A stretch of DNA of 64,000 nucleotides from Myxococcaceae bacterium (GTDB lineage Bacteria; Myxococcota; Myxococcia; Myxococcales; Myxococcaceae): assembly GCA_016793095.1 (NCBI GenBank), contig JAEUJQ010000016.1, positions 1 to 64,000 on the forward strand, given 5' to 3'. Shown here piece after piece: positions 1 through 64,000 of this stretch (its first letter is position 1; each line of letters starts with the position of its first letter). The notes below the pieces were generated by a model that did not search any database, was not told the DNA's origin, and saw nothing but the letters and a program-made list of their open reading frames with translations. The position numbers and the translations under genes were made by a program.

Positions 1-159
1 CGAACCAGCCCTTGACAAGCCGGTTATCTGCCGCGAGCGAGTCCCGATGTTCAAGCCAGGGTCCTCATGCCGCACTCAAGTGATCGATCTTGCTGCGTTC
101 TCGCACGCCATCGCGGTGCCAGATTGGGAACTGCACCCGATCGAGATGAGGAGGCAGCC

Positions 160-603
160 GTGAGCCGATTTGCGCTGGTGGTTCTGAGTTGCTGCGTTTC
201 GGGTCGGTCGACGATTGCGGTCGAGGCTCCCAAGATCGCATGTCTCGATGTGCTCTCTCTCTTGAACGCCAAACTGGCTCCTGATGGCGATCGCGATTCG
301 CAGATCGTTCGAGCTCTCGGTCGCCAGTACTTCCCCGAAGGCGCAGTGCCCGTACTTGTTCAGGGAGCTCGACTTGACGTCGATTGCGTCGATGACACAT
401 TTGATGTTCGCACTCGGCGTTCCCGCCGCAAGGGAGTGCTGGCGCTCCGACTGGTCGAAGCAACGCCAACCACAATACGCGGAGTGGTCCTGGTTGATGT
501 GTCACAGACGGACGGTGAACTCGGCTGGACGACCCCACCCGCCCTTCCCGTTCGAGGAGATCGAACGCCTGGCGGGGCTTGGGTCTGGCGTCAGAAGAGG
601 TAG
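160..603 (+). CDS. Hypothetical exported protein
   Basis: A 147-residue ORF. I place the start at the GTG at 160 because a perfect AGGAGG lies at 149-154, five bases upstream; an ATG at 67 would add 31 residues with no good ribosome site. The N-terminus (MSRFALVVLSCC) looks like a short signal or lipoprotein leader, but the basic region is minimal and the lipobox (VLSC) is poor. The rest is a small mixed alpha/beta-type sequence with an Arg-rich patch in the middle. No family is recognised. Third codon positions are less GC-rich than in the housekeeping genes nearby, and its 3' end overlaps the HMG-CoA synthase fragment on the other strand by 13 bases, so this may be acquired or decaying DNA. 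Confidence 0.5.
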   Translation: MSRFALVVLSCCVSGRSTIAVEAPKIACLDVLSLLNAKLAPDGDRDSQIVRALGRQYFPEGAVPVLVQGARLDVDCVDDTFDVRTRRSRRKGVLALRLVEATPTTIRGVVLVDVSQTDGELGWTTPPALPVRGDRTPGGAWVWRQKR

Positions 604-808
604 TAGTCCGGTGACCGGTTTCGAGTGTGCCCGTCGATGAAGGCGTCCTTCGAGTAGAGCGGTCGCCAGAAGTCGTGCACGTCGCTGGCGAACTGCCCGG
701 TGCGCGAGGGGTCAAGCTCGATCAGCCGTGGGTTCTCCGACACGACGAGCGCCACCGCCCCAGCTCCCTGCGTCGGTTGCCCCGCTCCCCGCCGTGCCCA
801 GACCAGGG
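591..808 (-). pseudogene. HMG-CoA synthase gene fragment
   Basis: The minus-strand frame closing with TGA at 591-593 encodes a stretch resembling the middle of hydroxymethylglutaryl-CoA synthase. The signature runs QGAGAVALVVSENPRLIEL, then a short gap, then DVHDFWRP and a DG where the family has a DG followed by a small polar turn. In bacterial MvaS proteins the same order occurs (GAGA..., E/NPR(I/L)..L, D(I/V)xDFWRP, VDG). About 65 codons are recognisable. There is no start codon in the frame before the upstream stop near 888, and neither the catalytic Cys region nor the C-terminal half is present; after the DG the sequence departs from the family and stops. This is a relic, either of mevalonate-pathway mvaS or of a polyketide beta-branching homologue. 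Upstream limit is approximate. Confidence 0.6.
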
Positions 809-918
809 GAATGGTGGCTGCTTCGGCGGGTCTCAGGGAAACGTGCGACGCGAGAACGGTTTTTTCACGCGTTCCCGCCCTGGCGGGTCACTGACCACGT
901 TGCAGGCAGGTGTGGCAT

Positions 919-940
919 CGGTGGCACGATCGTCACACCG
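919..940. promoter_or_regulatory. 22-bp operator-like palindrome
   Basis: An interrupted palindrome: outer arms CGGTG and CACCG flank a perfect inner 8-mer ACGATCGT, with only two mismatched positions per arm, so 9 of 11 positions pair. It lies about 130 bases before the 46-residue peptide gene, in otherwise non-coding DNA. The symmetry is typical of a dimeric repressor site, but the cognate protein is unknown. Confidence 0.35.
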
Positions 941-1071
941 GTGGGACTGGAATCAGATCCCAACCCATTGAAGTTCCTCAATCGCCATGGCGGGCATGTC
1001 GTTTGCTGACAGGCCGCGTCATGAAAGTGTCCAGCTCAGGCCGCTGGCTGGACGACGAAGGAGCAGTCACC

Positions 1072-1212
1072 ATGGAGACCACCACGTTCATCAAGCCGAA
1101 GTTCGTCATCGCGGCCCTGCCGGGCACGGGCGAGCTCCAGGTGCAGGTGAAGGCCTCCGTCGAGAAGCCGGCCCCGCGCGTCCTGCAGGTGCCCGTCACC
1201 TCGCTCAGCTGA
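1072..1212 (+). CDS. Small 46-residue peptide of unknown function
   Basis: Encodes 46 residues starting METTTFIKPKF and ending VPVTSLS. The ATG at 1072 is preferred over the in-frame ATG at 1021 because AAGGAG sits at 1058-1063, eight bases upstream. It has no signal peptide, no membrane segment and no Cys; it is rich in Thr, Val, Pro and Lys, and alternating hydrophobic residues suggest a beta-strand peptide. It lies 48 bases before glmU on the same strand, so it could be co-transcribed. I do not recognise a family. No modification enzymes lie nearby, so I do not call it a modified-peptide precursor. Confidence 0.55.
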   Translation: METTTFIKPKFVIAALPGTGELQVQVKASVEKPAPRVLQVPVTSLS

Positions 1213-1238
1213 CGTCACCTCGGTTGACCCCCCGCCCG

Positions 1239-1255
1239 CCTGTCTGACAGACGGG
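1239..1255 (+). promoter_or_regulatory. Hairpin in front of the glmU start
   Basis: CCTGTCTG and CAGACGGG form a stem of about seven pairs (one G-U) ending five bases before the glmU ATG. glmU has no clear Shine-Dalgarno sequence, so this stem covers the initiation region. It could attenuate translation or end the transcript of the small peptide gene; it has no following T-tract. Confidence 0.3.
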
Positions 1256-1260
1256 CTCCC

Positions 1261-2673
1261 ATGAACGCTCCGCTCGCTGCCGTCGTGCTCTGTGCCGGCA
1301 AAGGCACGCGCATGAAGTCCGAGATGGCGAAGGTCCTCCACCCGCTCCTCGGGCGGCCGATGGCCTGGTACCCCATCACCCGCGCCTTCGAGGCCGGCTG
1401 CCAGCAGGTCGTCGCCGTCGTCGGGCACCAGGCCGAGCAGGTGAAGACGACGCTCGCGAAGGCCTTCGAGGGCCAGCCGCTCGCCTTCGCCGTCCAGCAG
1501 CAGCAGCGGGGCACCGGAGACGCGGTCGCCTCCGCCCGCGCCGCCCTCACCGGGTTCTCGGGCGCTGTCCTCATCCTCTACGGTGACGTGCCGCTCCTCA
1601 CCGCCGACACCCTCTCGCGCCTCGTCGCCGCCTTCCGCGCCGGCAAGGGGCCGCTGGCGATGGTGTCCTGCCGGCCCGGCGACCCGACCGGCTATGGCCG
1701 CGTGCTCCGCGGGCCCGGCGGCCGCGTCGAGGGCGTCGTCGAGCACAAAGACGCCACGCCCCAGCAGCGCCTCATTCAGGAGATCAACGCCGGCCTCTAC
1801 GTCGCCGACGCCCGCTTCCTCTGGGGCGCCCTCGAGACGCTCACCCCGCAGAACGCCCAGGGCGAGCTCTACCTCACCGACATCGTCGCGAAGGCCGCGA
1901 AGGAGGGTGAGGTCGCCGTCGTCGAGGCCGACCCCCGCGAGGTCGAGGGCGTCAACGATCGCGCCGAGCTCGCCGAGCGCGCCGAGCTGCTCCGCGCCCG
2001 CATCAACAAGCGCCACATGCAGGCCGGCGTCACCCTCACGGACCCCGCCAGCACCTTCATCGACGAGGGCGTCGAGATCGGCCCCGACACCGTCATCGGC
2101 CCCAGCGTCACCATCTCGGGCGAGTGTGAGATCGGCTCCGGCGTCACCATCGGCCAGGGCTCGGTCCTCGTGCACACCACCATCGGCGACGGCACCGACG
2201 TGAAGCCGTACTCCGTCTTCGAAGACGCCGTCGTCGGCCCGCGCTGCCAGGTCGGCCCCTTCGCCCGCGTGCGCCCCGGCTCGGTGCTCGACGAGGGCGT
2301 GCACCTCGGCAACTTCGTCGAGACGAAGAAGACCCGCCTCAAGAAGGGCGCCAAGGCCAACCACCTCGCGTACCTCGGCGACGCCGAGATCGGCGCCGGC
2401 ACCAACGTCGGCGCGGGCACCATCACCTGCAACTACGACGGGGTGAACAAGCACCAGACCGTGCTGGGCGACGGCGTCTTCGTCGGCTCCGACACCCAGC
2501 TCGTCGCGCCGGTGAAGGTGGGCGACGGCGCCTTCATCGCGGCCGGCAGCACCATCACCGACGACGTGCCCGCGGGCGCCCTCGCGCTCTCCCGCACCGC
2601 GCAGACGAACAAAGAAGGCTGGGCCGAGCGCCGCAAGAAGGTGCTCGAGGGCATGGCGAAGAAGAAGGACTGA
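1261..2673 (+). CDS. glmU: Bifunctional GlcNAc-1-phosphate uridyltransferase / glucosamine-1-phosphate acetyltransferase
   Basis: Cytoplasmic GlmU makes UDP-GlcNAc in two steps: acetylation of glucosamine-1-phosphate, then UMP transfer from UTP. The 470 residues match the family length (about 450-460). The N-terminal pyrophosphorylase domain has the nucleotide motif at residues 10-18 (LCAGKGTRM; the usual LAAG has Cys in place of Ala) and the YGDVPLL metal site near residue 107. The C-terminal half is a left-handed beta-helix of hexapeptide repeats, including [10 protein letters not shown] with the acetyltransferase His near 366 and the NYDG loop. It is followed after 75 bases by glmS, so the two steps that lead from fructose-6-phosphate to UDP-GlcNAc are encoded nearly together. 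Confidence 0.97.
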
Positions 2674-2748
2674 CCCGCCTGAACCGGGAATCGCCGGCCG
2701 GGTACGAGGTTCACGCCCCACGGGGCCGAGGCCACATCGGAGCGACGC

Positions 2749-4584
<1,836 letters not shown>

Positions 4585-4642
4585 GCGGCGCGGCGGCGCG
4601 TCCCGCTGGCTTCAGGCGATCGGCCCGGCATACTCGCGGCCC

Positions 4643-5620
4643 ATGACCCGCCTCGTCCTCCCCCTCGTCGTCGTGCTGGCCACGAGCTGCGCGGCGCTGC
4701 GCCCCCGCCTCGTGGACGCGAGCGTTCAGAAGCCGTCGAACGTGGCCGTCTACTTCACCGTCGACACGCGCCAGGGAGACCCGGTGCCGGGGCTGACCGC
4801 CGACCAGTTCCGCATCTACGAGGACGACAAGCTGGTTTCGAAGTTCGAGTCGAAGCAGACCATCTTGAACCCCGAGGTCGCGGCGATGCACTACCTGCTG
4901 CTGCTCGTCGACCTCTCGGCCTCGGTCACCCAGTCCGGCTCTGGCGAGGCGCTCGAGGCCGCCGTCGCCTCGTTCACCGATCGCGTCGGCCAGTACCAGC
5001 AGACCGCCATCTTCGGGTTCGACGGGCGGCCCGAGCTGATCCCCATTCGGGGGTTCGCGCCCGGCCGGGCCGGCTCGTCGGGGCTCGCCTCGATGAAGCC
5101 GCGCGACCCCTCGACCAACCTGAACGGCGCCATCGTCGAGGCCGTCAAGGTGCTCGAGAAGCAGCTCGACAAGTCACCGGTGCCCCTGCGCTTCGGGACC
5201 CTCGTCGTCTTCACCGACGGCACCGATCAGGCCCACCGCGCCGCTGCGCGCGACGTCGAGGCGGCCCTCGATCGCTCGTCGTTCGACGTCTTCGTCATCG
5301 GCGTGGGCGCCGAGATCGACGAGCGCGAGCTGCGCGCCATCGGCCGCAGCGGCGCCGCCCTCAGCCGCGACCCCCGCACCCTGAGCGCCTCGTTCGAGCA
5401 GGTCGCCGCCCGCATCGAGGGCTTCTCGAAGCGCTTCTACCTGCTCTCGTACTGCAGCCCCGCGCGGGCCGGCGTTCACGAGCTGCGCATCGAGCCGGTC
5501 ACCTCGGACGGCAAGTCGGGCGCGCTGACGTACCCCTTCGACGCCCAGGGCTTCGGGCCCGACTGCGACCCGAACCGCAAGCCCGCGTTCGACCTGAAGC
5601 GGCCCCGGCAGCCTCGCTGA
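4643..5620 (+). CDS. Lipoprotein with von Willebrand factor A domain
   Basis: 325 residues. The leader MTRLVLPLVVVLATSC carries a lipobox with the acylated Cys at residue 16, so it is a predicted envelope lipoprotein. Residues about 30-85 form a small beta domain of the kind found before VWA domains in VWFA-related proteins (VDTRQGDPVPGLTADQF, EDDKLVSKF). The VWA domain follows from about residue 88 with a MIDAS start DLSAS and later the TDG loop (VVFTDGTDQ), consistent with divalent-metal-dependent protein binding. A C-terminal beta segment with two Cys (YCSPARAG ... GPDCDP) closes it. It starts 58 bases after glmS but is not obviously related in function. The ligand is unknown. Confidence 0.85.
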   Translation: MTRLVLPLVVVLATSCAALRPRLVDASVQKPSNVAVYFTVDTRQGDPVPGLTADQFRIYEDDKLVSKFESKQTILNPEVAAMHYLLLLVDLSASVTQSGSGEALEAAVASFTDRVGQYQQTAIFGFDGRPELIPIRGFAPGRAGSSGLASMKPRDPSTNLNGAIVEAVKVLEKQLDKSPVPLRFGTLVVFTDGTDQAHRAAARDVEAALDRSSFDVFVIGVGAEIDERELRAIGRSGAALSRDPRTLSASFEQVAARIEGFSKRFYLLSYCSPARAGVHELRIEPVTSDGKSGALTYPFDAQGFGPDCDPNRKPAFDLKRPRQPR

Positions 5621-5768
5621 ATCTGCTCAGCGCTCCCGGCCTCCTCCGCGCGCGAACTCCGACCGGAAGCGGGAGCGGCAGGCGCGTTGACCCGAGCGGA
5701 GCTTGCGGCGATCCGCTCATGCAGTGGGGTGGCGACGGAGCTCGGTGGCGGTGCAGGGAGTCCGGCGC

Positions 5769-6170
5769 TCAGCGAGTCAGGCCGTCGAGCCAGCCCATGA
5801 CGTCGTCCTGCACCTGCGCGTCGGGTCGCGGGGGCGGCTTCGCGTCAGCCACCTGAACGCGCACCTGCTGGCCACCGTTGATGGCCCGCAGCTCGCCGTC
5901 GTCGAGGAAGACGCCGTGGCACGTCTCGCAGAACTCGACGCGCAAGCCGCCCACCTCGGCCGCGCGCATGGGCACGGCGCAGGCAGCGCACTGGCGTGAC
6001 GTCTTGAGCTGCGGGTCCAGCTTCGCTGGCGGCCGCTTGCCCAGCACCTGCTCGAGCTCGCCGCCGTCGAACCACAGGCCGTTGCAGAAGGTGCAGCGAT
6101 CGAGCTCAACCTTGCCAGCCTGGAACGCGCGCATCGGGGCCGTGCAGCCGGGACAGGTTCGTGCGGTCAT
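5769..6170 (-). CDS. Protein with two TFIIB-type zinc ribbons
   Basis: 133 residues. Two copies of a zf-TFIIB-like module are visible: CPGC at residues 6-9 with CTFC at 26-29, then CAAC near 61-64 with CETC near 80-83. Each second pair is followed by the characteristic G-(L/V)-(W/F)-(F/L)-D-x-G-E-L. Such proteins are widespread in bacteria and presumed to bind zinc; their partner is not known. No signal peptide. The tail ends with a short Pro/Arg stretch and QDDVMGWLDGL. It is 38 bases downstream of recQ on the same strand and may be read from the same transcript. Confidence 0.85.
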   Translation of the reverse strand: MTARTCPGCTAPMRAFQAGKVELDRCTFCNGLWFDGGELEQVLGKRPPAKLDPQLKTSRQCAACAVPMRAAEVGGLRVEFCETCHGVFLDDGELRAINGGQQVRVQVADAKPPPRPDAQVQDDVMGWLDGLTR

Positions 6171-6208
6171 GTCGCCAGTCTAGCGCCGAGCGCCTGACAG
6201 CGTCGCGA

Positions 6209-8251
<2,043 letters not shown>

Positions 8252-8275
8252 GAGTGCACCCCCGGAGATCCGCCG

Positions 8276-9016
8276 TCAATCGACTTCGTCCGCGAGCACC
8301 GGGCGACGAAGGAGCGGTGTGCCCCGGCCCGCGTCGAGCAGCCCGCGCTCGAGCATCGACACGTAGCTCCCGTCGGCCAGCACGAGGTGATCGAGCAGCG
8401 AGATGTTGAGCGCCTGCGCCGCCGCCCGCAGCTTGCGCGTCATCGCCACGTCCTGCACCGAGGGCTCCGGGTCGCCGCCAGGGTGCGTGTGCAGCAGCAC
8501 CACGCCGCTCGCCCGGCAGGCCACCGCCGGCGCCAGCGCCTCCCGCGCGTCCACCACGCAGTGATCGGCCCCGCCCACGCCCACCCGGTCGAAGCGCAGC
8601 AGCGCGTTGCGCGCGTTCAGCGACAACGCCCACGTCTCTTCGAGCCGGAGCTGGTGCAGCTGCGTACGCGCCCACTGGGCGATGGCACTCGGGCTGAAGA
8701 GCCGGGGCCGCTTCTGGCGTTGCAGCGGCACCCGCCGGGCGACCTCCATCGCCGCGTGCAGCCGCGCGGTGAGCAGCGGCGCCACCTGGAACGAGAGCTC
8801 CGGCGTCTCGAGTACGTGCAGCAGCCCGTGGGCGAGCACCGGGGCCACCTCCTGCTCGGACGAGGCGACGCCCAGCACCGCGAGCAGCTCGACGTCGGTG
8901 AGCGCGGCCGCGCCGAGGCGCTCGAGCCGGGCCGTCGCCTGCTCCACCAGCCGCGCGTCGCCCGGCTCCCCCAGCGTCACCAGCGACTTCACCTCCGTTG
9001 CGTCGAACCAGTCCAT
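8276..9016 (-). CDS. radC: RadC-family JAB/MPN metalloprotein
   Basis: 246 residues from the ATG at 9016, chosen because GGGGGA lies six bases upstream and the length fits RadC proteins (about 220-250); an upstream ATG at 9250 would run over the divergent gene. The N-terminal helical part resembles the UPF0758 helix-hairpin-helix region (ERLGAAALTDVELLAVLG). The C-terminal domain has a perfect JAMM zinc motif: H176, H178, S186 and D189 in HTHPGGDPEPSVQD. RadC was named for a repair phenotype now attributed to another gene; its real substrate is unknown. Pairing with recQ downstream suggests, but does not prove, a role in DNA metabolism. Confidence 0.88.
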   Translation of the reverse strand: MDWFDATEVKSLVTLGEPGDARLVEQATARLERLGAAALTDVELLAVLGVASSEQEVAPVLAHGLLHVLETPELSFQVAPLLTARLHAAMEVARRVPLQRQKRPRLFSPSAIAQWARTQLHQLRLEETWALSLNARNALLRFDRVGVGGADHCVVDAREALAPAVACRASGVVLLHTHPGGDPEPSVQDVAMTRKLRAAAQALNISLLDHLVLADGSYVSMLERGLLDAGRGTPLLRRPVLADEVD

Positions 9017-9131
9017 GTGTCCCCCGAGCACCTGCAGAGCAAGCGCGGTGCCGCGACCGGCTTCGAGGGCGATCAACGCGCGTGGGACGCAGCCCATCCA
9101 CCGCAGCGGACGAGCGTGGACACTCCACCGC

Positions 9132-9150
9132 GTTCTCGGCCGTCGAGAAC
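9132..9150. promoter_or_regulatory. Inverted repeat in the radC/zinc-ribbon divergent promoter region
   Basis: A perfect inverted repeat, GTTCTCG and CGAGAAC, separated by five bases. It lies between the divergent starts at 9016 and 9190, about 115 bases upstream of radC and 40 bases upstream of the other gene. It does not match the LexA boxes I know (GAAC-N4-GTTC, CTGT-N8-ACAG, or direct GTTC repeats), so a different regulator is likely. Confidence 0.4.
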
Positions 9151-9189
9151 TCCGCCAGCGTGAAGGCGGTGGGCTACGCTGCCGCCTCG

Positions 9190-9648
9190 ATGCCGACGGA
9201 CACTGCCTCCCTGCCCACCATCTGCGCGGCGTGCCGCTCACCGGGATCACTGCAGCTCGAGCAGTCGCTCGAGCAGGGCGTCTTGCGCTGGGCGGAGTCC
9301 TTCACCTGCACGTGCGGCCACGGCTTCGAGGCGAAGAACGCGGGGCTGCCGATGCCCGCGGCCCGTCAGGCGTTGATGGTGGCGCACGGGAAGCTGCGCG
9401 TCTTCGTCGATGCGATGCCGAAGGGCGGCCGCGCGCTGTCGGTGCTCGCGAAGGTGCTCGACGCGCCCGAGGCTGAGGTGGCCAGCGCGCTCGGTCGGCT
9501 GCCCGCCCTCGTCTGGGAGGGCACCCGCGCGGAGGCGAGCTTCATGCGCCAGGCCCTCGAGAAGAGCGGGGCCACCGTGCGCGTCGAGACCGTCGCCATG
9601 AAGGCTCCTGCGCCAAGGCCCTCGGCGAAGCGCGGCAAGAAGAAGTAG
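9190..9648 (+). CDS. Zinc-ribbon protein with an L7/L12 C-terminal-like domain
   Basis: 152 residues from the ATG at 9190. The N-terminal 50 residues hold a possible zinc ribbon (CAAC near residue 12 and CTCG near 38). Residues about 60-140 fit the ribosomal L7/L12 C-terminal fold as seen in bacterial L12-like accessory proteins: a helix-rich start (LSVLAKVLDAPEAEVASALGRLPALVWEG) followed by the typical turn and strand (QALEKSGATVRVET). The C-terminus is a Lys/Arg tail (RGKKK) that may bind nucleic acid. Divergent from radC-recQ with 173 bases between the starts. Function unknown; the domain reading is inference from pattern only. Confidence 0.7.
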   Translation: MPTDTASLPTICAACRSPGSLQLEQSLEQGVLRWAESFTCTCGHGFEAKNAGLPMPAARQALMVAHGKLRVFVDAMPKGGRALSVLAKVLDAPEAEVASALGRLPALVWEGTRAEASFMRQALEKSGATVRVETVAMKAPAPRPSAKRGKKK

Positions 9649-10351
9649 CGCGGCGCGGGAGGCTGCGCGCATGCCGGGCCGTCACATCATCACCGAGGAG
9701 GACGCCCGGCGTTGCTCGCCCTGGCGAAGGCGTGCCGAGGAGGGTGGCCGCCTGGGCGCAGGTGCATGGTGTCGACGGGCGGTCGCTCAGATGCTGGCGA
9801 ATCAACCTCCGCGCCGGAAGTCACCGCAGCCGCGCCCCCGCGCCGAGGCTGGTCGAGTTGGTGACCGGTGCAGGTGACCTGCGCGAAGTCCGACGTCGCT
9901 GAGCGGTGAGGGCTCGAGGCCGGACAACGCGATCGGCTTCGTTGCACTTCTGCGCGTCCCGAGCCGATCTGCCACCGCGGGCCAGATGAGGCACCGCCAC
10001 GTTGTTCGATCTCAAGCCCTCACCGTCCGAGGAATCGTGAGCGGCGAACGGGCGGACTCCCCGCGATGCGATCCTCGGCGGTGTGCCTGAGGTCCTGGGC
10101 TGAGCCGACGAGTCGAGCAACCCGGTCGCGTGGAAGAACCAGGCCTTCCGCCCAGACCGAGCTCGAACTGGCCGAAGCCGAGGCCGCCGCCAGGACTCCG
10201 GCGCGGTCGTCCCTACGCCGCTGCGCGCATCAGCGAACCCGACAAGCCACGGCGCGCGCTCGAGCCCAGTTGGCCTCCTCGAGCGTCGGGGCTGTGCGCC
10301 TGGGCGCCCGAGCCTTCGGCGGGGAACCGCAGCCCGCTGGCGCGCGGAGCC
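9649..10351. other. Gene-poor interval
   Basis: About 700 bases between the zinc-ribbon gene and the NAD(P)-binding gene. All frames give only short, Arg/Pro/Ser-rich translations typical of random high-GC DNA, with no ribosome site in front of any of them. No tRNA, repeat or recognisable protein fragment was seen. It may be a decayed gene. Confidence 0.5.
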
Positions 10352-10993
10352 TCAGGCCCGCAGCGCAGCCGCGGCATCCACCGCGTCCCACAGCGGGCGG
10401 CCCTCGAGCGCAACCCCCACCGGCGCCCGCTCGCTCGCGACGCGCAGGATGGCGGAGGCGAGCTCGGCCAGCGTGATGGGCCGGAACCGTGCTGGCGTGA
10501 GGCCGCGCAGGGCGGCGACGAGCCCCGGCGTTCCCTCGCGGTCGGCGAAGGACGACGGCCGTACGATGGTGAAGTCGAGGCCGCTGCCTCGCACCAGCGC
10601 CTCGGCCCTCGCTTTGGCCTGCAGGTACGCGCCGATCGGCGACCCCGCGCCCACCGAGGAGAGCAGCACGAGGTGATCGACCCCTGCCTGCTTCGCGGCG
10701 TCCACCAGGGACCGGGTGGTGCCGACGTCGCTCGTCTCGTAGGTGTCGCCGGACCCGAAGCGCGCGCGCATGGTGCCGATGAGCTGGACGACGGTGGTGC
10801 AGCCCTCGAGGCCCTTCACCAGGGCTGGCGTGTCGGACAGCTCGCAGACCGCCAGCGGCTCGTGGCGCAGGCTGCCCACGCTCTTCGGGCGCACGTGCGC
10901 GACGACGGGCACCTGGTGGCGCACGGCCAGCGGGAGGAGGACGCGGCCGACGGCGCCGGTGGCTCCGGCGAGGAAGAGACGACGCGGTTTCAT
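10352..10993 (-). CDS. NAD(P)-binding Rossmann-fold protein (atypical SDR, NmrA-like)
   Basis: 213 residues. The N-terminus MKPRRLFLAGATGAVG carries the glycine motif GATGAVG (residues 9-15) of atypical short-chain dehydrogenases that bind NAD(P)H. Further family traits are VVQLIGTM near residue 70, LLSSVGAG near 113, and DFTIVRPSSF near 140, where a canonical active-site YxxxK is replaced (AYLQAKA retains the Tyr and Lys spacing). Such proteins act as small-molecule reductases or redox sensors; the substrate cannot be told from sequence. It is monocistronic and divergent from the exported protein at 11058. Confidence 0.85.
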   Translation of the reverse strand: MKPRRLFLAGATGAVGRVLLPLAVRHQVPVVAHVRPKSVGSLRHEPLAVCELSDTPALVKGLEGCTTVVQLIGTMRARFGSGDTYETSDVGTTRSLVDAAKQAGVDHLVLLSSVGAGSPIGAYLQAKARAEALVRGSGLDFTIVRPSSFADREGTPGLVAALRGLTPARFRPITLAELASAILRVASERAPVGVALEGRPLWDAVDAAAALRA

Positions 10994-11057
10994 TGGAGGA
11001 CCTGCCCGACCTGTCGTCTACTGCGCCTCCCGGTTCGCCACCACACAAGGAGCTTGC

Positions 11058-11651
11058 ATGCGCCCCGTCGTCCTCGTCCTGGCCCTCGCCACCTGCCTCG
11101 TCGCGCCCACGGCCCGGGCGGACGACGAGAAGCCGGCGTCGTCAGGAGGCTCCGTTGATCCCAGCCTGCGCGGCCCGGGCTCCTTGTCCGACGCGAGCCC
11201 GCAGCGCCGACACCCGATGCTCTCCTTCTTCCTCGGCTTTCCGGCCGGCTACTTCGGCTACGGCGGCATTCCGTTCAGCGTCGGCGCCCGGTACCTGCAG
11301 CCGATCCTCCATGACGGGTTCGTGCCCAGCCTCAACGACTCCCTCAGCGTCGAGGCGGGTGTCGATCTCTACGCGCTCGGCGCCTCACGCTTCGGCGCTG
11401 CGCTGGCGATTCCCATCGAGGCCATGTGGGCGCTGCACTTCTCGACGAAGTTCTCGGGCTACCTGAAGCTGGGCGCCGCGCTGGAGATCCGGTTTCTCGG
11501 CGACTGGTGCTGGGCCAACGTGTGCGGCGGGGTGCTGGGCGCCGGCATCATCGCGCAGCTGGGGTTGATGTACCGCATCACCGACGCCATCACGCTGCGG
11601 GCCGAGCTCGGGTACCCCGGCCTCAAGCTCGGCATCGGCCTGCCGCTGTAG
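11058..11651 (+). CDS. Exported hypothetical protein
   Basis: 197 residues. The ATG at 11058 follows AAGGAG at 11047-11052. A classical signal peptide is visible (MRPVVLVLALATCLVAPTARA, cleavage probably after ARA). The mature part begins with a Ser/Gly/Pro-rich linker, then alternating hydrophobic and aromatic segments with Gly turns (FFLGFPAGYFGYGG, LKLGAALEIRFLG, LRAELGYPGLKLGIGLPL). The last segment resembles the closing strand of a small outer-membrane beta-barrel. Two Cys (WCWANVC) could form a disulfide. No family assigned. Confidence 0.75.
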   Translation: MRPVVLVLALATCLVAPTARADDEKPASSGGSVDPSLRGPGSLSDASPQRRHPMLSFFLGFPAGYFGYGGIPFSVGARYLQPILHDGFVPSLNDSLSVEAGVDLYALGASRFGAALAIPIEAMWALHFSTKFSGYLKLGAALEIRFLGDWCWANVCGGVLGAGIIAQLGLMYRITDAITLRAELGYPGLKLGIGLPL

Positions 11652-11663
11652 CGCCAGGCGCCG

Positions 11664-12242
11664 TCACTTCGCCTGGGTGACGGAGTTGCCCATGCCGCCG
11701 ATCGAGATCTTCGGCTTCTTGCCGGTGGCCGCCTGCTTCCAGGTGACGGTGTTGCTCATGCCGTTGGCGGCGATGGAAGCCGCGACGTCGGTCGCGACGG
11801 TGTTGCCCTGACCGTTCACCGCCACCGAGCGGCACGGGCCCGTGAGGGTGATGGTGTGGCCCTGGCCGTTGATCTCCACGTCCTCGTTCTGGGTGCACGC
11901 GTGCGTCTCGGTGCGGCCCTGACCCTGCACCGCCCACTTGCCGTCCTTCACGGTGGGGGCCGGGCCCGCGTTCTCGACGGCGACGCTGCCTGGCGCGACC
12001 TTCACCGTCGCGCCCGAGCCGGCGCCCTGCACGTCCACCGAGCCCGCCTCGTCACCGGTGCTGCCCTCGACCTGCACTGCCGAGCCGCCCGTCTTCACGT
12101 TCACCTGCTTGTTGCCGCTCTGCACCTCGACGCCGCCGGCGCCGGTGCCGACCTTCACGGTCTTCCCGTCTTTCCCTTTGACGACGATCTGGGCGAAGGC
12201 GACGGACGCGAGACAGGAGGAGAGGATGACGAGACGGAACAT
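11664..12242 (-). CDS. Exported DUF3060-like repeat protein
   Basis: 192 residues from the ATG at 12242. A signal peptide (MFRLVILSSCLASVAFA) precedes a Gly/Val/Lys-rich region. The C-terminal half shows the repeated motif of DUF3060 proteins: ACTQNEDVEINGQGHTITL, then CRSVAVNGQGNTV, then ASIAANGMSNTVTW, ending GGMGNSV. Each turn resembles one coil of a small beta-helix, with two Cys that may be disulfide linked. Domain function is unknown. Converges with the exported protein ending at 11651. Confidence 0.75.
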   Translation of the reverse strand: MFRLVILSSCLASVAFAQIVVKGKDGKTVKVGTGAGGVEVQSGNKQVNVKTGGSAVQVEGSTGDEAGSVDVQGAGSGATVKVAPGSVAVENAGPAPTVKDGKWAVQGQGRTETHACTQNEDVEINGQGHTITLTGPCRSVAVNGQGNTVATDVAASIAANGMSNTVTWKQAATGKKPKISIGGMGNSVTQAK

Positions 12243-12324
12243 GGGAGCTCCCTGAGAGAGATGACGCCAGCAGCGTCGTAGCCGCAGGTGAGTTGCCTGT
12301 CGATGCCCGACCGATCCGTTCGCG

Positions 12325-13620
12325 CTACTTCTTCTTCGGCTGCTGCTTCGGATCGACCATCTGGGACACGGTGTCCTCGCTGACAGCCAGTCGGCGGCGC
12401 AACGCGTCGAGGGCCGTCGCCGCGGCGAACGAGCGCACCCGCTCGCGGTCCCCACCGAAGACGTGCCGCTCCACCGTGACGCCGGCGGGCGTCGCCACCC
12501 CGAGGTACACCGTGCCGACGGGGTTCTTCTCGTCGCCACCGGTCGGGCCGGCGTAGCCCGTCGTCGAGAGCCCGCAGGCCGTGCCAAGCACCTCGCGCAC
12601 CCCGACCGCCATCGCCTCGGCCACCTCCGCTGACACCACGCCGTGGGTGTCCACGAGCGCGGCCGGCACCTTCGCCCACGTCGTCTTCGCGCTCACTGCG
12701 TAGGTCGCCGCGCCGCCCACGAACCAGCCGCTCGCTCCGGAGACGTCGGTGCACGCCGCGCTGATGAGCCCGCCCGTGCACGACTCGGCGACGCCCATCG
12801 TCCACCCGCGGGCGAGCAAGGCGCGGCCGAGGACCTGCGCGAGCGTCTCATCATCGACGCCGAACACGGTGTCTCCCAGCACGGCGCGCGCGTCTGCCTC
12901 GGCGGCCTCGACGAGCTGGCGGGCGGCGGCGTCGTCGGGGGCGGTCGCGAGCAGCTTGAGGTGGTTCTCGGGGGCGTGGGTCCGATAGCCGAAGGTGACT
13001 TTCGGGTGCCGCGGCAACAGCGGCCGCATCTTCTCGTCCAGGTGCGACTCGGGGACGCCCATCGTCTTGAGGATCCGGAGCCGCGTGACGCCGGCGCGGG
13101 CCACCATCGCCTCGAGGCGAGGCAGCACGAAGGTCGCGACGAGGTGGCGGTATTCCCGCGGCACGCCGGGGACGAAGAAGAACGTGCACGCCCCGCGACG
13201 CTGAATGATGAGCGGCGCCGACCCCTCTGCGTTGAGCACCGCCTCGGCCCCCACCGGCACCCGCGCCTGGCGGGCGTTGTTGGGCGTGAGCGCGATGCCC
13301 CGCTTCGCGAACCGCGCGCGGATGTGCTCCAGCACGCGCTCGTCCTCCACCAGGCCCACGCCCGAGGCCTCGGCCGCGCACTCGATGGTGAGATCGTCGG
13401 TCGTCGGCCCGAGTCCGCCCGAGACGAGCACCACGTCGCAGCGCGCGGCCAGCGTGTCGAGCACCTCGATGAGGTCGCCGCGCACGTCTCCCACCACCGT
13501 CGAGCGCCGCACCGTGAGGCCACAGCGATCGAGGAGGAGCGTCTGGAAGAAGCGGCTGTTGGTGTCGGCCGTCAGCCCCGTGAGCAGCTCGTCCCCGGTG
13601 CAGAGCGTCTCGACCCTCAC
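12325..13620 (-). CDS. cinA: CinA-family nicotinamide-nucleotide amidohydrolase
   Basis: 431 residues. The N-terminal molybdopterin-binding-like (MoCF) domain shows TGDELLTG, DTN and the GGLGPTTDD signature; the C-terminal CinA (PncC) domain shows AESCTGGLISAACTDVSGAS, which supplies the nucleophilic Ser for NMN deamidation, part of pyridine-nucleotide salvage. The start is the GTG at 13620, preceded by GGAG, 19 bases after pssA, so it is the second gene of that operon. Full length for the two-domain form. Confidence 0.93.
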   Translation of the reverse strand: MRVETLCTGDELLTGLTADTNSRFFQTLLLDRCGLTVRRSTVVGDVRGDLIEVLDTLAARCDVVLVSGGLGPTTDDLTIECAAEASGVGLVEDERVLEHIRARFAKRGIALTPNNARQARVPVGAEAVLNAEGSAPLIIQRRGACTFFFVPGVPREYRHLVATFVLPRLEAMVARAGVTRLRILKTMGVPESHLDEKMRPLLPRHPKVTFGYRTHAPENHLKLLATAPDDAAARQLVEAAEADARAVLGDTVFGVDDETLAQVLGRALLARGWTMGVAESCTGGLISAACTDVSGASGWFVGGAATYAVSAKTTWAKVPAALVDTHGVVSAEVAEAMAVGVREVLGTACGLSTTGYAGPTGGDEKNPVGTVYLGVATPAGVTVERHVFGGDRERVRSFAAATALDALRRRLAVSEDTVSQMVDPKQQPKKK

Positions 13621-13639
13621 GCCGGCTCCGGGCGGGTCG

Positions 13640-14479
13640 TCACAGCACTTCCTGGTCGTTCACGTCGTCGTCGTCCGACTCGTCTTCGTCCTCGTCGATG
13701 ACGGCGGCGGCGGCGGTGAGCGCGGCGGCCTTCTTCTCGACCAGGTGCTTGCGGAGCAGCACCACCGACTCGATGAGTCCCGACACCAGGTACAGCCCGA
13801 AGTAGGCGACCAGCACCGACGCCGGGTGCACCCGGGTGGCGATGAAGATGCCGCCGGCGAGGATGAAGAGCAGCACCATCATCGAGCGCTTCGAGAGCTT
13901 GAGGTCTTTGAAGGTGCGGTAGCGCACCGTGGACACCATGAGCAGCGCCAGGAACACGACTGCCCCGAAGACCGGCCACCGCAGGGCGTCGGGCAGCGCG
14001 CCGCCCCGCGCCGCCTGGAAGGCGATCACCATCGACACCAGGCCGCCCGCCGCGAAGGGGATCGGCATGCCGACGAAGAAGCGCGACGCGCCGCCGTGCG
14101 GGGAGCGGATGGCGAGCACGTTGAAGCGCGCGAGGCGCAGGGCGCCGCAGGCCGCGAACAGGAACGCCCCGAAGAGGCCCACGATGCCCAGCGGCTGCAG
14201 GGCCCACTTGAAGATGAGCAGGGCCGGCGCCGCCCCGAAGGTGACGACGTCGGCTAGCGAGTCGAGCTCCTGGCCGAAGAGGCTCTGCGTCTTGGTGAGC
14301 CGCGCGACCCGCCCGTCGAAGCCGTCGAAGAAGATGCCGAAGAAGATGGCCAGCGCGGCCTGGTACAGTTGGTTCGGTCCGGCCTCGCCCGTGCACAGCG
14401 TCATCGCGTAGAAGCCGCAGAAGATGGACGACACCGTGAACAGGTTGGGCAGGACGAACATCAGGTCGCGCAGCTGCAT
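13640..14479 (-). CDS. pssA: CDP-diacylglycerol-serine O-phosphatidyltransferase
   Basis: 279 residues; an integral membrane enzyme making phosphatidylserine, the precursor of phosphatidylethanolamine. The CDP-alcohol phosphatidyltransferase signature DGx2ARx8Gx3Dx3D is complete (DGRVAR ... GQELDSLAD, around residues 50-72) and supplies the metal-binding Asp residues. Start MQLRDLMFVLPNLFT leads directly into the first membrane helix, and several hydrophobic helices follow. The C-terminus is an Ala/Glu/Asp-rich tail with a run of acidic residues (DEDEDESDDDD), which is an extension relative to the core enzyme. First gene of an operon with cinA. Confidence 0.92.
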   Translation of the reverse strand: MQLRDLMFVLPNLFTVSSIFCGFYAMTLCTGEAGPNQLYQAALAIFFGIFFDGFDGRVARLTKTQSLFGQELDSLADVVTFGAAPALLIFKWALQPLGIVGLFGAFLFAACGALRLARFNVLAIRSPHGGASRFFVGMPIPFAAGGLVSMVIAFQAARGGALPDALRWPVFGAVVFLALLMVSTVRYRTFKDLKLSKRSMMVLLFILAGGIFIATRVHPASVLVAYFGLYLVSGLIESVVLLRKHLVEKKAAALTAAAAVIDEDEDESDDDDVNDQEVL

Positions 14480-14506
14480 GCGCCGGGCACCATACCAGTC
14501 CTCGCC

Positions 14507-15574
14507 ATGACGCTGCTGATCATCGTCGCGGCCGTGATCGCCGCGCTCGCGCTGTGGGTGGTGGGGTCCCGGGTGGCCTTCCACCTCGAGGACCGGCCGC
14601 GGCTCGTGAGGGCGACGACGGTCGACGGGTGGACGCTGTCGCTGTGGCACCGCGCGCCGAGGCAGCAACGCTTCGTCCAGCCCGTCGTGCTGTGCCATGG
14701 CCTCGGGAACAACCACGCCATCTTCGAATTCCGCGGGCGCTCGCACCTCGCGCGGGTCCTGGCGGACGCGGGCTTCCACGTGTTCAGCGTCGACTTTCGC
14801 GGGGCCGGCCGGTTCGCGCCGCCTGACCCGTCGTTCGTCGAGGGCACCATCGACGACTACGTCGATCGCGACGCGCCGGCGCTGCTCGACGCCGTGCAGG
14901 CCGCGACGGGCCAGCGGCAGGTGCTCTGGGTCGGCCACTCGCTCGGCGGCATCGTCGGCGTGCTGGCGTCGGCGCGGCAGGCGAAGGGCCGGCTCGCCGC
15001 GCTGGTGACGGTGGGCAGCCCGCTCTTCTTCGAGCCGCGCTCGCTCTTCCTTCGGGCGCTGCGGCTGGGCCGGTTCTTCGCGCCCGCCGGGGTCTTCCCT
15101 GCACGCGTGCTCTCGACGCTCTTCGCGCCGCTGGCCGGGTGGTTCCCGGCGCCCCCCGTGGCCCACCTCACGGCGCGGCTCGACAACGTCGATGGCCGCG
15201 ACCAGCGCTACCTGCTCGCCAACGTGTTCGCGGATCTCTGGAGCGGCGTGATGGAGCAGCTCGAGGGGTGGATCCGCAGCGGTCGTATGACGAGCGCCGA
15301 GACGGGAGAGGATCTGCGCACGCCGGCGCTGGCGGTGCATGACGTGCCCACGCTCGTGGTGGGCGGCTCAGTCGATCACCTCGCGCCGCTGAGCGTGACC
15401 CAGCGCTTCTTCTCCGAGCTGCAGGCCGCCGAGAAAGAGCTGGTCCTGGTGGGGACGGCGTTCGGTCAGGCGGTCGAGTACGGGCATGGCGATCTGCTCG
15501 TCGGGCGTGACGCCGACCGTGACGTGTACGCGCCCATCGTGCGGTTCCTCGAGCGGCAGGCGACCCCGAGCTGA
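14507..15574 (+). CDS. Membrane-anchored alpha/beta-hydrolase
   Basis: 355 residues from the ATG at 14507. One N-terminal membrane helix (residues 2-20), then an alpha/beta-hydrolase fold. Visible are the oxyanion turn CHGLGNNH (63-70), the nucleophile elbow GHSLGG at 143-148 with Ser145, a likely acid in VGGSVDHLAP near 290, and a catalytic His in YGHGDLLVG near 329. The pattern HGLGNNH plus VDFRGAG suggests a lipase, esterase or polyester depolymerase relative; the substrate is not predictable. It diverges from pssA with only 27 bases between the two starts, so at least one promoter must lie inside coding sequence. Confidence 0.85.
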   Translation: MTLLIIVAAVIAALALWVVGSRVAFHLEDRPRLVRATTVDGWTLSLWHRAPRQQRFVQPVVLCHGLGNNHAIFEFRGRSHLARVLADAGFHVFSVDFRGAGRFAPPDPSFVEGTIDDYVDRDAPALLDAVQAATGQRQVLWVGHSLGGIVGVLASARQAKGRLAALVTVGSPLFFEPRSLFLRALRLGRFFAPAGVFPARVLSTLFAPLAGWFPAPPVAHLTARLDNVDGRDQRYLLANVFADLWSGVMEQLEGWIRSGRMTSAETGEDLRTPALAVHDVPTLVVGGSVDHLAPLSVTQRFFSELQAAEKELVLVGTAFGQAVEYGHGDLLVGRDADRDVYAPIVRFLERQATPS

Positions 15575-15606
15575 CCGGCGCGGCCTGGTGAGGGCGTGCC
15601 GCCCGC

Positions 15607-17670
15607 CTACAGCACGCAGCCCGGTGTGAAGAGCGACTCGCCCAGGACCGCCTGTCGGAGCTGTGCGCGCTCTCGTTTCCAGAAGCACAGCGTGTCGGCC
15701 TCACGCAGGTAGCCGTAGTCGTAGAGGGTGGGCGTGACGTGGTTCCCCAGGACTTCGGCGGGGTCAGGATCCCACAACGCCTTCCTTCGCCTCGAGACGA
15801 CGGCCTCGGCGCGCGCCAGCTCGGCCTCAGCCTCCGAGAGGAGCGTGTCGAAGGGTTGGCCGTTCGCGCGAGCGAGCGCGACCCGGTACGCGAGCAGCAT
15901 GAAGCGGCCGCGGACGGCGGTGATCGCCACCCCGTCGAGCAGCTCGACGAAGTAGGGGTTGTCAGGCGGGAGCGAGAGCCCTCTCAGCTCCTCGTCGAGC
16001 GCCGTCTGCTGCGCGGCGAAGGCGCCCAGGGGGTCGAGGACCTGCTTCTGGAAGGCCTGGCGGTCTGCTTCCTTCATGGCGACGAGCTCGGCGAACGTCA
16101 CCCGGTCCGGCTGGGCGACGATGCCCCGGCTCTTGCCCACCTCGAGAACCGCGTCGCGTCCCGCGAGGTACGGCCCGAGGCGGCGGCCGATGAGGGCCTC
16201 GTACTGAAGCTCTCCCAGCTTCTCGACCACGTCGATCGCCCTTGCTCCGGGCGCCCCGAAAGGCGCGAACTGCTCGCGCAGCGCCCCAGCCCAGGCGTCT
16301 GGAAGCGCGAACGCCATGCGGAGGTTGGCGACGTCGTTCTGCCAGTAGCCCCACTCCCAACCCGAGCTGAAGACCTGGAAGCGACGCAGGGGGCCCGCCT
16401 GGCGGAGCCGTTCGAGCTCGAGGTGGCGGCTCTTCACGTACAGCGGAAGGTACGTCGGGACCGAGTTGTCCCAGGCGACCCAGTACGCCGACTCCGGGTA
16501 GTAGCCCACGGGTGAGCCGGCGCGGAGCCGGCCCTCGAGGAACGAGCGATGCTCCGAGAAGTCATCATGCAGGTAGGCCCCACCCGCGTCGTCGTAGAGG
16601 TTGTAATAGAAGACCGTGTGCACCCACGGCACGATGGCCGGGTTCGCGTACCGCACGAGGAAGTAATAGAGCTGGCGGGTTCCCCGGTACTCGACGCGCA
16701 GGGCGTCGGAGTTGCCGACGTGAATCACCGCGGTCACGCCAACGCCGGGCCGCACCCGCTGGAGCGCTGCGTACGTCGCGTCCACCAGCTGGACGAAGCG
16801 GTGCGGGTCGGCACGAGAGAACTCTCCAAACGAGAGGCTCACGGAGTCGAAGGGCAGCTCGTCGAGCAGCACGTGAAGCCGCCGCTCGAGTTCAGGGATC
16901 GGGTCTGGCGACTGGTCATCGTCGATCAGGTCGAAGGCGTTCTGCAGATTCGACCTGCCGAAGAGCTGCACCGTGACGCTGGTGAGGACGCCGCGTGACT
17001 TCGCCTCTGTCAGGATCTCGCTGGTGTGCGCGCGCCACGCGTCGAGCACCGGCCCGCCTGCGGTGATGTCGTCGAGGGCGTACCAGGAGAGCTGGTTGCC
17101 CCGGTTCTTCACGACGAAGTCGATCGTTCGCTTCGCGCCCTCGAGGTTCCGGGCGGACGGCACGCAGAAGTCGTGCATGGCCTCGGTGGGATGCAGCGTG
17201 TGCAGGTGCAGGCCCCGCCGCTCGTCCACCTCAGGAGCGAGGTCTTTGCCGAGGTCGGCCTCGCCGATGGGAAGGTAGACCTCGGGGATCCACGCCCTCC
17301 ACGGATGGTGGAACCGGTACCCGTGGAGCTCGAGCAGGTGCGCGATGCCGTACTGGAGCCCGAGCGGGGAGCCTCCGCTGATGGTGAAGCGGTGGCCCTC
17401 GCGGTCGATCCGGTAGCACTCGGTGCAGTCGGCGCGTTCCACCACCGCGACGACGAACTGCCTCAGACCGGGTGCGCGCTCGGGGGTCTGCGCGGTCCGC
17501 TGCGACAGCCGGGGATCGCCGATGAAGCGCAGGCTGGCCTCGACCATTGGCGCCACCCGCTGCGTCGACACGAACTCGATGCCGGGCGACGGCGGGGCGC
17601 AGCTCAGCAGCAGGAGCCCGGCGAGGATTCGCGTCGGCGGGCTCGGCTCAGAGGGGTTGCAGTTGGTCAC
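15607..17670 (-). CDS. Large lipoprotein with a glycosidase-like fold
   Basis: 687 residues from the GTG at 17670, chosen for the GGAGAG just upstream and because it gives a clean lipoprotein leader (RILAGLLLLSCAPP). The N-terminal part resembles the domain that precedes the barrel in GH20/GH67-type glycosidases (GGSPLGLQYGIAHLLELHGYRFHHP). A probable TIM barrel follows (RRGLHLHT, NRGNQLSWYALDD, FDSVSLSFGEFSRADP, VTAVIHVGN, PWVHTVFYYNLYDD, GYYPESAYWVAWDNS), with acidic residues at strand ends that could be catalytic. The C-terminal 250 residues are helical. No exact family is recognised. Downstream partner of the beta-helix lipoprotein 52 bases upstream; together they suggest extracellular polysaccharide processing. 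Confidence 0.75.
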   Translation of the reverse strand: MTNCNPSEPSPPTRILAGLLLLSCAPPSPGIEFVSTQRVAPMVEASLRFIGDPRLSQRTAQTPERAPGLRQFVVAVVERADCTECYRIDREGHRFTISGGSPLGLQYGIAHLLELHGYRFHHPWRAWIPEVYLPIGEADLGKDLAPEVDERRGLHLHTLHPTEAMHDFCVPSARNLEGAKRTIDFVVKNRGNQLSWYALDDITAGGPVLDAWRAHTSEILTEAKSRGVLTSVTVQLFGRSNLQNAFDLIDDDQSPDPIPELERRLHVLLDELPFDSVSLSFGEFSRADPHRFVQLVDATYAALQRVRPGVGVTAVIHVGNSDALRVEYRGTRQLYYFLVRYANPAIVPWVHTVFYYNLYDDAGGAYLHDDFSEHRSFLEGRLRAGSPVGYYPESAYWVAWDNSVPTYLPLYVKSRHLELERLRQAGPLRRFQVFSSGWEWGYWQNDVANLRMAFALPDAWAGALREQFAPFGAPGARAIDVVEKLGELQYEALIGRRLGPYLAGRDAVLEVGKSRGIVAQPDRVTFAELVAMKEADRQAFQKQVLDPLGAFAAQQTALDEELRGLSLPPDNPYFVELLDGVAITAVRGRFMLLAYRVALARANGQPFDTLLSEAEAELARAEAVVSRRRKALWDPDPAEVLGNHVTPTLYDYGYLREADTLCFWKRERAQLRQAVLGESLFTPGCVL

Positions 17671-17722
17671 GTTCGCTCTCCGGGGTGCGACTCGTCCGGG
17701 GGGCCAGGAGTCGGTGCCGGCG

Positions 17723-19366
17723 TCAGCGCCAGGCGCAGCCGGTGCGGCCATCGGCCGTCGAGACCCACCCCAGCGCGGGCCGGCACACGCAGGTCGTGTA
17801 GCTCTGCGTGAGCACCACCGCGCCGTCGAACGCGTCGGCGCACGTGTTCGGAGCAGCGCCGTAGCGCTTGAGCCGTAGCGCGCCGTTGATGTCCAGCCCC
17901 GTCCACTCCACGTTGTTCGGCCAGGTCGCGTTCGGGCCCTGCGACACCTGATTCCCGATCACCGACAGGAAGCCGTTCTCGCCGTTGCGCTGCAGCGTGT
18001 AGTGGAAGTTCTCCTGGCCCAGCCTCAGGAGCGGCTGCCCGGGCTGCGTCGGGGCGATGAGCTCGAGGAGTGGGCCAGGCAGTTGCTGACCTCGCACCGA
18101 CACCTGCTGCGCTTCGACTCCCCGTTCGTCGAGCCGCTGCGGTCGCGTCACCAGGCCGCGAAAGTCGCCGCCGAGCTCGCCGTTGAAGGGGTTCACCCAC
18201 CGGTCGCTCACCGAGACGACGTGGCTGAAGCTGCCCTCACCGACGAACTCGACCCTCCGACGGCCTGGCGTCCCGTCTGCGCCGGGCGTGCTGCGGCCCG
18301 GGAAGCTCGACCCGACGCTGTTGAACCAGACGGTGCCTTCGACCAACACGCCCTCCCCGAGGAACGCGTGCTCGAGCAGCAGGCGCGGCTGGTGCGGTGT
18401 CGCCGATGGGAGCACGCGAATGGCCAGCGTCGTCCCTTCGGCGTGCAGCTCGGTGACCCGCATGCTGGTGAAGGCCGCGAGCTCGAGGCATGGGCCCGTC
18501 ACGGCGCGCCCAGCGACGGTTTGCCCTTCGCAGTTGAGCTGCAGGAGGTGGAGGTTGGCGCCCTCGACGCGCACGCCCACCTGGTCCTGGCCCTGGAAGA
18601 CGGTGAGGTTGTGCACGTTCCAGTTCGACATGTTCCACGAGCGGGCGTGCAGACCGACGGTGTTGTTCTCGAGGACGACCTGGTCGAGCTGCACCCCGTC
18701 GAGCATCGGGTCGCGGGCGCGGTCTTCGAGGCCAGAGCTGGCAGAGATGCCCATGGTGAAGCCGGCGATGCGCACGTTCTCGACCGTCAGGTGCCGCACC
18801 CACTCGTGCGCTGGCAGGTCGCCGGTGACGAGCAGGCCCACCGTGGCGCTGTCCCGGGCGATGGGCTCACGAATGGGCCAGTTCTCGACGCCTGGCCCGA
18901 GGTTGCGGAGCTCGAGATCTCTGATGACGACGTCAGCGAGCGCCACTCCACGCAGGCGCAGCAGGGGACGGCCACGGGTGATCAGCCGCACCTGACAGAA
19001 GCCTGCCTGGGTCGAGTTCACCCCGATGAGCTGAACGCCGGCGGGCACGTCGAGGGTGTCGCTGATGTTGTAGTGGCCACCAGGCACGCGCACGATGCCC
19101 CCGCCGTTCGAGGCCCCACCGCCCCCCGGCGCGAACCACCGGAGCGCGCACTTGAACGCCGCGGTGTCGTCCGTCTGGCTGTCGCCCTTCGCGCCGAAGT
19201 CGGCGACGGACACCTCGCCTCGCGGACCGGCGCCAGTGTACCGACAGCCGGTGCCTCCGACAGGGGCGGCATCGAGCGCCGCCCCGGTGCTCGACGTGTG
19301 ATCGGGGGGCACGTTTCCGCATGCGACAAGCACACAACTGACGAGGGCAAGGGAGTGAGTGGTCAT
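17723..19366 (-). CDS. Pectate-lyase-3-like right-handed beta-helix lipoprotein
   Basis: 547 residues. The leader MTTHSLALVSCVLVACGN has the lipobox Cys at residue 16. Residues about 50-80 carry the family entry motif VSVADFGAKGDSQTDDTAAF, which opens pectate-lyase-3/polygalacturonase-like beta-helices, followed by GGGIVRVPGGHYNISDTLDVPAGVQLIGV. Many short strands with Asn/Val ladders follow, ending in a Cys-rich segment (TCVCRPALGW ... GCAWR). Some relatives cleave or bind polysaccharides, others are phage or surface spikes. It is first in an operon with the glycosidase-like lipoprotein and diverges from the sigma-factor gene. Confidence 0.82.
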   Translation of the reverse strand: MTTHSLALVSCVLVACGNVPPDHTSSTGAALDAAPVGGTGCRYTGAGPRGEVSVADFGAKGDSQTDDTAAFKCALRWFAPGGGGASNGGGIVRVPGGHYNISDTLDVPAGVQLIGVNSTQAGFCQVRLITRGRPLLRLRGVALADVVIRDLELRNLGPGVENWPIREPIARDSATVGLLVTGDLPAHEWVRHLTVENVRIAGFTMGISASSGLEDRARDPMLDGVQLDQVVLENNTVGLHARSWNMSNWNVHNLTVFQGQDQVGVRVEGANLHLLQLNCEGQTVAGRAVTGPCLELAAFTSMRVTELHAEGTTLAIRVLPSATPHQPRLLLEHAFLGEGVLVEGTVWFNSVGSSFPGRSTPGADGTPGRRRVEFVGEGSFSHVVSVSDRWVNPFNGELGGDFRGLVTRPQRLDERGVEAQQVSVRGQQLPGPLLELIAPTQPGQPLLRLGQENFHYTLQRNGENGFLSVIGNQVSQGPNATWPNNVEWTGLDINGALRLKRYGAAPNTCADAFDGAVVLTQSYTTCVCRPALGWVSTADGRTGCAWR

Positions 19367-19470
19367 GCGGGGAGGACGAGCGGTCGAGTCGAACCGTGCA
19401 CACCCGGGCGTCCAGGGAATCCACCGGGTTCCGTCGGTCGCGATCGGACCTGGAGCGAAGAGGCGGCGAG

Positions 19471-20292
19471 GTGCTGGCAGCCGGCTCGTGTTCGGGCCAA
19501 TCTCGCGCCGTGTCCTCGACGGTCTCGCGCGCAGTCACGGCGTTCCCTGCGCTGGCTTCCCGGCGGGCGGACTTCGAGCGGTGGCTCGCCTCGGTGGCCC
19601 CGCGCTCCTCCTGGGGCGAGCTCAACCTCGACGATCTGGCCCTCGCGTGGCTCGCGTCGAAGCACGAGCCATCGGCTGTCAACGAGCTCGATCGTCGGCT
19701 CCGGAGCGTCGCCCGCGCGCGGCTGCGGAACGACTCCGGGACCCTCGAAGAGGTCCTTCAGCGGGCGCGCGAGCGACTCCTGGTGGGCGATCGGCCCCGC
19801 CTGCTCGCCTATCGAGGGCGCGGTTCGCTCGTGCAGTACCTGAAGGCGGTCGTCGCCACGGTCGCCATCGATCTGTCCCGCGGAGCCCACACTCGCGAAG
19901 AGGGCGCAGACAACCAGACGTTCCTCAACGCCGCGGCAGAAGAAGCTGGCGTGGACGCGCGCCTCGCCCACGCGTCGTGGCGGAAACACTTCACCCAGGC
20001 CTTCACCGAAGCGCTGGCCACGCTCGAGACCGAGGAGCGCACCTGGCTGCGCATGCGGTTCGTGGACGGCCTCTCGACGGACGCTGTCGGCGCCGCCTTC
20101 GGTGTCCATCGCACCACCGCGATGCGCCGACTCGAGAAGGCTCAGGCGGCGTTGTTGAGCGAGACGCGTCGTCGCCTGGCACGGCAGATGAAGCTCGACG
20201 CTCGCGAAGTGGACAGCCTCGTCCGCGGAATGCGGCTGTCTCTGGCAGAGAACCTCTCGCGCATTCTGCCGAGGCTGCCCGTCAGCTCGTGA
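19471..20292 (+). CDS. ECF-like RNA polymerase sigma factor
   Basis: About 273 residues. The GTG at 19471 follows GAAGAGG by seven bases; a GTG at 19510 is an alternative, and the true start is uncertain. A sigma region 2-like helix is seen in LAYRGRGSLVQYLKAVVATVAIDLSR, and region 4 in LETEERTWLRMRFVDGLSTDAVGAAFGVHRTTAMRRLEKAQ, a helix-turn-helix that would contact the -35 box. The tail REVDSLVRGMRLSLAENLSRIL is an added helical segment of the kind seen in myxobacterial sigma factors of this type. It converges on the gene pair ending at 20282 with an 11-base overlap, and that pair includes a Ser/Thr kinase with an anti-sigma-like zinc finger. Confidence 0.83.
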   Translation: MLAAGSCSGQSRAVSSTVSRAVTAFPALASRRADFERWLASVAPRSSWGELNLDDLALAWLASKHEPSAVNELDRRLRSVARARLRNDSGTLEEVLQRARERLLVGDRPRLLAYRGRGSLVQYLKAVVATVAIDLSRGAHTREEGADNQTFLNAAAEEAGVDARLAHASWRKHFTQAFTEALATLETEERTWLRMRFVDGLSTDAVGAAFGVHRTTAMRRLEKAQAALLSETRRRLARQMKLDAREVDSLVRGMRLSLAENLSRILPRLPVSS

Positions 20293-21046
20293 AGAGCCAC
20301 GCCAGCGCGCCCGCCACCAGCGCAGCCGCCGCCGCGCCTGCGACGAGCGCGATGGTGTAGTCGCGGTTCGCGCGCACCGCGAGCGCTTCGACCTCGGGTC
20401 GTGGCACGAGACTCGGGTTCGGAGTCGCCTCCACGCGGACTCGCCCATCGGTCGCGAACCCCAGGAAGATGCCCGAGGTGACTGCCGTTGCTCCGGCTCC
20501 GCTCAACAGGATCCAGGCCGGGGCCCGGGAACGCGTGACTCGAACTGGCGGAGGGGGAGGGGTCTCGGTCAAGGGGACCGACACCACCACGACCGGCGGG
20601 GCGCGCTCGGGTTCGCGGACGGGCGCGTCGACGAGCGGGGCCGAGGGCAGGGCGTCCTTGACCCGCTGCGCGAAGGCGTGCACCTGGCGCCGGTCTTCTT
20701 CCCTCAGCCGCTCAGCGACCGAGAACGTCAACTGGGCCACCGAAGCTCCGTCGTCAGGCCGGAGCGCCTCGATGTCGAGGGTGGTCTGCTTCCGTCGCGG
20801 CGCAATCGTCACGCCCACCAGGACAGCGAGCTTCTCCGTCCGGGCAACGCCGATCAGACACTCGCGCGCCCCGGCACACGAGGTCGTCAGCCGGCGAACT
20901 GGCAAGCCCACGGCGACGAGCTCCTGCTCGACCACGTCGAGGTAGACTGCGGGTGGCGTTCCCGTCTTGCCCAGCTGCGCCGACAAGGTCAGGCCAACGG
21001 AGGGCGCAGTCGCCACGGCCAGCAGGGTGACCCAGGAGAGCATCAT
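20282..21046 (-). CDS. Membrane protein of unknown function beside the kinase
   Basis: 254 residues. The start ATG at 21046 overlaps the kinase stop by four bases (ATGA), implying translational coupling. A signal peptide (MMLSWVTLLAVATAPSVG) is followed by a periplasmic domain with a Cys pair (TTSCAGARECLIG) that could bond, a Pro-rich linker (residues about 145-170) and two hydrophobic segments near the C-terminus (PAWILLSGAGATAVTSGIFLG and IALVAGAAAAALVAGALAWLF). The layout, with a sensing domain and membrane helices, suits an input component for the kinase, but this is inference. Its last 11 bases overlap the sigma-factor gene. Confidence 0.8.
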   Translation of the reverse strand: MMLSWVTLLAVATAPSVGLTLSAQLGKTGTPPAVYLDVVEQELVAVGLPVRRLTTSCAGARECLIGVARTEKLAVLVGVTIAPRRKQTTLDIEALRPDDGASVAQLTFSVAERLREEDRRQVHAFAQRVKDALPSAPLVDAPVREPERAPPVVVVSVPLTETPPPPPVRVTRSRAPAWILLSGAGATAVTSGIFLGFATDGRVRVEATPNPSLVPRPEVEALAVRANRDYTIALVAGAAAAALVAGALAWLFTS

Positions 21047-22983
21047 GGTGTCCGGTAGTTCTCCATGATCTCGTCGAGCTCACGGCCGATCGCGCGAGCG
21101 TCACCACCCTGCGTCAGCCTCGCCTCGATCCGATCCAGGTCCAGGTTCATCATTCGCCTCGCAGGCGCAGAGGTGAGCTGGGCCGCGGTCGCGCGGGCCT
21201 TTGCGAGGCGTCGCCGAAGGGCTGCGCCGGTCTGCTCTGGACGCGGCGTCGGGGGCGCTGTGGCCATGGCGCCCGGCTCCGTCGGCGCCCTGGGCTCGTG
21301 CGATTCCGGAGGGCGTTGCTGCTCGTTCGTCGGCGCTCGTGCGGTACCCTCGTTCGTCGGTGGCGGCGTGACTGGTTCCAGAGCTGCGGCCGTCGGCGCT
21401 CCGGCGGTCGCGACCAGGGGCGGCTGTGCCGTCGGGGCGATGGGGCCGGCCTGGTGCCCGTGGCCCCCCGCCGCCGGGTCGAGCCGCCGCTGGGCCGCCA
21501 GGCGCCACGCCACAATCGCTCCGCCCACGAGCGAGACCACGGCAAGCGCGAGCACGAGGCTCCGCCGGGAGCTCGATGCGGGAGCCGACGCCGGTTCCTC
21601 ACGCTTCATCCGGGGACGGTTGACGGCGCGAGTCTCCTTCGCGTCGGGGTTCGGGGCCTCGCTCACCACTTCGGGAACAGACGCCGGTTCCCCGGCCTTC
21701 GCCGGGGACCGCTTGACGACGCGGGTCGGCCTGGCGTCCGGGTTCGGGGCCTCGCTGGCCACTTCGGAGACCGGCGCTGGAGCCGTCTGTGGCGGCTGAA
21801 CAGGAGCGGATGAGGGAGCTGGTGGCACGTCGCCCGTCGTCAGCGTTGGGATGATCGAGCGGTACTCACGTGGGACCACGTCCTCGAGCGCAACCAGCGG
21901 GGCCGGTGAGGTGATGGTCTGCTTGCCTTCGAGGGCGCGGCGGATTCGAGCGACCTCCCGCTGAACGTCGAGGGCGGACGAGGGCCGGGACTCAGGCCGT
22001 TTCTCCAACATGCGCTCGACGAGCCTGACGAGGTCGTCGGGGCAGTCCGGCGCCAGGCGGCGGAGCGACGGGAGCGGCTCTTCGAGGTGCATCATCATCA
22101 GGTCGACGGAGCTCCTGGCCTGGAACGGCTCCTGACCCGTGAGCAACACCCAGGCGACGACCCCCATCGCATACAGGTCCGTCGCGGGTGTCACCCTCTG
22201 GGAGCGGATCTGCTCCGGCGCCATGTAGCCCGGGGTGCCCATGACGACGTTGGGAGAGGTCGATGACGATGCTCCCAACTGCTTGGCGAGGCCGAAGTCG
22301 AGGACCGTGACGTGCCAGGTGTGGTTGGCGAGTGTGGTGACGAAGATGTTCGGCGGCTTGAGATCACGGTGCACGACGCCCGCAGCGTGCGCCGCGCTCA
22401 GCGCCGCCATCGTCTGATCGAGAACCGTCAGGACCTCTGCCGGCTTGAGCTTGCCCCGCTCGAGCAGCATCGCGTCGAGTGACTTGCCGTTGAGCAGCTC
22501 CATGACGAAGTACTGGCGACCGTCAGGGAGGCGACCGAAGCTGAAGATGTCGATGATGTTCGGGTGGTGAATCGCGTTGACGGCGCGTGCCTCCGTGAGG
22601 AGCCGGTGCATCGTCTCCGTGTTCTCGGCCACGTCGGGGAGCAGCACCTTGATGGCGACCTTCTTGCCGATGACCGGCTGCACGCCGCGGTAGACCGCGC
22701 CCATGCCCCCGCGCGAGAGCGCCTGCTCCACTCGGTACTCGCCGAGCGGCTGCCCGATCAGCGGGTCCGACAGCTTCGTCCGGCCGGCGTCGTCCGAGTG
22801 CATCGACGCCAGCACCTGGCGGCACCGGGAGCACATGTCGAGATGCTCGACCACGCCGCTCCGACGTCCAGGGTCGAGCAGGTTGTTCGAGAACTCGAGG
22901 AGCTCAGACTCGTCGAGGTGGTCCTCCCTCAGGGTTGGGAGCTTCGCAGTGATTGCGCGATCGTTCCGAGTCCCGGGCGACAT
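21043..22983 (-). CDS. Ser/Thr protein kinase with N-terminal anti-sigma-like zinc finger
   Basis: 646 residues. Residues 24-60 resemble a zinc-binding anti-sigma (zf-HC2/ZAS) helix pair with His47, Cys51 and Cys54 in HLDMCSRC. A complete Hanks-type kinase domain follows at about 82-345: glycine loop SRGGMGAVYRG, Lys112 in VAIKVL, HRDLKPPN at 205-212 (Asp207 catalytic), DFG at 229-231, and GTPGYMAPEQ. The C-terminal 300 residues are Pro/Ala/Glu-rich with internal repeats (SEAPNPDA... twice) and one membrane helix near residue 475 (SLVLALAVVSLVGGAIVAW). An ECF-like sigma gene lies just downstream, convergent. A fused kinase/anti-sigma architecture is an attractive but unproven reading. Confidence 0.92.
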   Translation of the reverse strand: MSPGTRNDRAITAKLPTLREDHLDESELLEFSNNLLDPGRRSGVVEHLDMCSRCRQVLASMHSDDAGRTKLSDPLIGQPLGEYRVEQALSRGGMGAVYRGVQPVIGKKVAIKVLLPDVAENTETMHRLLTEARAVNAIHHPNIIDIFSFGRLPDGRQYFVMELLNGKSLDAMLLERGKLKPAEVLTVLDQTMAALSAAHAAGVVHRDLKPPNIFVTTLANHTWHVTVLDFGLAKQLGASSSTSPNVVMGTPGYMAPEQIRSQRVTPATDLYAMGVVAWVLLTGQEPFQARSSVDLMMMHLEEPLPSLRRLAPDCPDDLVRLVERMLEKRPESRPSSALDVQREVARIRRALEGKQTITSPAPLVALEDVVPREYRSIIPTLTTGDVPPAPSSAPVQPPQTAPAPVSEVASEAPNPDARPTRVVKRSPAKAGEPASVPEVVSEAPNPDAKETRAVNRPRMKREEPASAPASSSRRSLVLALAVVSLVGGAIVAWRLAAQRRLDPAAGGHGHQAGPIAPTAQPPLVATAGAPTAAALEPVTPPPTNEGTARAPTNEQQRPPESHEPRAPTEPGAMATAPPTPRPEQTGAALRRRLAKARATAAQLTSAPARRMMNLDLDRIEARLTQGGDARAIGRELDEIMENYRTP

Positions 22984-23025
22984 CCGGCCTCAGCAAAGCA
23001 CAGTTTCCCGGTCGGTCGCCGCGAG

Positions 23026-23457
23026 TCAGTACCAGTCGTGGCGCTCGAAGTCCGTCGCCCACTCGATGACGATCGGCCGAGGTCGATGGTGGACGCTGGG
23101 CACCAACCTGCCCGCCGCTTCGAGCACGCCATTCGCTCCGAAGAGGAGGACGAGGCGCTGGAGACGGGCGACGACGACCGGCCAGCGCCGCGGCACACCG
23201 CGCGCGTCGGCGACTTCGAGCCCGAGCACCACCGCGCCCCCCGGCTCTCGACGGTCGTGAACCCGAACAGCGCAGCGCACGAGCGGTGGCAGGCTCTTCA
23301 ACACGCTGCGGAGGTCGGTGAGGCCGGCGCAGGGACCACGCCGGAACGAGTCCTCGACCGCGCGCTGCGCATCAGCGCGAACGTCACGCGAGCGACGGTC
23401 AGGACGCGGTGGACTGCCGGGTGCGAAGCAAGGCAAGGGCGTCAAGGAGAGAGGCAC
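23026..23457 (-). CDS. Possible small protein upstream of the kinase
   Basis: Up to 143 residues; the true start is uncertain, because the first 30 codons (Pro/Arg-rich) look random. The C-terminal two thirds have a plausible alpha/beta sequence (LPPLVRCAVRVHD, GGAVVLGLEVADARG, WPVVVARLQRLVLLFG, VIEWATDFERHDWY) with acceptable codon bias. It ends 42 bases before the kinase gene on the same strand and could be the first gene of that operon. No family recognised. Confidence 0.45.
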   Translation of the reverse strand: MPLSLTPLPCFAPGSPPRPDRRSRDVRADAQRAVEDSFRRGPCAGLTDLRSVLKSLPPLVRCAVRVHDRREPGGAVVLGLEVADARGVPRRWPVVVARLQRLVLLFGANGVLEAAGRLVPSVHHRPRPIVIEWATDFERHDWY

Positions 23458-23537
23458 GCAAGGAGGACGGAGGACGGCTCGAGAAGGTGCGTTCAGCTGG
23501 TTGCCTCCAGGGTTCCCGACGCGTGTATGTTCGGGAC

Positions 23538-24620
23538 GTGAAGAACGGGTGGGTGCTGATCCTGGCGGCGGGTGTGCTGCCGCTCTCTCCAGGGTGCCAG
23601 TGTGTCCGCGCGCCCGACGTGACGTATCCCTGTGGCACCTCGGCAGACTGCCTCACGAGCGAGCAATGCGTGGCTGGCCTCTGCACGACTGACAAGGCTG
23701 ATGCAGGGGACGCAGGGGGCCTGGACGCCGGGAGCGATGCCGGGGCTCCGGATGCGGGCGGAGATGCGGGGACCTCGGACGCCGGGAGCGATGCGGGGGC
23801 GCTCGACGCCGGGAGCGATGGGGGGGCTCTGGACGCCGGGGGCGATGCGGGGGCGCTCGACGCCGGGAGCGATGCGGGTGCTCTGGACGGCGGGCTCGAC
23901 GGCGGGCTCACCGACGGGGGACAGCCGAAGGAGAACTGCGCCAATCAGATGGACGACGACGGCGATGGAGACGTTGACTGCGGCGACCGCGACTGCATGC
24001 AGCAGCCCTGTCGGCTCCGGGCCCATGCGTGCGATGCCGAGGAAGTCTGTCTGGGGGTCGTCTGTCCACCAGATGGGCTCGAGGCGTCGGGGACGCGCTG
24101 TGATGACGGGAACCGGTGCACGGCCAGCGATCAGTGTGTGGCCGACGGTGGCTGCGAGGGCGTTCGCGGGATCCCTCTCTATCGCTGCACCCAGCCGACG
24201 ATCGAGATCCTCTCACGAGGCAGCTGTCCGGTCGGCCTCGACTTCTGCGGGCCGATGAACCCGCTTCAGACGCTGATTGCCCGGGAAGTCCCCGACGCCG
24301 GCGCCGTGAGGTTGCAGGTCTCGTCTCCCGGGGCGATGGACGGCGGCTGTCTCGAGGTCCTGCCCGACGGAGGCGTCGCGCTCACTGCGGCGGTCTGCGC
24401 CGACTGGGTGCTGGGAGCCGGGGTTCGGGCCGGAATGTGCGGCACGAATACGATCGAGCTGGAGGTCAGCCCCGTGTTCTTCCCGGGCTCGCTCCCGCTG
24501 CACCAGTTCCGCTTGCCAGATGCGGGCGGCCCGCTTCACCTGTTCAGCACGAGCCCGGTTGGCCCCCCTCTGTCTCAACCGGACCCGCAGGATCCGCTCT
24601 TCTTCGTGTGCCCGCCCTGA
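23538..24620 (+). CDS. DAG-repeat, Cys-rich lipoprotein
   Basis: 360 residues from the GTG at 23538; an ATG at 23527 is closed by a stop within five codons. The leader VKNGWVLILAAGVLPLSPGC ends at a lipobox-like Cys, followed by a Cys-rich head (CGTSADCLTSEQCVAGLC) of the same type as in the lipoproteins at 46014 and 62040. Residues about 54-128 are a low-complexity stalk of DAGSDAGALDAG units. The C-terminal domain has more Cys pairs and a DDDGDGDVDCGDRDC segment typical of Ca-binding or thrombospondin-type Asp-rich motifs. Predicted to sit on the outside or in the periplasm. Function unknown. Confidence 0.8.
   Translation: MKNGWVLILAAGVLPLSPGCQCVRAPDVTYPCGTSADCLTSEQCVAGLCTTDKADAGDAGGLDAGSDAGAPDAGGDAGTSDAGSDAGALDAGSDGGALDAGGDAGALDAGSDAGALDGGLDGGLTDGGQPKENCANQMDDDGDGDVDCGDRDCMQQPCRLRAHACDAEEVCLGVVCPPDGLEASGTRCDDGNRCTASDQCVADGGCEGVRGIPLYRCTQPTIEILSRGSCPVGLDFCGPMNPLQTLIAREVPDAGAVRLQVSSPGAMDGGCLEVLPDGGVALTAAVCADWVLGAGVRAGMCGTNTIELEVSPVFFPGSLPLHQFRLPDAGGPLHLFSTSPVGPPLSQPDPQDPLFFVCPP
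23698..23916 (+). repeat. DAG/DAGS coding repeat
   Basis: Within the lipoprotein at 23538. Twelve-codon units of the kind Asp-Ala-Gly-Ser-Asp-Ala-Gly-Ala-Leu-Asp-Ala-Gly are repeated with near-identical DNA, for example GACGCCGGGAGCGATGCGGG several times. Slippage-prone DNA of this type can vary in copy number between strains. Confidence 0.85.
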
Positions 24621-24634
24621 CGTGACGGTGCACC

Positions 24635-26632
24635 TCACGGCCGAAGAGGCACCCGCCGCTTCTGGAGGTCCCGGCTCGCGTCCTCCAGCTTCCGCTGGGC
24701 GGCGTCGAGCTGCTGCTGCGTGGCTGTGGCGATCTCGGTGCCGGTCGCGTCCACCCGGGGCAGCCTGGCCACCGGCGTCCGCTGGACCGACTCTGCCTTC
24801 GTCGAGAGGTCCACCACCTTGCCGAGCTTCAGCCCCCCTTCGGCGATGCGGGACCGCTCGGTGTAGATCTGAGTCTCGATCTGCACGCGCGTGTTGTCGC
24901 CGGCCACCCTCGCGGCGTCCTTCAGGTTGCCCTCGCTGAGCTGCTTCAGCACCTCGGCGCCGTTCTTCAGCGGGTCGTCGATGGTCAGGGTGCGGGTCTG
25001 GGTCGCGCCGATGCGCTCCATCTGCCGGCCGCTGCCCTTCGCGGCGACCAGGTCGAGCCCCACGCCGGCGCCGCCGCCGAGCTGAACATCGACCTCCTGT
25101 GAAACCGTCGCGCTCACGTGCGGCTTCTTCGCGGTGAGCTGCGAGAGGTCGCTCAGCGAGAGATCGCTCTGGCCTGGGTACTCGAGCGTCGTGCTGAGGG
25201 TCGTCTTCGCCTGCAGTTTGCCATCGGCGTTCAGCGTGGTGACCCTGGAGCGGTTCAGTGAGCCTTCGCCCGAGATCTCGCTCGCCACCGTGACCCCGGT
25301 GGTGATCTTCACGCCGTCCTGCAGCTGGACCTGCGGCTTTCCGTCGTCGCCGAGCTTCGGCTTCCCGTTCTCATCGAGTTGGAGCACGGGCTTGCCGTTC
25401 GCGTCGCGCACTGGAACCTCGGCCTTCTCGATGCGCAGCGACACCTCCTGCTGAGTCTTCCCGTTGCCGGTGACGCCGCCGGAGTTCGGGAGGTTGAGAG
25501 ACGCCGAGACCTGGTTGGCCAGGGTGCCCTTGTACTCGGTCGCCGTGTAGCACTCGTTCATCAGCGCCTTCTGAGCGTCGGTCCGACCGTCCTCCGGCGC
25601 CTTCACCTGCATCAGGAGCGGGTTCCCCTGCTTGACCGGCGGAGTCACCAGCAGCGACGTCAGTTCCTTCACCTTCGCCCGGGTCGCCTCCTGGTCGATG
25701 ACGGGCTTGCCATCGACGAGGGTGTCGGTGCCGTCGGGGTTCTTCACCATGACGGGCTTCACCTTGTACTCGGTGGTCATGCTGCCGCCGGCGCCGCCAT
25801 CAGCCGAGACGTCGACGCCGCGCTGGGTGGTTCCGCCGATCGACACGGACTCGAGCGCGTTGAGCTCGTTCTTGATGGTGTAGCTGCCGTCTTCTTCAGC
25901 CTTCACCTCGATCTTCTGCTGCACCTTGCCCTTGATCGAGACTCCGCCGGCGCCGACGTTCAGGCCGGGCACCGCGACGCCCACGTTGGCGTCGGTGCTG
26001 AGCTCGACCTTGCTGCCCGGCTGCAGCTCGTCGATCGGCTTCTCGATGACCTGACGCTTGAGATCCTTCACTCCACCGTCGAAGGCGTCGTCGAGCGACT
26101 TCGTGGCGTCCTTGAGCGCCTGCACGCCTTCCTGCGCCTTCGACTTGACGGTGTCGGTCAGGTTCTGAACGCCGTTCTGGGCGCGCTCCGCCAGCTCGAG
26201 GGTCTTGTTCTTGATGCCCTGGAGGGTGTCGCCCACGAGACCCCAGCGCGATGTCGGCGTCTCGGCGACCCTGGTGGCGAGGTCGGCCGTCGCCTTCGCC
26301 TCCGCCGCCACCGTGGGAAGGGGCTCGAGCTTCGCAGAGGCTTCGCTGAGCTTCGCTGCAGCCTCCTTCACGTTGGCCTTCGCCTCAGCTGCGGCTCTCG
26401 CTCCCACCACGGCCGACGCGCCCGCCTTCACGCCTTCGAAGCGCGAGGTCGACCTCGCGGCGTCCTGCAGGGCCCTCTTCTGTGCGCCCTCCGCTGCGCG
26501 CTTCGCGGCCTCCGCTGCACGCTTCGCCGCCTCGGCTGCCTTCTTCCCGGCTTCGGCCGCCTTCTTCGCCGCCTCTGCTGCTGCTCGAGCTGCGTCGTTC
26601 CTGTTCGTTGTGGGGGCACTGATGCGAGCCAT
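24635..26632 (-). CDS. Large Ala/Lys-rich protein with N-terminal helical repeats
   Basis: 665 residues; AAGGAG lies eight bases upstream of the ATG at 26632. There is no signal peptide. Residues 12-55 are heptad-like repeats (AAEAAKKAAEAGKKAAEAAKRAAE) predicted as a long amphipathic helix; further helical segments reach about residue 200. From about 200 on, the sequence turns to beta-rich Gly/Val/Thr segments (STDANVGVAVPGLNVGAGGVSIKG), a DGKPV-type repeat (VRDANGKPVLQLDENGKPKL...), and another helix at the C-terminus. No family recognised. It resembles the protein at 60931 in its lack of a signal and its charged helical composition. Confidence 0.8.
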   Translation of the reverse strand: MARISAPTTNRNDAARAAAEAAKKAAEAGKKAAEAAKRAAEAAKRAAEGAQKRALQDAARSTSRFEGVKAGASAVVGARAAAEAKANVKEAAAKLSEASAKLEPLPTVAAEAKATADLATRVAETPTSRWGLVGDTLQGIKNKTLELAERAQNGVQNLTDTVKSKAQEGVQALKDATKSLDDAFDGGVKDLKRQVIEKPIDELQPGSKVELSTDANVGVAVPGLNVGAGGVSIKGKVQQKIEVKAEEDGSYTIKNELNALESVSIGGTTQRGVDVSADGGAGGSMTTEYKVKPVMVKNPDGTDTLVDGKPVIDQEATRAKVKELTSLLVTPPVKQGNPLLMQVKAPEDGRTDAQKALMNECYTATEYKGTLANQVSASLNLPNSGGVTGNGKTQQEVSLRIEKAEVPVRDANGKPVLQLDENGKPKLGDDGKPQVQLQDGVKITTGVTVASEISGEGSLNRSRVTTLNADGKLQAKTTLSTTLEYPGQSDLSLSDLSQLTAKKPHVSATVSQEVDVQLGGGAGVGLDLVAAKGSGRQMERIGATQTRTLTIDDPLKNGAEVLKQLSEGNLKDAARVAGDNTRVQIETQIYTERSRIAEGGLKLGKVVDLSTKAESVQRTPVARLPRVDATGTEIATATQQQLDAAQRKLEDASRDLQKRRVPLRP

Positions 26633-26758
26633 GTCGTTTCTCCTTGAGGTACCAGGAGGACGAGCCCCGCCCCGGAACCGTGCGTCTCAAGAAGGGCCTC
26701 GAAATCCGTGGGGTTGAGCTTCGGCCCGGTGCAGCCCGCAGTGCTCGATGCGCGCCGC

Positions 26759-28237
26759 TCACGGACGCAGGGCTGGGCCGGCGAGGCACCGGAGCGCGGG
26801 CAGGGTCGTGCCGTCAGTCACCGACTGAACCGTCACGCGCGAGCCCGAGTCGCAGTCAGCCCACACCGCCACGTCGCCGCCCTGCGCGGTGAGCGACTTC
26901 ACCAGCAGCACCCCGTCTTCGGGCGCCGCGAGGGAAGGGCCCCGGCTGCCCCGGGAGATCACGCGATCGGCGGTGACGGTGCTCCTCCGCTCGACCACCA
27001 CCGCGCCGACGCCCGCGCGCTCGACCTCGAGCGTGCCCGCGCGCAGCACGCCGTAGTTCGAGGCGTAGACGCCCGCGCCATCGAGATCGCGCGCCTTCAA
27101 CTCAACGACGTCCACCTCGGCATCGCGGATCTCCAGCGCGTCTCCGGAGAGCGTCGTGCCGTCCCGCCCGCGCTCACCTTCGATCCCCTCGATCGTCACC
27201 GCCCCGAACGTCGCGCGCCCCTTCCGCACGAGCACCCCGGTGCCGCGGGAGGCGCTCACGGACAGCGGGCCGACGGTGCTGGTGCTCGACAAGAGCTGCA
27301 CGCCGCCGAGGGGCCCGGCCCGCTCGACCCTCACGTTCGCCATCGTCACGGTCGAGTCGAAGAACGACACGCCGGCCGCCGCTGCGCCTCGCGAGCTCAG
27401 CTCGCGGACGGTGACCTGCGCCCCCCCGCAGAGCAGGCCGTACTCGTGCCCGGTCACGTCCAGCTTCGCCAGCGTCCCCTTCGCCTTCGTCAGCAGGACC
27501 GCGGCGCCCTGGCCGCCGGCGGCGCGCAGGTCGTCTGCCTCGAGGGAGCCACGCAGGACCTGCACCGCGATGGTCGGCCCCTCCGACACGAGCTTCGCGA
27601 TGCGCACGCTCGAGTCCGCCGCGCGCACGCCGTGACTCATCGGTCCCGTGAGGGTGACGCCCTCGAGCCGCAGCTCGGCGTTGATGGCTTCGACGCCCAC
27701 CACGCCGTCGAGCCGCGACGACAGCTCGAGCTGCTCCGCCGTCACCCCGGCGTCGAACGCCTGCACCGCCGTCGCCCGGTGTCCCGAGAACTTCACCTCG
27801 CGCAGCCTGACCGGGCCCATCGCGAGCAGCCCCACCGTGCCGCCCTGAACCGTGAGCCTGCGCAGGTCGAGCGCTCCCCTGGCCGTCACGACGGTGCCCG
27901 CGCCCTCCACATGGAGCACCGCGACGCCGTGTCCCTCGAGCTGCGTACCGGGCGGGAACTCGAAGGGCCCTGCGTACAGCCCGCTGCGCAGGTGGACCCG
28001 GGCCGGCTGCTGGAGGTGGGGCACCGCACGGAGCGCGCTCCCGACGCCGCCGTCGCCCGCTTCGTGGGCGAAGGCATCGACCCACAGCTCCGGGAGCCCG
28101 GCCGGCGGCGCCTCTCTCGCCGGAGCCCGCACGCACGCCGAGCACGCCAGCGCCGCCAGCAGCAGCACCGTGAGCCCCGTTCGGCCCGCGTCGCCCGCCG
28201 CGCCATCACGCGAGGCTGGACTCGGCGCCGCCCTCAT
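26759..28237 (-). CDS. Lipoprotein with predicted beta-helix repeats
   Basis: 492 residues from the ATG at 28237; the ribosome site is weak, so a nearby internal start is possible. The leader ends in a lipobox (LLLAALACSAC). The body is composed of about 20 short repeats of the type x-V-x-V/L-x-x-L-x-L-x-G-x-x-x-G-V/L (for example LRRLTVQGGTVGLLAMGPVRLREVKFSG and ITIEG...), which is characteristic of a right-handed parallel beta-helix with exposed ladders. No catalytic motif is evident. A lone Cys pair lies at the C-terminus (WADCDSG, LRCLAG). Probably an envelope-attached structural or binding protein. Confidence 0.78.
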   Translation of the reverse strand: MRAAPSPASRDGAAGDAGRTGLTVLLLAALACSACVRAPAREAPPAGLPELWVDAFAHEAGDGGVGSALRAVPHLQQPARVHLRSGLYAGPFEFPPGTQLEGHGVAVLHVEGAGTVVTARGALDLRRLTVQGGTVGLLAMGPVRLREVKFSGHRATAVQAFDAGVTAEQLELSSRLDGVVGVEAINAELRLEGVTLTGPMSHGVRAADSSVRIAKLVSEGPTIAVQVLRGSLEADDLRAAGGQGAAVLLTKAKGTLAKLDVTGHEYGLLCGGAQVTVRELSSRGAAAAGVSFFDSTVTMANVRVERAGPLGGVQLLSSTSTVGPLSVSASRGTGVLVRKGRATFGAVTIEGIEGERGRDGTTLSGDALEIRDAEVDVVELKARDLDGAGVYASNYGVLRAGTLEVERAGVGAVVVERRSTVTADRVISRGSRGPSLAAPEDGVLLVKSLTAQGGDVAVWADCDSGSRVTVQSVTDGTTLPALRCLAGPALRP

Positions 28238-28385
28238 GGCCTGCTCGAGATCGTTCTCCGACCCGCCCCGATCGCGTCCGCGCGAGAAGGTCGAGCGTCG
28301 CCGCGGGGTTGTGGGCTCGCGCTGATCGCGCGCGCGAAGCGACTGATCAGACACGCCACCGCGTGTACAGTGATTCTGTATGTCA

Positions 28386-28415
28386 TTGACCTCATTGATC
28401 TTCTTCTGGTACTCA
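28386..28415 (+). promoter_or_regulatory. Probable HU promoter
   Basis: A locally AT-rich stretch in front of the HU gene contains TTGACC (28386-28391) and, 18 bases on, TACTCA preceded by TGG. This is a good -35 and a weak extended -10. A small GC hairpin (GCCGC...GCGGC) lies in the predicted leader before the ribosome site. Confidence 0.35.
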
Positions 28416-28456
28416 CGCCGCCTTCGCAGCGGCGGCTGCGATCTGGGAGGGAGCAC

Positions 28457-28726
28457 ATGACGAAGGCAGAGCTGGTCGAGGCAGTGGCGCAGCAGACGCG
28501 GTTGACCAAGAAGGACGCGGCCCATCTGATGGACGTCGTCTTCGACAACATCGGGAAGGCCGTGAAGGCTGACGCGCGGTTCAGCTACCCCGGGTTCGGC
28601 ACCTGGAGCATCCGCACCCGCAAGGCGCGCCGCATCCGCAACCCGCAGACGAACGAGCTCATGAAGCTCAAGGCGACGAAGACCATCGGCTTCCGTCCGG
28701 CCAAGGAGCTGAAGGACACGCTCTGA
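28457..28726 (+). CDS. HU-type DNA-binding protein
   Basis: 89 residues, full length for the HU/IHF family. The start ATG at 28457 has a strong GGGAGGGAG upstream. It begins MTKAELVEAVAQQTRLTKKDA and has the core FSYPGFGTWSIRTRKARRIRNPQT, the beta-arm that intercalates in the DNA minor groove with its conserved Arg, Asn and Pro. HU compacts the nucleoid and bends DNA. It is monocistronic, with its own promoter and a following hairpin. Confidence 0.95.
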   Translation: MTKAELVEAVAQQTRLTKKDAAHLMDVVFDNIGKAVKADARFSYPGFGTWSIRTRKARRIRNPQTNELMKLKATKTIGFRPAKELKDTL

Positions 28727-28750
28727 GCCATCCCAGCGGGGGCTGACCTG

Positions 28751-28780
28751 AGGGGCTCCGCGCGCGAGTGCGGGGCCCTT
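28751..28780 (+). terminator. Hairpin terminator after the HU gene
   Basis: An 11-bp stem (5' arm 28751-28761, 3' arm 28770-28780, two G-U pairs) with an 8-base loop, 25 bases after the HU stop codon. The following sequence, CGTCTCTGG, has only a partial T-tract, as usual in very GC-rich genomes. Confidence 0.6.
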
Positions 28781-28815
28781 CGTCTCTGGTGCGCCCATCG
28801 GAGGCCCGGCCGCCA

Positions 28816-29208
28816 TCACGTGCCCAGCAGCTTCGGGTCACCGGTGCCGCCTTCGCCGTACCGTCGGAACAGCTCCTCGACGCTCAGGTGTCGCGCCGCG
28901 CCGAGCACCTCGAGCACCACCCCGGCCTCGACGAAGTGCAGCGCTGTGGGCGTGAAGAGTGAGACGAAGACGCCGGGCGTTCGCGTGCTCCGGAACCCCC
29001 GACAGTGGAGGAAGTGGACGAGCCTGGGCAGCGCCTGGGTGAGGAAGTAGTCGTCCACGTTCGCCTGCGGCACGAAGAGCTCGTAGCTGAAGGCCGCGGC
29101 ACCGGTGCGGCCCTCCTCTTCGGCGCGGACGGTGTCGATGGCGGTGTTCGCCTCGTGCACCTGCGCTTGCTGGAAGGACCGCCCGATCAGCGCCTCCACG
29201 ACGCTCAC
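28816..29208 (-). CDS. Small protein coupled to the M23 lipoprotein gene
   Basis: 130 residues from the GTG at 29208, which overlaps the stop codon of the upstream endopeptidase gene by four bases (GTGA). No signal peptide. It has a mixed alpha/beta pattern: VVEALIGRSFQQAQVHEANTAIDT, FSYELFVPQANVDDYFLTQALPRLVHFLHCRGF, GVFVSLFTPTALHFVEAGVVLEVLG. No family recognised. Translational coupling suggests a shared role with the peptidase. Confidence 0.75.
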   Translation of the reverse strand: MSVVEALIGRSFQQAQVHEANTAIDTVRAEEEGRTGAAAFSYELFVPQANVDDYFLTQALPRLVHFLHCRGFRSTRTPGVFVSLFTPTALHFVEAGVVLEVLGAARHLSVEELFRRYGEGGTGDPKLLGT

Positions 29209-30077
29209 CGCGTCACCACCAGCCCGCCGCCGGGACCGGGGAGCTCGGCTTCGGGATCGAGCGACTCGCCGTCGCGGCGCAGCTCGAAGTGCAGGTGGAC
29301 GCCGGTCGCGGTGCCGGTCTTCCCCGCCCAGCCGATGACGTCCCCCCGCTTCACCACGTCGCCCGGCTGCACCGCCCAGCCCGACAGGTGGCTGTAGCGG
29401 CTCGCGAGGTGCGGGTCGTGCTGCAGCTCGACCTGCTTGCCGTGGCCCGAGTTCCAGCCGGCGAAGGCCACCACGCCCGGCCCTGCGGCGTACACGGCCT
29501 GCGCGCGGTTCGCCTCGAGATCGACGCCCGCGTGAAAGCGGTAGTCGCCGTGCACGGGGTGCGTGCGGTGGCCCCACGGGCTCGTCACCACCACCGGCTC
29601 CACCGGCCACACGAAGGTCTCGGGCCGCGCCTTGAGCGGCCGGTTCCCGCGGCTGAGCTTCACCAGCTTCATCGTCAGCGCCGCGAGCGTGCGCTGCGAG
29701 TGCGAGGCCACCTCGAGCGGCACGTCTCCGTAGCGGGCGCCGTCGGCCTCGATGGCCGTCTGCAGCCACAGCCGCGCGCGGACCAGATCGAGCGCGCTGG
29801 CCTGGCGCCCGGTGAGGGCCTCCACGTCGCTCAGCACGGCGACCCAGGCGGTGACGTGCGCGTCGGGCATCGGCGCACCTCGCGGCGTCGCGTCGCGCAT
29901 CCGCTCGGCGCCCTCCACGAAGCGCTGAAGGCGCTCCAGCAGCTCCGCCGAGGCGACCGGCTCACGCGTCGGCGGCCGAGCGCGGGCGCCCAGCACGTCC
30001 TCCGGGGCGAGCCGCTCCACCGGCGCTGAGGCGCACGCCACCATGATGGAGCCGAGGGAGATGGCCAGCCGCCGCAT
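29205..30077 (-). CDS. M23-family peptidoglycan endopeptidase lipoprotein
   Basis: 290 residues from the ATG at 30077 (a GTG three bases upstream is in frame). A lipobox (MVAC, Cys15) anchors it. A helical region (about 25-160) precedes an M23/LytM-like zinc domain. The LytM pattern is present: HAGVDLEA (HxxxD), SRYSHLSGW, then HxH in GVHLHFE. These His and Asp residues bind the zinc and make it a likely active D,D-endopeptidase rather than a degenerate LytM factor. Coupled to the small gene at 28816. Confidence 0.9.
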   Translation of the reverse strand: MRRLAISLGSIMVACASAPVERLAPEDVLGARARPPTREPVASAELLERLQRFVEGAERMRDATPRGAPMPDAHVTAWVAVLSDVEALTGRQASALDLVRARLWLQTAIEADGARYGDVPLEVASHSQRTLAALTMKLVKLSRGNRPLKARPETFVWPVEPVVVTSPWGHRTHPVHGDYRFHAGVDLEANRAQAVYAAGPGVVAFAGWNSGHGKQVELQHDPHLASRYSHLSGWAVQPGDVVKRGDVIGWAGKTGTATGVHLHFELRRDGESLDPEAELPGPGGGLVVTR

Positions 30078-30110
30078 CACGCAAACCGTACCCCAGGCGA
30101 CGCGCGGCGC

Positions 30111-30539
30111 TCACTTCCGGATGGGGCGGGGTGAGCCCGTGTGGGACAGGCCGACGGAGCTGGTCGCCCCGGAAGACGCTGCCCGGGCCCGGGCCAGGAG
30201 GAACCGCGCGCCCGCCACCTCGCGACGTCGCTGGCGGGCTTCACGTCGTTCCTCCGCGCGCGCGCGGGCTGCTTCGCTTCGCACCCGGCGCTCGGCCGCG
30301 AGTCCCCTGGCCCACAACGCGCCCGGCGTCAGCGTCCGATCGCCTGCCGCCGCGAAGACCATGGTCGCAGCGAGCGGGTGCTTCTCGAGCAGCGCTCCCC
30401 GCGCCAGCGCAGCGGCCAGCGACCGGGGCGGTCGGCACCACCGCAGCAGCTCGACCACCACCTGCGCCGTCGGGGCTCGACGCCCACGCTCCTCGAGCAA
30501 GCGGAGCACCCGTACGACCACCTCGTCCCTGTCGTCCAT
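30111..30539 (-). CDS. Small hypothetical protein with Arg-rich helix
   Basis: 142 residues. The ATG at 30539 is strongly supported by AGGAGG five bases upstream. The N-terminal 75 residues are predicted helical with a winged-helix-like feel (VVRVLRLLEERGRRAPTAQVVVELLRWCR), followed by a long Arg/Ala helix (RRVRSEAARARAEERREARQRRREVAG) that may bind nucleic acid or form a coiled coil. No signal peptide. Not recognised. It precedes the M23 lipoprotein by only 33 bases on the same strand. Confidence 0.6.
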   Translation of the reverse strand: MDDRDEVVVRVLRLLEERGRRAPTAQVVVELLRWCRPPRSLAAALARGALLEKHPLAATMVFAAAGDRTLTPGALWARGLAAERRVRSEAARARAEERREARQRRREVAGARFLLARARAASSGATSSVGLSHTGSPRPIRK

Positions 30540-30720
30540 TCCGTCCTCCTGGTTTGGCCGTCGCCGGCCCGCATCGTGAAGACCACCGTTCCCTGGAGGA
30601 GCCGGTTGGTGAGAGGCACCCGCCTCTGCTCGTGATGCACTGCCAACGCTACCACGGGTGCAGCCCGATCCGTGCGCCGCCCCGAAGCCTGAGCGCTGTC
30701 GTCGAAACGAACGCGTCGAA

Positions 30721-30863
30721 CCACCCGCGCCGACCACCCGCGTTGGCCCACCCGCGTTGCCCCACACGCGTCCACCCGCGTCGACCCGCGTCCACCCGCG
30801 TCCACCCGCGTCCACCCGCGTCGAACCCACCCGTCGAGGCACCCGAGGTGAACCACCCGCGTC
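30721..30863. repeat. Degenerate 10-bp tandem repeat (CCACCCGCGT)
   Basis: About a dozen imperfect copies of CCACCCGCGT in 140 bases, of which five are in exact 10-bp register at 30771-30820 (one carries CGA instead of CCA). The tract lies in the 368-base gap between the small hypothetical gene (30539) and alr (30908), not in a translated frame. A period of 10 places copies on the same DNA face, which fits arrayed protein sites or a phased-curvature element; it may equally be simple expansion. Confidence 0.75.
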
Positions 30864-30907
30864 GCCAGGCAGCGCCAGGGGCACGAATCTGGAGTAGGCA
30901 CTGCGCA

Positions 30908-32089
30908 ATGTCCGTGCCCGCGCCCGGCGCGCTCGCCTCGCGCCTCGAGCTGTCCGCCTCTGCCTTCCGCGCCAACGTCGCAGCCTTTCGCGCCGTCGCG
31001 GGGCCCCAGCGCCGCGTGGGCGCCGTGCTCAAGGGCAACGCCTATGGCCACGGCTTCGCCGAGGTGCTGCCGCTCGCGCACGCCGCCGCTGACGCGCTCT
31101 ACGTCATCACCCCCAACGAGGGCCTCGCGATTCGCGCCTTCGAGGCCGACCAGGCCGCCTCCCGGCGCGACGTGCTCGTCATCGGAGCCGTCACGCCTGG
31201 CGAGCTCGTCGAGCTCTCGGCCGCCGACGTCGACGTGGTGGTCGCCGATCGCACCCTCGAGGCGGCGGTGCCCCTGCTGCGTCAGCGCAAGCTGCGCGCC
31301 CGCGTGCACGTACACCTCGACACCGGCCTCGGCCGTGAGGGGTTCACCCTCAAGCAGCTGGAGGCCGGAGAGGTTGACGTGCTGGCCCAGGCGCGCGACG
31401 TCGTCGAGCTGAAGGGCCTGTTGAGCCACTTCGCCAACACCGAGGACGTCACCGAGCAGTCGTACGCCACCGCCCAGCTCCAGGCGTTCTCCAGCGCCGT
31501 CGCTGCGCTCGCCCGACGGGTCCCCATCGCGGCCGACGTGCAGCGCCACTTCGCCGCCAGCGCCGCGGCCCTGGTGCTGCCGCCCTCACGCTTCGACGTG
31601 GTGCGCGTGGGCATCGGCCTGTACGGACTGTGGCCGTCCACCGAGACGCGCCTGTCGGCGAAGGTGGTGCTCGGCGAGCTGCCGGCGCTGACTCCCGTGC
31701 TGTCGTGGCGGTGCCCGAGCCAGGTGGTGAAGTGGCTGCCTGCCGGCTCCTTCGTCGGCTACGGCTGCACCTGGCGCTGCGGCGCCGACACCCGCGTGGC
31801 CGTGCTGCCCGTCGGCTACTGGGACGGCTACCCCCGGCTCGCCTCGGGCAAGGCCCACGTGCTGGTGAACGGCCGCCGGTGCCCCGTGCTCGGGCGCGTG
31901 ATGATGAACCACCTCATCATCGACGTGACGCACGCGGTGGCCGACGAGCGACCGCTGGTGGCGACGCTGCTCGGGCGTGACGGAGACGAGAGCCTGTCGG
32001 CCGAGACGCTCGCCGGCTGGGCCCAGACGATTCACTACGAGCTCGTCACCCGCCTCGGGGCACACCTGCCGCGCCGGGTGGTGGACTGA
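30908..32089 (+). CDS. alr: Alanine racemase
   Basis: 393 residues; a PLP enzyme converting L- to D-alanine for peptidoglycan. The PLP-binding Lys is K42 in AVLKGNAYGHG, the family signature. The second catalytic residue is the Tyr in SFVGYGCTWR near residue 280. The Arg/Asp of RVGIGLYGLWP is conserved. The start at 30908 has only a weak ribosome site (GGAG 13 bases upstream), and a GTG six bases later is also possible. Followed after five bases by nth, a probable operon. Confidence 0.93.
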   Translation: MSVPAPGALASRLELSASAFRANVAAFRAVAGPQRRVGAVLKGNAYGHGFAEVLPLAHAAADALYVITPNEGLAIRAFEADQAASRRDVLVIGAVTPGELVELSAADVDVVVADRTLEAAVPLLRQRKLRARVHVHLDTGLGREGFTLKQLEAGEVDVLAQARDVVELKGLLSHFANTEDVTEQSYATAQLQAFSSAVAALARRVPIAADVQRHFAASAAALVLPPSRFDVVRVGIGLYGLWPSTETRLSAKVVLGELPALTPVLSWRCPSQVVKWLPAGSFVGYGCTWRCGADTRVAVLPVGYWDGYPRLASGKAHVLVNGRRCPVLGRVMMNHLIIDVTHAVADERPLVATLLGRDGDESLSAETLAGWAQTIHYELVTRLGAHLPRRVVD

Positions 32090-32094
32090 CGGCC

Positions 32095-32751
32095 ATGGCG
32101 AGAGAAGCGCTGGCTGACAAGCGCCGCCGGGCCGCCGAGGTGATTCGCCGCCTCGACGCCGCCATGCCCGAGGCTGAGATCGAGCTCGACTTCGAGACGC
32201 CCCTCGAGCTGCTGGTCGCGGTGCTCCTGTCGGCCCAGACGACGGACAAGCGCGTCAACCTCGTCACGCCCGCGCTGTTCCGCGACTTCAAGACGGCCGC
32301 TGACTACGCCGCCACCACGCCGAAGGTGCTCGAGGGCTACCTGAAGACCGTCGGCCTCTTCCGGAACAAGTCGAAGGCGCTGGTGAAGCTCGGGCGCGAG
32401 CTGGTCGCGCAGCACGACGGCGAAGTGCCCCGCTCACGCGCCGCCCTCGCTGAGCTGCCCGGCGTCGGGAACAAGACCGCGGGCGTCGTCGCGATCCACC
32501 TCGGTGACGAGAAGGCCTTTCCGGTGGACACCCACATTCTCCGCCTGTCCAGACGGCTGGGGCTGTCGCGCCACCTGCTGCCAGATCCAGTCGAGGCTGA
32601 TCTCCGTAGGCTCTTGCCGGAGGACCTGTGGTTCAAGGCACACCAGCTCATCATCTGGCACGGCAGACGGGTCTGCGACGCGCGCAAGCCCGCATGTCAC
32701 CGCTGCGTGCTCGTCGACTTGTGCCCTCGACGAGGTGTCAGGTCGAAGTGA
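32095..32751 (+). CDS. nth: Endonuclease III (DNA glycosylase/AP lyase)
   Basis: 218 residues. The helix-hairpin-helix LPGVGNKTAGVV around residues 119-130 includes the catalytic Lys, and the catalytic Asp follows in PVDTHILRLSRRLG near 140. The [4Fe-4S] ligands are in the C-terminal loop with the classic spacing C-x6-C-x2-C-x5-C (CDARKPACHRCVLVDLC). It removes oxidised pyrimidines in base-excision repair. The ATG is five bases after alr. Confidence 0.95.
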   Translation: MAREALADKRRRAAEVIRRLDAAMPEAEIELDFETPLELLVAVLLSAQTTDKRVNLVTPALFRDFKTAADYAATTPKVLEGYLKTVGLFRNKSKALVKLGRELVAQHDGEVPRSRAALAELPGVGNKTAGVVAIHLGDEKAFPVDTHILRLSRRLGLSRHLLPDPVEADLRRLLPEDLWFKAHQLIIWHGRRVCDARKPACHRCVLVDLCPRRGVRSK

Positions 32752-32844
32752 CAGATGCAGGTGAAAGACGCTCTTCGTTCACGCGCGTCAAGCGGGGAAA
32801 CGGATCGAGCCACTATATGGTTCCACGTCGTCTCCGACAGGTGA

Positions 32845-32871
32845 GTGTCAGGAGCGTGTCATCACTGACGC
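32845..32871. promoter_or_regulatory. Inverted repeat upstream of the TetR gene
   Basis: Arms GTGTCAG and CTGACGC (6 of 7 complementary) spaced by 13 bases, about 40 bases before the TetR start. TetR-type regulators often bind such sites near their own gene, so this is a candidate operator. A TATA-rich CACTATATGG lies just upstream at 32811-32820. Confidence 0.3.
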
Positions 32872-32910
32872 GATCGGCCGGGTCGCGTCTTGAGGGGAGT
32901 GAGCTGCGTC

Positions 32911-33507
32911 GTGGGTGAGACCAGTCGTGATCGGCAGCGCGAAGCAACGAGGCAGCGGCTGTACGAGGCAGCCCTCGGCATCTTCCGCAGAGACGGGTTT
33001 CGTGACGCGCGGGTCGATGACATCACGCTCGTCGCGGGCGTGAGCCGAACCGCGTTCTACTTCCACTTCCCCACGAAGGAAGACGTGCTCACCGAGCTCA
33101 TCCGCCGCACGGAGGCGCCCATCGCGGTCGCCGTCTCCGAGCTTCACCCCGACGCCGAGCTCCCCACCGTCCTCGAGACCGTCACCGACTGGCTCACCCG
33201 CACCTGGCAGGACGAGCGAGCGCTCATCGTCGACACGATGGCGATCGGGCTGCGGGTCGAGTCGGCCACGTCGCCCGAGGCCAACCCCAACGGGCTTCGC
33301 GCACAGCTCGCGGCGCGGTTCGAGCGCGCCGTGCAGAACGGCGTGCTGCACGACGCCCAGCGCCCCGCCGCGCTCGCCGATCTCTACCTGCTCAACTGCA
33401 TGTCGGCGATGGCGTCGTGGGCCCAGGGAGAGGGCAGGGGCCTCATCGAGGCGCTCCAGCTCGCGAACCAGCTCTTCCTCAACGGCGCCCGCCGGCGGCT
33501 CGGGTAG
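32911..33507 (+). CDS. TetR-family transcriptional regulator
   Basis: 198 residues from the GTG at 32911, which has a loose GGGAGTGAG upstream; a TTG at 32890 would add seven residues. The N-terminal TetR DNA-binding domain is clear: RQRLYEAALGIFRRDGFRDARVDDITLVAGVSRTAFYFHFPTKEDVL. The C-terminal ligand domain is helical and variable. Its stop abuts the def stop with no gap, convergent. The target and ligand are unknown; autoregulation through the nearby inverted repeat is likely. Confidence 0.85.
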   Translation: MGETSRDRQREATRQRLYEAALGIFRRDGFRDARVDDITLVAGVSRTAFYFHFPTKEDVLTELIRRTEAPIAVAVSELHPDAELPTVLETVTDWLTRTWQDERALIVDTMAIGLRVESATSPEANPNGLRAQLAARFERAVQNGVLHDAQRPAALADLYLLNCMSAMASWAQGEGRGLIEALQLANQLFLNGARRRLG

Positions 33508-34077
33508 TCAGCGGGCCTCGGCTCCACCAGCGCGGGCCTTCCTGGCCTCGGCGGCTGCTTCCTTCTTCTCGGCCTCCTGCGCCGCCTGCAGCTTCTTCAT
33601 CCGCTTGCGGATGAGCTCGCGCTTCAGGCTCGAGATGTGATCGACGAACATCGTGCCCTTGAGGTGATCGGTCTCGTGCTGCACGGCGATGGCCAGCAGC
33701 CCCTCGCACCGCAGCGTGTGCTCGGCCCCGTGCTCGTCGAGGAACCTGACCGTCACGACCGCGGCGCGCTCGACGTCTTCAGCCTCTCCGGGGATCGACA
33801 GACAGCCTTCCTTGTAGTCGATCTTCCCCTCGTACGAGAGGATCTCCGGGTTCACCATCGCCAGCGGCTTCGCGTCGGGCTGCCGCGGGGTGGTGTCGAC
33901 GACGATGACGTTCTTCAGGACCCCGATCTGGGGCGCCGCGAGGCCGACGCCATCGGCGGCGTACATCGAGTCGAAGAGGTCCTTCACGAGGGCGCGCGTG
34001 GAGTCGTCCACCGTCGCCACCGGCTGCGCCTTCAGCTTGAGGGTGGGGTGGGGCCACACCAGGATTTCACGAACCAT
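33508..34077 (-). CDS. def: Peptide deformylase
   Basis: 189 residues. It removes the N-formyl group from nascent proteins. The three metalloenzyme motifs are present: GVGLAAPQIG near residue 44, EGCLSIPG near 90 (metal-binding Cys), and QHETDHLKG near 132 (metal-binding His pair and catalytic Glu; HExDH form). After the core, a Lys/Ala/Glu-rich helix extends the C-terminus (residues about 155-189). Converges with the TetR gene. Confidence 0.95.
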   Translation of the reverse strand: MVREILVWPHPTLKLKAQPVATVDDSTRALVKDLFDSMYAADGVGLAAPQIGVLKNVIVVDTTPRQPDAKPLAMVNPEILSYEGKIDYKEGCLSIPGEAEDVERAAVVTVRFLDEHGAEHTLRCEGLLAIAVQHETDHLKGTMFVDHISSLKRELIRKRMKKLQAAQEAEKKEAAAEARKARAGGAEAR

Positions 34078-34134
34078 GCGTCCCCTTTGTAATGCCTCAG
34101 GGTGCGCCGCGCCAAGCCGGGTCGCTCCGGACAG

Positions 34135-37100
34135 TCAGTCGAGCAGGTGGCGCGCGTACTCGGCCCGCCGGCGCTCGTCCTCGAGAGCCTTCGCGGCCTC
34201 GTCGATCAGCGACGAGACCACCTGCGCCCGCTGCTGGAGCGAGGCGTCGGGGTGGCCGGTGTACTTGATGGGATCGAACTCCTCCGCGAGCCGCCGGGCG
34301 GCGCGCTGGACGTCTTCGCTGGTGGCGCCGCGGGTCAACCCGAGGATGCTGAAGTAGTCGGCGTCCTGCACCTCGTCGTACTTGGCCTCGAGGCGGCGCA
34401 CGTCGAGGTCTCCGGACGGCGCGGCGGGGGGCTTGTCGGGCGCCTTCACCTCGATGAGGCCGAGCAGCTTCGCGACCAGCAGCGTGCGGAAGGCCTGCTC
34501 CTGCTTGAGGCCAGCGGCCAGCGTCAGATCCTCGACCGAGGCCTCGCCGTCCACCCACGAGAGCATCTTGCGCTCTTTGTCCGCGAAGCCGACGGCGCGC
34601 AGGTCGAGCTCGTGATCGGTCGCGACGCAGACGGCCTCCGCGCCGCCGAGGCGCTCGAGCAGCGAGTCAGCGGGCAGGGCGCGGCGCAGCGCCTCCGCCA
34701 GGAGCGGCAGGGTGGCGCGGGGCACGGCGACCAACAGCACCCGCGAGGACGGCGGGTCGTCTGACAGCCGGTACTGGGTGAGCTCCTCGCTGAAGGCCTC
34801 GAGCGCCACGGCCTCGGTCGCGCGCTGGAGCAGGGGGATCGTCTCGATCTCCCGCAGGTAGCCGCGCGCCTTCATGGCCTCGAGCTGCTCCCTCGGCGTC
34901 GCCGTGCGCAGCAGCCGCAGCTCGGCCTCCTGACGGGCGTCGATGAGGCCGTCCCGGCGGGCGCGATCGACCAGGGACTCGTGGTCGAACGACGACTCCG
35001 CGCCATGCAGGGCGCCCTTCTTGAACCACAGCGTGCGGGTGCCGCCACGAACGCCCAGCTCGACCCGCGCGTCGGCCTGACCCGAGGCGAGCGTGGCGAT
35101 GAGGTGGGCGAGCTGCTGCAGGTCAACGGACCCGTTTCGCGGCAGCCCGAGCGAGCGTCGGCCGGGCAGGGCGAGGTTCATCACCTGCCGGTGCTCGAGG
35201 GCCTTGAGGCGCTCCGTCGAGAGCTGGGCCAGCGCGTCGGCTTCGTCAGCGCGGGCCCGCTGGGCTTCGAGGGCCTCCTTGTGCGCGGCGACGTCCTTCG
35301 TGAGGGACGCGACGCCCGCCTCGGCGCCCTCGAGCTCGGACTCGACCTCTCCCACCCGCTCGTTCAGGGCGGCGTTCTCGGCCGTCAGCCGGGCGACCTC
35401 TGGCCGCAGGCGCTCGAGCTCGGGCAGGACGGCTTCGAGCGTCTCCTTCGCCTCGCCGAGGTCGGTGCGCGCCGACTCGAGCTCGCTCCGCGTGGCCGCC
35501 AGGGCGGTCTCGGTCTCGGCGAGCAGCTTCTGCGCCCCCGCGGCCAGGCCCTTCCCTTCGACCGCCTGCGCCACGGCGCCCTCGAGCTTGTTCGTCAGCT
35601 CGTCGCGCTGCTCTTCGACACCGAGGCGGGCGAGGCGCTCCTGGTCGAGCTGAACCGACAGCTCCTTCACCTTGAGGGTGGCCTGCTCGAACTGGTCTCG
35701 AAGGGTGGCCAGGTTGCTCTGGACGGTGGCGAGCTCGCGCTCGGCCTTCCGCGCGGCCTCCTGCTCGTGGGTGAGGCTCGAGAGCAACGACTCGCGTTCG
35801 GCGGCGCGCTCCACCGCGGTGGCGTTGACGGCGTCGAGGGCGTGCTCGGCGTCGGCGAGCCGGCGGGAGGCGTCGTCGAGCGCCCGCGTGCGCGCCTCGA
35901 GCGCAGCCTCGGCCTCGTCCGCGCGCGCCGCCTCCTGCTCGAGATCGGCAGCCCCGCGCTCGGTCTGCTCGTTCAGCTTCGCGTTCAGCGCGGCGAGCGT
36001 CTCGTTGAGGCGATCGACCTCGTCTTCGGCGGCCGACCGGGTCTCGCGCTCCTTGCGCACGAGCGACTCGGCGTGCTCGGCGCGGCGCTCGAGGGCCTCG
36101 CGGTCTGCCTCGGCCTTGCGGCGCTCGGCCTCGGCGGTCTGTCGCTGCGCCTGTGCCCTCGCTCGTCCCTCGAGGGAGATGGCCTCGGCGCGCTCCAGCA
36201 CGGCACGGACGAGCTCGGGGTTCGGCGGCGCGGCGGCCTGGAGCTCCACGGGAGCAGGGGCCGGCGCGACGGTCGGGTCGGCCGCTCCGTCGGGTGGGGT
36301 CGTGCCCACGTCGGCGAACGAGGTCTCATCGGCGGGGGCCGCGGGGGCCTCGTCCACGCGCTGCACCGTCGGGGGCGTGAACGAGGGCGCGGTCGTGACG
36401 TTCGCCCGGGCCTCCCTCGCGGCGCGGCGGCGGGCGGCCTCGGCGCGCACCTCGTCTTCGAGGCGCTGCAGCTCGGCGTCGTCCGTCAGCGCGGGCAGCG
36501 ACGAGTCGAGCGTGGCCATGGCCTGCGCTTCCACGTCGCGGTGCAGCTCGTCTTCGAGGTTGGGCAGGTCGCCGAACAGCCGCGCCACCGCGGACGGAGA
36601 GGCCTGCGGGGGCTGTTCGTCGCCCGGCCCGGCAGGAGCGTCGGCCGCCAGGCCAGCCTCGGAGCCGTCGGTCACCTCTGGAGGGCCGTCGGCTGGTGGC
36701 GCCTCGCTGGACCCGGAGGGGACCGCGGGCAGGTCGGCCGTCGCCAGCTCGTCCGGCGGGCCTTCGTGCCCCGCGCTGGCGTTGGCTTCTGGAGGCGTGG
36801 GCGCCGCGTCGGCGATCAGCTCCTGGGTCTGTGGGAGCTGATCGGACGGCACCGCGGCGGCCGGCCGCGTGGCCCGCCAGGGCTCTGGCTCGTCGAGGCG
36901 GGGCGGTGACGTCTGCGGGGTCGTCTCCGTCCGCGGCTCGGTGACGGTCCACTCCTGCTCGTCTTCAGCGGCGCGCATCTGCCCCTGCACCGTCTTCGCG
37001 AAGTGCTCGGGATCGATGGGCAGCGGCTCGACGTGGTACCCGAAGCCGGGAATCGACTCACCCAGCAGCACGACCCGGAGCAGCTGCGCGTCCGGGTGCT

Positions 37101-37308
37101 GTCGCAGCTCCTCCAGCACCACGGCGCCGCGCTCGGACTCGACCGAGGGTTGGAGCAGGAGCAGCCCGGGCAGGTGGTGGCCCCACGCGATGACGGCGTC
37201 GGCGGCGCTGGTCGCGAGGATCACCTCGTAGCCTTCGCGCCCCAGCGCGCGCTTCACCGCGGCGATGGTGGAGAGGTCGTCGGCGACGAGGAGGACCGGC
37301 GGGGCCAT
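34135..37308 (-). CDS. Pseudo-receiver, coiled-coil, PATAN (DUF4388) and J-like domain protein
   Basis: 1057 residues from the ATG at 37308; a GTG nine bases upstream is an alternative. Residues 3-110 have the response-regulator fold (VLLVADDLSTIAAVKRAL... ) but Gln53 sits where the phosphorylated Asp should be (LLLLQPS) and the usual Lys is missing, so it is a pseudo-receiver. A long Pro/Glu-rich linker follows, then about 320 residues of coiled coil (e.g. ALERRAEHAESLVRKERETR). A PATAN/DUF4388-type domain lies near residues 700-800 (LPRNGSVDLQQLAHLIATLASGQADARVEL, LWFKKGALHGAES), and a J-domain-like C-terminus (DADYFSILGLTRGATSEDVQRAARRLAEEFDP) lacks the HPD motif. The order recalls myxobacterial motility and polarity scaffold proteins such as AglZ and FrzS. 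Confidence 0.82.
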   Translation of the reverse strand: MAPPVLLVADDLSTIAAVKRALGREGYEVILATSAADAVIAWGHHLPGLLLLQPSVESERGAVVLEELRQHPDAQLLRVVLLGESIPGFGYHVEPLPIDPEHFAKTVQGQMRAAEDEQEWTVTEPRTETTPQTSPPRLDEPEPWRATRPAAAVPSDQLPQTQELIADAAPTPPEANASAGHEGPPDELATADLPAVPSGSSEAPPADGPPEVTDGSEAGLAADAPAGPGDEQPPQASPSAVARLFGDLPNLEDELHRDVEAQAMATLDSSLPALTDDAELQRLEDEVRAEAARRRAAREARANVTTAPSFTPPTVQRVDEAPAAPADETSFADVGTTPPDGAADPTVAPAPAPVELQAAAPPNPELVRAVLERAEAISLEGRARAQAQRQTAEAERRKAEADREALERRAEHAESLVRKERETRSAAEDEVDRLNETLAALNAKLNEQTERGAADLEQEAARADEAEAALEARTRALDDASRRLADAEHALDAVNATAVERAAERESLLSSLTHEQEAARKAERELATVQSNLATLRDQFEQATLKVKELSVQLDQERLARLGVEEQRDELTNKLEGAVAQAVEGKGLAAGAQKLLAETETALAATRSELESARTDLGEAKETLEAVLPELERLRPEVARLTAENAALNERVGEVESELEGAEAGVASLTKDVAAHKEALEAQRARADEADALAQLSTERLKALEHRQVMNLALPGRRSLGLPRNGSVDLQQLAHLIATLASGQADARVELGVRGGTRTLWFKKGALHGAESSFDHESLVDRARRDGLIDARQEAELRLLRTATPREQLEAMKARGYLREIETIPLLQRATEAVALEAFSEELTQYRLSDDPPSSRVLLVAVPRATLPLLAEALRRALPADSLLERLGGAEAVCVATDHELDLRAVGFADKERKMLSWVDGEASVEDLTLAAGLKQEQAFRTLLVAKLLGLIEVKAPDKPPAAPSGDLDVRRLEAKYDEVQDADYFSILGLTRGATSEDVQRAARRLAEEFDPIKYTGHPDASLQQRAQVVSSLIDEAAKALEDERRRAEYARHLLD

Positions 37309-37454
37309 GGCTGGCACACGTTGCTACAGGCGTGCCGGCCTGTCGAAAAACCGGCCCGGCGGTCGCCAGCCTGCAGCAGGCCGCTGGAGCTGACGTCCGA
37401 GCCACCGCGAGCGCGGCGACCCCCGACGGCCCGGTGAGGAGCGGTCGTCCCCCG

Positions 37455-37474
37455 CGCCCGGTTGGCTCCGGGCG
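37455..37474 (-). terminator. Hairpin after priA
   Basis: A perfect 7-bp stem (CGCCCGG and CCGGGCG, loop of six) lying 14 to 33 bases past the priA stop on the minus strand. It has no T-tract but is well placed to end the priA transcript before the large pseudo-receiver gene. Confidence 0.4.
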
Positions 37475-37488
37475 AACCGCTCGACGAC

Positions 37489-39753
37489 CTACAGCATGGC
37501 GGCGGGATCGACGTCGATGACGACCTTCACCGACGACGGCACCTCGGCGAGCGCGCGCTCGATGGCGTCGAGCGGCCCGGCGAGCGCGGCGTGCGTCGGG
37601 CCCTTCACGACGAGCTGCCAGCGCGTCTGGCCCTTGATGCGGGTGATGGGCGCCGGGGCGGGTCCCAGCAGACGCACGCCGTGCGAGGGCGGCGGCATGG
37701 CGCGGCGGGCGGCCTCGGCGAGGTGCCGGGCGGCGCGGGCGCAGCGCTCGGCGTCGGTGGCCTCGAGCCGGATCGCCGCCAGGCGGGCCGTCGGCGGCCA
37801 TTGGAGCAGCCGGCGGCGCTCGAGCTCGCGCGCCGAGAAGCCCTCGAAGTCGTTCTGCAGCATCGCCGCGATGGGCAGCGCCTCGGGGTTGTACGTCTGC
37901 ACCAGCACCCGGCCCGCGTCAGCGCCGCGGCCTGCGCGGCCAGCGACCTGCGTCAACAGGTGGAAGGTGCGCTCGGCGGCGCGGAAGTCGGGCAGCGACA
38001 GGGCCGTGTCAGCGAGCACCACCGCCACCAGCGTGACGCCGGGGAAGTCGTGGCCCTTGGCCACCATCTGCGTGCCGATGAGCACGTCGAGCTCGCGCCG
38101 GGCGAAGCTCGACAGAAGATCGGTGAGGCGCTCGTTGGTCGTCACCGCGTCGCGATCGAGCCGGCCCACGCGCGCCGCGGGAAACGCCTCGGCCACCTCG
38201 GCCTCGATGCGCTCGGTGCCGACGCCGAGCTGGAGCAGCGGCCCGCCACACTCGGGACAGCCCCTGGGCAGCGGGTGCGCGCGCCCACAGTAGTTGCACT
38301 GAACCCGGTTGCTGGCGCGGTAGAACGTGAGGCACACGTCGCACTCGGTGCACTTCAGGTTCTGGCCGCAGACCTCACAGGTGAGGAAGGTCGCGTGGCC
38401 GCGCCGGTTGAGGAAGAGGATGACCTGCTGTCCCTTCTCGAGCGTCTCGCCGATGGCCTGCCGCAGCGTGGGAGAGAGGACGGGCGGCTCGGTGTCCCGG
38501 GTCTCCTCGGTGCGTGGTCGCTCGACGCGCAGATCGACCAGGTGCAGCGCGGGCATCGGTCGATCGTCCACCCGGCGGGTGAGGCGGAGCAGGCGATAGC
38601 GGCCCTTCCGCGCGTTCTCGAGCGTCTCGAGCGACGGGGTCGCGCTGCCCAGCACCACCAGGCACCCCCGCTGGCGGGCGCGCATCACGGCGAGATCGCG
38701 CGCGTGGTAGCGCAGCTTGTCGTCCTGCTTGAACGAGGGGTCGTGCTCCTCGTCCACCACGATGACGCTCAGGTCGGCCACCGGCGCCCACACCGCCGAG
38801 CGCACGCCGACCGCGACCTTCACCTCACCGCGACGGAGCTGCTGCCACGCGCGGAGCCGCTCGGTGTCGGTGAGGGCCGAGTGCAGCACGGCCACCCTGG
38901 GCCCGAAGCGGCTGCGGAAGCGCCCGACGAGCTGGGGCGTGAGCGCGATCTCGGGCACGAGGACGAGGGCGCCGCGGCCAGCCTCGAGCGCGCGCTCGAC
39001 GATCCGCAGGTACACCTCGGTCTTCCCGCTGCCGGTGACGCCCTGGAGCAGCACCGGCGCGAAGCCGCCCGCGTCGAGCAGCGCCTCGAGCTCGCGGACC
39101 GCGGTGGCCTGCTCATCGGTGAGCTTCGCCGGACGCGCGGCGCCCATGCCCTCGACGACCCCCTTCACGAGCGCCCGGGTCTCGAGGCGCACGAGGTTCT
39201 TCTTCACCAGCGCGCGCAGGTGCTCCCGCGCGCCCGGAATGGCGTGCGCCACCTCATCGACGTTCGCCCGGCCCCCGACCGCGAGCAGGTACGACAGCGC
39301 GGCCTGCTGAGCCGGAGCGCGCCGCAGCGTCGAAGGGTCAGCGCCCTCCAGCGCGACCGCGACGTGCAGCACCTCGGGCTTCACCTCGCGCTCTGCCTGA
39401 GGCCGTGAGAGGCCGGGCGGCAGGGTCGCGCGCAGCACCTCGCCCAGCGGGTAGCGGTAGTGGTGGGCGGCGAAGCGGCAGAGCTCGACGACGTCGCTGG
39501 TGAGGGCCGGCGTCGCCTCGAGCACCTCGGTGAGGGGCTTCACCTTCGCGCGCACGTCGTCCGCGGGCGTGGGCGCGGGCCCGAGGTAGAAGCCGAGGAT
39601 GGTGGAGCGCCCGAAGGGGATCTTCACCCGCACCCCGGGCACGAGCGTCGGCGCGAGCCGCGCGGGCACCAGGTAGGTGAACTCGCCGCGAACCGGACGG
39701 CCCACGGCGACGGCCGCGAACGTCTCGTCGTGCTCGAACAGAGACGCCGTCAC
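37489..39753 (-). CDS. priA: Primosomal protein N' (replication restart helicase PriA)
   Basis: 754 residues. It reloads the replisome at stalled forks. Visible are Walker A GVTGSGKTEVYL (about residue 222), DEEHDPSFKQ (DEEH box), and a full zinc-binding insert with Cys pairs (CEVCGQNLKCTECDVC ... CNYCGRAHPLPRGCPECGG). The helicase C-terminal motifs (GTQMVAKGHDFPGVTLV, QVAGRAGRG) follow. Starts with GTG six bases after the exported protein gene upstream, so the two are co-transcribed. Length matches the family (about 730-800). Confidence 0.95.
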   Translation of the reverse strand: MTASLFEHDETFAAVAVGRPVRGEFTYLVPARLAPTLVPGVRVKIPFGRSTILGFYLGPAPTPADDVRAKVKPLTEVLEATPALTSDVVELCRFAAHHYRYPLGEVLRATLPPGLSRPQAEREVKPEVLHVAVALEGADPSTLRRAPAQQAALSYLLAVGGRANVDEVAHAIPGAREHLRALVKKNLVRLETRALVKGVVEGMGAARPAKLTDEQATAVRELEALLDAGGFAPVLLQGVTGSGKTEVYLRIVERALEAGRGALVLVPEIALTPQLVGRFRSRFGPRVAVLHSALTDTERLRAWQQLRRGEVKVAVGVRSAVWAPVADLSVIVVDEEHDPSFKQDDKLRYHARDLAVMRARQRGCLVVLGSATPSLETLENARKGRYRLLRLTRRVDDRPMPALHLVDLRVERPRTEETRDTEPPVLSPTLRQAIGETLEKGQQVILFLNRRGHATFLTCEVCGQNLKCTECDVCLTFYRASNRVQCNYCGRAHPLPRGCPECGGPLLQLGVGTERIEAEVAEAFPAARVGRLDRDAVTTNERLTDLLSSFARRELDVLIGTQMVAKGHDFPGVTLVAVVLADTALSLPDFRAAERTFHLLTQVAGRAGRGADAGRVLVQTYNPEALPIAAMLQNDFEGFSARELERRRLLQWPPTARLAAIRLEATDAERCARAARHLAEAARRAMPPPSHGVRLLGPAPAPITRIKGQTRWQLVVKGPTHAALAGPLDAIERALAEVPSSVKVVIDVDPAAML

Positions 39754-39759
39754 GACGGC

Positions 39760-40503
39760 TCAGAACTTCGTCTTCTCGAGATCAGCGCGGGTGTCGGCGG
39801 TCAGCGCGGTGAGGCGCAGGTGCAGCTCCTGGCCCTTGTAGACCTCGACGACGCGGGGCAGCCAGTCGGCCACCGAGGCCGAGCTGTAGTCGATGAAGCG
39901 CACGTCCCATGCGCCGCGCTCGTCGGTGAAGCGGATCCGCGCCGGCAGGAAGCGATCGGGCGGCGTCCGGTCGCGGTACACCCAGTACTGCGGAGCGTCG
40001 GGCTGCTGCCGATCGCCGATGGCGAAGGTGAGCTGCCCGAGGAAGCGGGCGTGCGAGACGAGCTTCGTGTCCACCTTGAGGGCGGTGAGGTGCCTGTCGA
40101 GGCTGGCGCGCGTCTCGCCTTCACCGGCGCTCTTGAGCGCGAAGAGGGCGCAGAGCTGCTCGAGGGCGACCTGCGCCGCCGCGAGCTCGGGCCCCTCGGT
40201 GCGTTTCTTCCCGTTCGACGAGGCGACCGTGAGCGTCTTGTTCGACTCGAGGCTCGAGAGGTCGAGGCGGCAGCGGCCGGGGTACTTGATCGCCAGCGCT
40301 GACGTGAGCGGCAGGTCGCCAGCCACCCACGTCGAGCCCAGGGTGGAGGCCACCTCGCGCGCGATCGCCGGCGCCACCGCCGCGGTGCCGTCCACCTTCA
40401 GCGTCGTGAGCGTCAGGTCGTCGCGCGTGCCCGCGTACCGGCGGAGGATCGAGTACGTCGGCATCACATAGGCGAGGGCGAGCGCTGCGACGAGGAGACG
40501 CAT
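39760..40503 (-). CDS. Exported hypothetical protein upstream of priA
   Basis: 247 residues. The N-terminus MRLLVAALALAYVMP looks like a signal peptide or an N-terminal anchor. The rest is a mixed alpha/beta domain with many Leu/Val strands (LTTLKVDGTAAVAPAIAREVASTLGS, DLSSLESNKTLTVASSN, PQYWVYRDRTPPDRFLPARIRFTDERGAWDVRFIDY). No known motif. It is coupled to priA (six-base gap), but a functional link is not obvious. No family recognised. Confidence 0.75.
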   Translation of the reverse strand: MRLLVAALALAYVMPTYSILRRYAGTRDDLTLTTLKVDGTAAVAPAIAREVASTLGSTWVAGDLPLTSALAIKYPGRCRLDLSSLESNKTLTVASSNGKKRTEGPELAAAQVALEQLCALFALKSAGEGETRASLDRHLTALKVDTKLVSHARFLGQLTFAIGDRQQPDAPQYWVYRDRTPPDRFLPARIRFTDERGAWDVRFIDYSSASVADWLPRVVEVYKGQELHLRLTALTADTRADLEKTKF

Positions 40504-40581
40504 GACCGGGGCTTCATACCCCGCCGTGAGCCGGGATCGAGCGCCGCCTTCGTCCCACCCGGTCACTCAAAGGGGCGGAAA

Positions 40582-40610
40582 TTCGACGCGATCGGCCGTC
40601 GTTGTACAAC
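40582..40610 (+). promoter_or_regulatory. Candidate promoter close to the ATG at 40622
   Basis: TTCGAC (40582-40587) and TACAAC (40605-40610) are spaced by 17 bases. The -10 overlaps a perfect 10-base palindrome GTTGTACAAC (40601-40610). Transcription would start around 40617, leaving only about five leader bases before the ATG, and no Shine-Dalgarno sequence precedes that ATG, so a near-leaderless mRNA is possible. Confidence 0.35.
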
Positions 40611-40621
40611 CTGCTCCAGCC

Positions 40622-41494
40622 ATGTCGCGCGTGCTCGTCCTCCTGCTCTGCCTGAGCGCCCCCGGCGCGTTCGCCCAGGACGGCGAGCAGGTGCCCGCTC
40701 CCACGCCGCCGCCGCCGGGGCCGGATCTGCGCGACCTGATGCACTCGCGGAACCTCGCGATGGGCGGCGCTTACATGTCCATGGGCTACGGCGCCGAGAC
40801 CCTCGGTGGAAACCCGGCGGCCCTCTCGGCCTTCAAGCGCTACCAGATCGAGGCCTCAGGCTCGTGGGACATCCCCAACGGCATGGGCTTCGGCACGCTG
40901 GCCCTCGCCGACTCCACCAACCAGTTCGCGGGCGGCATCAGCTACCACTTCGCCACCTTCGGCGGCCTCGGGCGCCGCTGGGCTCACGTCACCACGCTCG
41001 CGCTCTCGTACGCGATCGCGGACTGGATCCACCTCGGCGTGTCCGGGCGCCACCACGTCATCGTCGGGGCGTCGAACACGAACTCCATCACCATGAACGC
41101 GGGGCTGTTGATCAAGCCCGTGCAGTGGCTCTCGCTGGGCGTGTCGGGCCACAACCTCATCTACAACTTCAACCGCGACATCACGCGCTACTTCGTCGCC
41201 TCCGCGAGCGCGCTCATCCTCGGGCAGCTCACGCCGTGCTTCGACCTGCGCGCCGACTTCAACCAGCCCACGCCGCGCTTCGCCTACCACGGTGGCCTCG
41301 AGTGGCTCATCGCGATGACGGTGCCGGTGCGCGTGGGTTACCAGTACGACGGCATCATGAACCACCACTACGTCTCGGGCGGGGTCGGCTGGTTCATGGA
41401 GGGCAGCGGCGTCGACTTCGCCTACCGGCACGAGATCGGCGGCGCGAACGGCCGGCTCGTCTCGCTGACCATCAAGCTGCAGCTCGGGCAGTGA
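40622..41494 (+). CDS. Outer-membrane beta-barrel protein (PorV/FadL-like)
   Basis: 290 residues. A signal peptide (MSRVLVLLLCLSAPGAFA) is cleaved before QDGEQ. After a Pro-rich linker the motif RNLAMGGAYMSMGYGAETLGGNPAALS is the typical N-terminal plug-like start of PorV/FadL-type barrel proteins. Repeated amphipathic strands with aromatic girdles follow (e.g. FGTLALADSTNQFAGGISYHFATFGG, LSLGVSGHNLIYNFN, GVDFAYRHEIGGANGRLVSLTIKLQLGQ), and the last strand ends as barrels do. Probably a channel or a secretion accessory. Followed one base later by the reductase gene. Confidence 0.78.
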   Translation: MSRVLVLLLCLSAPGAFAQDGEQVPAPTPPPPGPDLRDLMHSRNLAMGGAYMSMGYGAETLGGNPAALSAFKRYQIEASGSWDIPNGMGFGTLALADSTNQFAGGISYHFATFGGLGRRWAHVTTLALSYAIADWIHLGVSGRHHVIVGASNTNSITMNAGLLIKPVQWLSLGVSGHNLIYNFNRDITRYFVASASALILGQLTPCFDLRADFNQPTPRFAYHGGLEWLIAMTVPVRVGYQYDGIMNHHYVSGGVGWFMEGSGVDFAYRHEIGGANGRLVSLTIKLQLGQ

Positions 41495-41495
41495 C

Positions 41496-42440
41496 GTGAA
41501 GGCCCTCGTCGTCGGAGCCGGCGCCGTCGGCCAGGTCTTCGCGCTGCACCTGAGCCGCGCGGGCGCTGAGGTGACGTTCGCGGTCCGAAGCCCCGAGAAG
41601 GTCCGCTCGCCGACGACGGTCACCCGCCTGGGCGCCTTCGGGAGCCGCACCGCGTCCGAGGTCGCGGCCTCGGCCATCGTGAGCTCGCTCGAGGGACGCA
41701 GCTTCGAGCTCGTCGTCGTCACGGTGCCGTCCGACGCGCTGGCCACGCCGTGGCTGGCCTCGATCCTCTCGGGGGTGGGCGACGCGATCGTCGTGGGCCT
41801 GCAGCCCGGCCTCGAGGACCGGGAGCGGCTGCTCGGCGCCGGGGCGAAGGAGGGCCGGCTGGTGCGAGGGCTCATCAGCCTGGTGAGCTTCGCGACCCCG
41901 CTGTCGAAGGACGACCCGCTGCAGACGCCCGGGTATGCGTACTGGTTTCCTCCGCTCTCGCCGTTCGCTTTCGACGGCCCGCCCGCGCTGGTCGAGACCG
42001 TGGTGCAGACCCTCGAGCGAGGCGGCATGCCCGCCGTGCACCGCAAGGGCCTCGAGCACGAGGTCATCTTCTTCACCGCCGCGCTGCTGGTGACCGTCCG
42101 CGCGCTCGAGCGGCACCGCTGGTCGCTCGACGCCCTCGCGGCCGATCCATCGCTGTCGGTGAAGGCGAGCGAGCAGGCGCTCGCGGTGACCGCCCGCCGC
42201 CTGGCGCGCCCGGTGCCTGCGCTGCCCTCGCTCACCACCCGTCCCTGGGTGCTCTCCATCGGCGCGCGGCTCGCCCCGCTCGTGGTGCCCTTCGACTTCG
42301 AGACCTACGCGAAGGTGCACTTCACGAAGGTGGCCCCGCAGTCACGGCTGCTCCTCGGCGAGCTGGTGAAGGAGGGGAAGGACTTCGAGCTGCCGGTCGA
42401 CGCCCTCGAGACGCTGCTCTCCGGGGTCGCGGCTGGGTAG
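41496..42440 (+). CDS. Ketopantoate reductase-like (ApbA/PanE) oxidoreductase
   Basis: 314 residues from the GTG at 41496, one base after the previous stop. The N-terminal Rossmann motif is GAGAVG (residues 7-12), and the family DALATPWL and GLQPGLED turns follow. Real PanE uses a Lys in ...NK(L/A)...N; here the C-terminal helical domain carries HRKGLEHEVIFFTAALL, so the substrate may differ from ketopantoate. NADPH-dependent. Overlaps nothing; the lipoprotein gene starts 13 bases on. Confidence 0.75.
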   Translation: MKALVVGAGAVGQVFALHLSRAGAEVTFAVRSPEKVRSPTTVTRLGAFGSRTASEVAASAIVSSLEGRSFELVVVTVPSDALATPWLASILSGVGDAIVVGLQPGLEDRERLLGAGAKEGRLVRGLISLVSFATPLSKDDPLQTPGYAYWFPPLSPFAFDGPPALVETVVQTLERGGMPAVHRKGLEHEVIFFTAALLVTVRALERHRWSLDALAADPSLSVKASEQALAVTARRLARPVPALPSLTTRPWVLSIGARLAPLVVPFDFETYAKVHFTKVAPQSRLLLGELVKEGKDFELPVDALETLLSGVAAG

Positions 42441-42453
42441 GCTGGGAGGCTCC

Positions 42454-43731
42454 ATGACCCGCGTGCTCGGCTGGACCACCCTCCTCGGCCTGTTCTTCTT
42501 CGCGATCTCCACCGGCGGCTGTGGCCGCAACGCCGTTCCGTGTGGCCCTTCGAGCTGCACGGGCTGCTGTGACAGCGCGGGCCAGTGTCAGTCGCTGCCG
42601 TCGGTGTCGGCGTGCGGCAGCAGCGGCGCGGCCTGCGTCCAGTGCGGGGCCGGGCAGACCTGCAGCTTCGGCAGCTGCTCCGGGCCGTTCGGCACAGGCG
42701 GCGGCGTGTCGGGGAGCGGCGGGGGCAGCAGCGGTGGGAGCGGCGGGGCCGGCGGAGCAGCCGGTGGTGCGGTGGGCGGAGGGGCGGCCGGCGGGGCCTT
42801 CGCAGGAGGGACTGGCGGCGGGGCCTCGGGCGGCGACGTGGCGGACGGCGGCGTCTTCGGGGGAGGCTTCGCGACCGCGGGAGGCACGGCTGGGGCGACG
42901 CCCGCCGACGTCATGTTCCTCGTCGACATGTCGGGCTCGATGAACGTCCCGATGAACCCCGCCGAGCCGACGTGCGGCTCGTGCAGCGGGAGCATGTGCC
43001 CGGCCACCTGCCCGACGCGCATCTCGACCCTTCGCGAGGCGCTCGGGGCCTTCGTGCAGGCCAACTCGACGGCCGCGCGCTACGGGCTCACGACGTTCCC
43101 CGCGAACAACCCAGCCTTCAACCCCACCGGCTGCGCGCCGGCTGACGCCCAGCTCGTGGCGATGCTGGCGCCCACGACCCCCGACTCCATGGGGACGCTC
43201 AACTCCCAGGCGAACGCGGTGCGCATGGCGGTGACCGGGCTCGGCTCGACGACGCCCGCCACTGGTGGAACACCGACCGCCGACAGCCTGGGCTTCGTCC
43301 GCTCCGTGCCCGCGCTCGCCTCGTCGTCCGGCCGCCCGCGCGGCGTCATTCTCGTCACCGACGGGCTGCCCAACTGCAACCCCGGCAACCCGCTGTCGTG
43401 CTCGAGCATGCCGCCGCCGCCGGCCGACCTCTGCACGATCGGCAACAGCTGCGTGGGTCCGTACTGTCGCGCCGGGTACCTCGATCAGGTGGCGACGGTG
43501 CAGGCCGTGACTGCGCTCCGCCTCGCGGGCGTACGGGTGGCCGTCATCGTGCTGACCGACGCGCTCCCTTCGCAGATCGTCTCGGTGATGAACGCGATGG
43601 CCGATGAGGGCGGCGCCACCGCGTGCCCGGTGACGAGCCCCGGCTGCACCCAGCGCTTCTTCGCGACGAACTCCAGAGCGCTGCTGGCGACGGCGCTCAG
43701 CGCGGCGCTCCAACGGGTGTCGGCGCCCTGA
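42454..43731 (+). CDS. VWA-domain lipoprotein with Cys-rich head and Gly-rich stalk
   Basis: 425 residues. The leader MTRVLGWTTLLGLFFFAISTGGC has a lipobox Cys at residue 23. A Cys-rich head (CGPSSCTGCCDSAGQCQS... VQCGAGQTCSFGSC) is followed by a Gly/Ala/Ser-rich stalk (about residues 77-150, GGGVSGSGGGSSGG-type). A VWA domain then begins with MIDAS DMSGS near residue 158 and has the TDG loop (VILVTDGLPNC) near 308. Extra Cys (e.g. CGSCSGSMCPATC) decorate loops. Likely a surface adhesin-like protein, sharing the head-stalk-domain plan with other lipoproteins in the window. Confidence 0.85.
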   Translation: MTRVLGWTTLLGLFFFAISTGGCGRNAVPCGPSSCTGCCDSAGQCQSLPSVSACGSSGAACVQCGAGQTCSFGSCSGPFGTGGGVSGSGGGSSGGSGGAGGAAGGAVGGGAAGGAFAGGTGGGASGGDVADGGVFGGGFATAGGTAGATPADVMFLVDMSGSMNVPMNPAEPTCGSCSGSMCPATCPTRISTLREALGAFVQANSTAARYGLTTFPANNPAFNPTGCAPADAQLVAMLAPTTPDSMGTLNSQANAVRMAVTGLGSTTPATGGTPTADSLGFVRSVPALASSSGRPRGVILVTDGLPNCNPGNPLSCSSMPPPPADLCTIGNSCVGPYCRAGYLDQVATVQAVTALRLAGVRVAVIVLTDALPSQIVSVMNAMADEGGATACPVTSPGCTQRFFATNSRALLATALSAALQRVSAP

Positions 43732-43735
43732 CCCG

Positions 43736-43993
43736 TCAGCGGCAGGCGCTGCGGGCGGTGCAGATGGTGCCGTTACACGTCTCGCCCGACAGACAGCCCG
43801 CGTCGGTGCCGCTGCCGCAGCTCGTCTTGCACGTGTACTCGCAGGTCTTCTGCGCGTTGCAGCCCCACTCGCCGGGACAGCGGATGGGGGCGTTCAGGGC
43901 CGGGCAGTCACACGTCGCCTGGCACGGGCCTCCGAGGGTCGCGTTGCAGCCCCACAGCATCAACGAGAGTGCAGCCAGGGTGAGGGTGCGCAT
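43736..43993 (-). CDS. Small Cys-rich lipoprotein
   Basis: 85 residues from the ATG at 43993. The leader MRTLTLAALSLMLWGC ends at a lipobox Cys (residue 16). The short mature part has twelve more Cys in patterns CQATCDC, CPGEWGCNAQKTCEYTCKTSC, CLSGETCNGTIC, suggesting a compact disulfide-bonded knot, like the Cys-rich heads of the neighbouring stalk lipoproteins but without a stalk. Converges with the VWA lipoprotein, four bases apart. Confidence 0.75.
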   Translation of the reverse strand: MRTLTLAALSLMLWGCNATLGGPCQATCDCPALNAPIRCPGEWGCNAQKTCEYTCKTSCGSGTDAGCLSGETCNGTICTARSACR

Positions 43994-44134
43994 GGCCGGA
44001 ACGTAGCCGGTCACGAAGTCCCCCGATTCCCTGCGAGAAGCCAGGCTGACGCCGCACGTCATTCGCCGTGCTCCCACACTTGACGACACTGTGGGTTGGG
44101 AGCATGGGGCACCCGGATTCACGGGAGCCCGGCC

Positions 44135-45223
44135 ATGACTCTTCGCGCACTGTTCGCTTCGCTCGTTTCGGTGGTGGTCGTCGCTTGCGGTCCAGATGCC
44201 CAGCTGCTGGTGGACGCGCAGGACGTGGACACCGACGAGGCGGTCGCGACCGCTGAGAACGAGCTCACCAGCTCGAGCCGCGTGTCCGTGTGGTTCCCCA
44301 GCGCGACCGGCAACACCTGGACCTACGAGGCGTCGACGGGCTCGCGGACCATTCGCCTCGCCAACGTCGGAGACGGCATGGCCGAGGTCTTCGGCCTCAG
44401 CACGAGCAGCACCTGGGTTGGCGTGAGCTCGTCGTCCGGCAACACCCTCATGCGGTGGGACGAGGGAGCCGGCACGTGGACCTCGTGGCTCCGCTTTGGC
44501 TTCGCCTCGACGCCGTGGAGTGTCGGCACGGCCCCCTGCACCGGCGCGAAGTACCGTCGCAGCGCCACGGGCACCACCACCAACACCCCGGCGGGCGCCT
44601 TCGCCGATACCCGCACCATCGCCATCGAGCAGATCCCCAGCAAGACGGCGCTCTGCGCTCCGCCCGCGTTCAGCGAGCTCACCTTCGCGGCGAACGTCGG
44701 GCTCGTCGCCTTCAAGACGGGGCGTGGCGAGCGCTTCGTCCTCAAGAGCGCGACGGTCGGCGGCAAGCCGCTGCCCGCGGGTGGCAACACCGTCTCCGCG
44801 AGCCTCACCCTCGACAAGGCCGCGTACGTCAGCACGCCCAACACCATCCGCTGCATCACCACGCCCTGCCCGTCGAATGAGCAGACGGCCGTCGCGAAGG
44901 CCACCTTCACCGTCACCAACGGGAGCGGCGCTTCGCAGACGTGGAGCTTCCGCACCGGCTGCCAGTTCGACCTCGAGCTCGTCGCGGCGAGCGGGCTGGT
45001 GGTGAAGCGCCTCTCCGACGAGCGTGCGTGCACCATGGCCCTCACCTCGGTGACGCTCGCGCCCGGCCAGAGCCGTACGTGGAGCGCTGACGTGGTGCTG
45101 AGCGACCGCGACGGCCTGCAGCTCGACGGCAGCTACACCGCCCGCGCCCGCCTCATCCCCTCGTCGAACGTCAGCGGCGCCCCCACGGCCTCGCGTTCGT
45201 TCTCCGTTCGCATCGCGCAGTGA
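44135..45223 (+). CDS. Lipoprotein with BsuPI-like domain
   Basis: 362 residues from the ATG at 44135, with GGGAG at about seven bases upstream. The leader MTLRALFASLVSVVVVAC has lipobox Cys18, then a short acidic linker. The middle part is a beta-sandwich-like domain (TWTYEASTGSRTIRLANVGDG, FVLKSATVGG). The C-terminal 110 residues fit the BsuPI/proteinase-inhibitor-like domain (ATFTVTNGSGASQTWSFRTGCQFDLELV ... LAPGQSRTWSADVVLSDRDG), with two Cys (TGCQ, ERAC) that may pair. Function unknown. Precedes the methyltransferase gene by nine bases. Confidence 0.78.
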   Translation: MTLRALFASLVSVVVVACGPDAQLLVDAQDVDTDEAVATAENELTSSSRVSVWFPSATGNTWTYEASTGSRTIRLANVGDGMAEVFGLSTSSTWVGVSSSSGNTLMRWDEGAGTWTSWLRFGFASTPWSVGTAPCTGAKYRRSATGTTTNTPAGAFADTRTIAIEQIPSKTALCAPPAFSELTFAANVGLVAFKTGRGERFVLKSATVGGKPLPAGGNTVSASLTLDKAAYVSTPNTIRCITTPCPSNEQTAVAKATFTVTNGSGASQTWSFRTGCQFDLELVAASGLVVKRLSDERACTMALTSVTLAPGQSRTWSADVVLSDRDGLQLDGSYTARARLIPSSNVSGAPTASRSFSVRIAQ

Positions 45224-45232
45224 GCGAAGCGC

Positions 45233-45982
45233 GTGCGCGCCCGCACGCGGCCAGGTCGGCTCCACGCCTTCGACGGCTGGCTCGCCCTCGAGGAGCGTGC
45301 GCTGCTGTCAGCGCCCGGCTTGCTCGTCGACCTCGGCTTTGGTGCGTCGGCCATCACGACCTTCGAGCTCTCTCAGGCGTTTCCAGCCCACCAGGTGCTG
45401 GGGCTCGAGCTCGACGCCGCGCGGGTCGAGGCGGCGAGGCGTGAGTTCCCCCAGCTCGACGTCCGCGTCGGCAGTCTCGACTCGTCGTCACCGACAGCCG
45501 CCCTCGTGGTGCGCATCGCCAACGTCGCGCGCGGGATGACGAAGCCCCGCGCTGCCGAGCTGCACACCCACGCGGCCCGATGGCTCGTCGAGGGGGGCGT
45601 GTGCCTCGAAGGGAGCACCGACGTGGAAGGACACGTCTCGTCGTTCTGGGTGCTGCGCAAACGTGGCGGTGAGGTGGTGCGCGAGGCGCTCGTGTTCCAG
45701 ACCGACTTCGCGCGCGGCTTCTCGCCGTGGCTCTTTCGTGACGTACTCCCTCGTGCGCTGCGGCGTGACGTGCGGCCCGGAACGGCCATCGGCACGCTCC
45801 TCGAGCAGTGGGCGGACGCGTGGCAGCTCGTGCGCGGTGCTGAGCCCGAGCCCTCGTTCCGCGCCTCGCTCGAGCGCCTCTCGCTGGTCCGGGCAGATGT
45901 GTCGCCGCGGCTGGCCTCTGGTGGGTACTGCGTCTGGCTCACCCCGCCCAGCGAGCCCGGGGCGTTCACATCGGAGTCGTGA
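45233..45982 (+). CDS. Class I SAM-dependent methyltransferase-like protein
   Basis: 249 residues, GTG start nine bases after the BsuPI-like lipoprotein gene. Motif I is VDLGFGASAITTFELS (residues about 32-47), followed by LGLELDAARVEAARREF, the acidic strand-2 end that holds the SAM ribose. There is no signal peptide, so it is cytoplasmic. The substrate is unknown. A Trp/Leu-rich C-terminal half (SFWVLRKRGGEVVREALVFQTDFARGFSPWLFRDVLPRALR) may bind the substrate. Confidence 0.8.
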   Translation: MRARTRPGRLHAFDGWLALEERALLSAPGLLVDLGFGASAITTFELSQAFPAHQVLGLELDAARVEAARREFPQLDVRVGSLDSSSPTAALVVRIANVARGMTKPRAAELHTHAARWLVEGGVCLEGSTDVEGHVSSFWVLRKRGGEVVREALVFQTDFARGFSPWLFRDVLPRALRRDVRPGTAIGTLLEQWADAWQLVRGAEPEPSFRASLERLSLVRADVSPRLASGGYCVWLTPPSEPGAFTSES

Positions 45983-46013
45983 AATCTCCTCGCAGTCGGC
46001 GTAGGTCTCGCCC

Positions 46014-47489
46014 ATGCGCTCTCTTCGCCTGGTGTCGTCGTTGCTGGCGGGCACGTTCCTGCTCGCGTGCCCCTCTCCCGAATGCTCTCAGGACAGTGAG
46101 TGCGCGGCTCGCCAGGTCTGCCGCATGGGCACCTGTGTCGCCGCGGGCGGCTCTGCTGGAGGATCGACGGCAGGTGGCTCGACGGCGGGTGGCTCGGCTG
46201 GTGGCTCGGCTGGTGGCTCGACGGCGGGTGGCTCGGCTGGTGGCTCGGCTGGTGGCTCGACGGCAGGTGGCTCGACGGCGGGCGGCTCGGCTGGAGGTTC
46301 AACTGCGGGTGGCTCGGCTGGAGGTTCGACGGCGGGTGGCTCCACGGCTGGAGGTTCGACGGCGGGTGGCTCGGCTGGAGGTTCGACGGCGGGCGGCTCG
46401 ACGGCGGGTGGCTCGACGGCGGGTGGCTCCACGGCGGGTGGCTCCACGGCGGGTGGCTCGGCTGGAGGTTCGACTGCGGGTGGCTCGACTGCGGGTGGCT
46501 CGACTGCGGGTGGTTCGGCTGCGGGTGGTTCGGCTGGAGGTTCGACGGCGGGTGGCTCAGCGAGCGGCTCGTTCACCGTGACGCTGGACGTCGCGGACGT
46601 CGTCATGACCTGGGCCCTCGTCGTGCCGTCGCCCCGGGTGAAGATCGTCCGCAAGCTCGGCGCGGTGCCTTCGTCGGCCCAGGACGGCGACGTCGCCTTC
46701 GAGGGAACGGGCTCGACCGCGCGCCACCCGACGCGAGCGCTGACGCCCGGCACCGCGGCGGCTCCCCGCGTCTACACCTGGGCCCTCTTCGCCTGTGACG
46801 CCTCGGGAGCGACGTGCACCGCGACTGGCCTCACCGCCACGCTCCAGGTGACGGTGATGCAGGGCCTGCGGGGTGGGGGGTACGTCCTCTACTTCCGCCA
46901 CGCCGAGACCATCGATCAGAGTCGGGCCCAGGACGTCTGCAGCGACAACCTCAGCCTCGGCTACGCGAGCGCCCCCTCCGTTCCCGACTGGTGGAAGTCC
47001 TGCACGCCCGACGTCCGCGTCACGCCGAACTGGGACTGCACTGGCGCGACGGCGCGGCAGCTCTCGGCGGCCGGCATCATGCAGGCGACGGTCGCCGGCA
47101 TGAACCTCAACGCGCGGATGATCCCGTTCTCCAGGGTCCTCTCGTCCGAGATGTGCCGGGCGGTGACGAGCGCGCAGGTGATGGCCATCGGCCCCGTCGA
47201 ACAGCGCCCCGAGCTGACCTACTACGTGTATGGCAACGTGCAGAACCGGTGCAACGAGCTCAGGCGCCACCTGACGACGACGCCCGACGCCGGCACCAAT
47301 GTCGCGCTCGTGAGCCACAGCGCCATCACCGGTGACACCGGAAGCATCGCCACCATCGACACGGCGCTGTGCGCGGTGCTCGACTCGACCGGGCGTGGGA
47401 ACGCCCATGTCTACAAGCCGCTGAGCGACGGCGGCACGCTCCTCATCACCGACAACGTCGCGCCCGCGACCTGGGCGACCCTGCCCTGA
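46014..47489 (+). CDS. Repeat-stalk lipoprotein with a histidine-phosphatase domain
   Basis: 491 residues. The leader MRSLRLVSSLLAGTFLLAC gives lipobox Cys19, then a small Cys-rich head (CSQDSECAARQVCRMGTC). A stalk of GGSTAGGSAGG units spans residues 45-185. A beta-rich linker follows, and the C-terminus (about 288-491) is a histidine-phosphatase/phosphoglycerate-mutase-like domain: YFRHAE carries the RH pair of the phospho-His motif, SSEMCRAVTSA the phosphate-binding Arg, and ALVSHSAITG the second catalytic His. A secreted acid-phosphatase-like activity held away from the membrane by the stalk is plausible; the substrate is unknown. Confidence 0.82.
   Translation: MRSLRLVSSLLAGTFLLACPSPECSQDSECAARQVCRMGTCVAAGGSAGGSTAGGSTAGGSAGGSAGGSTAGGSAGGSAGGSTAGGSTAGGSAGGSTAGGSAGGSTAGGSTAGGSTAGGSAGGSTAGGSTAGGSTAGGSTAGGSTAGGSAGGSTAGGSTAGGSTAGGSAAGGSAGGSTAGGSASGSFTVTLDVADVVMTWALVVPSPRVKIVRKLGAVPSSAQDGDVAFEGTGSTARHPTRALTPGTAAAPRVYTWALFACDASGATCTATGLTATLQVTVMQGLRGGGYVLYFRHAETIDQSRAQDVCSDNLSLGYASAPSVPDWWKSCTPDVRVTPNWDCTGATARQLSAAGIMQATVAGMNLNARMIPFSRVLSSEMCRAVTSAQVMAIGPVEQRPELTYYVYGNVQNRCNELRRHLTTTPDAGTNVALVSHSAITGDTGSIATIDTALCAVLDSTGRGNAHVYKPLSDGGTLLITDNVAPATWATLP
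46146..46571 (+). repeat. GGS(T/A)AGG coding repeat
   Basis: About 35 tandem Gly-Gly-Ser-(Thr/Ala) units coding the stalk of the lipoprotein at 46014. The DNA units (12 or 15 bases, of the type GGTGGCTCGACGGCG) are nearly identical, which favours copy-number change by slippage and recombination. Confidence 0.9.
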
Positions 47490-47723
47490 CCGGGTCCTCT
47501 GTGTCCCCGCAGCTCGAGGACCTCGTCTCGCGCGGCGACCTCCTCACCCGCACGGTGATGAGCCGGCTGGAGCTGCTGGGCGATGCTCGTCGAGGTCGAT
47601 GGCAGGGGCCGTCCGGTCGCCGACGTGTTCGCGCGGCTGACGAAGCGGGACGTCTCGGTGCGCGTGCTGCACGCCGAGCCGCTCGTTCACGGCTGCAGGG
47701 CGGCGGCACGAACGGCGAGCTGG
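47490..47723 (+). pseudogene. Possible frameshifted gene remnant
   Basis: In two plus-strand frames a coherent sequence can be read: LEDLVSRGDLLTRTVMSRLELLGDA in one, then, after a shift near 47581, MLVEVDGRGRPVADVFARLTKRDVSVRVLHAEPLVHG in another. The second part has the look of a phospholipase-D-like or other alpha/beta repeat (helix then strand VSVRVL), but the match is weak and unsupported. No ribosome site. It may be a short decayed gene squeezed between the phosphatase gene and the convergent gene ending at 47724. Confidence 0.25.
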
Positions 47724-48869
47724 TCAGCCGCGCGGCTTGACGCCATACAGTTCCGCGAGCTCGTCGATCTTCGCCCGCGCGCGCGCGAGGACGGCACCGT
47801 CGTCGCCAGCATCAGGGAAGTAGAGCTGGGCGTAGGCCCGGGCCGCCTGGTCGAAGTGCCCCTCATGGAGCGCAACGAGGTAGCGCTCCTCGAGCTCGCC
47901 CTTCCGGGCCTCCTGCCGCTCCTCACGCCGCTCTGCGAGCGCCTCGGCCAGCTCCGCGCCGAGGTGGGCACTGGCGGGCATCCCTGCCGGCGGTCCTTCA
48001 AGAGACACCTCGAACGGCTCGTCGTCGAGTCGCCCGCGCGCCTGCCAGACCGCCCGCGAGACCAGGAAGCCGGGCGGGCCCTTGCGCACGAGGCGGTCGA
48101 GGAGCGCCCCCTTCGGCAGGTTTCGGCGCACGGCGTCCAGCGTCCTGGCGTCGGCCCTCACCTCGCGCGCGCTCACCTTGCTGGAGAAGTCGAAGTCGTC
48201 GAGGGCTTTCAGGGCGGCCTGCGTCACCGGGCCTCCGACGGGCGCTCCGGGCTCTCTCCGGACGAGCAGCGTCACCTTCCGTCCGCCGACGCTCATGGTG
48301 ACTGAGAGGTCGTCGAAGAAGGCCGGGTTGACCGCCCGCTCACCGGCCGCGACGAAGCGCACGCCCACCTCTCGCATCGGTTCAGTGCGCGCGGCCTCGA
48401 GTTCTCTGAGCAGCCTTGCGCGCGCCGGACCTTCGAGCGCGGTGAACACAGGTGGAACGAACTCGACGTACCACTCGACGGGTGAGTCTCCGAAGCCCAG
48501 CATGCCGGTGCCGGGCCCGAGCGCCTCTGCGCCATTCCACGTCTCGAGCGTGACCGCGCCTTCGTCGGTGTCCAGCACCCATGCGACGGGCCCTTCGAAC
48601 CACGCAGCGAGGGCGCCGGCGAGGGCGTTGGTGGAGGTGGCGTCGAACTTGTCGCGGGGCACCAGGACCGCCTCGCGGCCCGAGGTCAGCACACCGAACA
48701 CCAGTCGGGGCACCGGCGCGCCGGCGAGCTGATCAGCCTCCGACTGCTGCAGCTCGAGCCGGTCGAGCACCAGCCCCTCGCTGAGGGCGACCGAGGCCAG
48801 CGCAGCCTCGAGTGACGCGAGCCCGTGCGCGGGCGGGAGCTGGAGCTTCAGCGCGTACCCGCCGTTCAT
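47724..48869 (-). CDS. Hypothetical protein coupled to pyrG
   Basis: 381 residues; its ATG at 48869 lies one base from the pyrG stop, so translation is probably coupled. No signal peptide. It shows alternating hydrophobic strands (APVPRLVFGVLTSGREAVLVP, GPVAWVLDTDEGAVTLETWNG) and a helical C-terminus rich in Glu/Arg (LAERREERQEARKGELEERYLVALHEGHFDQAARAYAQLYF) that has tetratricopeptide-like spacing. No family recognised. Confidence 0.8.
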   Translation of the reverse strand: MNGGYALKLQLPPAHGLASLEAALASVALSEGLVLDRLELQQSEADQLAGAPVPRLVFGVLTSGREAVLVPRDKFDATSTNALAGALAAWFEGPVAWVLDTDEGAVTLETWNGAEALGPGTGMLGFGDSPVEWYVEFVPPVFTALEGPARARLLRELEAARTEPMREVGVRFVAAGERAVNPAFFDDLSVTMSVGGRKVTLLVRREPGAPVGGPVTQAALKALDDFDFSSKVSAREVRADARTLDAVRRNLPKGALLDRLVRKGPPGFLVSRAVWQARGRLDDEPFEVSLEGPPAGMPASAHLGAELAEALAERREERQEARKGELEERYLVALHEGHFDQAARAYAQLYFPDAGDDGAVLARARAKIDELAELYGVKPRG

Positions 48870-48870
48870 G

Positions 48871-50577
<1,707 letters not shown>

Positions 50578-50586
50578 TCACGGTGG

Positions 50587-50613
50587 CCCGGTGGTCGGTC
50601 CGGGGGCACCGGG
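50587..50613 (-). terminator. Hairpin at the end of the kef operon
   Basis: A perfect 7-bp stem, CCCGGTG with CACCGGG, loop of 13, starting about 17 bases past the kefB stop on the minus strand and before pyrG. No T-tract. Confidence 0.4.
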
Positions 50614-50629
50614 AGTCGCTCGGCGCCCG

Positions 50630-52525
50630 TCAGCTCGCCTGGTCCGTGGTGGTGGGTGGCGCCGCGCGGCCCTTCACCTCGGCGCGGAGCGTCTCGTTGT
50701 CCCACCCCGGGTCCTTCTCGCCGGTGCTCACGCCGGTGAGCTCGTCGCGCATCGCGCGCTCGAAGTTCTCCAGCGCCTTCTTCGCCTCGGCGAGCCACAC
50801 CGACTGGTCCTCCCCGGTGAAGCGGGCCATGTCCTCCAGCGCCGCCTCGTCGTGCTCGCGCCAGCGGAGCGCCACCCGGTGCGCGGTGTGGGCCCGGCTG
50901 CCGAGCTGTCGCAGCGCCGCCTCGCCGAGCTCGAGCGAGGTGCCCAGCGTCTCGCGGAAGATGCCGGCCACGCCCACGCGCCGGAGCCGGTAGTAGTGCC
51001 CGCGGTTCCGCGCCCGCGCGAGGATCGGCAGGTTGGGGAAGTGCCGGCGCACCAGCTCCGCGACCTCGACCGACTTCTCCGGGTCGTCGATGGCCAGCAC
51101 GAACAGCTTCGCTCTCGCGCAGCCGGCCGCCACGAGCAGGTCGAGCCGCGAGGCGTCGCCGTAGTACACGCTCTGGCCCAGGCGGCGCAGCAGGTCGACC
51201 ATCGCCGGGTCGAGGTCGAGCACCGTCACGGGGTGCCCCGCCATGCGCAGCATGCGCCCCACCACCTGCCCCACGCGCCCGAAGCCCGCCATCACGACCG
51301 CGGCGTCGTCGTGGGCCACCGCGTCGTGGGGCCGGGCCGCGCCGCCGCCCGACACGCGCGGCAGCACCACGCGCTCGAGCAGCACGAAGAGCGCCGGCGT
51401 CACCAGCATCGACAGCGCCACCACCGCCACCAGCGGCCGCGACACCTCGGCGCCCCACACGCGCTGCTGCTCGCCCACGTTGATGAGCACGAAGGCGAAC
51501 TCGCCCACCTGCGCCAGGCCCAGGGCCGTCAGCCAGCGGCCCGGCCGGTCGAGGCCGAAGCCCCGGGCGATGCCGTACATGACGCCCGCCTTGAGCGCGA
51601 GCACGCCCACGAGCAGCCCGGCGACGAGGAGCGGCCGCTCGACGAGGAGGTGGAAGTCGATCTCGGCGCCCACCGAGATGAAGAAGAGCCCCAGGAGGAG
51701 CCCCTTGAAGGGCTCGATGTCGGACTCGAGCTCGTGCCGGTACTCGCTGTCGGCCAGCACCACGCCGGCGAGGAAGGTGCCGAGGGCAGGGGAGAGGCCC
51801 ACCGTCACCATGAGCGAGGCGATGGCCACCACCAGCAGCAGCGCGAAGGCCGTGAAGACCTCGCGCAGGCGCGTCTCGGCCAGCAGGCGGAAGAGCGGGC
51901 GCACGACGAAGCGGCCCGCGAGCACGATGAGGCCCACGGCGCCGAAGACGAAGAGCGCCTGCAGCCAACCGGGCCGGGAGCTCCCTTCGGCGGCGGGCGC
52001 CGTCACTGCGCCGACCGCCAGCAGCGGGAACACCGCGAGGATGGGGATGACCGCCAGGTCCTGGAAGAGCAACACCGCGAAGGAGGCCTGCCCGCCGGCC
52101 GTCTTGAGCAGCCCCTTCTCGCCGAGGCTCTGCAGCACGATGGCCGTCGACGACATCGCCGCCACGAGGCCCACCGCCACCGCGAGCCGCCAGTCGACGC
52201 CGAAGGCGAGCGCCGCCCCCGCGACCGCCGCGGCGGTCCCCAGCACCTGCAGCCCGCCGAGCCCGAAGATGGGCTTGCGCAGCTCCCACAGCAGCGAGGG
52301 CTTCAGCTCGAGCCCCACGAGGAAGAGCATCATCACCACGCCGAACTCGGCGAAGTGCATGACGTGGGCGCCGTGGCCCACGAGCTTCAGCACGTGCGGC
52401 CCGATGAGGACGCCGGCGATGAGGTAGCCGAGCACGCTGCCGAGGCCGAGGCGCCTGGCGATGGGCACGCACAGCACCGCCGCGGCCAGGTACACCAGCG
52501 CCTGGAAGAGGACCGAGTCGCTCAC
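50630..52525 (-). CDS. kefB: Glutathione-regulated K+/H+ antiporter with TrkA-N domain
   Basis: 631 residues from the GTG at 52525, overlapping the quinone-reductase stop by four bases (GTGA). The first 375 residues form the CPA2-type transport domain with about 12 membrane helices (first helix LFQALVYLAAAVLCVPIARRLGLGSVLGYLIAGVLIGPH; family motif FLVGLELKPSLLW and LGLAQVGEFAFVLI). A TrkA-N/RCK nucleotide-binding domain follows near 392 with GFGRVGQVVG. A K+ efflux system opened during electrophile stress. The tail is Asp/Glu/Lys-rich. The order with a KefG-like gene upstream is as in kefGB of E. coli. Confidence 0.9.
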   Translation of the reverse strand: MSDSVLFQALVYLAAAVLCVPIARRLGLGSVLGYLIAGVLIGPHVLKLVGHGAHVMHFAEFGVVMMLFLVGLELKPSLLWELRKPIFGLGGLQVLGTAAAVAGAALAFGVDWRLAVAVGLVAAMSSTAIVLQSLGEKGLLKTAGGQASFAVLLFQDLAVIPILAVFPLLAVGAVTAPAAEGSSRPGWLQALFVFGAVGLIVLAGRFVVRPLFRLLAETRLREVFTAFALLLVVAIASLMVTVGLSPALGTFLAGVVLADSEYRHELESDIEPFKGLLLGLFFISVGAEIDFHLLVERPLLVAGLLVGVLALKAGVMYGIARGFGLDRPGRWLTALGLAQVGEFAFVLINVGEQQRVWGAEVSRPLVAVVALSMLVTPALFVLLERVVLPRVSGGGAARPHDAVAHDDAAVVMAGFGRVGQVVGRMLRMAGHPVTVLDLDPAMVDLLRRLGQSVYYGDASRLDLLVAAGCARAKLFVLAIDDPEKSVEVAELVRRHFPNLPILARARNRGHYYRLRRVGVAGIFRETLGTSLELGEAALRQLGSRAHTAHRVALRWREHDEAALEDMARFTGEDQSVWLAEAKKALENFERAMRDELTGVSTGEKDPGWDNETLRAEVKGRAAPPTTTDQAS

Positions 52526-53148
52526 GCAGAGACCTCCTTCGCCTCGAGGACCGCGTCGAGCGGCGCGTTGAGCAGCTGCGCGGCCGCCGCGCGCTCGAGG
52601 TCCACCGCGTCGTCGCGCAGCGCCTCGAGCAGACGCCGGTAGTCGTGCACCTGAGGGGCGACCTGCTCGGCCGTCTCGAAGCCCAGGGCGCCGTGCACCA
52701 CGAAGGGGGCGAGGAAGCGCATGCGGCACAGCCGCGCCGTCGCCTCCCAGGGGGAGAGGAGCTGGCGCATCGTGAAGCGGTTGTACCCTTCGGGCTGGTA
52801 GGCCTCCTTCGGCCCGCCGGTGGAGACCGCGTTGAGCGTCACCTTGCCGTCGAGGTGGTGGCCCTTCGCGCCGTAGGCCCAGCCGTGCTCGAGCACCAGG
52901 TCCTGCCACTCCTTCAAGAGGGCCGGCACCGAGTACCAGTAGAACGGGTGCTGAAAGACGATGACGTCGTGCTCGGCGAGGAGCCGCTGCTCCCGCCGCA
53001 CGTCGATGCGGAGCGACGGGTACCGCTCGTAGAGGTCGTTGAGGGTGACGCCCTCGACTTCGCGCGCGGCCTCGGCGAGGCGCCGGTTGACGCGCGAGCG
53101 CTCCAGCACGGGGTGCGCGAGCTGCACGAGGATGCGACGGCCGGCCAT
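52522..53148 (-). CDS. kefG: KefG-like NAD(P)H-quinone oxidoreductase subunit
   Basis: 208 residues of the flavodoxin-2 fold. Family motifs are ILVQLAHPVLERSRVN, TLNDLYERYPSLRIDVRREQ, and HDVIVFQHPFYWYSVPALLKEWQDLVL, with the quinone-reductase VSTGGPKEAY loop. In E. coli KefG is the cytoplasmic ancillary subunit required for KefB activity; the gene pair here keeps that order and a four-base overlap, so the proteins probably form a complex. Confidence 0.88.
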   Translation of the reverse strand: MAGRRILVQLAHPVLERSRVNRRLAEAAREVEGVTLNDLYERYPSLRIDVRREQRLLAEHDVIVFQHPFYWYSVPALLKEWQDLVLEHGWAYGAKGHHLDGKVTLNAVSTGGPKEAYQPEGYNRFTMRQLLSPWEATARLCRMRFLAPFVVHGALGFETAEQVAPQVHDYRRLLEALRDDAVDLERAAAAQLLNAPLDAVLEAKEVSA

Positions 53149-53306
53149 GACTGCCCTCCCGGGTGCGCACCCTAGCCGCCGAGGGGCCCGCCGCGCCGAC
53201 CATTCAGCGGGCCAGGCCGGTCGGACGAGCAGCGGCGCAACTTCCTCGCGGGGCCTGGGTTGAAGTCGTCACCGGGCGACGAATGCCCTCACACGGGAGA
53301 GCAACC

Positions 53307-54092
53307 ATGCAGAAGACCTGGTCGGTGCTGTGCGCGATGTCGTTGGCAGTGGTCGGCTGTGGGCGTGGACAGGAGGCGGACTCGGCGGAGGACGCGGACG
53401 AGTCGGCGGTCGTCTCGTCGGTGGAGTCCGCGCTGACGGCGGAGGTGTCGGACGAAGCGGCCCAGCCCATGAGCGCGACGCCCGAGGCGCTGGCGACCAG
53501 CTCGGCGATGCGCATCCCGAACCGCTTCAAGCCGGCCGGGTGCGCGGTCGCGACGCAGATGGGCAACACCGTCACCTACGTGCTGACGAACTGCACCGGC
53601 CCCTACGGCCTCGTGAAGGTGTCGGGCACGCTGGTCGCCGTCTACACGCGCGCGGCGGGCGGCGGCGTCAACGTCGTCATCACCGGCACCGGCGTGAAGG
53701 CGAACAACGCCACCGTCGACATCAACAGCACCGTCATCGCGACGCAGGCGAACGGCGTGAAGAAGGCGGACGTCACGGTGAACGGTAACGGCACCGGCCC
53801 CCGCGGTGGCGCCATCACCCGCAAGGGCACCTACGTCGTCACCTTCGACACGGCCACCGAGTGCATCACCGTCGACGGCACCTGGACGACGGGCACCGGC
53901 CGCCTCACCGCGAGCACCGTCGTCGCCGGCTACAAGCGCTGCAAGGGCACCTGCCCGGCGGCGGGCGGCACCATCACGCACACGGCCGCGAACAACAGCG
54001 TGGTGACGTTGACCTACGACGGCTCGGCGGTCGCGAAGTGGGCCACCTCGGGCGGCCGCTCGGGCACCGTCAACCTGCAGTGCGGAAACTGA
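53307..54092 (+). CDS. Secreted lipoprotein of unknown function
   Basis: 261 residues from the ATG at 53307, preceded by GGGAGAG. The leader MQKTWSVLCAMSLAVVGC gives lipobox Cys18, then a Glu/Asp/Ser-rich linker. The mature domain is all-beta, Thr/Gly/Val-rich (VTYVLTNCTGPYGLVKVSGTLVAVYTRAAGGGVNVVITGTGVKANNATVDI, RKGTYVVTFDTATECITVDGTWTTG), with three likely disulfide Cys pairs, including CKGTCPAAGGTI at the end. Such Thr-rich lipoproteins are common in myxobacteria; role unknown. Followed by a strong hairpin. Confidence 0.75.
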   Translation: MQKTWSVLCAMSLAVVGCGRGQEADSAEDADESAVVSSVESALTAEVSDEAAQPMSATPEALATSSAMRIPNRFKPAGCAVATQMGNTVTYVLTNCTGPYGLVKVSGTLVAVYTRAAGGGVNVVITGTGVKANNATVDINSTVIATQANGVKKADVTVNGNGTGPRGGAITRKGTYVVTFDTATECITVDGTWTTGTGRLTASTVVAGYKRCKGTCPAAGGTITHTAANNSVVTLTYDGSAVAKWATSGGRSGTVNLQCGN

Positions 54093-54114
54093 CGACGACC
54101 TGACGCAGGACAAG

Positions 54115-54147
54115 CGCCGGGCCTCCTTCGCTGGAGCGCCCGGCGTT
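54115..54147 (+). terminator. Two-part hairpin terminator after the lipoprotein gene
   Basis: CGCCGGGC (54115-54122) pairs perfectly with GCCCGGCG (54138-54145), and inside it CTCC pairs with GGAG around a six-base loop with one bulged C. TT follows. It lies 23 bases after the stop at 54092. Good candidate for intrinsic termination ahead of the collagen-like gene. Confidence 0.65.
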
Positions 54148-54218
54148 CATGTCAGCATGGGAGATGTGGCGCGAATCGGCGGTTGTGTTGGCGCGCCGCT
54201 CCCGAGATCCTTGCGTCC

Positions 54219-56657
54219 ATGCGCTTGCCGGTCCTTGCTGTGGTGTTCGTTGCGTCGTCGTTGGCCTGCAGCAACGCGGGAACGCAGGGTGAGCAGGGCC
54301 CGCCAGGTCCGCAAGGAGAGCGCGGCCCTGAGGGGCGCGAGGGACCGAATGGGCCAGCGGGACCGGCTGGAGCGCAGGGAGTGGCTGGAGCGCAGGGACC
54401 GGCTGGACCGCAGGGGCCCGCAGGAGTCGAAGGACCGTCGGGCGCCCAGGGTCCACCAGGAGCGCAGGGTCCTGCAGGAGCGCAGGGTCCTGTTGGCGCT
54501 CAGGGTCCTGTTGGCGCTCAGGGTCCTGTTGGCGCTCAGGGTCCGGCCGGCGCGCCCGGGCCGCAGGGTCCACAAGGCATCCCTGGCTCGCTGAGCCTCG
54601 CGCTGGCGTTGGACGGCGGCACCCTGTCGCTCGACGGGGGATTCGCCATCATCACCGGGCCGCCGGGACGCGATGGAGTTCACCTCGACGTTGCCGTCGA
54701 GCTCGCCGGGGTGACCTGCCCGGCGGGTGGGCTGCGGTTGTCGTGGAGCGATGGCGGCGCGCTGTCGGTGTGCAACGGAGTCGACGGTGCGGCTGGACCT
54801 GCGGGTCCGCAGGGCGTGCCGGGAGCAACGGGTCCTGCTGGTCCACAGGGGCCAGTGGGAGCGACGGGCGCGACAGGGCCAGCGGGGCCACAGGGGCCAG
54901 TGGGAGCGACGGGCGCGGCAGGGCCAGCGGGCCCACAGGGGCCGCAGGGGCCAGTGGGAGCGACAGGACTCACGGGCGCGGCAGGTCCACAGGGGCCGCA
55001 GGGGCCAGTGGGAGCGACAGGACTCACGGGCGCGGCAGGGCCAGCGGGGCCACAGGGACCAGTGGGAGCGACGGGCGCGGCGGGGCCACAGGGACCAGTG
55101 GGAGCGACGGGCGCGGCGGGGCCACAGGGGCCAGTGGGAGCGACGGGCGCAACAGGGCCAGCAGGTGCAACCGGTGCGACGGGGCTCTCGGGGCCTGCTG
55201 GACCCCAGGGCGCTCCCGGCCTCGACGGCGTCTCGGTCTCCGTCGCCACCATCGGCCCGAGCACCACCTGTCCCACCGGCGGCGTCGAGGTGCTGTCGGC
55301 GACGGGGACGGTCGCTGTCTGCAATGGAGCGGTCGGCGCGACAGGCCCTCAAGGGCCGCAGGGTCCTCAGGGCCCACCGGGACCAGGCTCAGTGACGGCG
55401 GTCGGCTCAGGCTTCGGGCTCGCGGGCGGTCCCATCACGACCACCGGCACGCTGTCGGTCGACACGGCGGTCGTACCGGTTCTCTCTGGCGCCAACACGT
55501 TCACTGGAGCGCAGGTCGTCGTGAGCCCCGCTTCCGTCGTGGTGCCGTTCGCGGTCCGGCAGGCGGTCGCGCAGAGCGCCGACCTCACTCAGTGGCGCAG
55601 CGTCGCTGGCGCGACCCTGGCGTCGGTCTCGAGCACGGGCGTCTTCACAGGAGCCTTCAGCGGCAGCGGCGCGGGCCTCACCGCGGTTCCCGCGAGCAGC
55701 CTGACGGGCACGCTCCCGAACGCGGCGTTCTCTGGCACGTACACCAACAACGTCACCCTGAGCGGGGCCGGCAACTCGCTCACCGCGAACACCGCGAGCG
55801 TCACGACGCTGACGAACACCACGGCGACCATCACCAACCTGACGGCGACCAGCACGGCGACGTTGTCAGGCGCGACCGTCAACCTGACGAGCGCGAACGT
55901 CACGCTCACGAGCGCAGCCATCACGGGCGGCTCCTTCACCAGCGGCTCGTTCAGCGGCACGTTCAGCGGCACGTTCAACGGCCTCCCCCTGCCGCGGTTC
56001 GGCGAGCGCACGCTGGCTCCGTGCACCTTCGACGGGTCCAACGCCACGGTCGCCTGCAGCAGTGCCTGCACGTGGTCCACCGTCGATGGAGACGTGACGT
56101 GCTCGGGCGGGCCGGCGACCGGCTGCACGGCCAACGTCGGCGGCTCGGGAGTGAGCTGCCCCTCGACCGGCGCGTGTGCGCTCTCGTGTGCCGACGGGTT
56201 GTCGAACTCCGGGGTTGGGAAGGTGGGGTGGACGTTCGCGCAGACGAGCTCTGGCGCCGTGCGGCTCATCACCATTCCGGCAGCAGGGGGCTCGGTGACG
56301 ACCGGGCGCCTTGCGGTGCAGCTCAGACACCCGGTGCTGGTGTGCACGCCCTCGACGACGCCCTACTGGGTGCCGGTGACGCTCTACCTGTACCGCGGCG
56401 GCTCGGCTGAGGCGGCGCTCGTCATCTGGCGCGGCACCATTCGCACCTACGGCGGCGTCAACGATCAGCGAGGCTTCGTCCCCGAAATGCCGATGCTCTC
56501 GGGTGAGGTCACCGTGACGCCCGGAGAGCAGTACAGCATCTGGCTGTCGGCCGGGCCCCTCACCACGGACTTCGAGCACTGCTACCTCGCGCGCCTCGGG
56601 ACCGAGACCGACAACCTCGTCGTTCGGTACACGCCGGGCTCTTCATCGACGTTCTGA
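54219..56657 (+). CDS. Collagen-like lipoprotein with tail-fibre-like C-terminal region
   Basis: 812 residues from the ATG at 54219. The leader [17 protein letters not shown] gives lipobox Cys17. Collagen Gly-X-Y blocks run over residues about 20-123 and 190-335 ([26 protein letters not shown] and similar), with a short third block near 371-391; between blocks lie small beta modules. The next region ([18 protein letters not shown], then [16 protein letters not shown] and many Thr-rich repeats) resembles the beta-helical stems of trimeric phage tail fibres. The C-terminal 200 residues are Cys-rich and globular ([24 protein letters not shown]...). A trimeric surface fibre is the natural reading. 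Confidence 0.82.
54278..55391 (+). repeat. Collagen-like Gly-X-Y coding repeats
   Basis: Three blocks (54278-54588, 54789-55224, 55330-55391) within the collagen-like gene. DNA repeats include a GGCGCTCAGGGTCCTGTT unit of 18 bases repeated in exact tandem and GGGCCAGTGGGAGCGACGGG-type 20-mers repeated many times, a strong substrate for length variation. Confidence 0.9.
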
Positions 56658-56667
56658 GGCCTCGCGC

Positions 56668-56682
56668 GGGCAGGCACCGCCT
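56668..56682. terminator. Short hairpin between convergent genes
   Basis: GCAGGC and GCCTGC with a three-base loop, in the 56-base gap between convergent stops at 56657 and 56714. Short, without T-tract; a weak shared terminator at best. Confidence 0.3.
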
Positions 56683-56713
56683 GCGATCTGGGGAGCGCCC
56701 GGCGGCGTGGTCT

Positions 56714-57442
56714 TCAATCACCGCTGGGGATGTAGAACTGCTCGTGCTCGAGCGCCTCGACGCGCACCTTCGCGAGCGGCCAGCCGCGGTGCAGCTCGGC
56801 CAGCACGGTGGCGGCCAGGGCACGGAACCAGTGGTACAGCGGCCAGTTCGCGGACTCGGTCGAGAGGCTGCGCTCCACGACGATGGCGCCGCTCTTCGTC
56901 AGCACCACCCGCGCCGGCGACTCGTCCTCCTTCGGCGCGAGCCTGCCGCGGACGAGCTCGTCGACGACGTCCTTCGGCGCGGCGCTGTCTGCGAACTCGA
57001 GCACCACCTGCGCCTTCGCGACCGCGCGCCCCGAGCCCAGCGCCTCGGTCAGGCCCTCGACGCGGAACGGCAGCGCGCGGAGCCATCGGTGGTAGCGCCA
57101 GGGGCCGTAGACGACGTAGCGGATCAGCACGCCGACGCCGAGGGCGAGGCAGGTCCAGATGAGGCGGTACGGCACCCGGCTGGCGTTGTTCTCCTGCTCG
57201 AAGTCGACGCTGATGCCCCAGAAGAGCGCGGCCGCGCCGACGCTGGTGAAGAAGAGCGGGCCGGTCCACCGGGTCACCGAGCTCCAGAAGCGCCGCTCGC
57301 TGTACGTCTTCGCGAGCCCCTCGAGGCGGGCCTTCAATTCCTGCTCTGCGCTCACGGCCGACTGCGCCGCCTGCTCCCGTTGCTGCTTGAGCCGCTCGGC
57401 CTCTCGCTTCAGCGCTTCTCGCGCGTCGCCTTCGTCGCTCAC
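56714..57442 (-). CDS. Membrane protein with N-terminal coiled coil
   Basis: 242 residues from the GTG at 57442, supported by GGGAGGG upstream; an upstream start at 57463 is also in frame. The N-terminal 50 residues are a charged helix (REALKREAERLKQQREQAAQSAVSAEQELKARLEGLAK) that likely makes a coiled coil. Two membrane helices follow (TGPLFFTSVGAAALFWGISV and LIWTCLALGVGVLIRYVVYG). The remaining 130 residues are a soluble alpha/beta domain. No family recognised. Confidence 0.75.
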   Translation of the reverse strand: MSDEGDAREALKREAERLKQQREQAAQSAVSAEQELKARLEGLAKTYSERRFWSSVTRWTGPLFFTSVGAAALFWGISVDFEQENNASRVPYRLIWTCLALGVGVLIRYVVYGPWRYHRWLRALPFRVEGLTEALGSGRAVAKAQVVLEFADSAAPKDVVDELVRGRLAPKEDESPARVVLTKSGAIVVERSLSTESANWPLYHWFRALAATVLAELHRGWPLAKVRVEALEHEQFYIPSGD

Positions 57443-57502
57443 GGTCCCTCCCGCTCGCAGCATACGCGTCAGTCACGGTTGCGCGCGCGCAGCCTCGCAG
57501 CG

Positions 57503-59296
57503 ATGAAGCGGCGCATGGCCCGCGCGCTCCTCGTCCTGCTCTTCGTCACTGCCTGCAGCCCGCCAGCGCCCGCGCCCGTGCAGCGGTTCGGCTTCACGCC
57601 GCGCTGGGCCTACCAGCCGTGGATCTCGAAGGACATCAGCACCGGCCCCGACACCTTCGACTTCGTGGGCGGCTTCGAGGCGCGCGACATCCCGGTCGGG
57701 GTGGTGGTGCTCGATAGCCCCTGGGAGACCAACTACAACACCTTCGTCCCCAACCCCTCGCGGTACCCCGACTTCGAGGCGATGGTGGAGAACCTGCACG
57801 GCCGCGGCGTGCGCACGGTGCTGTGGACGACCCAGATGCTCAACGAGTCGTCGTTCGACGTGGAGCAGGGCGGCGACACGTACCCGGGGCCGGCCGACGG
57901 CTACAACGAGGCGAAGCGGCGTGGCCTCTTCGTGAACGACGGGCAGCTCGCCTTCTGGTGGAAGGGACAGGGCGGTGGCATCGACTTCTTCAACGGCGAC
58001 GCGAAGACGTTCTGGCACGCGAAGCAGGAGCGGGTGCTGAAGGTCATCGACGGCTGGAAGCTCGACTTCGGCGAGGAGTACCTGCGCGTGGGCGATCAGC
58101 TCACGACGCCCGCGACCGGCGTGAAGGTGAAGACGGCGCAGGGCGAGAAGACGCTGCAGCAGTACTCCGAGGCCTACTACGAGGACTTCCTCACGCACGG
58201 GCGCGCGGTGCGGGGTGACCAGTACCTCACAATGGTGCGGCCGTACCCCCGGCCGACCGGCTTCCCCGGGCGCTTCTTCGCGAAGAAGGAGCACGCGCCC
58301 ATCGGCTGGGTCGGCGACAACCGGCGTGACTGGGTGGGCCTCGACGACGCGCTCGACCACACGTTCCGCTCGGCGCGCGCGGGCTACGTCGCGGTGAGCA
58401 GCGACCTCGGCGGCTACCTCGACGTCGACGACCTCAACGTCACGGGGCCGAAGATCCCTTTCAGCCAGACGAACCTCGTGCGGTGGACGGCGATGAGCGC
58501 CCTGTCGCCGTTCATGCAGCTGCACGGGCGGGGCAACCTCACGCCGTGGACGGTGCCGGAGCGCCCCGACGAGACCGTCTCCGTCTACCGGTACTGGGCG
58601 AAGCTGCACGCGCAGCTGGTGCCGTACCTCTACTCGACGGGCGAGCACGCGTACCGCGGCAAGGGCGAGGTCACGCTGCGGCCCATCGGCGACGAGGCGA
58701 GCTGGCCGCGCGACTACCGCTACCTGCTCGGTGACGCGCTGCTGGTGGCGCCGATCCTCGACGACACGGGGCGCCGTGACGTGGCCCTGCCGGCCGGCGC
58801 GCGCTGGTTCTCCTGGTGGGACGCGTCGGCCGCGCCACTCGAGGGCGGCCAGACGCTGACGAGCCTCGACTTCACCGACCGCGCCCGCATCCCCGTCTTC
58901 GTGAAGGAGGGCGGCATTGTGGTGGCCGACGTGAAGGACGATGCCACGCGCCTGGGCAGCGCCGCGCACGCGGGTCAGCTCACCGTGCTCGCCTGGCCTG
59001 CAGCGACCGAGACGAGCTTCACCGTGTACGAAGACGTCGAGGCCGACTCGTTCACCCTCACCGCGCGGCAGGGGCAGGTGAAGCTCGGCGCGGCGAAGAA
59101 GGGCGCGGTGCTGCAGCTGTGGAGCGACGCGGCGCCGGGCTCGGTGTCCGTCGACGGCGTGGCGCTGACGGCGCGGGGCTCGAAGGCCGAGCTCGACGGC
59201 GCGGCGGACGGCTTCGTCGTGGCGCCCGGCTCGAAGCTGTTCTGGGTGAAGGTGAAGCCGAAGGTGAGCGGAGCGGCGACCGTCAACTGGAACTGA
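57503..59296 (+). CDS. GH31-family glycosidase lipoprotein
   Basis: 597 residues from the ATG at 57503; the leader MKRRMARALLVLLFVTAC gives lipobox Cys18. The TIM barrel is a GH31 (alpha-glucosidase, alpha-xylosidase or related) domain: strand DIPVGVVVLDSPWE, the nucleophile Asp188 in WKLDFGE, the acid/base Asp272 in WVGDNRRDW, then SDLGGY. The C-terminal part has the beta-sandwich domains typical of GH31 (YRYLLGDALLVAPILDDTGRRDVALPAGARWFSWW). The start YQPWISKDI is unusually close to the leader, so the N-terminal beta domain seen in most GH31 enzymes is absent. Secreted, polysaccharide or glycan degradation; exact substrate unknown. Confidence 0.88.
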   Translation: MKRRMARALLVLLFVTACSPPAPAPVQRFGFTPRWAYQPWISKDISTGPDTFDFVGGFEARDIPVGVVVLDSPWETNYNTFVPNPSRYPDFEAMVENLHGRGVRTVLWTTQMLNESSFDVEQGGDTYPGPADGYNEAKRRGLFVNDGQLAFWWKGQGGGIDFFNGDAKTFWHAKQERVLKVIDGWKLDFGEEYLRVGDQLTTPATGVKVKTAQGEKTLQQYSEAYYEDFLTHGRAVRGDQYLTMVRPYPRPTGFPGRFFAKKEHAPIGWVGDNRRDWVGLDDALDHTFRSARAGYVAVSSDLGGYLDVDDLNVTGPKIPFSQTNLVRWTAMSALSPFMQLHGRGNLTPWTVPERPDETVSVYRYWAKLHAQLVPYLYSTGEHAYRGKGEVTLRPIGDEASWPRDYRYLLGDALLVAPILDDTGRRDVALPAGARWFSWWDASAAPLEGGQTLTSLDFTDRARIPVFVKEGGIVVADVKDDATRLGSAAHAGQLTVLAWPAATETSFTVYEDVEADSFTLTARQGQVKLGAAKKGAVLQLWSDAAPGSVSVDGVALTARGSKAELDGAADGFVVAPGSKLFWVKVKPKVSGAATVNWN

Positions 59297-59320
59297 GCCT
59301 GGTCTGACGTGAGGCCGAGC

Positions 59321-59986
59321 TCAACGGCCGGGGCCGAACAGGTCCTGCAGCTGTCCGTACTTCTCGCGGTAGTCGTCGAACGACAGCTTGATCGTCTCGA
59401 GCGCCTCTTCGCGGCCGTAGACTTCGGCGATCTCCACGGGCGGCGCGGGGCTGTCGGGCAGTTGCTTGTAGGTGAGGAAGTAGTGCCGCAGGCGATCGAC
59501 CAACTGCGTCGGCACGTCCTTCACGTCCTTCCACGCGCCATACACGGAGTCGCCCTTCAGCACGGCGATGATCTTGTCGTCCGCCTGGCTGCCGTCGATC
59601 ATCCGCAGCCCGCCGATGGGCAGCGCCTCGATGAGGATCGCCCCGTGCTGGATCGGCTTCTCGGTCAACACGCAGATGTCCATCGGGTCGCCGTCGCCGA
59701 TGATGCCGGGCCGCTTCACGCGCTCGCTGCAGCGCGCGCCCACCTTCGTGTTGCAGAACGTGCGGGGGATGAAGCCGTAGAGCGAGGGCGGCTGGCTCGA
59801 GTACCGCTGCGGCCGGTCGAGCTTCAGAATGCCCGTCGCCTTGTCCACCTCGTATTTCACGGCGTCGGTGGGCACCATCTCGATGTAGCTGGTGACGATC
59901 TCGGGGAACTTCTCTCCCGGAGACACGCCGTGCCAGGGGTGCGCCTGGAAGAAGAGCCCGAAGGCCTGCGTGAGCGACGGAGTCAT
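59321..59986 (-). CDS. ppa: Inorganic pyrophosphatase (family I)
   Basis: 221 residues. Family I signature DGDPMDICVL near residue 97 carries the metal-binding Asp cluster. Other conserved parts are EMVPTDAVKYEVDKATG and YGFIPRTFC. It is longer than E. coli PPase (176), with an N-terminal extension before the core. It drives biosynthesis forward by hydrolysing PPi, including that made by GlmU and KdsB. The next gene upstream on this strand, kdsB, ends 116 bases away. Confidence 0.93.
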   Translation of the reverse strand: MTPSLTQAFGLFFQAHPWHGVSPGEKFPEIVTSYIEMVPTDAVKYEVDKATGILKLDRPQRYSSQPPSLYGFIPRTFCNTKVGARCSERVKRPGIIGDGDPMDICVLTEKPIQHGAILIEALPIGGLRMIDGSQADDKIIAVLKGDSVYGAWKDVKDVPTQLVDRLRHYFLTYKQLPDSPAPPVEIAEVYGREEALETIKLSFDDYREKYGQLQDLFGPGR

Positions 59987-60102
59987 GCGCCGTTCCTACA
60001 CCGCTTCTCCCCGGCGCGCAGGGTTCCGTGAGGTGAGTGCGAGGACCCCGGCCCTCAAGGAGCGCAGGCCGGACGAAGGCTGAGTCGAAGCGACGAGCCG
60101 GC

Positions 60103-60855
60103 TCAGGGCGGGTAGGGCTTCGGCAACGCGTCCAGGGCCGCCTCGGCGAGGCTCACGTCCTCGGGGCGATCAACCGCCGCCGAGCGGTGCTTCGTCTTCA
60201 CGCAGGTGATGGCGACGCCGTGCCCCAGCGCGCGCAATTGCTCCAACGCCTCGGTCTGCTCGAGCCGCGTCGGCGGCAGAGAGGCCAGGCGCTCCAGCGT
60301 CGCCACCCGGTACCCGTAGATCCCCACGTGCGCCCAGCGCTCGATGGGCTGTGGGCCGGGGTCACGCTGAAACGGCAGGTCGGCCCGGGAGAAGTAGAGC
60401 GCCCGACCGTCCTCCGCGAGCACCGCCTTCACCACCGCCGGGTTGCCGCGCTCCGCCTCGTCGAGCGGCCGCACCAGCGTGCCCATGGACACCGCCGCGT
60501 CGTCGAACGCCCGGCACAACAGCCACAGCGCCTGCGGGTGCAGCGCCGGCTCGTCGCCCTGCACGTTCACCACGACGTCGTCGGCCCCCAGCTTCAGCGC
60601 CCTCGCCACCTCGGCCACCCGGTCCGTTCCGGAGGCACACGCCGCGGACGTCATCACCACCTCCACCCCCATCGCCCCCGCCGCCTGCTGAATGCGCTCG
60701 TCGTCGGTCGCCACCAGCACCTGCTCGAAGCAGCGCGCCTCGTGGCAGCGCTCCACCACGTGCTGGATCATCGGTTTGCCCCTGATCAACGCGAGCGGCT
60801 TGCCGGGGAACCGGGTCGAGGCGTACCGGGCGGGGATGACGGCGATGGGGGCCAT
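60103..60855 (-). CDS. kdsB: 3-deoxy-manno-octulosonate cytidylyltransferase
   Basis: 250 residues from the ATG at 60855. It activates KDO with CTP for lipid A core synthesis, so the organism is a diderm with LPS. The nucleotidyltransferase motif is AVIPARYASTRFPGKPL (residues 5-21); NVQGDEPAL and the Arg/His in VGIYGYR are conserved. CTP supply by pyrG and PPi removal by ppa both lie within the window. Confidence 0.95.
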   Translation of the reverse strand: MAPIAVIPARYASTRFPGKPLALIRGKPMIQHVVERCHEARCFEQVLVATDDERIQQAAGAMGVEVVMTSAACASGTDRVAEVARALKLGADDVVVNVQGDEPALHPQALWLLCRAFDDAAVSMGTLVRPLDEAERGNPAVVKAVLAEDGRALYFSRADLPFQRDPGPQPIERWAHVGIYGYRVATLERLASLPPTRLEQTEALEQLRALGHGVAITCVKTKHRSAAVDRPEDVSLAEAALDALPKPYPP

Positions 60856-60930
60856 GACGGGGGTTCTTGCCAGCAGTCGCGGTTGCCGGGTAGGCGGAGG
60901 TGGACTTCCTGTCCTACGCTGGAGCACGCC

Positions 60931-62022
60931 ATGACGACGACGAAGCTGGGCTCGACCCCGAACACCGCCTCCAAGCTGCCCGCTGTCTCCCGCACCACCA
61001 CACCGCCCGCCACCGCGGCCGTCGCGAAAGCGCTCGGGGTCTCGCACGAAGCCGCGACCACCCAGCCCGTCGCGTTCGATCCGGCTGCGCAGAGCAAGGG
61101 CGTGCTGAACCCCGGAGGTCAGCCGGTCGCCACCACCGCCGATCCCGGCGCGCTCTGGGGCGAGGGCCGCGCCAGGGGCAACCCCGAGCTTCGCGCCGCG
61201 ATGCAGGAGTTCCGCAAGCTCTCTCCCGACGCCCAGAAGGCGAGGATCGAGGAGCTCAAGACGAAGCAGGACGAGCTGTCGAAGAAGATGCTCGCCCGCA
61301 TCGAGCAGCTCGACGAGCGCTACAAGAACATGCGCAACGTCACCAAGGCCGAGATGCTGCGCAACCTCGCCGGCAAGACCGACGCGATGACGCCGACCGA
61401 GAAGCAGCACCTCGACGCGCTGCTCAACAAGGCCGACGGCATCGCCGCGCAGATCGAAGACCTGAAGAAGCAGGCCGCCACGCTGCCGTCGTCGAAGGAC
61501 GCGACGCCCGAGCAGGCCGCCGAGCGGACGAAGCTGGCCCGGCAGATCAAGAACGCGCGCGGTCGCCTCTCCGACGCGACGAAGGCCGCCACCACCTACG
61601 TCGACTCGCTCGGCCTCAAGACCGACCGCCTCGCGGTGAACGAGCAGAAGATCGATCCCAACGCGCCGCCCCCGTCGAGCCCGAAGTCGCTCCTCTCGAT
61701 GATCGGTGAGTGGTTCAAGCTCGACAAGCTCGTGAACTTCTTCACCAGCATCTTCACGGGCAACAGCCCGATCGACGACCACAACGCCACGCCGGAGCAG
61801 CGGCAGCAGGCCCGCGAGCTGCGGACCCAGGAGCAGCTCAGGGAGATCGACAAGCGCATCGAGACCCGGCGTGAGCTGGACAAGAAGGTCGATCAGGCCG
61901 CCGAGTTCCGGAAGCAGGACACCGCCGAGCTGCTGCCCGAGCCGACGCCGCGGACCCAGCGGCAGTCGCTCGACGCGGCCCTGCGGGCGCTCCTCAAGAC
62001 CGAGGCGGCGCGCGGGTCCTGA
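60931..62022 (+). CDS. Hypothetical coiled-coil protein
   Basis: 363 residues from the ATG at 60931. No signal peptide. The N-terminal 65 residues are Thr/Ala/Pro-rich and unstructured; residues about 85-240 are predicted helical with heptads (RIEELKTKQDELSKKMLARIEQLDERYKNMRN, LDALLNKADGIAAQIEDLKKQAATLP). After a Pro/Ser linker, SLLSMIGEWFKLDKLVNFFTSIFTG is an amphipathic hydrophobic segment that could touch a membrane, and a last Arg/Glu coiled coil closes the protein. It shares this unsignalled, helical style with the protein at 24635. Not recognised. Confidence 0.75.
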   Translation: MTTTKLGSTPNTASKLPAVSRTTTPPATAAVAKALGVSHEAATTQPVAFDPAAQSKGVLNPGGQPVATTADPGALWGEGRARGNPELRAAMQEFRKLSPDAQKARIEELKTKQDELSKKMLARIEQLDERYKNMRNVTKAEMLRNLAGKTDAMTPTEKQHLDALLNKADGIAAQIEDLKKQAATLPSSKDATPEQAAERTKLARQIKNARGRLSDATKAATTYVDSLGLKTDRLAVNEQKIDPNAPPPSSPKSLLSMIGEWFKLDKLVNFFTSIFTGNSPIDDHNATPEQRQQARELRTQEQLREIDKRIETRRELDKKVDQAAEFRKQDTAELLPEPTPRTQRQSLDAALRALLKTEAARGS

Positions 62023-62039
62023 GGCCGCACGTCTCGTCC

Positions 62040-63350
62040 ATGAGCCTCAACGTCCTTCGCCTCGCCGCGGTGCTCCTCCTCGTCTCTGCGTGCGGGAGGA
62101 AGCCGTGCAAGCTGAACAGCGATTGCCTCACCGCCGAGCGCTGCGTCGCCGGGTTCTGTGAGGTGGTCTGCCGGGTGGATCGCGACTGTTCAGGCACGCA
62201 GCGCTGCGTCGATGGCGCGTGCACGTTCAACGGCGGCGCCGGCGGCGGCTTCGTCCTCATGGGCGGTGGCGCGGGCGGAGGCTCCTCGGGCGGGACCGTC
62301 GATGGTGGCGCAGGGGGTGTTGCGGGTGGCGTGGCGGGCGGGTCTGCGGGTGGCTCGTCGGGCGGCGCTGCGGGTGGCTCGGCCGGGGGCGTTGCTGGCG
62401 GCTCGGCGGGCGGCGCGGCTGGCGGCTCGGCGGGTGGCTCGGCGGGTGGCGTGGCTGGCGGCTCCGCGGGTGGGGCCGCCGGCGGCTCGGCAGGCGGCGC
62501 AGGCGGAGGAAGCAGCGGGGGAAGCGCCGGTGGAGCGGCTGGTGGCTCTGCTGGGGGCGCGGTCGACGCGGGCAATGGCATGGGCCAGCGCGGCGATCCC
62601 TGCACCCGCGCGAGCGATTGCATGTCGAACCTCTGCATCGGCAACCCGATGACAGGCACTGGCGCCTGCACCGAGTCGTGCGTGACGGAGACGACGTGTC
62701 AGCCGCGCGAGGCGTGCCTGCAGATCCCCAACCCCATGGGAGGCACGACCGGCGTCTGCGTCCCGACCGACTCCGGCGCCCCCTGTCCAACGGGTCAGCC
62801 GACCGGGTGCGTGGCCGGCATCTGCATGGTGCACCCGGGCAACGCGTCGCTGTCGGTCTGCACGACGCCCTGCTTGTCGAGCCGCGCCTGCCCGATGGGC
62901 TTCTCGTGCTCGCTCACGCAGATCGGCGCCAGCACGCAGCAGGTCTGTACGCCGAACCTCGCCGTCTGCTCCGCGGTGGGGCCCTCGACGCAGTGTCACA
63001 GCCGGTGGTGCTCGGCGTCGGCCGCGACGCCCACCGCAGGTCGATGCACGGGCCAGTGCAGCGTGGCGACCGACTGCCCTGATGGCTTCGCGTGTGGCAT
63101 CGAAGACGCGCCGGGGGGCATGACGACTGTCGATCGCTGCTACCCCGTCGGCATGTCGTGCACTGAGAACGCCGCCATGCAGAACGACTGCCTCTCGCGC
63201 ACGTGCATCATCGGAAGCCCGACGGGGAACTACTGCACGACGTTCTGCTTCGGCCCCGGAGGCACCGCCGCCCCGGCCCGCTGCCCGCTCGGCTGGACGT
63301 GCGTGAACGAGGGCAACGCGATGCAGCCGTTGTGGGTGTGCGAGCGCTGA
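62040..63350 (+). CDS. Cys-rich lipoprotein with Gly/Ser/Ala stalk
   Basis: 436 residues. The leader MSLNVLRLAAVLLLVSAC gives lipobox Cys18, then a Cys-rich head with two units (CKLNSDCLTAERCVAGFCEVVC and CRVDRDCSGTQRCVDGAC), followed by a stalk of GGSAGGAAGGS units (residues about 64-178). The C-terminal 260 residues carry at least 20 more Cys in CTRASDCMSNLCIG-, CVTETTCQPREAC- and CHSRWCS-type repeats, suggesting several small disulfide modules. Same head-stalk plan as the lipoproteins at 23538, 42454 and 46014. Function unknown. Confidence 0.82.
   Translation: MSLNVLRLAAVLLLVSACGRKPCKLNSDCLTAERCVAGFCEVVCRVDRDCSGTQRCVDGACTFNGGAGGGFVLMGGGAGGGSSGGTVDGGAGGVAGGVAGGSAGGSSGGAAGGSAGGVAGGSAGGAAGGSAGGSAGGVAGGSAGGAAGGSAGGAGGGSSGGSAGGAAGGSAGGAVDAGNGMGQRGDPCTRASDCMSNLCIGNPMTGTGACTESCVTETTCQPREACLQIPNPMGGTTGVCVPTDSGAPCPTGQPTGCVAGICMVHPGNASLSVCTTPCLSSRACPMGFSCSLTQIGASTQQVCTPNLAVCSAVGPSTQCHSRWCSASAATPTAGRCTGQCSVATDCPDGFACGIEDAPGGMTTVDRCYPVGMSCTENAAMQNDCLSRTCIIGSPTGNYCTTFCFGPGGTAAPARCPLGWTCVNEGNAMQPLWVCER
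62230..62572 (+). repeat. GGSAGG(A/V) coding repeat
   Basis: About 28 imperfect 12-base units of Gly-Gly-Ser-Ala type that code the stalk of the lipoprotein at 62040. Less uniform at DNA level than the tract at 46146. Confidence 0.85.
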
Positions 63351-63355
63351 GCGCG

Positions 63356-64000
63356 ATGGAAGGTCGGTTGCTTGCGACGGTGTTGTTCCTCGCCTGTTTC
63401 GCGCTGGAACGCGCCGCCTGGTACGGGTTCCGCGTTCAATTTCACGACCTTGAGGCGGCCCGCGGGCTGGGGAGGGAAGCCATCTCGCAGTTGTACGGAC
63501 AGTTCACGAACCTCACGACGCTGCTGTAGGTGGCCGCTGCAGCGGTCGCCTTCTTCGCGCCGCGACCGTTCGTGGCCGTCGGCGGTGTACTGCTCTCGAC
63601 CGCAAGTTACGCCTTCGCCATCCTGGGCGAACAGACCACCTTTGCAGCAGCAATCATGGTGCTTGCTCTCGGCGCGGCTTCCGCGAAGGCGACGCTCCTC
63701 TGCGCGGCCGCAGAGTCCATGACCACGGCGCGCGCGCGCCTCGTCGTCGTGGTCATTGGTTACGCCATGTGGAACGTGGCTGGAGTTCTCGGCCCGTTCG
63801 TCGGCCTGGGCGACCCCAGGCCAGGCTCTCCTCTGGGGCCGCTGGTCGCGGCAGCGCTGCTCACCGTCATGTCGCTCAGCGGCGCTGCGATCGGCCACAT
63901 GTCGCGCCCCGCGAACGCGCAGACCCCGAGCTCCGAAGGCGGGCTGGCCGTCCTCGCCGTGGTGCTCCTCCCGCAGGGATTCCTGTGGCTCATGGTCGAG
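63356..64000 (+). pseudogene. Membrane transporter gene interrupted by an in-frame TAG, truncated at the window edge
   Basis: The ATG at 63356 opens MEGRLLATVLFLACFALERAAWYGFRV, which resembles the first helix of POT/PTR-type peptide transporters, where an E-R-x-x-Y-Y/W-G motif follows it. After QFTNLTTLL, codon 58 is TAG (63527-63529). The same frame then stays open to the window end for 157 codons and encodes further hydrophobic helices (AAAAVAFFAPRPFVAVGGVLLS, AAIMVLALGAASAKATLL, LVVVVIGYAMWNVAGVLGPFVG). So the gene has a single nonsense mutation, or the second half restarts at GTG 63530. The C-terminus lies outside the window. Confidence 0.6.

Follow-up and report, generated by a model that had tools for sequence, protein, structure and literature searches.

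Within the stretch of DNA analysed here (the window, 64,000 nucleotides from a Myxococcaceae bacterium), an ECF-type sigma factor gene converges on genes that encode a membrane Ser/Thr kinase and a small membrane protein, and the N-terminus of the kinase is, as judged from its sequence and modelled structure, a real zinc anti-sigma (ASDI/ZAS) domain. Sequence analysis establishes four features: this ASDI domain, a kinase with its motifs intact, a transmembrane helix, and a persistent pairing with a sigma gene. Beyond these, we infer that the kinase binds and inhibits the sigma, that phosphorylation acts in the releasing direction, and that a signal sets it off. Our main reading, to which we give a probability of roughly 55%, is that the kinase is dedicated to regulating the adjoining ECF-type sigma, sequestering it through the ASDI and releasing it under the control of phosphorylation.

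In other bacteria, a zinc-binding domain of this kind keeps ECF sigmas off. Hanks kinases number about a hundred or more in myxobacteria, few of their targets being known, and, to our knowledge, kinase control of ECF sigmas is understood in only a few cases. If the main reading is correct, sigma capture and phosphorylation, until now described as properties of separate proteins, would be united in one polypeptide. For each sigma of the gmx1 type, the family predicts a specific kinase with a small, defined binding domain, making assignments of kinase to target directly testable.

The sigma factor

The sigma gene (19471..20292, + strand) lies in a frame that is open from 19396 (19396..20292, +, 298 aa) and has in-frame GTG starts at 19396, 19471 and 19510; the start given in the initial annotation, 19471, is one of these three and is plausible. 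The protein has the layout of the ECF fold, regions 2 and 4 with no region 3, followed by a conserved C-terminal helical tail. It matches TIGR02937 (sigma70-ECF) at 47.3 bits (cutoff 42.9), and its region 4 (19996..20142, +) matches Pfam PF08281 above the Pfam cutoffs. The predicted structure has two domains (pLDDT 88), and in a fold search with this model the first 16 matches are ECF sigmas; thus, the earlier description of the gene as ECF-like is borne out. The best named family is the myxobacterial TIGR03001 (Sig-70_gmx1), to nearly the whole profile of which the protein aligns, with a score of 151.3 bits against a curated cutoff of 154.6. Since it falls 3 bits below that cutoff, the protein is called gmx1-like. 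A paralogue in the same genome (C63:137920) scores 160.9 bits against the same profile. Named matches to the window sigma come from one Myxococcales and one Myxococcaceae MAG; the genome of the window is 8.8 Mb, and the relatives are likewise large myxobacterial genomes.

Region 2.2 contains an acidic pair, Glu-Glu at positions 78-79 (19747..19752, +), then xxGln, which is the retained half of a DAED motif. Among 97 sigma relatives, position 78 is D/E in 79 and position 79 is E/D in all 97, and no conserved Ser/Thr was found in region 2.2. Downstream of region 4, the tail consists of two helices (about 20200..20274, +) that include Ser 234, conserved in 83 of the 97 relatives and a possible phosphosite or contact surface. 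About 100 bases separate the sigma gene from a divergently transcribed gene for a pectate-lyase-like beta-helix protein (17723-19366, - strand; PF12708), which is a candidate target of the sigma.

The kinase and its zinc anti-sigma domain

The kinase (21043..22983, - strand, 646 aa) begins with a class I zinc anti-sigma domain (residues 20-69; 22777..22926, -), whose ligands are His22, His47, Cys51 and Cys54. The last three form the His47-x3-Cys51-x2-Cys54 pattern of the initial annotation, present in the window kinase as HLDMCSRC. Pfam zf-HC2 scores 17.9 bits against the whole protein and 20.1 bits against the N-terminus alone, with a cutoff of 22.2; a scan of this single sequence at the Pfam cutoff would therefore miss the domain. 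The same model matches 72 of 72 aligned kinase N-termini. This alignment was chosen by Hx3Cx2C, so that His47, Cys51 and Cys54 are invariant in it by construction. The column of the fourth ligand, however, 25 residues before His47 at the start of helix 1, played no part in the selection of rows and is Cys in 58 and His in 14 of the 72. A profile of the 72 N-termini searched against the PDB recovers the anti-sigmas RslA (E 1.9e-7), DdvA (1.3e-5), ChrR (9e-5) and RsiW (2e-3).

Residues 1-80 are modelled as a three-helix bundle (25-32, 38-50 and 52-69). The top four Foldseek matches to the domain model are ChrR/RsiW, with weak E values of 2.3-6.1 for a very small domain, and structural comparison of the model with ChrR/RsiW gives Z scores of 7.1 and 6.2. 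In known complexes, helix 4 of an ASDI binds sigma region 2 (PMC7406223). The 80-residue model is without a fourth helix, its end being modelled at low confidence, and some 30 residues (the median of 82 kinases) lie between the second Cys (Cys54) and the kinase domain, leaving little room for a helix 4. With this space so short, inhibition of sigma by this ASDI may be weaker or different.

The zinc domain is followed by a Hanks kinase domain (residues 83-336; 21976..22737, -) that matches PF00069 at 174 bits and contains VAIK, HRDLKPPN, DFG and APE. Among 82 sigma-paired kinases, 81 have the VAIK Lys, HRDxKxxN and DFG, and 71 have all four scanned motifs when APE is added; in most of those short of four, the APE pattern alone is absent. 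A transmembrane helix (residues 475-493; 21505..21561, -) separates the kinase domain from a C-terminal part beyond it, and a hydropathy scan places a single such helix after the kinase domain in 61 of the 82. Taken together, the PDB profile matches, the fourth ligand, the fold matches and the kinase motifs uphold the original proposal of an anti-sigma-like zinc finger fused to a full Hanks kinase. Loss of the Cys/His pattern in orthologues had been named as evidence that would count against it; the pattern is kept in orthologues. Two kinases that adjoin sigma genes elsewhere, at L185 (G004:C398) and L191 (G026:C286), have an ASDI-like N-terminus from which all zinc ligands have been lost. Many known ASDIs are likewise without zinc ligands (PMC7406223).

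Neighbouring genes of the kinase operon

The next gene after the kinase encodes a small membrane protein (20282..21046, - strand) and is translationally coupled to it: its start overlaps the kinase stop by 4 bases, an overlap that is kept in three genomes. It had been described as a coupled two-helix membrane protein. The coupling stands, and the hydropathy scan detects only one strong transmembrane helix, at the C-terminus (234-252); an N-terminal signal-like segment and a second, weaker segment are seen by eye. The gene belongs to the module in three genomes only, one further match being weak, and it is rejected as a universal third component.

A 143-aa ORF (23026..23457, -) directly precedes the kinase gene on its strand and is possibly the first gene of the kinase operon. 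A 53% identical copy is present at the related locus L036, and none was found in L037. Lipoprotein-like proteins with DAG-rich repeats, which start with PCxxxADCL...CVAGxC, are encoded near the module both in the window (~23539-24620, +) and in L037 (551-1948, +).

Pairing of sigma and kinase in the Myxococcota

The co-occurrence of sigma and kinase that the initial annotation proposed to look for is found throughout the phylum. For 97 sampled gmx1-type sigma loci, drawn from 49 genomes, a pair was scored when a gene within 4 kb of the sigma gene encoded a kinase whose catalytic domain is preceded by Hx3Cx2C, and such a zinc-finger kinase is present at 82 loci in 42 genomes. The suggestion that sigma genes might never adjoin this kinase, which would have argued against a functional connection, is thus contradicted, and the pairing is a rule in myxobacteria rather than a local oddity. 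The motif is found at 82 of the 88 sampled loci that have any kinase within 4 kb. At nine of the 97, several of them near contig ends, the sequence examined shows no kinase up to 4 kb away. In the other six the kinase is without the motif: three have an N-terminus that falls outside the stretch or frame, two are ASDI-like and ligand-less, and in one no such domain is recognised. Sigmas without a zinc-finger kinase within the 4 kb examined include those at L046, L039, L049, L178, L189, L181 and L188:3322-4149.

Gene order varies among the 82 pairs (28 tandem before, 23 tandem after, 19 divergent and 12 convergent), and the sigma tree requires at least 20 changes of arrangement by parsimony, many of its inner branches being weak. 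The window sigma groups with its two nearest relatives and four others in a supported clade, in which all are convergent. Distances between sigmas correlate with those between kinases (r 0.56) and between zinc domains (0.44), and none of 1000 within-genome re-pairings matched the observed sigma/kinase correlation. Because linked genes are co-inherited, this correlation speaks for a stable partnership, not for contact.

The pairing is also enriched within single genomes. Of at least 151 kinase matches in the genome of the window, 8 are zinc-finger (zf-HC2) kinases, and all five gmx1-level sigmas of this genome adjoin one of the 8 (Fisher, 9e-8). In a second genome (a single contig, complete), which has 4 zf-HC2 kinases among at least 154, all 4 flank gmx1 sigmas, of which there are five (Fisher, 4e-8). 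Since enrichment is seen in both genomes, the adjacency of sigma and zinc-finger kinase is above chance. Among the 30 best kinases of the window's genome the motif occurs in two, the window kinase and one orphan. Three zinc-finger kinases in this genome, at G000:C79:92711 (L136), G000:C74:71557 (L137) and G000:C2:84376 (L138), have no gmx1 sigma in the surrounding 15 kb or so; they may be orphans, or their sigma may be encoded at a distance. Elsewhere in the same genome, an ECF-like sigma frame (G000:C29:74571-75377, L127; E 5.5e-14 to the gmx1 profile) adjoins a kinase without a zinc finger in an 899-aa frame, possibly a classic ECF-STPK pair.

Proposed mechanism and alternatives

In a membrane anti-sigma factor, a transmembrane helix joins an ASDI to an outside part. 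Kinases of the window type have this same order, with a kinase domain inserted, and their position beside gmx1 sigmas suggests that one protein both captures the sigma and governs its release. In the mechanism that we propose, the N-terminal ASDI would bind sigma on the cytoplasmic face, away from RNA polymerase, and the one transmembrane helix would connect this cytoplasmic half with the outside C-terminal part, to which the operon in the window would supply the small membrane partner. A signal would then alter kinase activity, and phosphorylation of the ASDI or linker in cis, or else of the sigma while bound, would free the sigma to transcribe its regulon. There is precedent for such a switch in M. 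tuberculosis, where PknB phosphorylates ZAS anti-sigmas, freeing sigma (PMC8999054), and where RshA and SigH are kinase substrates (PMC6213207). By analogy with PknB acting in trans, the simplest reading would be that the ASDI sequesters the sigma and the kinase controls its release. Counting against this are the short linker, the three zinc-finger kinases of the window's genome that have no gmx1 sigma nearby, and the nine gmx1-type loci at which the examined sequence shows no kinase up to 4 kb away. Given the short linker, the kinase domain itself may touch sigma region 2, although this is speculation. In a stronger and more tentative version, this would be a widespread form of myxobacterial ECF control in which the anti-sigma is a membrane kinase, the kinase domain stands in for helix 4, and release comes in one step when the kinase phosphorylates either itself or the sigma that it holds.

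The zinc domain could instead be a docking module only, so that a weak or neutral sigma is activated or inactivated by direct phosphorylation, without sequestration, as in the ECF43 pair EcfP-PknT. ECF-STPK pairs that are activated by phosphorylation are known (PMC8999054), helix 4 hardly fits within the linker, and the conserved Ser 234 of the sigma tail would offer a target. However, this type of domain is one used for sequestration, and the sigma is not built like EcfP, since it and its relatives keep the region 2.2 acidic residues and have no conserved Ser/Thr there. On this motif an EcfP-type switch in region 2.2 is rejected, and we consider docking without sequestration unlikely. Less probable still is a role for the zinc domain in kinase dimerisation or redox sensing, the sigma being a mere neighbour that acts elsewhere. 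The presence of zf-HC2 in proteins with no nearby gmx1 sigma, including the three kinases mentioned above, would fit such a role, but the pairing persists in every gene order and across families of the phylum, and it is strongly enriched over other kinases. Finally, the sigma gene (stop at 20290-20292) does overlap the 3' end of the membrane gene by 11 bases (20282-20292), as first noted, but mutual regulation of the two transcripts through this antisense overlap is highly improbable and is rejected as a regulatory device, because in the two closest relatives 17 and 40 bases separate these convergent genes and pairs elsewhere are mostly tandem or divergent, with the convergent order in a minority.

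Relation to known systems

RslA, ChrR, RsiW and DdvA, which are class I zinc anti-sigmas, share with the window kinase the [C/H]...Hx3Cx2C ligands and the three-helix bundle, and their genes too lie next to that of an ECF-type sigma; a transmembrane helix is often present. Unlike these, the window protein has a Hanks kinase straight after the bundle, with little room for helix 4, and release would probably occur via phosphorylation instead of by proteolysis or redox alone. The ECF-STPK pairs EcfP-PknT (ECF43) and EcfK-PknS are similar in that an ECF-type sigma is encoded beside an intact Ser/Thr kinase. However, their kinases are not described as having an anti-sigma domain (PMC8999054). In addition, EcfP is without the acidic 2.2 motif, of which the window sigma keeps the pair, and its activity needs phosphorylation at the region 2.2 motif (PMC8999054). 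In M. tuberculosis, PknB phosphorylates a ZAS anti-sigma and thereby governs the release of its sigma (PMC8999054, PMC6213207), as proposed here for the window kinase; there, kinase and anti-sigma are separate proteins, whereas in the window they are one polypeptide beside one sigma.

ECF/STPK neighbourhoods and zinc anti-sigmas are already known, and no report of an ASDI-kinase fusion or of TIGR03001 regulation was found in the open full-text literature searched; the 2021 ECF reclassification paper and the DdvA papers may mention it. The profile of the 72 N-termini also matches residues 7-42 of a 991-residue CHAT-domain protein (PDB 8rot), from which it appears that the same zinc domain may be fused to other effectors too.
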